IMG/VR virus record: IMGVR_UViG_3300047287_000247
Span: 1-32,781 of that record
Strand: one strand, 5' to 3'
From: a virus
Length of the DNA: 32,781 bases
Made by a program: the position numbers and the translations under genes. Positions 1 through 32,781 of the stretch are shown piece after piece. Every line of letters starts with the position of its first letter. Positions within the stretch are counted from its first letter, which is position 1. The notes below the pieces were generated by a model that searched no databases, was not told where the DNA came from, and saw only the letters and a list, made by a program, of their open reading frames with translations.

Positions 1-12
1 GCAATCGAATGA
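1..12 (+). CDS. 3' end of an upstream gene (partial)
   Basis: Frame 1 reads three sense codons (Ala-Ile-Glu) and then TGA at 10-12. The stop overlaps the ATG at 9 in an ATGA junction, the same coupling used by other gene pairs in this window (9476, 26879 on the minus strand, 32624). Only the last codons are present, so nothing can be said about the product. Confidence 0.45.
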   Translation, partial: AIE

Positions 13-224
13 CCCTGCTCAATGAACTGACCGAGCTCTACTGGAGCCTGGGGGAATACAGCATCGATGACCGCCGGCGCATGAAGGCGGTGGTGCATGA
101 GATCAGCCAACGCATCCGCACTTGGGCCCCTGACGAAGGCCAAGCCCGCATCTGCTTCCTGGCCATCAATGAGGTGGCCGATCGACTCATCCGCGAAACC
201 ACTGATGACAAACCCCAAGGTTGA
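9..224 (+). CDS. Small hypothetical protein, 71 aa
   Basis: I do not recognise this protein. It is a 71-residue, charged, probably helical polypeptide with no membrane segment or signal peptide. The ATG at 9 is chosen because it overlaps the stop of the preceding frame (ATGA), which suggests translational coupling. The frame stays open to the window edge, so a longer protein is possible. It lies directly upstream of a 49-aa gene and the T7 gp6-like exonuclease, so it probably belongs to the DNA-metabolism (class II-like) operon. Its 3' end overlaps the next gene by 20 nt. Confidence 0.55.
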   Translation: MTLLNELTELYWSLGEYSIDDRRRMKAVVHEISQRIRTWAPDEGQARICFLAINEVADRLIRETTDDKPQG

Positions 225-354
225 GCAGCGCCGCCAGGACTACCTCGAGTGGCTGTATCAGCGCTCCGGTCGCACCTGTGGCACCTACACCGGGCTCTAC
301 CAGGAGCGGCTGAAAGAGCTGGTTGAGCGGGACATGCAAGAGGCTGGCCTGTGA
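205..354 (+). CDS. Small hypothetical protein, 49 aa
   Basis: The start at ATG 205 gives a compact protein of 49 residues with the motif YLEWLYQRSGR near the N-terminus and GTYTGLYQERL in the middle. Longer readings of this frame begin inside the preceding gene and look like out-of-frame translation. Short proteins with a similar YLEWLYQ/GLYTGLY pattern occur near exonuclease genes in T7-like cyanophages as I remember them; that is recollection, not a search. It overlaps the previous gene by 20 nt and its stop overlaps the GTG start of the exonuclease (GTGA), so the three genes are likely co-translated. Function unknown. Confidence 0.6.
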   Translation: MTNPKVEQRRQDYLEWLYQRSGRTCGTYTGLYQERLKELVERDMQEAGL

Positions 355-1091
355 AGCTACTGATTGACGCCGAGGTCTACCTGTTCCGCTCCGCCACCGC
401 GGCGGAATGGGAGGCCGAGTGGGATGACGGCGACTGGACCTATCTGTGCCGACACGCTGATGCGCAGGCCAACTTCCAGGAGTTGATCGCCGAGATCCGT
501 GAGGGCGCCCCCGATCACCAGCCCGTTCTGGTCTTCGGGGATCGCGTCTCCTTTCGCTTTGGCGTGTGGCCCCAGTACAAGGCCAACCGCAAGAAATGCC
601 GACGCCCCGCCGGCTACCGGCAGCTGGTTGAGTGGGTCGAGAAGGCTGCTCCGTCCCGCGGCTGGCGGGTTGCGCGCCTGCCTGACATCGAAGGCGATGA
701 CGTGCTGGGCGTGCTGTACGAAGACGGCGACATCATCGCCTCCCTCGACAAAGACCTACTCACCATCCCGGGCCTGCACCTGCGCAATGGCGAGATCATT
801 CACGCCAGCAGGCTCGAGGCTGATCGCACCTTCTACGCCCAGGTGCTGACTGGCGATGCAACTGATAACTACCCCGGCTGCCCTGGCTATGGCCCGGTGA
901 CAGCGGAGAGGGCCTTGGCCAGTTGCTCTACGGAGGTGGAGATGTGGCAGACGGTGCTTGCCGCCTACGCCAAGAAGGAGCTCAGCGAGGACTATGCGAT
1001 CACCCAAGCCAGGTGTGCTCGCATCCTTCGGGCTGGCGAGTATGACTTGCAAACCGGCACTCCCCTGCTATGGAGCCCGCCGGTAGCCTGA
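351..1091 (+). CDS. T7 gp6-like 5'-3' exonuclease (FEN/PIN-like fold)
   Basis: The 246-residue protein matches the layout of T7 gene 6 exonuclease, the 5'-3' double-strand exonuclease that removes RNA primers and degrades host DNA for nucleotide recycling. Visible metal-binding acidic residues are D6 in LLIDAE, D64 in VFGDRV, the EGDD cluster at 114-117, SLDKD at 131-135, and GDATDNY at 168-174 followed by a helix-hairpin-like GYGPVTAE. The PQYKANRK motif (74-81) and the C-terminal ARILRAGEYDLQ are close to T7 gp6 (YKANRK, ARILRDGDYDF). The start is GTG at 351, overlapping the previous stop. T7 gp6 is about 300 residues, so this is a somewhat short version. It is the last recognisable DNA-metabolism gene before the virion genes. 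Confidence 0.93.
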   Translation: MKLLIDAEVYLFRSATAAEWEAEWDDGDWTYLCRHADAQANFQELIAEIREGAPDHQPVLVFGDRVSFRFGVWPQYKANRKKCRRPAGYRQLVEWVEKAAPSRGWRVARLPDIEGDDVLGVLYEDGDIIASLDKDLLTIPGLHLRNGEIIHASRLEADRTFYAQVLTGDATDNYPGCPGYGPVTAERALASCSTEVEMWQTVLAAYAKKELSEDYAITQARCARILRAGEYDLQTGTPLLWSPPVA

Positions 1092-1110
1092 CTACATCTG
1101 CGGGCCTGTA

Positions 1111-1302
1111 GTGGTTGCACTGCCTCCGATCTCCGAGCGTCTCGTCAGTGCATTGGCGCAACAATTCCCGGATCGGGCGCCTGATTTGCAGTGGACCGAA
1201 AAGGAGGTCTGGTTCCGCTCTGGCCAGGCCTCTGTGGTCCGCTACTTGATCACAGTCATGCAGGAGCAGTTCGAGAAAGGCATTGATTTGGAGGTGGGCT
1301 GA
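1111..1302 (+). CDS. Small conserved phage-type protein, 63 aa
   Basis: The frame opens with GTG at 1111, 19 nt after the exonuclease stop. The product is soluble and small, with the pattern LPPISERLVSALAQQFPDR, a central PDLQWTEKEVWF, and RYLITVMQEQFE at the end. I recall similar short proteins between the exonuclease and portal genes in T7-like cyanophages, but the role is unknown to me. Its TGA overlaps the next ATG by one base (TGATG), so it is probably co-translated with the virion genes that follow. Confidence 0.6.
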   Translation: MVALPPISERLVSALAQQFPDRAPDLQWTEKEVWFRSGQASVVRYLITVMQEQFEKGIDLEVG

Positions 1303-1853
1303 TGTGTGTTGGAGGAGGCGGAGGCGGCACGCCGGCGGCACGCATCACTGACCCGCTGCGCAGCACCAAGCAGTACAAACAGGCCACACAGCGGGTCCAG
1401 CGGGTGAAAGCACGCAAGGGCCAGATGAGTCCTGCCGCCTACAAGGAAAAGCTGGGCAATGCCAGGCGGCAGCGCAAGGCGGTCAAGACCAAATACAAAG
1501 ATCCTCGCTCCAACCGGGTCGAGAACGACACCCAGTTCATGTGGGAGGAGGTCAAAGACCTGCTGGCCCCGGACAACCCGCTGAACCTGGCGCAGGATCT
1601 GCTGAACCAGTCGAACCAGGGGCTGCAGGACACGCTGACGCAGCTCAAGGATCTGTCGGAGATGGCCGCCGACAACCAGCAGCTATTGCAGCAAGACGCC
1701 ATGCGGCAGAGCTTGCTGAAGGGCGCGCCCCCGCCAGAGGACAGCGCTGATCGGCCGGTGGTCGGCCGGTTCCGCGACGAGAACTACAGGCCTGGGCAGA
1801 CCAGGCAGGCGCTGCGGATTGACCGCACCCCCTCCAGCACCCTCACCATCTAG
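1302..1853 (+). CDS. Putative small virion/tail-assembly protein (gp6.7/gp7.3-like position)
   Basis: This 183-residue protein begins MCVGG followed by a Gly run (residues 4-9), continues with a Lys/Arg/Gln-rich helical region (about 20-70), and then a long polar helix (about 90-140, rich in Gln, Leu and Asp). Its tail ends in RIDRTPSSTLTI. T7 has two small virion proteins just upstream of the portal gene (gp6.7 and gp7.3), and gp7.3 ends with a similar short hydrophobic SL-V-GGGINI tail. The position and C-terminal style fit such a protein, but the similarity is only in layout. The start overlaps the previous stop by one base. Confidence 0.55.
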   Translation: MCVGGGGGGTPAARITDPLRSTKQYKQATQRVQRVKARKGQMSPAAYKEKLGNARRQRKAVKTKYKDPRSNRVENDTQFMWEEVKDLLAPDNPLNLAQDLLNQSNQGLQDTLTQLKDLSEMAADNQQLLQQDAMRQSLLKGAPPPEDSADRPVVGRFRDENYRPGQTRQALRIDRTPSSTLTI

Positions 1854-1864
1854 GAGCACGACCG

Positions 1865-2605
1865 ATGGCCAAGAACGCCAACAAAAAGATCAAGCAGGCC
1901 CTGCAGGGCAACAACAAACTGACCAGGTCCGAGATTCAAAATCTCAACAACGCCGGCATTTCCACCGCGAAGATCCTCACCGTCGCCGCCAAGAACGACG
2001 CAACGATTGGGGATAGAGCGCAGGAGGCCTACAACATTGACCAGAACAAGAAGGGCGTTATCAGCTACACGCCAACGGCAATGGACGCAGCCCCAAAGCC
2101 TGGCTCTGGCTGGGCTGTTACCGGCTCGCAGACAACGCAGTCGCCCGTAATGAAAGGGGAGAGCTCCACCACGACTCTGCCGACCTACAGCTTTATGCCT
2201 TCTACGAAGGTGACGGTCAACAAGGGGCCGGCAGACCCTGCCACAGCAACCGATACGACGCAGGCACCCGCATCAAATCAAACTCAGCAGTGGTCTGACT
2301 CGGTTGATGCCGGCACGCAGGCAATGATCGACGCGATCAATGCGTCAGTCGCCCAGAACCAGGCGAACCAAGACCTCTACATGGGGATGATCAATGACTT
2401 GATGAGCCAGATGTCGGCTGCGAATACACAGCAGCAGCAGATGTCGGCCACGCCTTACGCCGTAATGACGACCACCAGCGCTCCGGTCCAAGGCGCACAG
2501 GTGACACAGGCGATCAACCGCCGCCTGAAGAACCTCAACACCTCGTTGGCGATCTCGCCGACTGAGACCGCAACGGCCGGCACTGGCCTCAACATCCCCG
2601 TCTGA
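1865..2605 (+). CDS. Putative small virion protein, T7 gp7.3-like tail
   Basis: The 246-residue protein has a basic N-terminus (MAKNANKKIKQALQG), a Thr/Pro/Ser-rich low-complexity middle (about 70-150), a Gln/Asn/Met-rich helix (about 155-195), and the C-terminal signature NTSLAISPTETATAG-GLNIPV. T7 gp7.3, a tail-assembly virion protein, likewise ends SLSVARSSGGGINI directly before the portal gene. I infer the same role from the adjacent portal and this tail. The preceding protein ends in the same style, so the two may be paralogues in function. The gene starts 11 nt after the previous stop and ends 2 nt before the portal ATG. Confidence 0.55.
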   Translation: MAKNANKKIKQALQGNNKLTRSEIQNLNNAGISTAKILTVAAKNDATIGDRAQEAYNIDQNKKGVISYTPTAMDAAPKPGSGWAVTGSQTTQSPVMKGESSTTTLPTYSFMPSTKVTVNKGPADPATATDTTQAPASNQTQQWSDSVDAGTQAMIDAINASVAQNQANQDLYMGMINDLMSQMSAANTQQQQMSATPYAVMTTTSAPVQGAQVTQAINRRLKNLNTSLAISPTETATAGTGLNIPV

Positions 2606-2607
2606 TC

Positions 2608-4224
2608 ATGGCCACTGCAGCGCAGCGTTACCGGGCCCTCGAGTCCGATCGGAACTACTACCTCGAGCGGGGACGGGAGGCTGCGCGGCTGACCCTTCCC
2701 TACCTCGTGCCGTCCAGCAACGAGCCCACTAAGGGGAACAAAGAAGTGTTCCCCCTTCCGTGGAATGGCATCGGCGCCCGGGGCGTGCTCAATTTGGCGA
2801 GCCGGATGCTTTTGGCTCTTCTCCCTCCAACGCAGAGCTTCTTTCGGTTCACGCTCAACGAGATGGAGATGATCCGCCAGGGCATCGACACCTCCCAGAA
2901 GTCAGAGTTTGATTCGGCCCTGGCAAAGATGGAGCAGGAAGTGCTCCGCTCGATCGAGGGCACCAACGATCGGGTCGCCTTCCATGAGGCGCTGCTGTGG
3001 CTGATCGTCTGCGGCAACGTGCTGCTCTACGTCGGCAAAGACGGGCTGAAGGTTTATCACCTGAACCGCTACGTCTGCTCGCGCGACCCCATGGGCAATC
3101 CCCTGGAGGTGGTGACGTGCGAGGAGCTGGCGATGAACACGCTCCCGCCCGAGATCAAAGCGCTGCTCGAGGAGGACGAAGACGACGTTGTCGGCCGCCT
3201 GGCCAAGGACGACTACGACGAGATCGGCGAGTACGACAAGACGGTCAAGGTCTACACCTGCGTTCACTGGGATAAGGGCAAGGTCGAGTGGTACCAGGAG
3301 GTCAAGGGCAAGCGGATCCCCGGCAGCGAGGGCGAGGCCCCGATCGAGTCGAACCCGTGGATGCCACTGCGCATGTCCCGCGTGGATGGCCAGCCCTACG
3401 GGGTGGGCTACGTCGAGTCAGCCGCGCTGGCTGATCTCAAGACGGCTGAAGCCCTAAGCCAGGCGGTGGCCGAAGGCTCCCTGGCCAGCGCTGCGATCCG
3501 ATTCCTGGTGCGCCCCAATGGCGTCACCAAGGCCAAGGCCCTGGCGGATGCTGCCAACGGCGCCTTTGTTGTCGGCGACATCAATGACGTCCAGGCCTTG
3601 CAGGTGCAGAAGGCCGGCGACATGCAGGTGGCCATGGCCGGCCTGGCCAGGGTTGAGGCCCGCCTCAGCCAAGCGTTCATGCTCGCCGACGTGCGCGACA
3701 GCGAGCGCACCACCGCAGAAGAGGTCCGCCTCCAGGCGCTGCAGATCGAGAACTCCCTTGGCTCGATCTATTCGATCCTCACCACCGAGTTCCAGACCCC
3801 CTACGTCACCCGCAAGCTGGATCTGCTGATCCGCCAAGGCAAGCTTCAGCCCCTGCCCAAGGAGCTGGTGCGCCCAGTGGTCAGCGTGGGCCTGGCTGCC
3901 GTTGGCCGCAGCAATGACCTCGAACGGGTGGTGCGCTTTGTCAGCACCATCGCCGAGCTCGGCAACGCCATTGGCCAGCAGGAGGTGACGATGCGGGTCA
4001 ACCCCTCTGAGTTGATCCGCCGACTCGCCGCCTCCATGGGCGTCGACACCGTTGGCCTAATCAAGACCGACGAGGAAGTCGCCGCCGAACAGCAGCAGGC
4101 CCAGCAGATGGCGCTTGCTCAGCAGGCCATGGCGTCACCCATGGCCGACCCGCAGAAACAGGCTGAGGCCGCTGCCATCGAGCAGCAGCTGGCCAACCCT
4201 GACCAACCCACCGAACCGCAATGA
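2608..4224 (+). CDS. Portal (head-tail connector) protein, T7 gp8-like
   Basis: Portal proteins form the dodecameric ring at one capsid vertex through which DNA is packaged and ejected. The 538-residue length is almost that of T7 gp8 (536). The N-terminus RYRALESDRNYYLERGRE followed by LTLPYLVP, the QSFFRF segment (about residue 77) and the NPWMPLRMSRVDGQPYGVGY block (about 247-267) are typical of the T7-type portal family. The C-terminus is a long Ala/Gln-rich helix (about 485-538), comparable to the T7 portal barrel and tail. It lies directly before scaffold and capsid genes, with its TGA overlapping the scaffold ATG (ATGA). Confidence 0.95.
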   Translation: MATAAQRYRALESDRNYYLERGREAARLTLPYLVPSSNEPTKGNKEVFPLPWNGIGARGVLNLASRMLLALLPPTQSFFRFTLNEMEMIRQGIDTSQKSEFDSALAKMEQEVLRSIEGTNDRVAFHEALLWLIVCGNVLLYVGKDGLKVYHLNRYVCSRDPMGNPLEVVTCEELAMNTLPPEIKALLEEDEDDVVGRLAKDDYDEIGEYDKTVKVYTCVHWDKGKVEWYQEVKGKRIPGSEGEAPIESNPWMPLRMSRVDGQPYGVGYVESAALADLKTAEALSQAVAEGSLASAAIRFLVRPNGVTKAKALADAANGAFVVGDINDVQALQVQKAGDMQVAMAGLARVEARLSQAFMLADVRDSERTTAEEVRLQALQIENSLGSIYSILTTEFQTPYVTRKLDLLIRQGKLQPLPKELVRPVVSVGLAAVGRSNDLERVVRFVSTIAELGNAIGQQEVTMRVNPSELIRRLAASMGVDTVGLIKTDEEVAAEQQQAQQMALAQQAMASPMADPQKQAEAAAIEQQLANPDQPTEPQ

Positions 4225-5081
4225 CCCAAGCACCCGTCGACAACAGCCTCAGCACAGCTGAAGCCATCAACGAAACGCCGGTCGCCCCCGGGCAGGAGAG
4301 CCTGCTCGAGGAGTTCCTGGCAGAACGGGACGCTGAACAGGCTGAGCCGGAGAAGATCCTCGGCAAGTTCAACAGCCAGGAGGAGCTGGCCAAGGCGTAT
4401 CAGGAGCTGGAAAGGAAACTGGGCCAGCCCAAAGACCAGCCCGCAGAGACCTTGCCTTCACCCCCCAAGGCTTACACCCGGGAGGAAGGCGTCAAGGAGT
4501 ACGGCGAGTTTCTGGCCGGCAAGTTTGAGGAAGCTGAGTTCAACCCCTACGAAATGGCTGCCGCCTTTGAGGCAGGCCAGGACGTCGAGTCGTTCATGGC
4601 CAAGCTCGAGGGCGTTGGCATCCCCCGCTCCATCGTCGAGCGCTACCTCGAAGGCGGCTACGAATCCGCGCCTGGGTCCGTTGAACTCAGTGCTGAGGAT
4701 CAGGCCGAGATCAAAGGCCTGGTCGGCGGCGAGGAGCAGTTCCAGCAGCTGTCGGCCTGGGTGAAAGAGAACGTCCCCCAGGACGAGATCGACGAATACA
4801 ACGCAGTGGTCGCGGCTGGGAACAAAGAGGCGATCCGCTGGGCGCTGAAAGCGATGCAGGCACGGGCATCCCAGGGCAGCGCACCCAAGCAGGCAACCCT
4901 TAAGGAGCCGGAGCTGGTGGGCAGCGGCCGCGCGCCATCGGCCGGCAAGACATTCGAGTCGAAAGCCCAAGTTCTCGAGGCGATGAACAAACTCAACGGC
5001 AAGGGTCAGCGCCTGTACGACGTTGACGAGGCCTACCGCGCGCAGGTGATTCGGATGTTGGACGCTTCCGACGTGTTCTAG
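4221..5081 (+). CDS. Scaffolding (capsid assembly) protein, T7 gp9-like
   Basis: The product is 286 residues, strongly acidic and Glu/Gln-rich, with the motif ILGKFNSQEELAKAYQELE (about 47-65), which is the usual N-terminal signature of T7-type scaffolds. The C-terminus is a short basic helix (YRAQVIRMLDASDVF) that in T7 gp9 contacts the capsid protein. It would drive procapsid assembly and leave before DNA packaging. It sits between portal and capsid as in T7 (gp9, 307 aa). The start overlaps the portal stop by 4 nt. Confidence 0.92.
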   Translation: MTQAPVDNSLSTAEAINETPVAPGQESLLEEFLAERDAEQAEPEKILGKFNSQEELAKAYQELERKLGQPKDQPAETLPSPPKAYTREEGVKEYGEFLAGKFEEAEFNPYEMAAAFEAGQDVESFMAKLEGVGIPRSIVERYLEGGYESAPGSVELSAEDQAEIKGLVGGEEQFQQLSAWVKENVPQDEIDEYNAVVAAGNKEAIRWALKAMQARASQGSAPKQATLKEPELVGSGRAPSAGKTFESKAQVLEAMNKLNGKGQRLYDVDEAYRAQVIRMLDASDVF

Positions 5082-5090
5082 TTACTCTCA

Positions 5091-5133
5091 AGGGAGGCAA
5101 GTTCTACACCCCCGTAACTGAACGGGCCTCCCT
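5091..5133 (+). other. Inverted repeat between scaffold and capsid genes
   Basis: AGGGAGGC at 5091-5098 pairs perfectly with GCCTCCCT at 5126-5133 across a 27-nt loop. No T-run follows, so it is not a classical terminator. It could be an mRNA processing or stability element ahead of the highly expressed capsid gene. Confidence 0.4.
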
Positions 5134-5157
5134 AGGGAGACAACCCGGTGCAGAGGG

Positions 5158-5182
5158 GAAGAAGTCAGCCGATCACTTCTTC
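5158..5182 (+). promoter_or_regulatory. Hairpin 11 nt upstream of the capsid start
   Basis: GAAGAAGT (5158-5165) and ACTTCTTC (5175-5182) form a perfect 8-bp stem with a 9-nt loop, followed by TTT. The stem ends 11 nt before the capsid ATG, leaving no free Shine-Dalgarno sequence. The T-run is too short for a confident terminator. An RNase-processing or translation-control structure for the capsid message is the likelier reading. Confidence 0.45.
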
Positions 5183-5193
5183 TTTGAAACACC

Positions 5194-6204
5194 ATGGCTA
5201 CCCCTCCCGATGCCGCGCTTCAGCGGCTTGGTCAAATCAAAGGCACGGGTGATGACCGTGCCCTATTCCTCAAGCTCGGCGCTGCTGAAGTCCTCGATGC
5301 GTTCGAGCGCACCACCGTCTTCAAGGGCAAAACCCGCGAGCGCAACATCAAAGGTGGGAAGTCGGTTGCCTTCCCAATCACCGGGAAAATGGCAGCGAGG
5401 TACCACTCGCCCGGCGTTCCGATTCTCGGTGAAGGCAACAACCCTTCCGACCTGAACGAGCGCCTCATTGAGCTCGACGGCCTGATGATCGCCGACGCTG
5501 CTGTGGCAGAGATCGACGAGCTGATGGCGTACTACGACGTACGCCAGATCTACACCACCGAACTCGGCCGGGCCCTGGCCTACGAGTACGACAAGCGTGT
5601 GGCTCGCATCCTGTTCGCCGCCGCCTCCAATGTCACCGAGCCCCTGGGCAAGGCTGGCAACGCTGGCCGCATCGGCGCGGGCAAGACTCTCACCGCTGGC
5701 TACGCCGCTGCCACCAACCAAGCCAAGGGCGACGAGCTGGTCGACGCGATCTTCGCTGCACGGGTGAACTTCGATAAGAAGGACGTCCCCGTTGACGGCA
5801 TGTATGCCGTGTTTGCGCCCGAAGAGTATTACTACATCACGCAATCTTCGCGCGCGATCAACGCGGATTTCAACGGCGGCAGTGGCGGCAACGGCACCAT
5901 CGCCAGCGGCAAGACCCTGCAGGTGGCCGGCATCCCCATCCTGATGTCGAACCACGTCACCCAGGCGGCTTACACCAACGTCACCGGCGACAAGAACACT
6001 GACTACGCTCAGGATCTGTCGAAGTGCCGCGGCCTCATCTTCAACAAGGAAGCCGCCGGCGTGGTGACTCTGATGAGCCCCTCTCTGCAGATCACCAGCG
6101 GCGACTGGAACGTCCAGATGCAAGCAACCCTGATGGTGGCCCGCCAAGCCATCGGCATGGGCGTGCTTCGCGCTGAGGCCGCCTACAAGGTCGTGGTGCC
6201 TTAG
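5194..6204 (+). CDS. Major capsid protein, T7 gp10A-like
   Basis: This protein forms the icosahedral shell (HK97 fold in T7). Its 336 residues compare with 345 for T7 gp10A. Recognisable segments are ALFLKLGAAEVLDAFERTT (about 24-42), GKSVAFPITGKMAARYH (about 55-71), the E-loop and spine-type region near LIELDGLMIADAAVAEIDE, and the C-terminal QATLMVARQAIGMGVLRAE block. The start is ATG at 5194; no Shine-Dalgarno is evident, and a hairpin ends 11 nt upstream. An intrinsic terminator follows 39 nt after the stop, as the T7 terminator follows gene 10. No gp10B-type frameshift extension is obvious. Confidence 0.95.
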   Translation: MATPPDAALQRLGQIKGTGDDRALFLKLGAAEVLDAFERTTVFKGKTRERNIKGGKSVAFPITGKMAARYHSPGVPILGEGNNPSDLNERLIELDGLMIADAAVAEIDELMAYYDVRQIYTTELGRALAYEYDKRVARILFAAASNVTEPLGKAGNAGRIGAGKTLTAGYAAATNQAKGDELVDAIFAARVNFDKKDVPVDGMYAVFAPEEYYYITQSSRAINADFNGGSGGNGTIASGKTLQVAGIPILMSNHVTQAAYTNVTGDKNTDYAQDLSKCRGLIFNKEAAGVVTLMSPSLQITSGDWNVQMQATLMVARQAIGMGVLRAEAAYKVVVP

Positions 6205-6242
6205 GCTTCTATCCGACTCCCGCGAGTCGAGTGGAATGAGTT

Positions 6243-6270
6243 GGGGCTGGCTACGGCTGGCCCCTTTTTT
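6243..6270 (+). terminator. Strong intrinsic terminator after the capsid gene
   Basis: Bases 6243-6251 and 6256-6264 form a 9-bp stem (two G-U pairs) closed on a TACG loop by a C-G pair, the very stable cUACGg tetraloop. Six T residues (6265-6270) follow immediately. This is a textbook Rho-independent terminator, in the same place as the T7 terminator behind gene 10. It would lower transcription of the tail genes relative to capsid. Confidence 0.9.
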
Positions 6271-6288
6271 GTGCGGCTCGTACAGTTA

Positions 6289-6300
6289 GGGCTACGGCCC
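6289..6300 (+). other. Second small UACG hairpin before the tail tube gene
   Basis: GGGC (6289-6292), TACG (6293-6296) and GCCC (6297-6300) make a short hairpin with the same cUACGg tetraloop as the terminator just upstream. It has no T-run. It ends 10 nt before the ATG of the tail tubular A gene and may protect or expose that 5' end. Confidence 0.4.
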
Positions 6301-6310
6301 CGCAGAGAAA

Positions 6311-6973
6311 ATGGGCACCGCCAACCAGTCACTGACGCCAGGGCGGACCAGCCTTCTCGAGGCCGTCAACGTGCTGCTCGAGAACATCGGCGAAGCGCCG
6401 GTCGAAACACTCGAGAACGAGCAGGTTGCGGAGGCTCGAATCGCTGAGCGCACCCTGCTCGAGTTTCACAAGGAAGGGCAATCCAGAGGGTGGGCGTGGA
6501 ACACCGAATCCGGCTACCCCTTCAGCAAGGACGTCACCACCAACACGATCACCGTGCCGGCCAACGTGGTGCGGTGGTCGCCCGATCCGTACCAGTGGGC
6601 TGGGCGCTTTCAGCTGCGTGGGCAGAAGGTTTACGACCGCGAGAAGCGCACCTCAACTCTGGGTTCTGACATCACTCAGGTGCTGGCTGATGTGGTGTTC
6701 CTGCTGCCGTGGGATGACTGCCCAGAGCCTTTCAACCGCTGGATCACGATTCGATCCGCTCGTGTCTTCAGTGATCGCGTCCTGAGCTCTGACGCCCTGT
6801 TCAAGTACACGGCCATCGACGAGCAGGCAGCGCTGAATGAACTGCTGCGGATGGAGGCCGAGAACGACCACTACAACCTGCTGACCGGCGGCCCTGGCCT
6901 GCGCCCCTTCCCGACTTACAGCCCGGGCTACGGCCTGCTGCGCGGACCGGGAGGAGGGCACCTCATTGGCTGA
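6311..6973 (+). CDS. Tail tubular protein A, T7 gp11-like
   Basis: The tail tube A (adaptor) protein forms the dodecameric ring joining portal and nozzle. The 220-residue product has the family pattern: LLEAVNVLLENIGEAPV near residue 15, the helix ARIAERTLLEFHKEGQSRGW (about 42-61), NTESGYPFSKD, the VRWSPD segment, and a C-terminal helix with DEQAALNELLRMEAEND. T7 gp11 is 196 residues. The final 30 or so residues are Gly/Pro-rich. It starts at ATG 6311 after the terminator and overlaps the next gene by 8 nt. Confidence 0.93.
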   Translation: MGTANQSLTPGRTSLLEAVNVLLENIGEAPVETLENEQVAEARIAERTLLEFHKEGQSRGWAWNTESGYPFSKDVTTNTITVPANVVRWSPDPYQWAGRFQLRGQKVYDREKRTSTLGSDITQVLADVVFLLPWDDCPEPFNRWITIRSARVFSDRVLSSDALFKYTAIDEQAALNELLRMEAENDHYNLLTGGPGLRPFPTYSPGYGLLRGPGGGHLIG

Positions 6974-9479
6974 ACTCTTCTCCTACACGATCCCCAACCT
7001 GTTCCAGGGGATCAGCCAGCAGCCCGATGCGCAGCGTGACCCGACCCAGGGCGAATTACAGATCAATGGCTACTCGTCAATCTCGGAAGGCCTGAGGAAG
7101 CGGGAGCCAACGCAGTCGCTAGCCAAGATCAGCACCACCGATTTGGGCGACGTGTTCGTCCACTCCGTGCTGCGCGACAGCGCAGAGAAGTACTTGGTGG
7201 TGATCAGCAAGACCGCCATCCGGGTGTTCGATCTGGCCGGCACTGAGTACACCGTCAGCGCCGCGGCGGGTGCGTACACCTACCTGTCGTCGGTGGTGAG
7301 CGCCAAGAGCGACATCCGCGCCGTCTCCATCGGCGACTACACCTTCATCTCCAACACCCGGGCGCTGCCGGACATGGACAGCACCCTGTTGGCACCGGCG
7401 ACCGCCAGGCCCGCCACCCATGAGGCGCTGGTCTGGGTGAAGGCCGCCAACTACGGCCAGAAATACACCGTCACCTTGAACAGCACGACGGTGGACGTGA
7501 CCACCGCCACGGCGGCCGTGATCGTGGTCGGCAGCACGCTGACCGAAACCAAGATCAGCGCGGCTGAAATCGCCGAGAACATCAAGACCGGCCTGGCCGG
7601 CGTGAGCGGCGTCACGATCGAGCGCAGTGGATCGGTGCTGCACTTCAAGAGCAGCAGCGCCATGACGATCAAGGCGACGGATGCCCGCGCCAATGCCGAC
7701 ATCACGGCGATCACCAACAGCGTTCAGGTGTTCACCGAGCTGCCGACCATCGCTCCAGTCGGCTACCAGATCGAGATCACCGGCGACCCGGGCAATGCCT
7801 GGGATGGCTACTACGTCGAGTTCAAGCCGCGCTCCGGCCAGGGCGCTTTCGGCGAGGGCTCCTGGAACGAAACCGTTGCCCCTGGTGCCGAGTACCGCAT
7901 CAAGCCGAGCACGATGCCGCACGTCCTGGTGCGCAAGCCGGACAACACCTTCTATTTCGGGCCGATGGATGGCTCGACCATCGCCACTGGCGTCACGCTG
8001 CGGAAGTGGGGTGATCGCACCTGCGGCGACTATGTAACGGCTCCCGACCCGAGCTTCATCGGCAAGGGCATCCAGGATCTGTTCGTCTTCAAGAACCGCC
8101 TGGGGATCCTGGCTGACGAGGCCGTGGTGCTCAGCCGCCCCGGCGAGTTCTTCGAGTTCTTCCCGGAGACCGTCACCACGACATTGGCGACTGACCCGAT
8201 CGACATCAAGGCCAGCGGCACACGGGTCAGCGTGCTGCGTTACGCGGTGCCGTTCCAGGACGAGCTGATTCTGTTCTCGGACCAGACGCAGTTCCGCCTC
8301 TCGAGCAACGACACCACGTTGACCTCAGCCACAGCGCAGATCACCGCGCTGACCCAGTACGAGATCGACACCCGCTGCCGGCCAACGCAGATCGGCAACG
8401 GCATTGTCTTTGCCCAGGTGGCCGGCGACTGGACCAAGTTCCGCGAGTTCAGCATCCGCGGCAGCGGCACTTCGATCGCGGCCGATGCGGTTGAACTGAC
8501 CCAGCAGGTAGCGGCCTATGTGCCGAGCGGGGTATTCCGCATCGCGGCCGATGACACCAGCAACAGCTGGTACGCCATCAGCGATAGGGCGGGCTACCTC
8601 AATCGGATCTACGCGCAAAAGTTCTTTCTGCGAAACACAGGCAACGGTGTCGAGCGCCTGCAGAACAGCTGGAGTCATTGGCAGCTGAGCGGTGCCGACA
8701 AGGTGCTCCAGGTGCTTGCGATCCAGGAAGTGCTCTACCTGCTGGTGCAGTACGGCACGGAGGTCTGGCTGGAGAGGATGCCGATCGCGGATCAAACCGC
8801 AGAGAGCGCCACTAAGCCCACCCCACTGCTGCTCGATCGCTGGGTGTCCACCACCACGGACACTCCGACAGCGATTCGCGTTGCGGCGGGCACCTACAAC
8901 GCCACGACGGGCATTACGACGTGGACGCTGCCTTACGCGGTCAAGTCCAAAACGCAGGCATGGAGCTCGCTTTCAACAGCCAACGGTGGCGTGTTGCTAG
9001 GCGAGACCAGCAGCGGGAACGCGATCACCGCGCGGGGCGACTGGAGCGCAAAGGCGATCTTCTTCGGCGAGGTCTACGACTTCCTGTACCGCTTCACGCG
9101 GTTCAAGGCGATGCGCGAGATCGGCAGCGGCAAGACTGCTGCCAACAGCCTGCGAACTCAGGTGCGCAAAGCGCTGCTCCGGTATCACGAGACGGGCTAT
9201 TTCGAGGCGCACGTCAAGGCTGAGCGCCGCAGCACTGCTGTCTACAAGTACAGCGGCGTGATCCTTGGCAGTCGCAACAGCGTGGTGGGCCAAGACGCCT
9301 GGAACTTCGATCAGGCGACAGAGGGCAAGCGGTACCAGGAAGGGGTGTTCACCATCCCGGTCCTCAGCAAAGGGGACAACTGCGTGGTGGAGATCCACAA
9401 CGCTTCTGCCCTCCCTTGCAAGTTCAGCACTTGCGAGTGGATCGGCCTCATCACCGGCAAGGCCAAATCAATGCAATGA
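6966..9479 (+). CDS. Tail tubular protein B (nozzle), T7 gp12-like
   Basis: This 837-residue protein corresponds to the T7 nozzle gp12 (794 aa), a hexamer that forms the tail tip and holds the fibres. The N-terminus SYTIPNLFQGISQQPDAQRD is diagnostic for the family. Other typical blocks are GYYVEFKPRSGQGAFGEGSW (about 279-298), KPSTMPHVLVRKPDNTF (about 312-328), and the FKNRLGILADEAVVLSRPGEFFEFFP stretch (about 374-399). The start is TTG at 6966, preceded at 8-nt spacing by a good AGGAGG Shine-Dalgarno (6952-6957). It overlaps the tail A stop by 8 nt and ends in an ATGA junction with the next gene. Confidence 0.94.
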   Translation: MAELFSYTIPNLFQGISQQPDAQRDPTQGELQINGYSSISEGLRKREPTQSLAKISTTDLGDVFVHSVLRDSAEKYLVVISKTAIRVFDLAGTEYTVSAAAGAYTYLSSVVSAKSDIRAVSIGDYTFISNTRALPDMDSTLLAPATARPATHEALVWVKAANYGQKYTVTLNSTTVDVTTATAAVIVVGSTLTETKISAAEIAENIKTGLAGVSGVTIERSGSVLHFKSSSAMTIKATDARANADITAITNSVQVFTELPTIAPVGYQIEITGDPGNAWDGYYVEFKPRSGQGAFGEGSWNETVAPGAEYRIKPSTMPHVLVRKPDNTFYFGPMDGSTIATGVTLRKWGDRTCGDYVTAPDPSFIGKGIQDLFVFKNRLGILADEAVVLSRPGEFFEFFPETVTTTLATDPIDIKASGTRVSVLRYAVPFQDELILFSDQTQFRLSSNDTTLTSATAQITALTQYEIDTRCRPTQIGNGIVFAQVAGDWTKFREFSIRGSGTSIAADAVELTQQVAAYVPSGVFRIAADDTSNSWYAISDRAGYLNRIYAQKFFLRNTGNGVERLQNSWSHWQLSGADKVLQVLAIQEVLYLLVQYGTEVWLERMPIADQTAESATKPTPLLLDRWVSTTTDTPTAIRVAAGTYNATTGITTWTLPYAVKSKTQAWSSLSTANGGVLLGETSSGNAITARGDWSAKAIFFGEVYDFLYRFTRFKAMREIGSGKTAANSLRTQVRKALLRYHETGYFEAHVKAERRSTAVYKYSGVILGSRNSVVGQDAWNFDQATEGKRYQEGVFTIPVLSKGDNCVVEIHNASALPCKFSTCEWIGLITGKAKSMQ

Positions 9480-9934
9480 GATTCACCGACCCCGCCACAC
9501 ACGACATTGAGCATTTGGCTGAACTGCTGCGGGCGGAAGACCGCCGCGAAGCGAGGGCCAGCCATGGCCTGGGCGCCAGGGAGGCGGTGTGGCAGAGCTG
9601 GAACGGCAGCTCGGAGCGCCACGGAATCCTGGGTGATGACGGCGATCTGGTCGGGCTGTGTGGCGTCTGCCCGGACTCCGGCGCCGGAGAGATCTGGATG
9701 CTCGGCACCGACGAGCTGGTGGCCACGCGCAGTCACCAGGTTCAACTGGCCCGCAAGGGGCGGGAGTGGGTGAATGAGCTGCTGCCGGATTGGCGGTTCC
9801 TTCACAACTGGGTGTTTGCGGCCAACACCCGATCAGTGGCGTGGCTGCGGTTCCTGGGCTTCACCGTTCATCCGGCCCAGCCCCATGGGCCTTACGCCCA
9901 GCTGTTTCGTTATTTCTGTAGGGAGGCGGACTGA
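9476..9934 (+). CDS. Internal virion protein A, T7 gp13-like (GNAT-like fold)
   Basis: The 152-residue protein is placed where T7 carries gp13 (138 aa), a small protein needed for virion morphogenesis. It shows the acetyltransferase-like layout of that family: an N-terminal MRFTDPATHDIEHLAELLRAEDRREA, a beta segment around LVGLCGVCPD, IWMLGTDELVA, and a C-terminal SVAWLRFLGFTVHP resembling the GNAT end motif. Real enzymatic activity is doubtful; that is the usual view for gp13. ATG 9476 overlaps the nozzle stop (ATGA), which argues against the longer reading that begins at 9416. Its TGA overlaps the next ATG by one base. Confidence 0.8.
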   Translation: MRFTDPATHDIEHLAELLRAEDRREARASHGLGAREAVWQSWNGSSERHGILGDDGDLVGLCGVCPDSGAGEIWMLGTDELVATRSHQVQLARKGREWVNELLPDWRFLHNWVFAANTRSVAWLRFLGFTVHPAQPHGPYAQLFRYFCREAD

Positions 9935-10806
9935 TGGACCCCGTAACGCTCTTTTCACTGGGGATGGCCGCCGTCAACACCGGCATGGGCATCGCTGGCG
10001 CCAGCGCTCAGAACGCTTCGGCTCGCCAGCAATACCAAGACGCGCTGAGGTTTCAGAGGGTCAGCGACAAGTACGCGCGCTGGTCCTCCAAGATCAACGC
10101 CCGCATCGCCAACACCCAGAGCAAGTACCGCTACTGGGCCGAGACGGTCAACTACAACCAGAACCTCAGCTACGTCAACCAGCTGCGGAACTACGAGCTG
10201 GTCAAGGCCTACAAGCAGGCCGATGTTGTGCGCCGCACGCGCACCTCTGCCATGGCGGACTTCAGCCTGCAGAGCCAGGCACTGAGCGAGGGCATCCGGG
10301 AACAGGCCTCTCAAGACGCCGTGGCTGCCTACCAATACGCCCACCAGGCGATGAAGGCGCAGTCGCAGGTGGTGGCCAGTGGCCAGGAGGGCGCCAGCGT
10401 CGATCGGCTGGTGAACGACTACGCGCGTCAGCTGGGTGACTTCGAGGCGCTCAAGCAGATCAACCAGAACTTCCGGGAGCGCCAGTACACGCGCGAGCAG
10501 GCCGGCCTCGTGGCGAACTACGTCAGCCGATACAACAGCCAGCAGTTCTATGACCCTGCCCCGTATCAAGACCCGGTGCGGCCGTTTGCGCCGTTGCCGA
10601 CGCTGGTGATGCCGCAGCCGCCGTCGATGACGGGCGCAGGGCCGAGCCAGGCGGCCGCCAACTTGACCATGGGCAACGCGGTGCTGGGCGGCATCAACAC
10701 CGGCCTAAGCGTCTGGCAGGGGCTGCAGCAGTTCACATCAAGCGGCAAGTCCGGCGCCGCGGCGGTCGGCAACTTGACCGACGGCATCCGCCAATACGGG
10801 GACTAA
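9934..10806 (+). CDS. Internal virion protein B, T7 gp14-like
   Basis: T7 gp14 is the first ejected core protein and forms the outer-membrane pore. This product (290 aa, T7 196 aa) starts with a hydrophobic small-residue segment (LFSLGMAAVNTGMGIAGASA, about 6-25). A long Gln/Ala/Tyr-rich helical region follows (about 25-205), then a Pro-rich stretch (about 207-235), and then a second Gly/Ala-rich hydrophobic stretch (ANLTMGNAVLGGINTGLSVW). Position between gp13-like and gp15-like genes supports the call; sequence resemblance to T7 is only general. The start overlaps the previous stop (TGATG). Confidence 0.78.
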   Translation: MDPVTLFSLGMAAVNTGMGIAGASAQNASARQQYQDALRFQRVSDKYARWSSKINARIANTQSKYRYWAETVNYNQNLSYVNQLRNYELVKAYKQADVVRRTRTSAMADFSLQSQALSEGIREQASQDAVAAYQYAHQAMKAQSQVVASGQEGASVDRLVNDYARQLGDFEALKQINQNFRERQYTREQAGLVANYVSRYNSQQFYDPAPYQDPVRPFAPLPTLVMPQPPSMTGAGPSQAAANLTMGNAVLGGINTGLSVWQGLQQFTSSGKSGAAAVGNLTDGIRQYGD

Positions 10807-10812
10807 CCAGCA

Positions 10813-13545
10813 ATGGCACGCGAACAACTACCTCTCGGGCAAATCCAGCCGGCCGCGCGCCCGGTATCGAGCTTTGTGCAGCCAGGGCTGATTGAAACGG
10901 CCCGCCCTGCGCAGCCCCAGCAGATCAATCTCTCCAGCGATCGCATCGGCCTGGTGCAGACGGCCGGCTCGCCGAATGTGCAGGGCTACGACCAGGGAGA
11001 GCAGCTGGCCCGGGCGCTGGCGCCGTTCAGCCAGAACCTCACCAAGTTGATGAACTATGGCGTCCAGCTGTACGCCTCCAATGAATACCAGCAGGGCCAG
11101 AACGAAGCGCTGAAGGCCTACACGATTGCCAACCGTCAGTTGATGGTTTCGGCGGACGAGTACGCAGCCGAGAACCGTGACGTCGCCCGGCAGGATCCCG
11201 TTGCCGGCCTGCTGATGGATCGGGCCAACCCGTTCCGCACGGCTGGCCGCCAGAACCAGCTGAGCAAGCTGGCCGCGGTTGAGATGCCGATGATCATGCG
11301 GCGCGAGTTCAACCAGCGCCGTGCCGATCTGGCACTGATGGATCCCGCCGACCCCAAGGTCAATGCGGTCAAGGCCGCCGCCATCGCCCAGGTCAATCAG
11401 AAGTTTGGACTGAGCGAGTTCACCCCCGGGTTCATGGACTACGTCCTGCCGCGGATGAACAACGAATGGGACAAGATCACCCAGGACCAGATCGACGATC
11501 ACAACAAGTATCTGGACGAGACGGTCCACCGGATCGCAGCGGCCACCGTCTATGGCCGCGTGAAGAAGGCCATGGCGGACGGGGTGCCGCTGTCTCAGAT
11601 CGTCGCCAACGAAACCAGCTACCTCGATCAAGAGGCGCGGCGCTTTGGCATCCCTGGCAAGGGCCAGGAGATGAAAGAGAAGGCGATCAAAAACGCCATC
11701 TCTATGGCGATGGATCCGCAGACCGGCGTGATCGACCGAGAGGCCCGCGCCGTGATCGGCTCGATCTTGGTGGGCCCGCCGGACTCCAGCGGCTATCGGC
11801 CCACGGCGCAGCAGATGTACGGGCTGGAGATCCTCGAGGCGACCGACAAGACCGACCAGATGAACTACCGCGCCCGCAAGGCGCAGCAGGAAGTTGTCGG
11901 CCAGCGCTATGCCGACGAGGTCGCCGGGGCAACGCTCGGCCTGCCGGATGGGCCAGAGAAAGCCGCTCGGCTCGATCAGATCAGGGGGCAGTACCAGGGA
12001 CAGCTGCCGCTGTCGGAAATGCTCAAGATCGAACAGAGCACAACCAACGTCACCGAAGACGTCACCAACCGCGGCTTTGCTGACGACGCCGGTGCGTCCT
12101 TTCTTCAGGAAGCCGACGCCTCGTATGGCAGCGATTGGGATCCGGCTCAGTTCGACCGGCTATTCCAGCTCGAGCTGCAGAACGTTGCGCCGGACAAGCG
12201 CGCTCAGTTCTCCGCTCAGTACGCCGAAGTGCGCCGCCGAAAGGAAACGCAAAAGCAGAACATGCCGGACAGCCTCATCAATGGCGCCATCGCGCGCCAG
12301 GTGAAGGCAAATCTCGAGGCCAATTACCCGGACACGGTTACGGCTGCGATTCGCGGTGCGCGCAACATCGAGGAGCTGATGGCTACTGGCGACGCCAATG
12401 CCGCGGCATCAGCAGCTCGGCAGAACACTGCGTTCCGCACCTCGATCTACCGGGCGATCGACGCGAAGCGGGCTGAGCTCAACCGCGACCTCACCCCGGC
12501 CGAGCAGCAGCAGGTGATCGATTTCACTCTGACCGGGTTCCAAAAGAACGCACCGGCCACTTGGAAGACCCTGTTCCCCGGCACCAACGGCCAGCCGAGC
12601 ACGGTGCCGTTTGGAACAACGCGCCCTGGCGCTGATCGCCCGGAGCCTCCCCAGCCTCCCCCAGGCCGCCGTGCGCAGGGAGCGCCCACCTTTGGCGTGG
12701 CCCAGCTGGACACCATTCCCAATCGTGAGCAGCGACTGCAGAACTGGCGCGGCGAGGCCGTGCTCAGCGCATCGGAGACAGCTCGCCTAATCCCTCTGGC
12801 CCTCGGCGGCCAGTCGCTGCCGGCACCGCTGGCCCGTGCGGCAAAGGCCGCCGGCACCAGCCCGCAGCAGTTCCTGCTGCAGCAGGCCGACTTCTACCCC
12901 AACGACATCCGGCTGACGCCAGCGCAGCGCTCGCAACTGGGGAGGAGCGGCCAGCAGGCCAGGGCAACGCAGAGCTACTCGCAGCAGGTGGCCGCAGCGC
13001 AGCGCAGCTCGCAGTCGCCCTTGGCGGCTGCCGGCATGTGGGCTCTGGATGCGCTGACCGGCACGGCCCCTGCCTACGCCGGCTCAATGCAGAGCTTTTC
13101 CGCAATGAGGCAGCCAATGGCTACTGCTTCCGGCCCAGTCAATCTCAACCGCCTTCGCCAGGCGATCTTTGGGAAAGAAAGCGGCGGCAACTTTGGGGCC
13201 GTCAACCCAGACTCCGGCGCGCTTGGCATTGGCCAGGTGATGCCTGAAAACGTCGGGCCCTGGACGCAGAAGCACTACGGCCGCCGGCTGACGCCGAAGC
13301 AATTCCTCGCCAGCAAGGAAGCGCAGCTCGCTGTTGCCAATGGCCAGCTGGGCGAAATCATCCAGCAACAACTCAAGGCTGGATACAAGCCAGACGTCGC
13401 CATTCGCCGCGCTGCATCCATTTGGTACAGCGGGCGTGGCGACCTCTATGACGACGGCCGCCCGCAGTATTCCAACGGCCGCCGGTATCCATCCATCCGG
13501 GAATACACGACCGACATCCTCAATCGCTACCGCAGCGGGAGCTGA
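10813..13545 (+). CDS. Internal virion protein C (gp15-like) with C-terminal lytic transglycosylase domain
   Basis: The protein has 910 residues. Positions about 1-620 are the helical, Gln/Ala/Asp-rich body expected of the gp15 core protein, which forms the periplasmic part of the ejection channel. A Pro-rich linker follows (about 605-630). The last 135 residues form a soluble lytic transglycosylase (SLT/goose-lysozyme) domain: IFGKESGGNFGAVN with catalytic Glu at 789, then GALGIGQVMPENVGPW, and a late AASIWYSGRGD block. This domain would cut peptidoglycan to let the tunnel cross the wall. In T7 the SLT domain is instead at the N-terminus of gp16, so the domain has moved to the preceding gene here. 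Confidence 0.85.
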   Translation: MAREQLPLGQIQPAARPVSSFVQPGLIETARPAQPQQINLSSDRIGLVQTAGSPNVQGYDQGEQLARALAPFSQNLTKLMNYGVQLYASNEYQQGQNEALKAYTIANRQLMVSADEYAAENRDVARQDPVAGLLMDRANPFRTAGRQNQLSKLAAVEMPMIMRREFNQRRADLALMDPADPKVNAVKAAAIAQVNQKFGLSEFTPGFMDYVLPRMNNEWDKITQDQIDDHNKYLDETVHRIAAATVYGRVKKAMADGVPLSQIVANETSYLDQEARRFGIPGKGQEMKEKAIKNAISMAMDPQTGVIDREARAVIGSILVGPPDSSGYRPTAQQMYGLEILEATDKTDQMNYRARKAQQEVVGQRYADEVAGATLGLPDGPEKAARLDQIRGQYQGQLPLSEMLKIEQSTTNVTEDVTNRGFADDAGASFLQEADASYGSDWDPAQFDRLFQLELQNVAPDKRAQFSAQYAEVRRRKETQKQNMPDSLINGAIARQVKANLEANYPDTVTAAIRGARNIEELMATGDANAAASAARQNTAFRTSIYRAIDAKRAELNRDLTPAEQQQVIDFTLTGFQKNAPATWKTLFPGTNGQPSTVPFGTTRPGADRPEPPQPPPGRRAQGAPTFGVAQLDTIPNREQRLQNWRGEAVLSASETARLIPLALGGQSLPAPLARAAKAAGTSPQQFLLQQADFYPNDIRLTPAQRSQLGRSGQQARATQSYSQQVAAAQRSSQSPLAAAGMWALDALTGTAPAYAGSMQSFSAMRQPMATASGPVNLNRLRQAIFGKESGGNFGAVNPDSGALGIGQVMPENVGPWTQKHYGRRLTPKQFLASKEAQLAVANGQLGEIIQQQLKAGYKPDVAIRRAASIWYSGRGDLYDDGRPQYSNGRRYPSIREYTTDILNRYRSGS

Positions 13546-13548
13546 TCC

Positions 13549-16500
13549 ATGCCCATCGAGTACGTCACCGATCCCCGCACCGGGAAAGTTGTTGCCAAGG
13601 GCTCACTGGGCTTTGGTCAGCCTGTTGTCCCTGAGCGCCCCCCGGCCCCTCGCGCGAAACCCAAGCCGAAACCCAAGACAAAGGCCAACAGCTTCTGGGG
13701 CGTCGGGCCTGGCGGCTTCTCGCTGGGCAAGCTCGGCAACGACCTTCGCTACGAGCTCAACCAGCTGGCGACAGACCCGCTGCGCAGCGTTGAGCGCGCG
13801 GCCAACACCACCATGCGCAGCACGGCAGCCGGCATCGCCTTCAGACAGGGCAGCCTTGGCGCCACGGCGGCGACCGCCAATGCCGTTCGCGCTGGCATCG
13901 AATGGAAGCAGCGGGCCGGCGGCCGCAAGCAGACCGACTACACCACCAGCCCAGCGGGCCGCGCCGTCGACCGGGTGGTCGATCACGTCTACCGCTCGGC
14001 AGGGGCAACGCCTCCATCGCAGATGACCCCCGAGGAGAAGGGCGTCGACGACCTGCGCAGCGCACTGACCCTTGGCGTTGCCGGCGGTGTTGGGGTTGGT
14101 GTTGGCTTGAAGGCGCTGAGTGGCGTCCGCTTTGTGGGCCCAGCAGCGCAGAGCCTGGCCAATGCCATGAACCCAGCCCTGGCGCAGTCCTGGCAGGGCG
14201 CTGCATCGCGCCTGGCGTTTGATGCCGCGGTCGGCGAGGCCGTCACCGCGCCGCTGGATTACACCGCCACCGGCGGCAGCGCTGTGAGCCTGGTCGATGC
14301 GGTGCTTGGCACCAAGCTCGACCCGGTCAAGCCAGGCATGGCTTTCCCTGATGCGGCGGCTGCCTCATTCATCCCCAACGTCGCGTTCGGCGTCGGCCTG
14401 GGCGGCGCCTTCATGGGCATCAACCGGGCACGGAAAGCTCGCAGCGTGGTGCAGCAGACCGTTGAGCAACCCCGGGCGGAGCTCGAGGGGGCTGGCCTGG
14501 TCCAAAGCGACCCCGATACCGGCGCGACAGCGTTCACCCCGGAGGCTGTGCAGGGTCAGAGCCTGCGCGAGGCCAATGCCGCCCTGGAGGAGAAGTACGG
14601 CATCAGCGCGCCAGAGCCTGCTGCAGCGCCAGAGCCAGCCATCCCCAGCCAGGCGATGGAGCCCGGCGGCGCCGTCACGGAAGGCGAACTGCCAACTGCT
14701 GATCCCGGCATCGACTTCTGGGCAATCGACTACGACCCCGAGCTACCGGAGGCTGACGTCGCACTCAGTCAGATCAAGAACGCCTCTGACGCCGAGCTGC
14801 TCGACACCGTGCGCAGTGGCGGGCCAGTGCTGCAGGAGCTGGATCAGCGCATGGCCACCCGTCAGCCGCTTCAACCAGACCCCGCGCTGAGCACTGAGCT
14901 GAACGCGGCACCGAGCGACAGCCTTGCCGATCCGATTACGCCCTTCGCGCAACAGTGGCAGCAGCTGGGCAAGCGTGAACCGCAGCAGCTGATTAATGTC
15001 CTCCACCCCGAGGTGAACCCCGGCCTGGCCGCAAGAGCCCAAGCGCTCACAGGCAAGGAGTGGGAGGAGCTCACCCCGTCCGATGCGGTGCAAACGCTGC
15101 AGGCAGCGGCTGATGACGGCTCGATCGTCATTCCCAGCCGCCTGGTGCCCGGCCAGCAAATGATGAAAACGGGCGACCTCAAGATCGACCCCGCCCGCTT
15201 CCAGTTCAAGCAAGGCACTGACGCCCGTGGCGTGCAGCGGGGCTCCTCCCTCGAGGGCGTCGACCGCTGGAACACCGACATGGAGCAGCCGGTCGAGGTC
15301 TGGCAAGACCCGGCCGACGGCGAGTTCTATGTGGTCAACGGCCACAACCGCTTTGCCCTGGCGCAGGCCAAGAACATCCCGACCCTGCCGATCAAGGAAA
15401 TCTTTGCCGAGTCGCCGGAGCAAGCGAAAACGGTTGGAGCCCTAAGCAACATCGCCACCGGCGGCGGCCGGCCAGTCGATGCGGCCTGGTTCATCAAGGG
15501 AGCTGGCATCAGCGAGCCTGGCCAGCTGGAGGCGCTGGGCGTCCCCCTGGCACCCGACTCCGGCAACGGCCTGTCCGGCTTCCAGCTCAGCCGCCTGCCG
15601 GAAGACATCCTGCGCGCGGTCGAAAGCGGCCAGGTCAAGGAGCGTCAAGGCCGGATCATCGGCGGCAGCGGGGCTGATGAGGCTTCGATGCGCGGCGCCT
15701 ACCGCTACCTGGTCGAGAACCCCGGCACCACCGAGGGCCGCCTCAAGGGGATGCTCGAGCTGAGCAAGCAGATGACCGGCGAGGCCCAGGCGACGGGCGA
15801 GCAGACCGACCTGCTGGCCGGCACCGACTGGGATCAAACCTTCAACAAGCAAATGGTGGCGGTCGCCGACCTCGCCGATGAGGTGGCCACCCTGCTGAAG
15901 CGGGAGAAGCGGCTGTTCTCCATGGCGGACGCCAACTCGGCGGCACTGGAGGCCAAGGGCAGCCGAATCGACAAGGCCAGTGCGCAGCAGGTGGCCGAGG
16001 CCAATGCCCGCGCCATCGACTACTTCCAGCGCACCTGGATGGAGACCGGCCCGATCCGCGACCTGCTCAATGAGGGCGGCAATCGCGTGGCGGCCGGCGA
16101 GAACAAAGGCGCGATCGCCAAGCAGATCAAGAACCGCCTGGTGGGCCAGCTCGCTGATCTGATGGGCGAGCAGGCCATCACCCGGGCCGACGTGGTCCAG
16201 GAGGATCTGCTGGCCCAGGCGCCGCAACAGCTCGACGAGCTACTGCCTGATGACCGCCAGGCGATGGAGATGCTGGCCATCCAGCGCGCCATCCAGAACG
16301 GCGAGGTGCGGCCGCCTGAGACGCCAATCCCCGATCTGCCAATGGATTCAGGCGTGGACCTGACGAAGGTGCAGCGCGACCTGGCCGAGAACACCATCAC
16401 CGACGACGTGGTGCAGGCGATGGCGGACGAGCTGGAGCTCCGCGATGCCTATCGCCAACTGGATGACGCGATCGCCCAGGAGACCGAGAAAGCCGCGCGC

Positions 16501-18123
16501 GACGCCGAGGGCTACGACCTCAAGACCTTCGAGGAGAAGAAGGCAGCGGGCGTGGTGAGCGACTTCCAGGAGCCGCCGCCAGGGAGCGCCGCCGCCAAAC
16601 GACGCGCCGAGGAGATTGATCAACTCGAGCGCAACATCCGGCAGATCGAGCAGTCCCGCCTGCCGGCCGCCGAGGCCCGCGACCCCGAGTTTGCGCAGCA
16701 GCTGCGCGACCTCGCCGCAAAGCAGCGCAGGCGGCTGCAAGAACTCACCGGCCAAGACCTTGCGCCGCCCGAGGTGTTCACGTTCCCGGCTGACCTGGCC
16801 AAATCGGCTCCCCGCTACGGCATGGCGAAGGTCGAGTTTGCGTCCGACCTGGATCGTGCCGCTTACATGCTGCGCGACGAGGCCAAGAAGTCGAAGGGCG
16901 AAACACGCCTGATCCAGGCACTGGAGGCTGCGGGCTACAACATCACCGCGATCCGCACGCACGGCGCCAAGGTCCGCGATGTGATCAAGGGCGTCGTCAC
17001 GCAGCAGACCGGCTCAGCCGCCGCGCCGCAAAAGGCGATGAACCTGCAGGTGCCGGAGCAGGGCTTTGCCGGCGCAGAAGAGCTGCAATCCCCTGCTGGC
17101 TGGGACGAGGTCGACAACACCCCCTTTGAAAGCAACCCAGAGATGCGAGCCCGGCGGCAGCAGGAGCTCACGCAAATCATCCGAGAAGTGGCTGGCGACG
17201 AGGTGGCAATCCGCTTCCAGGACGACTACACCCGCAAAACCACCAGCGCGGAATGGGGCGGCGACGGCAAGAAGACCAGCCTCATCGGCGGCTTCTACCG
17301 CATGAGGGACGATCTCATCCAGATCAACGCCGTGCTGCGGGAGGACGACGAGGCCCTCGCCCGGACGGCGTACCACGAGGCGTTCCACAGGATCCAGTAC
17401 CTGTCGCTAGGCCCCAAGGAGGTCGCTGTCTTGAACAGCAACTGGGCCCGCATCAAGATCGGGATTGGCTCAAACCACACCGGCAAGACGCCAATCGCAT
17501 ACGCTGAATCTCAGGCCGTCGCGTTCATGCGCTATGCCGGGGGCAAGCGAAACGGGCAAGACCCAATCCGGGCAATGCTCGGCGGCTACGAGATCGATAC
17601 AAGCACAACTCAAAAGAACGTCAGCTATGTCATCTCGGCTTTCGACCGGATTCTTGATGTTTTCGAGAAGCTTTATAACCTTGCTTCAAAAGGCACGTTT
17701 GATTCGACGCGAGCCATTTTTGAGCGAGCAAGGCAAGGAGCTCTAGCCGACGTCATCGGCTTTGAAGACGCAACCGGCGGCATTGCCGCTGGCAGCGGGT
17801 TCGAAATGATGGACCCCATCTACGGGCGCTGGAGAACCGAGTCGGCCTGGAACGAGCAAATCCCCGGCAAGGGCGGCTCCGCGATGCAGATGCCCGCAGT
17901 CAGCCAGGGCTCTCTGGTTGACGAGCTGGCCGATGCAATTGGCGACCCAGACCCACGCACCGGCCTGCCTAAGGGGCTGTCACGAGCGGCCACTAAAGAG
18001 CTGCTCAACGGCCAGCCGGCTCGCGCCCTGGCGGAGAGCACTCAGCTAGCTGAAGCTCGGGTCGCTGATCTGAACGCCCGCATTGAGGCGGTCAAACAAC
18101 GCGCTGCCATGGAGGGCTGCTGA
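13549..18123 (+). CDS. Large polyvalent ejected protein with ParB-like and zincin metallopeptidase segments
   Basis: This 1524-residue protein follows the gp15-like gene, where T7 has gp16. The N-terminus is Lys/Pro-rich (about 30-48), followed by Gly-rich hydrophobic segments around 170-205 and 268-300. Residues about 540-625 look like a ParB/Srx-type domain: DLKIDPARFQF, then VEVWQDPADGEFYVVNGHNR with the GHNR box at 598-601. Residues about 1200-1400 carry a zincin motif, HEAFH at 1276-1280, with a possible third ligand E1320 (AYAESQAVAF). The DRILDVFEKL and IFERARQG helices that usually close polyvalent metallopeptidase proteins come next. I infer a virion protein delivered with the DNA and acting on host targets. 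The gp16 channel function may be shared with the next gene. Confidence 0.72.
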   Translation: MPIEYVTDPRTGKVVAKGSLGFGQPVVPERPPAPRAKPKPKPKTKANSFWGVGPGGFSLGKLGNDLRYELNQLATDPLRSVERAANTTMRSTAAGIAFRQGSLGATAATANAVRAGIEWKQRAGGRKQTDYTTSPAGRAVDRVVDHVYRSAGATPPSQMTPEEKGVDDLRSALTLGVAGGVGVGVGLKALSGVRFVGPAAQSLANAMNPALAQSWQGAASRLAFDAAVGEAVTAPLDYTATGGSAVSLVDAVLGTKLDPVKPGMAFPDAAAASFIPNVAFGVGLGGAFMGINRARKARSVVQQTVEQPRAELEGAGLVQSDPDTGATAFTPEAVQGQSLREANAALEEKYGISAPEPAAAPEPAIPSQAMEPGGAVTEGELPTADPGIDFWAIDYDPELPEADVALSQIKNASDAELLDTVRSGGPVLQELDQRMATRQPLQPDPALSTELNAAPSDSLADPITPFAQQWQQLGKREPQQLINVLHPEVNPGLAARAQALTGKEWEELTPSDAVQTLQAAADDGSIVIPSRLVPGQQMMKTGDLKIDPARFQFKQGTDARGVQRGSSLEGVDRWNTDMEQPVEVWQDPADGEFYVVNGHNRFALAQAKNIPTLPIKEIFAESPEQAKTVGALSNIATGGGRPVDAAWFIKGAGISEPGQLEALGVPLAPDSGNGLSGFQLSRLPEDILRAVESGQVKERQGRIIGGSGADEASMRGAYRYLVENPGTTEGRLKGMLELSKQMTGEAQATGEQTDLLAGTDWDQTFNKQMVAVADLADEVATLLKREKRLFSMADANSAALEAKGSRIDKASAQQVAEANARAIDYFQRTWMETGPIRDLLNEGGNRVAAGENKGAIAKQIKNRLVGQLADLMGEQAITRADVVQEDLLAQAPQQLDELLPDDRQAMEMLAIQRAIQNGEVRPPETPIPDLPMDSGVDLTKVQRDLAENTITDDVVQAMADELELRDAYRQLDDAIAQETEKAARDAEGYDLKTFEEKKAAGVVSDFQEPPPGSAAAKRRAEEIDQLERNIRQIEQSRLPAAEARDPEFAQQLRDLAAKQRRRLQELTGQDLAPPEVFTFPADLAKSAPRYGMAKVEFASDLDRAAYMLRDEAKKSKGETRLIQALEAAGYNITAIRTHGAKVRDVIKGVVTQQTGSAAAPQKAMNLQVPEQGFAGAEELQSPAGWDEVDNTPFESNPEMRARRQQELTQIIREVAGDEVAIRFQDDYTRKTTSAEWGGDGKKTSLIGGFYRMRDDLIQINAVLREDDEALARTAYHEAFHRIQYLSLGPKEVAVLNSNWARIKIGIGSNHTGKTPIAYAESQAVAFMRYAGGKRNGQDPIRAMLGGYEIDTSTTQKNVSYVISAFDRILDVFEKLYNLASKGTFDSTRAIFERARQGALADVIGFEDATGGIAAGSGFEMMDPIYGRWRTESAWNEQIPGKGGSAMQMPAVSQGSLVDELADAIGDPDPRTGLPKGLSRAATKELLNGQPARALAESTQLAEARVADLNARIEAVKQRAAMEGC

Positions 18124-18125
18124 TC

Positions 18126-21100
18126 ATGTCCAACTGCGAAGACGCCTTTCAAGAGATCCAGCGACTGCAGCAGCAGAAGCGCCAGATCGAGGATCGCCTC
18201 AACCGCATCAAGGTCAGCGGTTACACGGTCGACGGCGAAGCCACCGTTCCCGACAACGTGCTCGAGGGTGAGCTCCGCCGCCAAACAGAACTGCTCGACA
18301 ACGACCAGTTCAACGCCTACATCGAGGCAGCGCTGGAGACCAAGCCGCGCGTCGATATTGGCGGCGACCAGCCGATCAACTTCAAGCAGCTGCTGGCCAA
18401 TTACGACATCGAGACCGCTGAGGACTACGCCAAGCTCGCCCAGCTGCTGACCATCTCCAACCGGCGCCTGAACCCTCGGGACTACGCCTTCATCACCGAG
18501 CAGCTCGGCCAGGAGCGCATTGCCCAGCTGGTGGTCGACAGCTACCGCGATCTGAACCTGGACGTGAACAACGTCATGGCCCTGATGGCCAATGACGCCG
18601 CCGCGTTCAATGCCATCCCTGAGCGGATGATCCGCCTGCGTGTCGCCAAGGAGGGCTACCGCGACGCCTACCTCGACAAGCTCGACGAGATCAGCGCCGC
18701 CATCCGCGCCGGTGGCGTCCCGCCCGACCTGAAGGGTTCAGCGTTCAAGGCCTGGAAGCTGGCCCTGGTCTCCGAGCGCCACTACAGCCTCGCCGGCCGC
18801 CGCACTGGCCAGGCCCTCTACGCCCGCCGTGGTGCCGTGGACAGCCCGGGCGCCATGGACACCGAGCTGGCCGACCAGCTAGCCGACGGACGCCTGTTTG
18901 AGCCAGATGCGCCGGAAGTCCAAGGCGCGCTGACGATGACGCCAGAGGAGCTGATGCGCGACGACCACTTCGCCCGGGTGGTCGATGCCGTGGATGACGC
19001 CAAGGTCAACCCAGAGCGGGCGGCCGAAACCATCGAGCAGCTCAAGCTCATCACCCAGCTCGATGGCGTCGACCCCAAGAGCCGCCTGGGTGACAAGCAG
19101 TGGTTCAACCTGCAGATGCGACGCGGCAATGCGCTGGCCAAGGACAGCCAGCTGCTGAACGCAATGACCCAGTTCAAGACGAACGCGGGCAGCAACATGG
19201 GGATGTTCTTCCTGGGCCCCTACCGCCAGGCCTACGAGAACGTCGGCCTGCTGACGCCGGCCGGCACCAAGCTGACCCGTGAGCAATGGGAGGCCACCAA
19301 GGAAGGCTTTGGCGTCGCCTGGAACAGCGTCAAGTTCGGCCTCGACCTGACCCGCGCGTCCGCGCGCGAGCTGTTCACCAGCGCTTTCAAGGGAGGCGTC
19401 GCCCCGTTCGGCGGCAACGCCGACACCTATGGCCGCCAGATGTCGACCAACCAGCAGCTCAAGGCCGAGCTGCAGCAGATGCTCGACATGCCGTTCCGCA
19501 CCGGCCGCGATTCCGGCGTCTGGTCGATCCCCGAGAACGTCGGCGTCTTCCGCAACAAGATGCACGCCGCCTGGCGGCTGTGGCTCGAGAGCATGGGCGC
19601 CAGGGTGCTCACGCCCGGCTTTCGCATGATGGCCGGCGTCGACAACACGGCCGGCTACTTCTTCCACCTGTTCAAGATCAAGAACGACCTGGAGATCAGG
19701 GCCAGGCGCGATGGCGCCCAACTCGGCCTGTTCGGTCAGCGCAGCCGCGATGAGTGGGTGCAGTCCGAGCTGGACAAGGCCTTCTATCAGCTCGAGCCGA
19801 CAGAGGAAAACATCAAGAGCTTCCGCCGCGAGAACGCCCTAGGCGCCGACGTGACGGACCAGGAGATCGCCGAGCGCATCCTCAACGAAAAGGTCGGCGA
19901 GACCTACGGCTACCCGACGCTCGATACGCCGAACTCCATGGCCGCCGAAGGGTTCTCGCAAGAGATGCGGATGCAGAACCGCCCAGAGGAGGGCACGATC
20001 ACCGGCGGCGTTTTCAACGCCATGCAGGGCGCCCGAAAGCACTGGTTCTTCGATCTGGCGTTTCCGTATGTGCAGTCGCCCTTCATGGGCACGCTGCTGG
20101 ACTTCCGCCTCGCCAGCGACTGGCTGACCGTTCCGGTGCAGGCCGCCTTTGGCAAGAGCGCCACGCCCGAGCAAATGGCCCGGGCCAAGGCCTCGTGGGC
20201 CGTATCGGCTCAGCTGCTTGGCCTATTCGCCACCCTGGACGCCATGGGCCTGATCATCGGCAACGGCCCGATCGACCTGCGTGAACGGGAGGAGTGGCGG
20301 ATCGGGCTGCAGGCTCAAGGCAAGGCACCAAACACCATCGCCGGCATCCCATTCCTGGGCGGCATCCCCGTTCTGAACACTCTGTTCCTGTGGAAGGACA
20401 TCAAGGAGACGTTTGTGACCGGGGCGTACTCCAAGTACGACCAATACAACGCCCTGGGCGGCGTAATGCAGGTGCTCACCGGCCACCTCATGCGCCAGAC
20501 CGCCTTGGGTCAGGTGAATCAACTGATGGAGCTGTTCCTTGAGCCCAGCCGCTCCCCTGCTCGACTCCTTGGCTACCTCGGCAGCGGCCAGATCCCGAAC
20601 ATCGGCCTGATCCGCGATGCCGAGCGCTTCAGCGGGATGCAGAGCCGCAACCTGTTCAGCAGCACTGCGCCGAGCGCATCCCAAAACTTCCAGGGCGCCG
20701 ACGACAGCCCGCTCGAGAAGATCGAGCGCCAGCTGCGCGAACTCGCCTACGGCACCCTTGGCCTTACCGGCCTGATCGGCGGCGCTTACAAGGAGCGCGA
20801 CTGGCTGGGCAGCAAGATCAAGCTCGCCTGGGGGCAGCAGCTGGCCGATGCCCTGAAGGACCGCTTCTTCCCGCAGGTGTGGCCCGAGGCTGACGAGAAG
20901 CTGTATGCCGAGCTCGACGCCCAGAACCAGCTCAACCCACCCAGCGCGTTGATGTCAGGCGTCCTCGAGGGCGTGGCAATGAGCGATGACCTGAAGAAGG
21001 AGTACAACGACACCTACGCGACGATCCAAGGGGAAATGTCGCCGACGGCCCGGCTGGCCATCGCCGGCAAGGCGCCCTCCGTCAGCTTCCAGCTGGCCTT

Positions 21101-21524
21101 CCCCGTCGACACCCCGACCGGCATCACCATCCCAAACAGCAAGACGGTCAGCTTCCCTGTCGTGCAGTTCGTGGAACCACACGTCAAAGGCCGCACTGTT
21201 CAGGAGGCGCTGCGTTCGCTGATCAACTCGCCCGTCTACCAGGCGATGCAGGACGATCCACGCACAACGGCAGACCTCAAGGCGCGGGACATGCCGGCCG
21301 CAGAGCGCCGCCGCAAGGCCGCTCAGGTGCTCATCAATGCAACCAAGGAGTATTACCACCTGATTACAAGGGATCAGATCAACACCAGCAGCACTTCAGC
21401 GGCGCAGGAATGGCGTGAACGGCGCGACATCATGCGCACTGACAACCTAGAGCGCAACACGGATGGAGGGCTGCGTGGCTTTGCTGAGGCCTTGAACGGC
21501 GCCACAATGACTACAGCCCCGTAG
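18126..21524 (+). CDS. Internal virion protein D-like / large ejected protein, 1132 aa
   Basis: The gene begins 2 nt after the previous stop, with a GGAGGG Shine-Dalgarno near 18113. The N-terminus is a coiled-coil (IQRLQQQKRQIEDRLNRIK, about 12-30). The middle and C-terminal half contain modules I know from giant phage virion proteins: GVDNTAGYFFHLFKIKNDLE (about 503-522), and FDLAFPYVQSPFMGTLLDF (about 640-660), which resembles the PFVRTP membrane-proximal motif. Hydrophobic stretches around 690-720 could insert in the inner membrane. By position it stands for the C-terminal part of T7 gp16, the inner-membrane pore of the ejection tunnel. No SLT motif is present; that domain is two genes upstream. 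Confidence 0.72.
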   Translation: MSNCEDAFQEIQRLQQQKRQIEDRLNRIKVSGYTVDGEATVPDNVLEGELRRQTELLDNDQFNAYIEAALETKPRVDIGGDQPINFKQLLANYDIETAEDYAKLAQLLTISNRRLNPRDYAFITEQLGQERIAQLVVDSYRDLNLDVNNVMALMANDAAAFNAIPERMIRLRVAKEGYRDAYLDKLDEISAAIRAGGVPPDLKGSAFKAWKLALVSERHYSLAGRRTGQALYARRGAVDSPGAMDTELADQLADGRLFEPDAPEVQGALTMTPEELMRDDHFARVVDAVDDAKVNPERAAETIEQLKLITQLDGVDPKSRLGDKQWFNLQMRRGNALAKDSQLLNAMTQFKTNAGSNMGMFFLGPYRQAYENVGLLTPAGTKLTREQWEATKEGFGVAWNSVKFGLDLTRASARELFTSAFKGGVAPFGGNADTYGRQMSTNQQLKAELQQMLDMPFRTGRDSGVWSIPENVGVFRNKMHAAWRLWLESMGARVLTPGFRMMAGVDNTAGYFFHLFKIKNDLEIRARRDGAQLGLFGQRSRDEWVQSELDKAFYQLEPTEENIKSFRRENALGADVTDQEIAERILNEKVGETYGYPTLDTPNSMAAEGFSQEMRMQNRPEEGTITGGVFNAMQGARKHWFFDLAFPYVQSPFMGTLLDFRLASDWLTVPVQAAFGKSATPEQMARAKASWAVSAQLLGLFATLDAMGLIIGNGPIDLREREEWRIGLQAQGKAPNTIAGIPFLGGIPVLNTLFLWKDIKETFVTGAYSKYDQYNALGGVMQVLTGHLMRQTALGQVNQLMELFLEPSRSPARLLGYLGSGQIPNIGLIRDAERFSGMQSRNLFSSTAPSASQNFQGADDSPLEKIERQLRELAYGTLGLTGLIGGAYKERDWLGSKIKLAWGQQLADALKDRFFPQVWPEADEKLYAELDAQNQLNPPSALMSGVLEGVAMSDDLKKEYNDTYATIQGEMSPTARLAIAGKAPSVSFQLAFPVDTPTGITIPNSKTVSFPVVQFVEPHVKGRTVQEALRSLINSPVYQAMQDDPRTTADLKARDMPAAERRRKAAQVLINATKEYYHLITRDQINTSSTSAAQEWRERRDIMRTDNLERNTDGGLRGFAEALNGATMTTAP

Positions 21525-21531
21525 TTATGCC

Positions 21532-22719
21532 GTGTCCGCGACGCCATTCTCGTACCGCCAGTACGCGGGCAACGGGTCGACAACGACCTTTTCTGTCCCG
21601 TTCCCGTATCTGCTGAAGGCTCACGTCAAGGTCTACATAGGCTTCAACATCCTTGACGGCACTTTCAGCAGCGAACTGGCGGATGGCGTCGGCTTCAGCT
21701 GGACCAGCGGCACCCAGATTCAAACCACAACAGCCCCCGCCAGCGGTCAAACGCTGACCGTGATTCGCCAGACGCCGAACACCACGCGCCTGGTCGATTG
21801 GCAGGACGGCAGCAACCTGATCGCCGACGATCTCGACACCGCCGACCTGCAAAACCTGTACGTGGTGCAGGAGCAGCAGGACCGTACAGATGCCGGGGCG
21901 CTTGCGGCGGTGGCTGCGCAGTCGGCGGCGACATCGGCAGCCAATGCTGCGACGGCGGCGACGAATGCCGCCAACAGCGCCAACGCCACCGCCGCAGCCG
22001 CAGCCACCGCTGCAACCAACGCGACAAATGCCGCTGCTGCCTCGACCGCCGCCTCGACCGCCGCCACCGTGGCTGCCGGGCAAGCGAGCGCCGACGCGGC
22101 CGCAGCCATTGCGTCGGCGACGACGGCCAACAGCAACGCGAGCACAGCACTGACAACAGCCAACGCGGCCAACGTCACCGCAAATCAGGCCGCGGCAGCA
22201 GTGTCGCAAGCAGTGCTCTTCACGCTTGTTGCCGATGTGGCGGGCATCCCGGCAAGCCCAGCCAACAACACTTACATCGAAGTTGGCAACAGCACTGGGA
22301 TTCAGTCGTTCAGTCCTCTGACGGGCTTGCCTGGCGGTTTTGTGGGGGACGCCGGCCTGACAGTTCGCATCCGCTACACGACAACGGGTGCGACATGGAA
22401 TTACCTGAGCTACTTCGCCAATAATCCAGAGACCAGATACCTGGGCCCAGGGAATCTTGCCTCTCAGGCAGAAGCAGAAGCCGGGTCCAACAACGCGAAG
22501 TGGGTTTCCCCATTGCGTGTTGCGCAGGCTATCGCTGCGTTGGCGACATCTGGCGCCACAGGCGGCGGCACTGACAAAGTGTTTGTCCAGAACGACCAGA
22601 CAATCACGACCAGTTACACGATTCCATCTGGCAAAAATGCTTCGTCGGTTGGGCCTGTGTCGATTGATGCAGGCGCGACTGTCACCATCTCAGCCAACTC
22701 AACCTGGGTGATCCTCTAA
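21532..22719 (+). CDS. Tail fibre protein 1, T7 gp17 N-terminal domain
   Basis: Residues 1-115 are the T7 gp17-type tail-attachment domain: SYRQYAGNGSTTTFSVPFPY, then HVKVYIGF, TLTVIRQTPNTTRLVDWQDG, and ADLQNLYVVQEQQD. Residues about 120-225 are an Ala/Asn/Thr-rich repeat that would form a trimeric coiled shaft. The C-terminal part has a linker with QAEAEAGSNN (about 315) and a short beta-rich end module with NDQTITTSYTIPSGKNA and ANSTWVIL. The start is GTG at 21532; an ATG at 21527 is out of frame. It lacks any variable repeat, so it is probably the structural adaptor, with receptor binding left to the next protein. Its TAA overlaps the next ATG by one base. Confidence 0.9.
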   Translation: MSATPFSYRQYAGNGSTTTFSVPFPYLLKAHVKVYIGFNILDGTFSSELADGVGFSWTSGTQIQTTTAPASGQTLTVIRQTPNTTRLVDWQDGSNLIADDLDTADLQNLYVVQEQQDRTDAGALAAVAAQSAATSAANAATAATNAANSANATAAAAATAATNATNAAAASTAASTAATVAAGQASADAAAAIASATTANSNASTALTTANAANVTANQAAAAVSQAVLFTLVADVAGIPASPANNTYIEVGNSTGIQSFSPLTGLPGGFVGDAGLTVRIRYTTTGATWNYLSYFANNPETRYLGPGNLASQAEAEAGSNNAKWVSPLRVAQAIAALATSGATGGGTDKVFVQNDQTITTSYTIPSGKNASSVGPVSIDAGATVTISANSTWVIL

Positions 22720-23966
22720 TGGCTTACGGAAAAGTAAAGGCCGACTCAATTGAGTCGAGCACGCAAACAATCAGTGTCGATAGCCTCGCTACCGCGGCGA
22801 CATCCACTCCTTCCGCGCGGATCATTGCCACTGGTACTGGCCTAATCGGAGGCGGCGATTTAAGTGCCAACCGGACGATCGCGGCCGATGTAGCTAGCCA
22901 GGCCGAAGCGGAAGCCGGCGCGAGCAGTGTCAAACTGATGACACCGCAGCGCACAGCGCAAGCCATTGCGGCGCTAAGCGGCGGAGCTGTGTATTACAAC
23001 CGCCGCCCAGCATTGCATCGTGGCTCGTTGTTCTACAAGACTGCTGCCGCCACGATCAGCGTGGTGGCCGGGGCGGTGCTCAACGGCAAGCTCTACAGCG
23101 TCGCCACCGCCGTGACGATGCCCAGCCACAGCAACAACACCGACTACGCCATCTGGCAGCACCCCAGCACTGGCGCCCTGGTGGCTGACGCAAGTTTCAC
23201 GACGGCTCCGGCTGGAGCCACTGGAGGCTCGGTTGTAGGCGGCTACCACTACATCCCAAGCGGCCGTCCCACGGCAGTGAACAACGGCAGCCCAACAGGC
23301 GCAGCGGAGATCCTGGAGTTCAGCCTGTGGGACCTGACCTATCGGCCCAGCTGCCCAGACCCTCGAGGTATGGCGTGCATCAACGATGCGTTTTGGATTG
23401 ATCTTTACCTTGCAGGCGTGACCAGTTACGCCGGCAGCACGTTCTCGGCGGTGCCGAGTAGCAAGATCGGCCTCACCATTGCCGATGGCTCCAGCGCCCC
23501 CCTTGTGCCCGCCCAGTACGGCGGGAACGGAAGCGCCACTTACGGCAGCTTCACCTGGTACGAGGCATCGGAGATGGCGGCCAGCTTCGGGAAGCGATTG
23601 CCGTCCTATGGCGAGTTTTCTGCCGCTGCCTTTGGCGCCCCTGAGGCCACCAGCCGGGGCACGGACCCGGGCACGGTGATCTGGGAGCGAGCCAGCAAAT
23701 TTGGCCTGGCGCAAGCCACCGGCGTCATGTGGCAATGGGGCTCTGACTACGCCTTGGCAGGTAGCCCGGCGGCTTGGACCACTAACCCAACAAAAGGGCG
23801 CGGCGATGTCTACGACAGCGGCTTTTCCCGCGCCGTCATCCTCGGGGGCGGCTGGGTCGACCCGGCGGATGCCGGTTCGCGTGCTGCTAACTGGAACCTC
23901 ACGCCCTGGAACTCCGGCTACAACATTGGGGCGCGTTTTGCGGCCGGGCACCTGGTGCTTGGCTAG
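22719..23966 (+). CDS. DGR-diversified tail fibre / receptor-binding protein (C-type-lectin-like)
   Basis: The 415-residue protein has an N-terminal fibre segment with GTGLIGGGDLSANRTIA (about 39-55) and a linker, SQAEAEAGASS and RTAQAIAAL, shared with fibre 1. The C-terminal domain (about 210-415) has the FGE-sulfatase/C-type-lectin pattern: FWIDLYLAGV, FTWYEASEMAASFGKRLPSY, VMWQWGSD (about 337), AVILGGGW (372-379) and the final NIGARFAAGHLVLG. The VR lies in the last part (codons 371-409), placing variable residues 380, 382, 394, 400 and 401 on what would be the ligand-binding face, as in Bordetella phage Mtd. It would let the phage switch host receptors. The gene is followed 23 nt later by Avd. 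Confidence 0.93.
   Translation: MAYGKVKADSIESSTQTISVDSLATAATSTPSARIIATGTGLIGGGDLSANRTIAADVASQAEAEAGASSVKLMTPQRTAQAIAALSGGAVYYNRRPALHRGSLFYKTAAATISVVAGAVLNGKLYSVATAVTMPSHSNNTDYAIWQHPSTGALVADASFTTAPAGATGGSVVGGYHYIPSGRPTAVNNGSPTGAAEILEFSLWDLTYRPSCPDPRGMACINDAFWIDLYLAGVTSYAGSTFSAVPSSKIGLTIADGSSAPLVPAQYGGNGSATYGSFTWYEASEMAASFGKRLPSYGEFSAAAFGAPEATSRGTDPGTVIWERASKFGLAQATGVMWQWGSDYALAGSPAAWTTNPTKGRGDVYDSGFSRAVILGGGWVDPADAGSRAANWNLTPWNSGYNIGARFAAGHLVLG
23830..23946 (+). repeat. DGR variable repeat (VR)
   Basis: This 117-bp stretch aligns without gaps to 24401-24517 at an offset of 571. Ten positions differ. Seven match adenines in the template (VR 23857, 23862, 23898, 23899, 23916, 23917, 23919), and three are G where the template has T (23865, 23871, 23903). 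The last 27 bp are identical, as expected for the 3' invariant part that primes mutagenic homing. The repeat ends 17 nt before the stop codon of the target gene. Confidence 0.97.
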
Positions 23967-23968
23967 GA

Positions 23969-23982
23969 GGCCCGGCAGGGCC
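23969..23982 (+). promoter_or_regulatory. Hairpin/cruciform downstream of VR with GGCA loop
   Basis: GGCCC (23969-23973) and GGGCC (23978-23982) flank the loop GGCA. In Bordetella phage BPP-1 a hairpin just after VR, with a GRNA-type tetraloop, is needed for target recognition; GGCA fits that loop rule. Here the stem is 5 bp and lies 22 nt after VR, shorter and further away than in BPP-1. It also stands between an AGGAGG (23965-23970) and the Avd ATG at 23990, so it may influence Avd translation. Confidence 0.6.
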
Positions 23983-23989
23983 GACTTCC

Positions 23990-24385
23990 ATGACCAGCAA
24001 GAGAGCCTCTGCGGATCCTTCCAAGGAGGCTCATGGCCTCTACATGGTCGAGAAGTACGAGCGGGTCATCGACTACCTCTACCCGCTCGCGCAGACGATC
24101 CCCCGCAAGCACGGCACCTTCCGCGAGCTGTTCATCCGCCAGTTGTTCCTGGTGGCTGAGCAGCTCAACGACGCCATCAAGGCCAACCAGCTCAGCCGCT
24201 GCTACGTGCTTGATGGGGGCCTGGGTCAGCTGCGCCTGCTACTGCGCTTTATGGTCCACCACAAGCGCAAGCTGATGACTGAACACCAGCTGGAGACCAG
24301 CCAGGCGCTGGTTGGCGAGGTGGGCGCGATGCTTGGCAGCTGGATCAAGCGGCTGCAGGATCAGAAGAAAGGTGCAAAGGTGTAA
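23990..24385 (+). CDS. avd: DGR accessory variability determinant (Avd)
   Basis: Avd proteins are small basic four-helix bundles that form pentamers, bind the DGR reverse transcriptase and the TR RNA, and are required for mutagenic retrohoming. The 131-residue product fits in size, charge and helical content. It shows the family-like helices KYERVIDYLYPLAQTIPRKH (about 22-41), LFIRQLFLVAEQLNDAIKA, QLRLLLRFMVHHKRKLM, and GAMLGSWIKRLQDQKKGAKV at the C-terminus. It lies between the target gene and the TR, the order seen in BPP-1. The TR begins 15 nt after its stop, so Avd and TR are probably on one transcript. Confidence 0.9.
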   Translation: MTSKRASADPSKEAHGLYMVEKYERVIDYLYPLAQTIPRKHGTFRELFIRQLFLVAEQLNDAIKANQLSRCYVLDGGLGQLRLLLRFMVHHKRKLMTEHQLETSQALVGEVGAMLGSWIKRLQDQKKGAKV

Positions 24386-24400
24386 GCGGTCTTGATGGGA

Positions 24401-24517
24401 GCGCCGTCATCCTCGGGGGCGGCTGGGACGACACGTCGGATTCCGGTTCGCGTGCTGCTAACTGGAACAACACTCCCTGGAACTCCAACAACAACATTGG
24501 GGCGCGTTTTGCGGCCG
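24401..24517 (+). repeat. DGR template repeat (TR)
   Basis: The 117-bp template has 21 adenines, concentrated in AAC codons when read in the VR frame (it would encode NWNNTPWNSNNN in the variable core). AAC is the typical DGR codon because changes at its two adenines reach many residues without making stops. Seven of the 21 adenines differ in VR, 3 of 22 thymines differ, and none of the 74 G or C positions does. The TR is non-coding and would be transcribed as RNA, then copied with errors at adenines by the reverse transcriptase. Confidence 0.97.
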
Positions 24518-24672
24518 TGGCCACTGCCAAACACCACCACGCTCTGCTGTTTCCACGGGGCAGCAGGCCGGTGCCAACCAGGTGCCAGCCATCAAGTCCA
24601 GCTTCGGCGAACTCAGGGCCGAGTGGTGGCAATGGCAGGGAGTAGTCCATCGAAACCTGCCGTCACCTTCTA
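24518..24672 (+). ncRNA. TR-RT spacer, probable 3' part of the DGR RNA
   Basis: This 155-nt stretch between TR and the RT start has no convincing gene. In BPP-1 the RNA downstream of TR is needed to initiate cDNA synthesis and to bind RT-Avd, so a structured RNA is expected here. The overlapping palindromes GGCCGTGGCC (24513-24522) and GTGGCCAC (24517-24524) mark the TR border. The region contains A/C-rich single-strand-like segments around 24527-24541. Confidence 0.55.
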
Positions 24673-25647
24673 ATGGGTAAGAAGTTTCGCAATCTCTACG
24701 AGCAGATTTATCAGTGGGACAACTTGCTGATGGCCTACGCAGAGGCGAGGCGAGGCAAGAGCTACAGCAGCTCGTATCTGCGCTTCAAAGAGTATGCGCT
24801 GGCCAATCTGCGCAACCTGCAATTGCGGCTGGTTGAGGGCAGCTGGATGCCCGATCCGCAACTGCAATTCGACATCATCGACCCCAAGAAGCGCACGATC
24901 TCCTGCCAGAGCTTCCGTGACAGGGTGCTGCACCATGCCCTGATCCAGGTGGCTGGGCCGATCCTGGATGCCGCGATGATGCCTCAGGTATTTGCCTGCA
25001 GGGTTGGCCTGGGGACACATCGCTGCGTCACGCGGATGCAGCAGCTGATGCGGCAAAACCCAGATGCGTGGGTGTTGCACGTGGATTTCAGCAAGTTCTT
25101 CCCGACCATTCCGCAGGATCTACTGCTAAAGCACCTTGGCAAGAAGCTGACCTGCCGGCGCACGTTGCTATTGATCGAGCAGGTGCTGTCGGCGCAGCCT
25201 TCTGGCGTCCCCATTGGGGCCTTGACCAGTCAAACTTTCGCCAACTATTGGGGCGGCAAGCTGGATCGCTTCATCGCCCAGCAGGGCATCGGCGACTTTG
25301 TGCGATACATGGACGATGCGGCGGTCATCGTACCGTCCAAGGTTTATGGCTTGGCGTTGAAAGATCAGATTTGCGAGTTCGTGGCCAACGAGATGGGTCA
25401 GCGGATTGGCAAGTGGAGCCTTGGTCCGGTTGAGCGGGGGATGACTTTCTGCGGATTCCGGATCCGTCGCAAATACAAATTGGCCAAGCGGCAGTCAATG
25501 ATTCGCCAACGCCGCCGCCTGAACGCAATGCTGAAGCACCGGGACTACGAGGGGTGGCGCTGTTCGCAGATTGCATGGATGGGGCACCTGCGCCATGGTG
25601 ATGGACAGAATGGTCTCGTCCACTTAGGGCTCGCCGCACCATGTTGA
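24673..25647 (+). CDS. DGR reverse transcriptase
   Basis: The 324-residue protein is a compact RT with fingers, palm and thumb only, as in DGR enzymes. Motif 3 is VLHVDFSKFF with catalytic D138. Motif 4 is IGALTSQ (181-187), the GxxxSQ form that separates DGR RTs from the GxxxSP form of group II introns and retrons. Motif 5 is YMDD (212-215). The fingers carry DPKKRTISCQSFRDRVLHHA (70-89), and the thumb is basic (FRIRRKYKLAKRQSMIRQRRR). It copies the TR RNA with errors at adenines and, with Avd, feeds the cDNA into VR. No strong Shine-Dalgarno precedes ATG 24673. The stop overlaps the next gene by 7 nt. Confidence 0.97.
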   Translation: MGKKFRNLYEQIYQWDNLLMAYAEARRGKSYSSSYLRFKEYALANLRNLQLRLVEGSWMPDPQLQFDIIDPKKRTISCQSFRDRVLHHALIQVAGPILDAAMMPQVFACRVGLGTHRCVTRMQQLMRQNPDAWVLHVDFSKFFPTIPQDLLLKHLGKKLTCRRTLLLIEQVLSAQPSGVPIGALTSQTFANYWGGKLDRFIAQQGIGDFVRYMDDAAVIVPSKVYGLALKDQICEFVANEMGQRIGKWSLGPVERGMTFCGFRIRRKYKLAKRQSMIRQRRRLNAMLKHRDYEGWRCSQIAWMGHLRHGDGQNGLVHLGLAAPC

Positions 25648-25895
25648 TCATCAACACTCCCGCCGATTTCACTAGCACTCAGGCCAGCCAGGAGCGGACC
25701 GCATTTCTCAATAGCCTTCTGAACGACTACATCACCTATGACGACGCGGTGTACCCAGTCGATTACAACCGCACTCTGCAGCTTGGTGACGATGGCTACG
25801 TTGCCCCTGTGATCCGCCAAGAGTGGAACGCAGGCGCTGCTGCTGGCTGGGGTTTCGCCTCTCGTGAGCAGATCGAATCGGCATTGGCCACCTAA
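25641..25895 (+). CDS. Small hypothetical protein downstream of DGR RT, 84 aa
   Basis: ATG 25641 lies inside the last codons of the RT gene, so translation is likely coupled. The protein is acidic and soluble, with a run of Thr/Ser/Gln near the N-terminus, a YDDAVYPVDYNRTLQLGDDG centre and the Trp-containing end QEWNAGAAAGWGFASREQI. I do not recognise the family. Because it follows the RT so tightly, it could be a DGR accessory protein or simply the next late gene. Confidence 0.6.
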   Translation: MLIINTPADFTSTQASQERTAFLNSLLNDYITYDDAVYPVDYNRTLQLGDDGYVAPVIRQEWNAGAAAGWGFASREQIESALAT

Positions 25896-25934
25896 CCAGG
25901 CCTCCGAGCTTGCGTTTGCGACGTTTGCGCCCTC

Positions 25935-25964
25935 CTGCACCCCCGTTACTCTGCAGGGGTGCAG
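25935..25964 (+). other. Strong intergenic hairpin
   Basis: CTGCACCCC (25935-25943) pairs perfectly with GGGGTGCAG (25956-25964) across a 12-nt loop. There is no T-run, so it is not a standard intrinsic terminator. It sits between the gene after the DGR and the small membrane protein at 25975 and may end or stabilise the DGR transcript. Confidence 0.5.
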
Positions 25965-25974
25965 ACGTCTTGAC

Positions 25975-26154
25975 GTGGATCCAGCGACTGTCGTTGCCCT
26001 AATCGGTCTCGGCGGCTCTGGCGTCGCCGCGCTCTGGAAGATCGCTAATGGCCTGGGCCGTTTCGAGGCTCGCACCAGCACCATCCTCGAGGGCATCAAA
26101 GACGTGCTCCAGGACCACGAGGAGCGGCTGCGCAGAGTTGAACGGCAGCCATGA
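25975..26154 (+). CDS. Small membrane protein with coiled-coil tail, 59 aa (possible lysis protein)
   Basis: I choose GTG 25975 because upstream sequence in this frame crosses a strong hairpin and translates poorly (Cys/Pro-rich). From GTG the protein has one hydrophobic segment (TVVALIGLGGSGVAALWKIA, residues 5-24), then an amphipathic charged helix (ARTSTILEGIKDVLQDHEER). This single-span plus coiled-coil layout resembles small phage lysis-associated proteins such as XhlA-type factors, although XhlA has the reverse order. It is followed at once by another one-span protein, which supports a lysis cassette. The reading is inferred from topology only. Confidence 0.55.
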   Translation: MDPATVVALIGLGGSGVAALWKIANGLGRFEARTSTILEGIKDVLQDHEERLRRVERQP

Positions 26155-26155
26155 C

Positions 26156-26341
26156 ATGAACCGCCTCTCCGACTACGTCGCCCTTGCCATCGCCATCCAC
26201 GGCGTCGCCCTGGTGGTGGTGAACATGACGCCAACCCCAAAGGACGACAGAGCGCTGAGGCAATACTCCAGGCTCGCCATCAAGCTCTACAGAGCGGTTG
26301 AGATCCTGGCCGGCATCGTCAGCCCGCTCGCCAAGAAATAG
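26156..26341 (+). CDS. Holin-like small membrane protein, 61 aa
   Basis: ATG 26156 starts one base after the previous stop. The N-terminal half has one hydrophobic segment (YVALAIAIHGVALVVVNM, 7-24). A TPTPKDD turn follows, then an amphipathic basic helix (AIKLYRAVEILAGI). I recall similar one-span proteins with a NxTPTPKD motif in aquatic phages, but not a proven function. Size, topology and the neighbouring cysteine peptidase make a holin or pinholin plausible. Confidence 0.55.
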   Translation: MNRLSDYVALAIAIHGVALVVVNMTPTPKDDRALRQYSRLAIKLYRAVEILAGIVSPLAKK

Positions 26342-26343
26342 CC

Positions 26344-26562
26344 ATGCAGCCCTTCGTCGTCGGCCAGGAGCTGCAGTTCAGGCAAGAAGCCATGAAGCGC
26401 ACGCTGCTTGATCTGCACGACGCCGGCGACCACGAGGGGCTACTGAACGCTGCGATGCTGCTCAACACGCTCTGGCACCAGCAGACGGCGATTGCTCGCT
26501 GGTTTGCCAAGGAAGCATCCGACAACCTCGCCGACGCCTACGAGGCGACGCGCAAGGGCTAG
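26344..26562 (+). CDS. Small helical phage protein, 72 aa
   Basis: The protein is soluble and helical, with MQPFVVGQELQFRQEAMKRT at the N-terminus, a HDAGDHEGLLNAAMLLNTLW centre and QQTAIARWFAKEASDNL near the end. The VGQExxFR start and the W-QQT-IA-AKEA end look like a conserved small late gene of T7-like aquatic phages, but I cannot name a function. It begins 2 nt after the previous stop. Its TAG shares the palindrome CTAG (26559-26562) with the stop of the minus-strand gene that converges on it. Confidence 0.6.
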   Translation: MQPFVVGQELQFRQEAMKRTLLDLHDAGDHEGLLNAAMLLNTLWHQQTAIARWFAKEASDNLADAYEATRKG

Positions 26563-26879
26563 ATCACCGTCCTGGTCTGATGGTTGGGGTCGCTTTCATC
26601 CAGGCCATGCGCCAGCGGGTCGAAGCTGCTCGCCGCATCAACGGTTGGCTCCACGCCTGAACGCTTACTGGCATCGGCCGCTTCGAGGGATGCGATCCAA
26701 CTGTCGAATGACTCCCGCATGGGGATCTTGGCGGGCAGCTTGAGCCAGCGCCTGACCTCTTTCGGACAACGCAAGAACACGCTGGCGCCCTTGTCGTAAG
26801 CGATGAAAAAACGTCCGTTCCAGTCCTTCCCTGTCTCAACCGTGGTGGTGTGGCTGAGGTGCAATCGTTCGCGCTTCAT
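26559..26879 (-). CDS. Hypothetical protein, 106 aa (minus strand)
   Basis: The gene starts at ATG 26879-26877, overlapping the stop of the upstream peptidase gene in an ATGA junction, so the two form a minus-strand operon. The product is soluble, with a basic first half (VFLRCPKEVRRWLKLPAKIP) and an acidic, disordered-looking C-terminus. Segments such as WNGRFFIAYDKGASVFL suggest a small beta domain. I do not recognise it. The last base pairs overlap the convergent gene at a shared CTAG. Confidence 0.6.
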   Translation of the reverse strand: MKRERLHLSHTTTVETGKDWNGRFFIAYDKGASVFLRCPKEVRRWLKLPAKIPMRESFDSWIASLEAADASKRSGVEPTVDAASSFDPLAHGLDESDPNHQTRTVI

Positions 26880-27586
26880 GGCCGGCAGGTGAGATACCAG
26901 CCGCCGCTACCCCCTGGCATCCAGCGCGGGTTCCAGTTCTTGCGGCTGTAGACCACCCCGCCTCCCTTGGTGTTGGCCGAGTAGCCACCCCCGACGAGCA
27001 TGGCCTCGCCATTTGGGTCGTTCTGTATCCAGGCCGCGTCCGTGTAGCCGATCACTACGGACCAATGCCCACCCCCGCTGGGGGCCGACACGGGCCCTTT
27101 GTGCAGCCAGCCGACCGCTACAGGCCTCCCGGCGTCTATCTCGCGCTCCAGGGCCACAGGGCGGCCATCTGTGTGGAAGTCAGCCTGCAGTCCAAGCGAC
27201 CGCAGCGCCTTCAGCTGCGCTTCTGCAGATGTCGTATCGCCATATTTGCGCCTGATGTCGTTATAGATATCGTCCCCGACCACCTTCCCCCAGTACATCG
27301 CCAGCATCCCAGCACTACTAGAGAAACACTCGCGCGTTCCTGAGCCAGATTTGTTGTCCAGCTGGCTTTGCCACCGCACATTCAGCGGGTTTCGCACAAG
27401 CGCAGCTGGCACAGGCCGACTCCAACCCTGCGTCCACTCCGATGACTCGCTTAACAGGCCTGGGTCGGCCTGTTTGATCTGCTGCCCGAGCTTGATGATC
27501 GCCTTTCGTTGATGGTCAAGGCCCTTGTAGTGCTCCCAAAACTGCAGCCATCGCTCATCAGTGAACTGGATGTCCTCTATCGGCAT
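26876..27586 (-). CDS. C39-like cysteine peptidase, possible endolysin (minus strand)
   Basis: From ATG 27586 the protein has 236 residues. The N-terminal 60 are a helical module (RWLQFWEHYKGLDHQRKAI, then QADPGLL and W51) that I associate with phage cell-wall enzymes. The second part is papain/C39-like: catalytic Cys87 in TRECFSSSAGMLAMYWG, His174 in GGGHWSVVIGYT, and Asn189/Asp190 in WIQNDPNG. Such domains cleave peptides, so peptidoglycan cross-bridge hydrolysis during lysis is the best guess. A longer start at 27622 is possible but would overlap the divergent gene at 27616. No signal peptide is visible, so it would need a holin, and two candidate membrane proteins lie nearby. Confidence 0.75.
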   Translation of the reverse strand: MPIEDIQFTDERWLQFWEHYKGLDHQRKAIIKLGQQIKQADPGLLSESSEWTQGWSRPVPAALVRNPLNVRWQSQLDNKSGSGTRECFSSSAGMLAMYWGKVVGDDIYNDIRRKYGDTTSAEAQLKALRSLGLQADFHTDGRPVALEREIDAGRPVAVGWLHKGPVSAPSGGGHWSVVIGYTDAAWIQNDPNGEAMLVGGGYSANTKGGGVVYSRKNWNPRWMPGGSGGWYLTCRP

Positions 27587-27615
27587 GATGGAGAGAGCTC
27601 TCCACCCATGTAAAC

Positions 27616-27882
27616 GTGGCAAACCACGATCTCCGAGAGGTCTTGGAGGACATCCACGCCGAAGTGGCGCATGGAATCCTTGATGACCTCCGCAATGGCG
27701 ACAAAAACGCCCGCCGTGAGGCCCTGCAGCTCCTGAAGCAGAACGCCATCACCGCTGCAGCCATGCCAGAGACGCCGACCGCCGATTTGGCGCGCATGTC
27801 CGGCAAGCTCAACTTCGCCGAGCTCGAGCAGAAGGTCAAAGTGGTGCCAATCCGCCCGCCAGCACCACCTACCGCCGCCTGA
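27616..27882 (+). CDS. Candidate terminase small subunit (T7 gp18-like)
   Basis: GTG 27616 opens an 88-residue protein whose length equals T7 gp18 (89 aa), the small terminase that recognises concatemeric DNA and stimulates the large subunit. It shows a helical EVLEDIHAEVAHGILDDLRN (about 8-27), then RREALQLLKQNAITA (33-47), the pattern common in podoviral small terminases, and a Pro-rich end. Similarity is weak, so the call leans on size, pattern and the adjacent large terminase. It is the only plus-strand gene in this stretch and converges on the large subunit, overlapping its 3' end by 14 bp. Confidence 0.62.
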   Translation: MANHDLREVLEDIHAEVAHGILDDLRNGDKNARREALQLLKQNAITAAAMPETPTADLARMSGKLNFAELEQKVKVVPIRPPAPPTAA

Positions 27883-29641
27883 CACCGCCGTAAGCGGCGC
27901 TCCGGGCCATCGGACGGAACCCCAGGGCCAGTGCATCCACGCTGGCCCCCGTCTCGTCCATCCACGCCTGCCTGGACCAGCCCTCGATCTCGTCGGCGCG
28001 TTGCTGTTGCGCCTTCACCTGGTCCTGAGCGGCGGCCTCCACGAACCATGCGCAGCCAATCGCCAGCGCATCGATGCGGTCATAGAAGGTGAGGCAGCCC
28101 CGGTCCGCGGTAATGCGGCTCATCTGGTACATCAACGACCGCTGGTGGCCCGTATCGGGGTCACGCTCTGCGCCATTCCAGTCCTTCTGCACCAGCTCGC
28201 TGTTGAACACCAGCCGGTGCTGCTGACTCAGCGGCCCGAGCACATCAACGATGCGCTTCTCCTTCTGCCCGGCACTCCTGGGCGGCTCCTCCACCGTGCA
28301 AGGCCAGATCCGCAACATCACCGGCTTCAGCAACGCGGCAAACATGCCATCGCCGTAGTTCGGCTCCGGGATGACGTAGTTGACCTTCCACCGTTTGGCG
28401 ACATTGGCCAGGTGAACCAGCACCTCCTCCTCGTAACCGCGGGTGGTGCCGCCGCTCTCGAGCACGAACAGGTTGCCGTTCAGCTCCGCCACCACAGCCC
28501 ACGCCAGCTCGTCGCTGCCGCGGCCGGACGGGTCAATGGCCAACACGCACCGCCAGGTCTCTTCCTGGGGCAGCCAGCCCTGGATCACGGCCGGTGAGTG
28601 GTAGTAGCGGTCTGCGCCAAGACCTACACAAGGCAGCGACTGGATCCGGTACTCCGTTCCCGACGACCACGCCACCACCTCCGGCAGCGCTTTGCCGTCC
28701 AATGGCAGCACGATCAGGTCACCCAATCGCACTGGGTAGCGATCCAGGGTCGACAGGCGGCAGTTCAGCTGGAACTGCAGCTGCACCGACGCCCTGGTCA
28801 TCCGCATCTCGCGGCCGAGCAGCTCGTCGTGCCCGAAACGCTCTGGATCGGTCGGTTGTCCCACCAATGACGGGTCTTCTTCGACCTCAGCCGCCATCAC
28901 GGGGTCGATATTCCCCTCGTAGCAGTCCCACTGGTCCGCGTCATTGGGGTCTGGATACCGCGCTGGCCAGTAGCGGATCGAATAATTCCGCTCTCGTACC
29001 AGTCGCAGGTACAGCGACGTCTCCAGGTGAGGCGTACCCAGGAACTGCACCATCCGCGGCAGCTCCTGGCCCTCATCCGGCTTGAGGATCGCCTCCAATT
29101 CGGTCACGGCCGCGGCCAAACGCTCCTGTTTCAGCGGTGTGATCGAGTTGTTCAGGGTCTCGATGTCGTCCGGGATAGCGATCGTGCAGCGCTTTCCGGT
29201 CAATGACGGCGACAGGATTCCCACAGCGCGGACACTCGGGCTCTGATCCACCACCGCAGGGCCCACATCGAACGCCCTGGTGCTGCTCCGGCCGTCGTTA
29301 CGTGGCTCCAGGCACCGCAGGATGTCGATGTCGCGGATGCACCGCGCCATAAACGTGGTGATCTCCAGCGCCTTTTCCGCTGTCGAGCCCGGGATCAGCA
29401 CCTTCTCGTTGAAGGGATCGATCCGCAGCCGATGCAATGCCCTGGCCGCGGCGATCGTTGACTTCGCCACACCACGGAAGCCCACCGTGATCTGACGGGA
29501 CGGGCCGTTTTCCTGCCAATCACAGATCCGTAGCTGCTGCTTGGTCGGCACTTCCGCCAACCCCAGCTCCCGCAGGATGTAGCAGAAGAAATACGGGAAC
29601 CGGCCAACGCCCAGTTCCGGCGGAATCGGGGTCCAGCTCAT
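27869..29641 (-). CDS. terL: Terminase large subunit, T7 gp19-like (minus strand)
   Basis: The 590-residue packaging motor matches T7 gp19 (586 aa). The ATPase domain has Walker A GFRGVAKST (54-62) and Walker B TIAIPDDIE (153-161), with the coupling region MVQFLGTPH (197-205). The RNase H-like nuclease begins with AIDPSGRGSDE (D370 as first metal ligand), continues with IPEPNYGDGM, and has the late DRIDALAIG Asp. The start MSWTPIPPEL is preceded on the minus strand by a GGGAGGGG Shine-Dalgarno at good spacing; the 21-residue extension to 29704 is Cys/Trp/Gly-rich and rejected. It is transcribed opposite to the virion genes, unlike T7. Confidence 0.95.
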   Translation of the reverse strand: MSWTPIPPELGVGRFPYFFCYILRELGLAEVPTKQQLRICDWQENGPSRQITVGFRGVAKSTIAAARALHRLRIDPFNEKVLIPGSTAEKALEITTFMARCIRDIDILRCLEPRNDGRSSTRAFDVGPAVVDQSPSVRAVGILSPSLTGKRCTIAIPDDIETLNNSITPLKQERLAAAVTELEAILKPDEGQELPRMVQFLGTPHLETSLYLRLVRERNYSIRYWPARYPDPNDADQWDCYEGNIDPVMAAEVEEDPSLVGQPTDPERFGHDELLGREMRMTRASVQLQFQLNCRLSTLDRYPVRLGDLIVLPLDGKALPEVVAWSSGTEYRIQSLPCVGLGADRYYHSPAVIQGWLPQEETWRCVLAIDPSGRGSDELAWAVVAELNGNLFVLESGGTTRGYEEEVLVHLANVAKRWKVNYVIPEPNYGDGMFAALLKPVMLRIWPCTVEEPPRSAGQKEKRIVDVLGPLSQQHRLVFNSELVQKDWNGAERDPDTGHQRSLMYQMSRITADRGCLTFYDRIDALAIGCAWFVEAAAQDQVKAQQQRADEIEGWSRQAWMDETGASVDALALGFRPMARSAAYGGVRRR

Positions 29642-29646
29642 GTGGA

Positions 29647-29696
29647 AGCCCCTCCCACCACGAGGGCAGAAGGGGCTCCCGACCAACCACCAGCAC
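29647..29696 (+). repeat. Orphan copy of hairpin plus GACCAACCACCA leader
   Basis: AGCCCCT (29647-29653) pairs with AGGGGCT (29671-29677), and GACCAACCACCAGCAC follows at 29681-29696. This is the same order as the leaders before the small genes at 31197-32451, but no plus-strand gene follows. It lies in the 114-bp gap between two minus-strand genes, where the reverse complement forms the 5' leader of the large terminase. Confidence 0.55.
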
Positions 29697-29755
29697 GTCC
29701 GCAAGAACGAAGCGCTAGCGGGCCTCCCAGCACCACCTGGGTGGGCGACATGACC

Positions 29756-30001
29756 TTAGCCAGCCTCATAAGCCTCGTTCACTTCAGCCGTTGCCGGGTC
29801 ATCGCCCCGGTACTCACCCGCCTTATTGCGTGCGCGCTTCGCGGTCTTCGCCTCTGGGGCAGGGCAAGCACCTCCACAAGGCGATGCCAGCGCCGCTTCA
29901 GCTGCGGCCACCACGTCATCAGGAACATCAGAGCCAAAGCCAAACACACCAAGGCGTTCCCGCTCTGTGTTGGATAAGTACACGGGCGTAGAGCAGTTCA
30001 C
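29756..30001 (-). CDS. Small hypothetical protein upstream of terL, 81 aa (minus strand)
   Basis: The protein begins with STPVYLSNTERERLGVFGFG, has an Ala-rich helix (DVVAAAEAAL), a Cys/Pro-containing turn, a Lys/Arg-rich stretch (KTAKRARNKAG), and ends GEYRGDDPATAEVNEAYEAG. A C-terminal GxxxxDDPSTPxVNEAW-type signature occurs in several small phage proteins I have seen next to packaging genes; its role is unknown to me. It lies 114 bp upstream of the large terminase on the same strand and probably shares its transcript. Confidence 0.6.
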   Translation of the reverse strand: MNCSTPVYLSNTERERLGVFGFGSDVPDDVVAAAEAALASPCGGACPAPEAKTAKRARNKAGEYRGDDPATAEVNEAYEAG

Positions 30002-30025
30002 TTCAGGCTATCGGCCTTGTTCAGC

Positions 30026-30400
30026 TCACTCCAGTGAATCCGTGAACTGACGGTGGATGTGGCCGCGGCGTTTTGCCCCACCGACAGAGACGTACCAGGG
30101 GTTGAACAGGAAGTAGGTCTCGCCTGTGGTCTGGTCGTAGGCCTTGCTGATCACCAGGTTGTCCCGCAGCCGCTTCAGCGAGTTGGTGACGTCCTGAATC
30201 CGCATCCCCAGCTGCTCTGACAGGCACTTGGCCGTCACCTTCACCCGGCCACTGCGCCAGTGCAGATGAATGGTCAGCCCCCAGAGCACCGCCAGGTCGC
30301 GGGGGAGCAATTTCCGCTCCTTCAACAGCTCCGCGCAAGCCTCTCGACCTTGCCTGTGGAGCATGACGTAATCCTCGCCGTCAGATTCGATAGGGTTCAT
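30026..30400 (-). CDS. Winged-helix RepL/MarR-like DNA-binding protein (minus strand)
   Basis: From ATG 30400 the protein has 124 residues; an in-frame ATG at 30421 would add seven. A clear winged helix-turn-helix is visible: LPRDLAVLWGLTIHLHWRSGRVKV, then the recognition helix region KCLSEQLGMRIQDVTNSLKRL (written here as two helices joined), and a wing with YDQTTGETYFLFNPWYVSVGG. This layout matches RepL-type initiators and MarR-like regulators often found in aquatic phages. It borders the large non-coding region at 30401-31196, so it could bind an origin or operators there. Its place at the head of the minus-strand packaging operon also fits a regulator. Which role applies cannot be decided from sequence. 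Confidence 0.68.
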   Translation of the reverse strand: MNPIESDGEDYVMLHRQGREACAELLKERKLLPRDLAVLWGLTIHLHWRSGRVKVTAKCLSEQLGMRIQDVTNSLKRLRDNLVISKAYDQTTGETYFLFNPWYVSVGGAKRRGHIHRQFTDSLE

Positions 30401-31196
30401 GGAGTCAGTGGCACATAACACTGGCGTGATCCCCTTAATACCGGCTTCAGGATCCGACCCCTGTTGCCGGAAGGGATCTCATGCACTCAAATCATAAAGG
30501 CTTACTACTCGCCCCCGTAGAACTCCGCTCCACCACTGGGCCATTTCACAGTTCCTCTGGATATCTCTACTGGTAGGTAGGAAGAGATCTCCAGAAACAT
30601 CCGGCGCAGCCCACCCACCCCGCCTGCGGACGTCGAGCTTCGCTCTCCTCCAGACGCCTGTCTCCGCTCCACCCCCGACGTCCTCCACCGGGGTGGGCAC
30701 CCTCCCAACATCAACCCGACCCAAACCCCGCTCCACCCCCGTATTGACCCTGGCTAGATCCGGTCCGACAGGGGGGCGATTTTTGGGTCGCGTGATGTGG
30801 TGGGGTGCCCAGTACGTGCGGGCCGCAGCTCCCCCCTGCACCCCCTCTCTTTTCTGCTGGTGGCTGCTGGGCCCTGCGGGCCTGGTTGCAGCCGGTCTGC
30901 AGCCTGCTGGGGCCTGGGCCTGTCGGTGGCTGGGTTCTCTGCGGATTGCACATCCGCTGGGGGCGGCTGATGGGCCTGTCCGGCCTGGTGGGGTGGGGGT
31001 GCTGGTGCCGCTGGGCCTGCGCCGGTAGGCTGGCGCCACGGGCAACTGTGAAGAGTTGTTACAGATTGGCAGGTACGCCCACCGCCACCCTCTCCACCCC
31101 CGTGGAGATCAAGCAGGATGGCAGCAGGACCGCTACGGGGCCGCAGCGCACTGCGCCGGGCCGGCGGTCTGACCAACCACCACCGCACCTAGACCG
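30401..31196. other. Long non-coding region, possible origin/regulatory region
   Basis: About 800 bp separate the divergent minus-strand packaging operon from the plus-strand small genes. Open frames on both strands here have Pro/Cys/Trp-rich translations and no start signals, so I see no gene. The element CTCCACCCCCG occurs at 30667-30677, 30731-30741 and 31092-31102; the first two share the longer CGCTCCACCCCCG. The segment 30850-31030 is rich in G and T on the plus strand with several G-runs. A TATGAT-like box lies on the minus strand at 30496-30491. This layout suits an origin or a divergent promoter region, but no single element proves it. Confidence 0.45.
31165..31196 (+). promoter_or_regulatory. 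Leader copy A before the gene at 31197
   Basis: GACCAACCACCACC begins at 31171 and the ATG follows at 31197. CGGTCT (31165-31170) and AGACCG (31191-31196) form a perfect 6-bp stem that would put the whole leader in a 20-nt loop and end right before the start codon. This differs from the other copies, where the hairpin precedes the leader. No purine-rich Shine-Dalgarno is present. Confidence 0.6.
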
Positions 31197-31388
31197 ATGA
31201 ATACGTACGAGGAGTCGGTGCTGTCCTACGCGGACGGCTACGGCAACCTGACCCGCGCCGATGCAGTGCAACTGCTGGGCGAGCACGGGTTCACCTTGGG
31301 CGACGTCTACGCGGACGACCACGGGGTGAGCGCTGTCCACCTGGACGAGCGCAACGCCGAGGCGCTGCTGGCGTGGCTGGGGTACTGA
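31197..31388 (+). CDS. Small acidic hypothetical protein, 63 aa
   Basis: The gene starts directly after leader A. The product is acidic and soluble, with MNTYEESVLSYADGYGN at the N-terminus, the helix RADAVQLLGEHGFTLGDVY, and DERNAEALLAWLGY at the end. I do not recognise it. Gene size and position at the head of a rightward series suggest an early host-takeover type gene. Its stop overlaps the next ATG by one base (TGATG). Confidence 0.62.
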   Translation: MNTYEESVLSYADGYGNLTRADAVQLLGEHGFTLGDVYADDHGVSAVHLDERNAEALLAWLGY

Positions 31389-31537
31389 TGCGCGGCGCAT
31401 CACTGGCGGCCTATGGGCTGGCCCTGGGGCTGGCCTTGGGCTGGCTGCACAAGCCGCTGGCGCCGGGTGCGCCTGACCGGCCCGAGCTGGGCCTGATCCG
31501 CGGGCGTGCGATGCCCGCTGAATGGCCCGGCCCTTGA
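31388..31537 (+). CDS. Tiny one-span membrane protein, 49 aa
   Basis: ATG 31388 overlaps the previous TGA by one base, giving a 49-residue protein. Its first half is hydrophobic (SLAAYGLALGLALGWL, 5-20), followed by a Pro-rich polar tail ending in EWPGP. The coupled start and the presence of a hairpin and leader right after its stop support a real gene. Function unknown; a short membrane peptide of the early region is the likely class. Confidence 0.5.
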   Translation: MRGASLAAYGLALGLALGWLHKPLAPGAPDRPELGLIRGRAMPAEWPGP

Positions 31538-31546
31538 CCCTCTCCC

Positions 31547-31607
31547 GGAGCTGCTGTGGCGGCTCCCTGAGGGGCTCACCCCTCGACCAACCACCACCAC
31601 CCACCCC
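31547..31607 (+). promoter_or_regulatory. Leader copy B: two hairpins plus GACCAACCACC leader
   Basis: The first hairpin spans 31547-31566 (8-bp stem with one G-U pair, loop TGTG). The second is GAGGGG (31569-31574), CTCA, CCCCTC (31579-31584). GACCAACCACCACC starts at the next base (31585), and ATG is at 31608. No Shine-Dalgarno is present. The CTCA loop recurs in copy D with a different but still perfect stem. Confidence 0.7.
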
Positions 31608-31817
31608 ATGAACGCCTTCTATCTGACCCTGGCCGACTACGAGAGCCGCCACAACAGCTGGGCATCGGCCGCAAGCCACTACTGCCAGGACGGCTACCCC
31701 GTCCACTACGAGGGCATCGACTGGCAACAGGCCTGCCGTGATCACGGGTTTTACGGCGCCATCCAAAAAGTGAAAGAGGCCTACCGCGCTCGCCAGTACA
31801 AGCGGCTGATGGCCTGA
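31608..31817 (+). CDS. Small hypothetical protein, 69 aa
   Basis: The start is the ATG that ends leader B; upstream codons in this frame run through the hairpins and are rejected. The protein is rich in Tyr, His and Trp (MNAFYLTLADYESRHNSWA, HYCQDGYPVHYEGIDWQQA) with a basic end (KVKEAYRARQYKRLMA). No membrane segment is seen and I do not recognise a family. It is one of the leader-controlled small genes in this module. Confidence 0.65.
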   Translation: MNAFYLTLADYESRHNSWASAASHYCQDGYPVHYEGIDWQQACRDHGFYGAIQKVKEAYRARQYKRLMA

Positions 31818-31820
31818 CGA

Positions 31821-31896
31821 CAGCACCGAGGCCCTGGGCCCTGCCCTCGGCCTCCCTGCTGCCCTCCAAGCAGCGACCAACCACCACCACCCACCC
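31821..31896 (+). promoter_or_regulatory. Leader copy C: hairpins plus GACCAACCACC leader
   Basis: The block opens with CAGCACCGAG (31821-31830). CCGAG (31826-31830) pairs with CTCGG (31846-31850). A second stem is GCTGC/GCAGC, the latter at 31870-31874, directly followed by GACCAACCACCACC at 31875 and ATG at 31897. The whole block aligns with copy D over about 80 bp. Confidence 0.7.
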
Positions 31897-32367
31897 ATGA
31901 ACACCACCGAACTGAGCCACGCCGAACAGAACGCCCAGGGGCACGCGGAGGCCATCGCCGCGGCCTACGAGGCCCATCAGTTCTGCGCGGAAGAAGGAGA
32001 AGGCCGCCACCTCACCCGTGAGGCCAAGGCGTGCCTGAAGCAGCACGGCTACGACGGCACCAACCACGACGACGTAGCGGAGGCAATCGAGGAGGCCATG
32101 CGGGGCGAAATGCTCTGCGTCGGCGTCCGTTGCAGCGAGTGGCAGGACCCCTGCGCATCGAGCTCACTCGAGCCCGATGAGTTTCAGATCCTGCTCACCA
32201 CCGGCGGCCCTGCCCTGCGCATCGTCGGCGAGCTGAACCACTACCTCGAGCCCTGCAGCGCTCGCCTCCAACACCAGGACTGGGGCACGCCCTGGACCCA
32301 GTGGTTCCACATCGAGGAGGAGGCCCTGCTCTGGCTTGCTGCCCTGCCCTGGTACGGCGAGGCCTGA
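31897..32367 (+). CDS. Conserved-looking hypothetical protein, 156 aa
   Basis: The protein has a helical N-terminal half (about 1-70, with HAEAIAAAYEAHQF and LKQHGYDGTNHDDVAEAIEE). A beta-rich second half reads EFQILLTTGGPALRIVGELN, then RLQHQDWGTPWTQWF and EEEALLWLAALPWYG. I recall the second half (ILLTTGGP, QDWGTPW) in small proteins of plasmids and phages, without a known role. It may be an early regulatory or anti-host factor, which is a guess from gene position. It starts directly after leader C. Confidence 0.68.
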   Translation: MNTTELSHAEQNAQGHAEAIAAAYEAHQFCAEEGEGRHLTREAKACLKQHGYDGTNHDDVAEAIEEAMRGEMLCVGVRCSEWQDPCASSSLEPDEFQILLTTGGPALRIVGELNHYLEPCSARLQHQDWGTPWTQWFHIEEEALLWLAALPWYGEA

Positions 32368-32370
32368 TTT

Positions 32371-32450
32371 CAGCACCGAGCCCCTGGGCCCCTGGCCCTC
32401 GGGTTCCCTGCTGGGCTCACCCAGCGACCAACCACCAACACACCCGCCCC
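32371..32450 (+). promoter_or_regulatory. Leader copy D: hairpins plus GACCAACCACC leader
   Basis: CAGCACCGAG (32371-32380) opens the block. CCGAG (32376-32380) pairs with CTCGG (32398-32402). GCTGGG (32410-32415), CTCA and CCCAGC (32420-32425) form the second hairpin. GACCAACCACCA starts at 32426 and ATG at 32451. Confidence 0.7.
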
Positions 32451-32627
32451 ATGACACCGAACCCAGATGAGCTGGCCATGCGCCGCTCGCAACGGATGAC
32501 GATCACCGTCCCCTATGGCGTGATCAGCCGCCTCGAGCGCCGTGCGCTGGAGGAAGGCCGCAGCCTCTCCAACCTCAGCGCCTACCTGCTCGAGCGCGCC
32601 ATCGAAAACCAGGAGACGCGCAAATGA
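32451..32627 (+). CDS. Ribbon-helix-helix (CopG/Arc-like) DNA-binding protein, 58 aa
   Basis: The protein fits the RHH fold. A beta strand RMTITVPYGVI (15-25) is followed by helix SRLERRALEEGRS (26-38), a turn LSN, and helix LSAYLLERAIENQ (42-54). Such proteins bind operators as dimers and often control early phage or plasmid genes. The start follows leader D; the frame upstream is not coding. The stop overlaps the next ATG (ATGA), so it is coupled to a membrane protein. Confidence 0.78.
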   Translation: MTPNPDELAMRRSQRMTITVPYGVISRLERRALEEGRSLSNLSAYLLERAIENQETRK

Positions 32628-32781
32628 ATCGCAATGATCCCGCCCTGGCTGCCCTGGTGCTGCTGGGGCTGGCCCTCGAGCTGGCAGCCGTCGCACTCCG
32701 GCCGCTGCTGGCTCATGCCCTGGCCCTGCTGCTCACCGCCGCCGTCTGGAGGCCAACCGCAGCAATGGAAACAGCCGCGGC
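32624..32781 (+). CDS. Membrane protein, partial at window end
   Basis: ATG 32624 overlaps the RHH gene stop in an ATGA junction. The visible 52 codons encode an Ala/Leu-rich protein with two hydrophobic stretches (PALAALVLLGLALELAAVAL and LLAHALALLLTAAVW) separated by an Arg-Pro turn, consistent with a two-span hairpin. The gene runs off the window and the product is not recognised. Confidence 0.55.
   Translation, partial: MNRNDPALAALVLLGLALELAAVALRPLLAHALALLLTAAVWRPTAAMETAA

Follow-up and report, generated by a model that had tools for sequence, protein, structure and literature searches.

Introduction

Attenuators of the trp type, which are controlled by ribosomes, contain segments whose pairings are mutually exclusive, together with a stop codon so positioned that the first of them is masked. 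In phage T7, cleavage by RNase III at the R1.1 site both matures and protects the mRNA, and a 12-bp stem is enough for the cut (PMC8708148); cyanobacteria possess RNase III as well as the 5'-3' nuclease RNase J (PMC10989914). ACA- and CA-rich sequences boost translation, an ACAA repeat doing so even in the absence of a Shine-Dalgarno (SD) sequence, and the GU-rich RNA GcvB silences CA-rich enhancers (PMC3879156).

The stretch of DNA analysed here (the window, 32,781 nucleotides) is a 32.8-kb virus record of a T7-like freshwater cyanophage, with the podovirus hallmarks of a head-tail connector, a gp10-like capsid, a T7-type terminase and a tail fibre. Among annotated relatives Synechococcus phage S-SRP02 is the nearest; its early region extends from position 10903 up to the RNA polymerase gene. 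The repeats described below lie at the beginning of the window's early region, and the record stops short of the polymerase gene. For comparison, 80 loci with related terminases were fetched, the majority of them metagenomic contigs. Near its tail genes the window also carries a diversity-generating retroelement, in which positions 24541-24667 (+) match the Rfam Phage_DGR RNA (71.5 bits) and a reverse transcriptase (24673-25644, +; PHROG E 8.5e-86) follows directly. We find that the early genes of this phage family of aquatic cyanobacteria are joined by a previously uncatalogued RNA element.

Results

The junctions share a common plan, UGA(stop)-N-a-YY-hairpin1-YY-b-YUCA-a'-A/C leader-AUG, in which segment b has two possible partners. 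Pairing with a closes a long hairpin, irregular and about 16-18 pairs in length, which extends over the stop codon, and pairing with a' forms a short hairpin that abuts the leader. The short hairpin is the one reported by the first-pass annotation, and its three stems are found as described. Copy A (31171) lacks the two-hairpin element. That annotation missed this absence, the second hairpin upstream, the link to the stop codon, and segment a, which lies right after the upstream stop codon and also complements the 5' arm of the short hairpin. Scores in the following list are those of covariance model R1, described below.

31535..31578, + strand: element B, long-hairpin form (R1 49.3 bits, E 1.9e-11; fold z -3.0)
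31569..31584, + strand: alternative hairpin B (b:a'), GAGGGG-CTCA-CCCCTC
31608..31817, + strand: 69-aa ORF behind leader B, without a family match; element C begins at its UGA
31815..31867, + strand: element C, long-hairpin form, UGA at 31815 (R1 48.0 bits, E 4.8e-11; fold z -3.25)
31858..31874, + strand: alternative hairpin C, GCTGC-CCTCCAA-GCAGC
31897..32367, + strand: 156-aa ORF after leader C, found in relative L009 behind a B-type element
32365..32419, + strand: element D, long-hairpin form, UGA at 32365 (R1 47.8 bits, E 5.3e-11; fold z -3.55)
32410..32425, + strand: alternative hairpin D, GCTGGG-CTCA-CCCAGC
32451..32627, + strand: gene D, 58-aa ribbon-helix-helix (RHH) protein (Pfam RHH_5, E 7.8e-12)

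Element B, for example, reads UGA, a (CCTCTC), CC, hairpin1, CT, b (GAGGGG) and CUCA.

A covariance model built from the copies, the check that the first-pass annotation had proposed, recovers the element in relatives. Model R1 gave 97 matches at E<1e-4 (E-values are rough, from a short calibration) in 0.96 Mb, of which 96 are on the early strand and the remaining one, in L066, is a partial fit of 26 nt; the matches represent 85 distinct copies. Exactly three fall in the window, at 31535, 31815 and 32365. In 75 of the 85 distinct copies the in-frame UGA of the upstream ORF is the exact start of the element, and in the other 10 the stop codon is displaced. The repeat had been suggested to be phage-wide; it is family-wide, yet restricted to the early region, with none in late genes. 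The published marine genomes AP013548 and AP013547 also carry it, and it had gone unannotated in published marine genomes (Stopalavirus, Nohivirus). No curated Rfam covariance model matches the early-region elements, and no tRNAs or known RNAs were found in the region. Searching 11 Synechococcus/Cyanobium genomes with R1 gave strong matches solely on a 44.8-kb contig of one Cyanobium metagenome-assembled genome (MAG), which carries a relative of the window phage (TerL 57%, integrase 56%, RNA polymerase 40%). This divergent relative (L197, from that contig, C17 of genome G026) has two copies of the element.

Covariation of both pairings lends strong support to the earlier proposal of compensatory change in a conserved RNA structure. 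Across 57 sequences, compensatory change is seen at 12 of the 14 pairs of the long hairpin (a:b plus hairpin1). Its alignment cells are paired in 90.7% of cases (93.6% counting the stop-codon pairs), compared with 69.6% after shuffling, and its covariation is 0.546, compared with 0.178 in shuffled and at most 0.162 in slid controls; none of 500 shuffles matched the observed a:b pairing or covariation. With shared ancestry left in the permutation tests, the a:b score is 15.6 for an element's own arms and 12.9 ± 0.34 for permuted arms, and b:a' reaches at least 5 bp in 82 of 85 copies, against a mean of 21.3 (maximum 33) when b arms are permuted. Because the first alignment was selected on b:a' hairpins, the count in copies outside the training set weighs most, and there the pairing is present in 19 of 20, against a permuted mean of 4.2 (maximum 9). 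RNAalifold, unprompted, predicts base pairs between the stop codon's GA and the UC in the CTCA loop that had been called conserved. The G3-C60 pair is kept in 57/57 sequences and A4-U59 in 56/57, with one G-U in addition, and both of these inner pairs persist where UGA has given way to CGA, AGA or CGG as the first triplet. The loop is indeed constant, but its bases are more aptly seen as those that pair with the stop codon, which explains both the constancy of the loop and its constant distance from that codon. The junction hairpins are equally stable on either strand, so that G-U asymmetry gives no proof of RNA in their case. We hold the structural description of the junction element with high confidence.

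Folding predictions indicate that the two pairings could interchange. In free RNA the a:b form is predicted in 71 of 85 copies, and when the first 12 nt are blocked, mimicking a ribosome over the stop codon, b:a' is predicted in 83 of 85. The two states are near-equal in energy in window copies B (-26.7/-26.4) and C (-27.7/-27.5); in D the minimum free energy favours b:a', and the a:b form is the weaker one.

The leader that follows the element consists of A and C only. The window contains five exact copies of the 12-mer GACCAACCACCA on the + strand, where 0.01 would be expected, and none on the - strand. Four of these, at 31171, 31585, 31875 and 32426, were known from the first-pass annotation; they lie about 10-27 nt ahead of an ATG and, as stated there, lack an SD sequence. 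The fifth, at 29681 (+), was overlooked and stands in front of the minus-strand terminase gene.

31171..31184, + strand: A/C leader A, ahead of the first early gene (ATG 31197), without the two-hairpin element
31585..31607, + strand: A/C leader B, ahead of ATG 31608
31875..31896, + strand: A/C leader C, ahead of ATG 31897
32426..32445, + strand: A/C leader D, ahead of ATG 32451

Each early region repeats an A/C-only leader of its own lineage (GACCAACCACC, CACCAACCACCAACC, CCCAACAACCACCACC, CACACCACACC or CACCAACCAACC). The equivalents in S-SRP02 are at 10868, 11667, 12079 and 13958, and the genes after them at 10903, 11692 and 12103, with the integrase at 13986. An A/C run of at least 9 follows the element in 74 of 85 distinct copies, and most copies without one have a GAGGA-type SD instead. 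Several SD-type copies precede an RHH protein gene that aligns as homologous to window gene D, which itself has an A/C leader; in the S-SRP02 group, the aligned orthologues of gene D have an SD leader rather than an A/C leader. This exchange at orthologous RHH genes, which makes leader type and hairpin element separable, supports the earlier suggestion of a translation leader, and from the sequences we infer that the A/C leader serves as a ribosome site in place of the SD. It would be a natural SD-free leader exchangeable with SD leaders at the same gene. A host-wide translation signal was considered and rejected, as A/C16-ATG occurs 0-7 times per 2-3.6 Mb in the 11 Synechococcus/Cyanobium genomes, near control counts. 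The strand complementary to the leader fits a two-quartet G-quadruplex, (GG N1-3)x4, as any CC-rich A/C tract does. Viral contigs scanned for CCCAACAACCACCACCACC gave mainly unrelated coding matches, plus family members; one distant phage (L176, terminase 40% identical) has CCCAACAACCACCACCACC shortly ahead of an ATG and no R1 match. As a separate observation, a conserved GGAGAGAACGTGCTAGGACGTGG-like sequence precedes the first early gene in L094 (10830-10870), with equivalents in L047, L067, L068 and L080; a hairpin and then the A/C leader follow it, and it is perhaps an early promoter of host type.

The fifth copy belongs, on the opposite strand, to the message of the terminase.

29681..29691, - strand: fifth copy, read as GGUGGUUGGUC; within the 5' UTR of the terminase it forms an unpaired G/U "anti-leader"
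29643..29680, - strand: hairpin with a 16-bp stem and GGGAGGGG in its 3' arm, just before the terminase ATG (29641, minus)

The anti-leader GGUGGUUGGUC is the exact antisense of the early leaders and lies directly 5' of the hairpin. In 35/35 relatives this hairpin is stronger in the terminase-sense than in the antisense RNA, by 10.4 kcal/mol on average, and this bias identifies it as a structure that belongs to the terminase mRNA. The G/U tract complements the leaders of its own phage over 10.6 nt and those of other lineages over 8.5 ± 0.26 nt, phylogeny uncorrected. Opening of the terminase hairpin by the early leaders through a toehold was rejected on inspection, the complementarity stopping short of the stem. 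A further conserved hairpin was noted between the small upstream gene and the terminase (window 29692-29760, -; relatives L006-L085), with a near-constant GUGGUG/GUGGUU loop and a covarying stem (CCCAG/CUGGG, CAGGG/CCCUG, CGG/CCG); it is possibly a second anti-leader seed.

Discussion

The mechanism that we favour, tentatively, combines intercistronic processing with refolding. Ribosomes finishing the upstream gene would cover a, so that b:a' forms; once they are gone, the long hairpin would form and, in the manner of T7 early mRNA, might be cut by a double-strand nuclease of the host RNase III type. Hairpin1 would then remain at the 3' end of the upstream mRNA, and the downstream mRNA would refold b:a' into a protective 5'-terminal hairpin, directly after which the unstructured A/C leader would recruit ribosomes without an SD. 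We infer cleavage, protection and regulation from the T7 R1.1 precedent and from the fact that cyanobacteria have both RNase III and RNase J. Phages of the S-SRP02 group have a hairpin and A/C leader before the first early gene as well, near the presumed transcript start, so all early mRNAs would share one type of 5' end. The shared leaders also serve as seams for gene exchange. Two points count against processing: the stem, with its 2x2 mismatch, is short for RNase III, and a model of processing only does not call for a fixed distance to the stop codon.

A rival mechanism is a ribosome-sensing switch without cleavage. Here a ribosome at the stop codon would mask a and let b:a' form, and the two states would set the translation or stability of the next gene, by translational coupling or attenuation. 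We regard this as possible but somewhat doubtful. The placing of the UGA at exactly position 1 of the element in 75/85 copies, the invariant YUCA that pairs with it, the near-equal energies in B and C and the change of fold in 83/85 copies on blocking 12 nt all agree with it, whereas neither state pairs the A/C leader, which leaves the switch no evident target, and the stop is displaced in 10/85 copies.

Genes have moved between these junctions: three different genes follow element B in the window, L009 and L088, the L009 gene sharing 95% identity with the one after C in the window, and S-SRP02 has a tyrosine recombinase within the region. Hairpins kept mainly as shuffling seams, as PeSL-like or integron-like linkers with no role in expression, are nevertheless an improbable explanation. 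The window and L009 are 93% identical as far as the leader of element B and then diverge, and what follows B in L088 matches what follows C in L006 (94%); since identity breaks off there, the exchange points are at the leader and not within the hairpin. The integron core GTTRRRY occurs in 0/85 copies, as does the GTTRRRY/RYYYAAC core pair, the S-SRP02 integrase scores 26 bits against an integron-integrase (IntI) cut-off of 265, and recombination has no need of covariation among three arms linked to a stop codon.

Tandem intrinsic terminators or insulators, for host or phage RNA polymerase, are hardly probable either. The hairpins are tandem, GC-rich and intergenic, and 28/85 copies have a C(UNCG)G loop, but the longest T-run after either hairpin is 3 among the 85 copies, so that the "terminator-leader unit" once proposed finds no support. 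No terminator or promoter consensus was found, there is no space for a promoter between hairpin and ATG, and S-SRP02 has a hairpin followed by TTTTT after its capsid gene. The transcription units named earlier are putative, with no sigma-70-type promoter (by consensus scan) or T-tract terminator detected in 30400-32781. Promoters of a phage single-subunit RNA polymerase are extremely improbable: GGGCTCACCC loosely resembles the Syn5 promoter, ATTGGGCACCCGTAA (PMC3950665), superficially and in copies B and D only, but it is the pairing alone, not the sequence, that is conserved between copies, and every copy precedes the RNA polymerase gene, within the early region, and none is in the late genes.

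Beyond the processing-plus-refolding mechanism, the terminase anti-leader is possibly a GcvB-like regulator, if the analogy applies. A phage-wide RNA circuit, in which every early gene has the A/C leader of its lineage and these leaders have co-evolved with one exposed terminase G/U anti-leader, beside a hairpin hiding the terminase ribosome site, is in our estimation unlikely. Were it true, pairing of leader and anti-leader would switch off early translation or delay the terminase until early mRNA is gone, and the stop-codon-anchored refolding elements would keep the early messages apart. Early and packaging genes may be connected through antisense pairing. Independently of mechanism, the junction elements define an RNA family that is well supported and has two mutually exclusive folds; cyanophages from many metagenomes carry several copies per genome. 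The element is also a stop-codon-anchored candidate switch open to direct testing.

Among known systems, trp-type attenuators likewise combine three segments of mutually exclusive pairing with a stop codon positioned to mask the first, whereas the junction element has no terminator and no leader peptide and is repeated several times per genome. Promoter-early-stem-loops (PeSLs) of T4-like phages (cited in PMC4503421) are also regulatory hairpins repeated between shuffled small genes, as are the stem-loops here; by contrast, our consensus scan found no early promoter within the unit, and the present elements have no T-tract, possess two exclusive pairings and occur in T7-like phages. GcvB and the CA-rich/ACA enhancers (PMC3879156) resemble our phages in having CA-rich sequences at start sites and one unpaired GU-rich segment complementary to many of them, which in our phages is in the terminase 5' UTR and would pair with them only putatively; here the leader replaces the SD rather than assisting it, and the anti-leader, whose regulatory role is putative, lies in a phage mRNA and not in an sRNA. 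The RNase III sites of T7 early mRNA, such as R1.1, are mismatched irregular hairpins between early genes, upstream of the next gene, and the window too has hairpins with a mismatched double-stranded stem between the early genes of a T7-like phage. In contrast to the T7 sites, the putatively cleaved hairpin here begins at the stop codon, has a third arm into which it can refold and is followed by an A/C leader.
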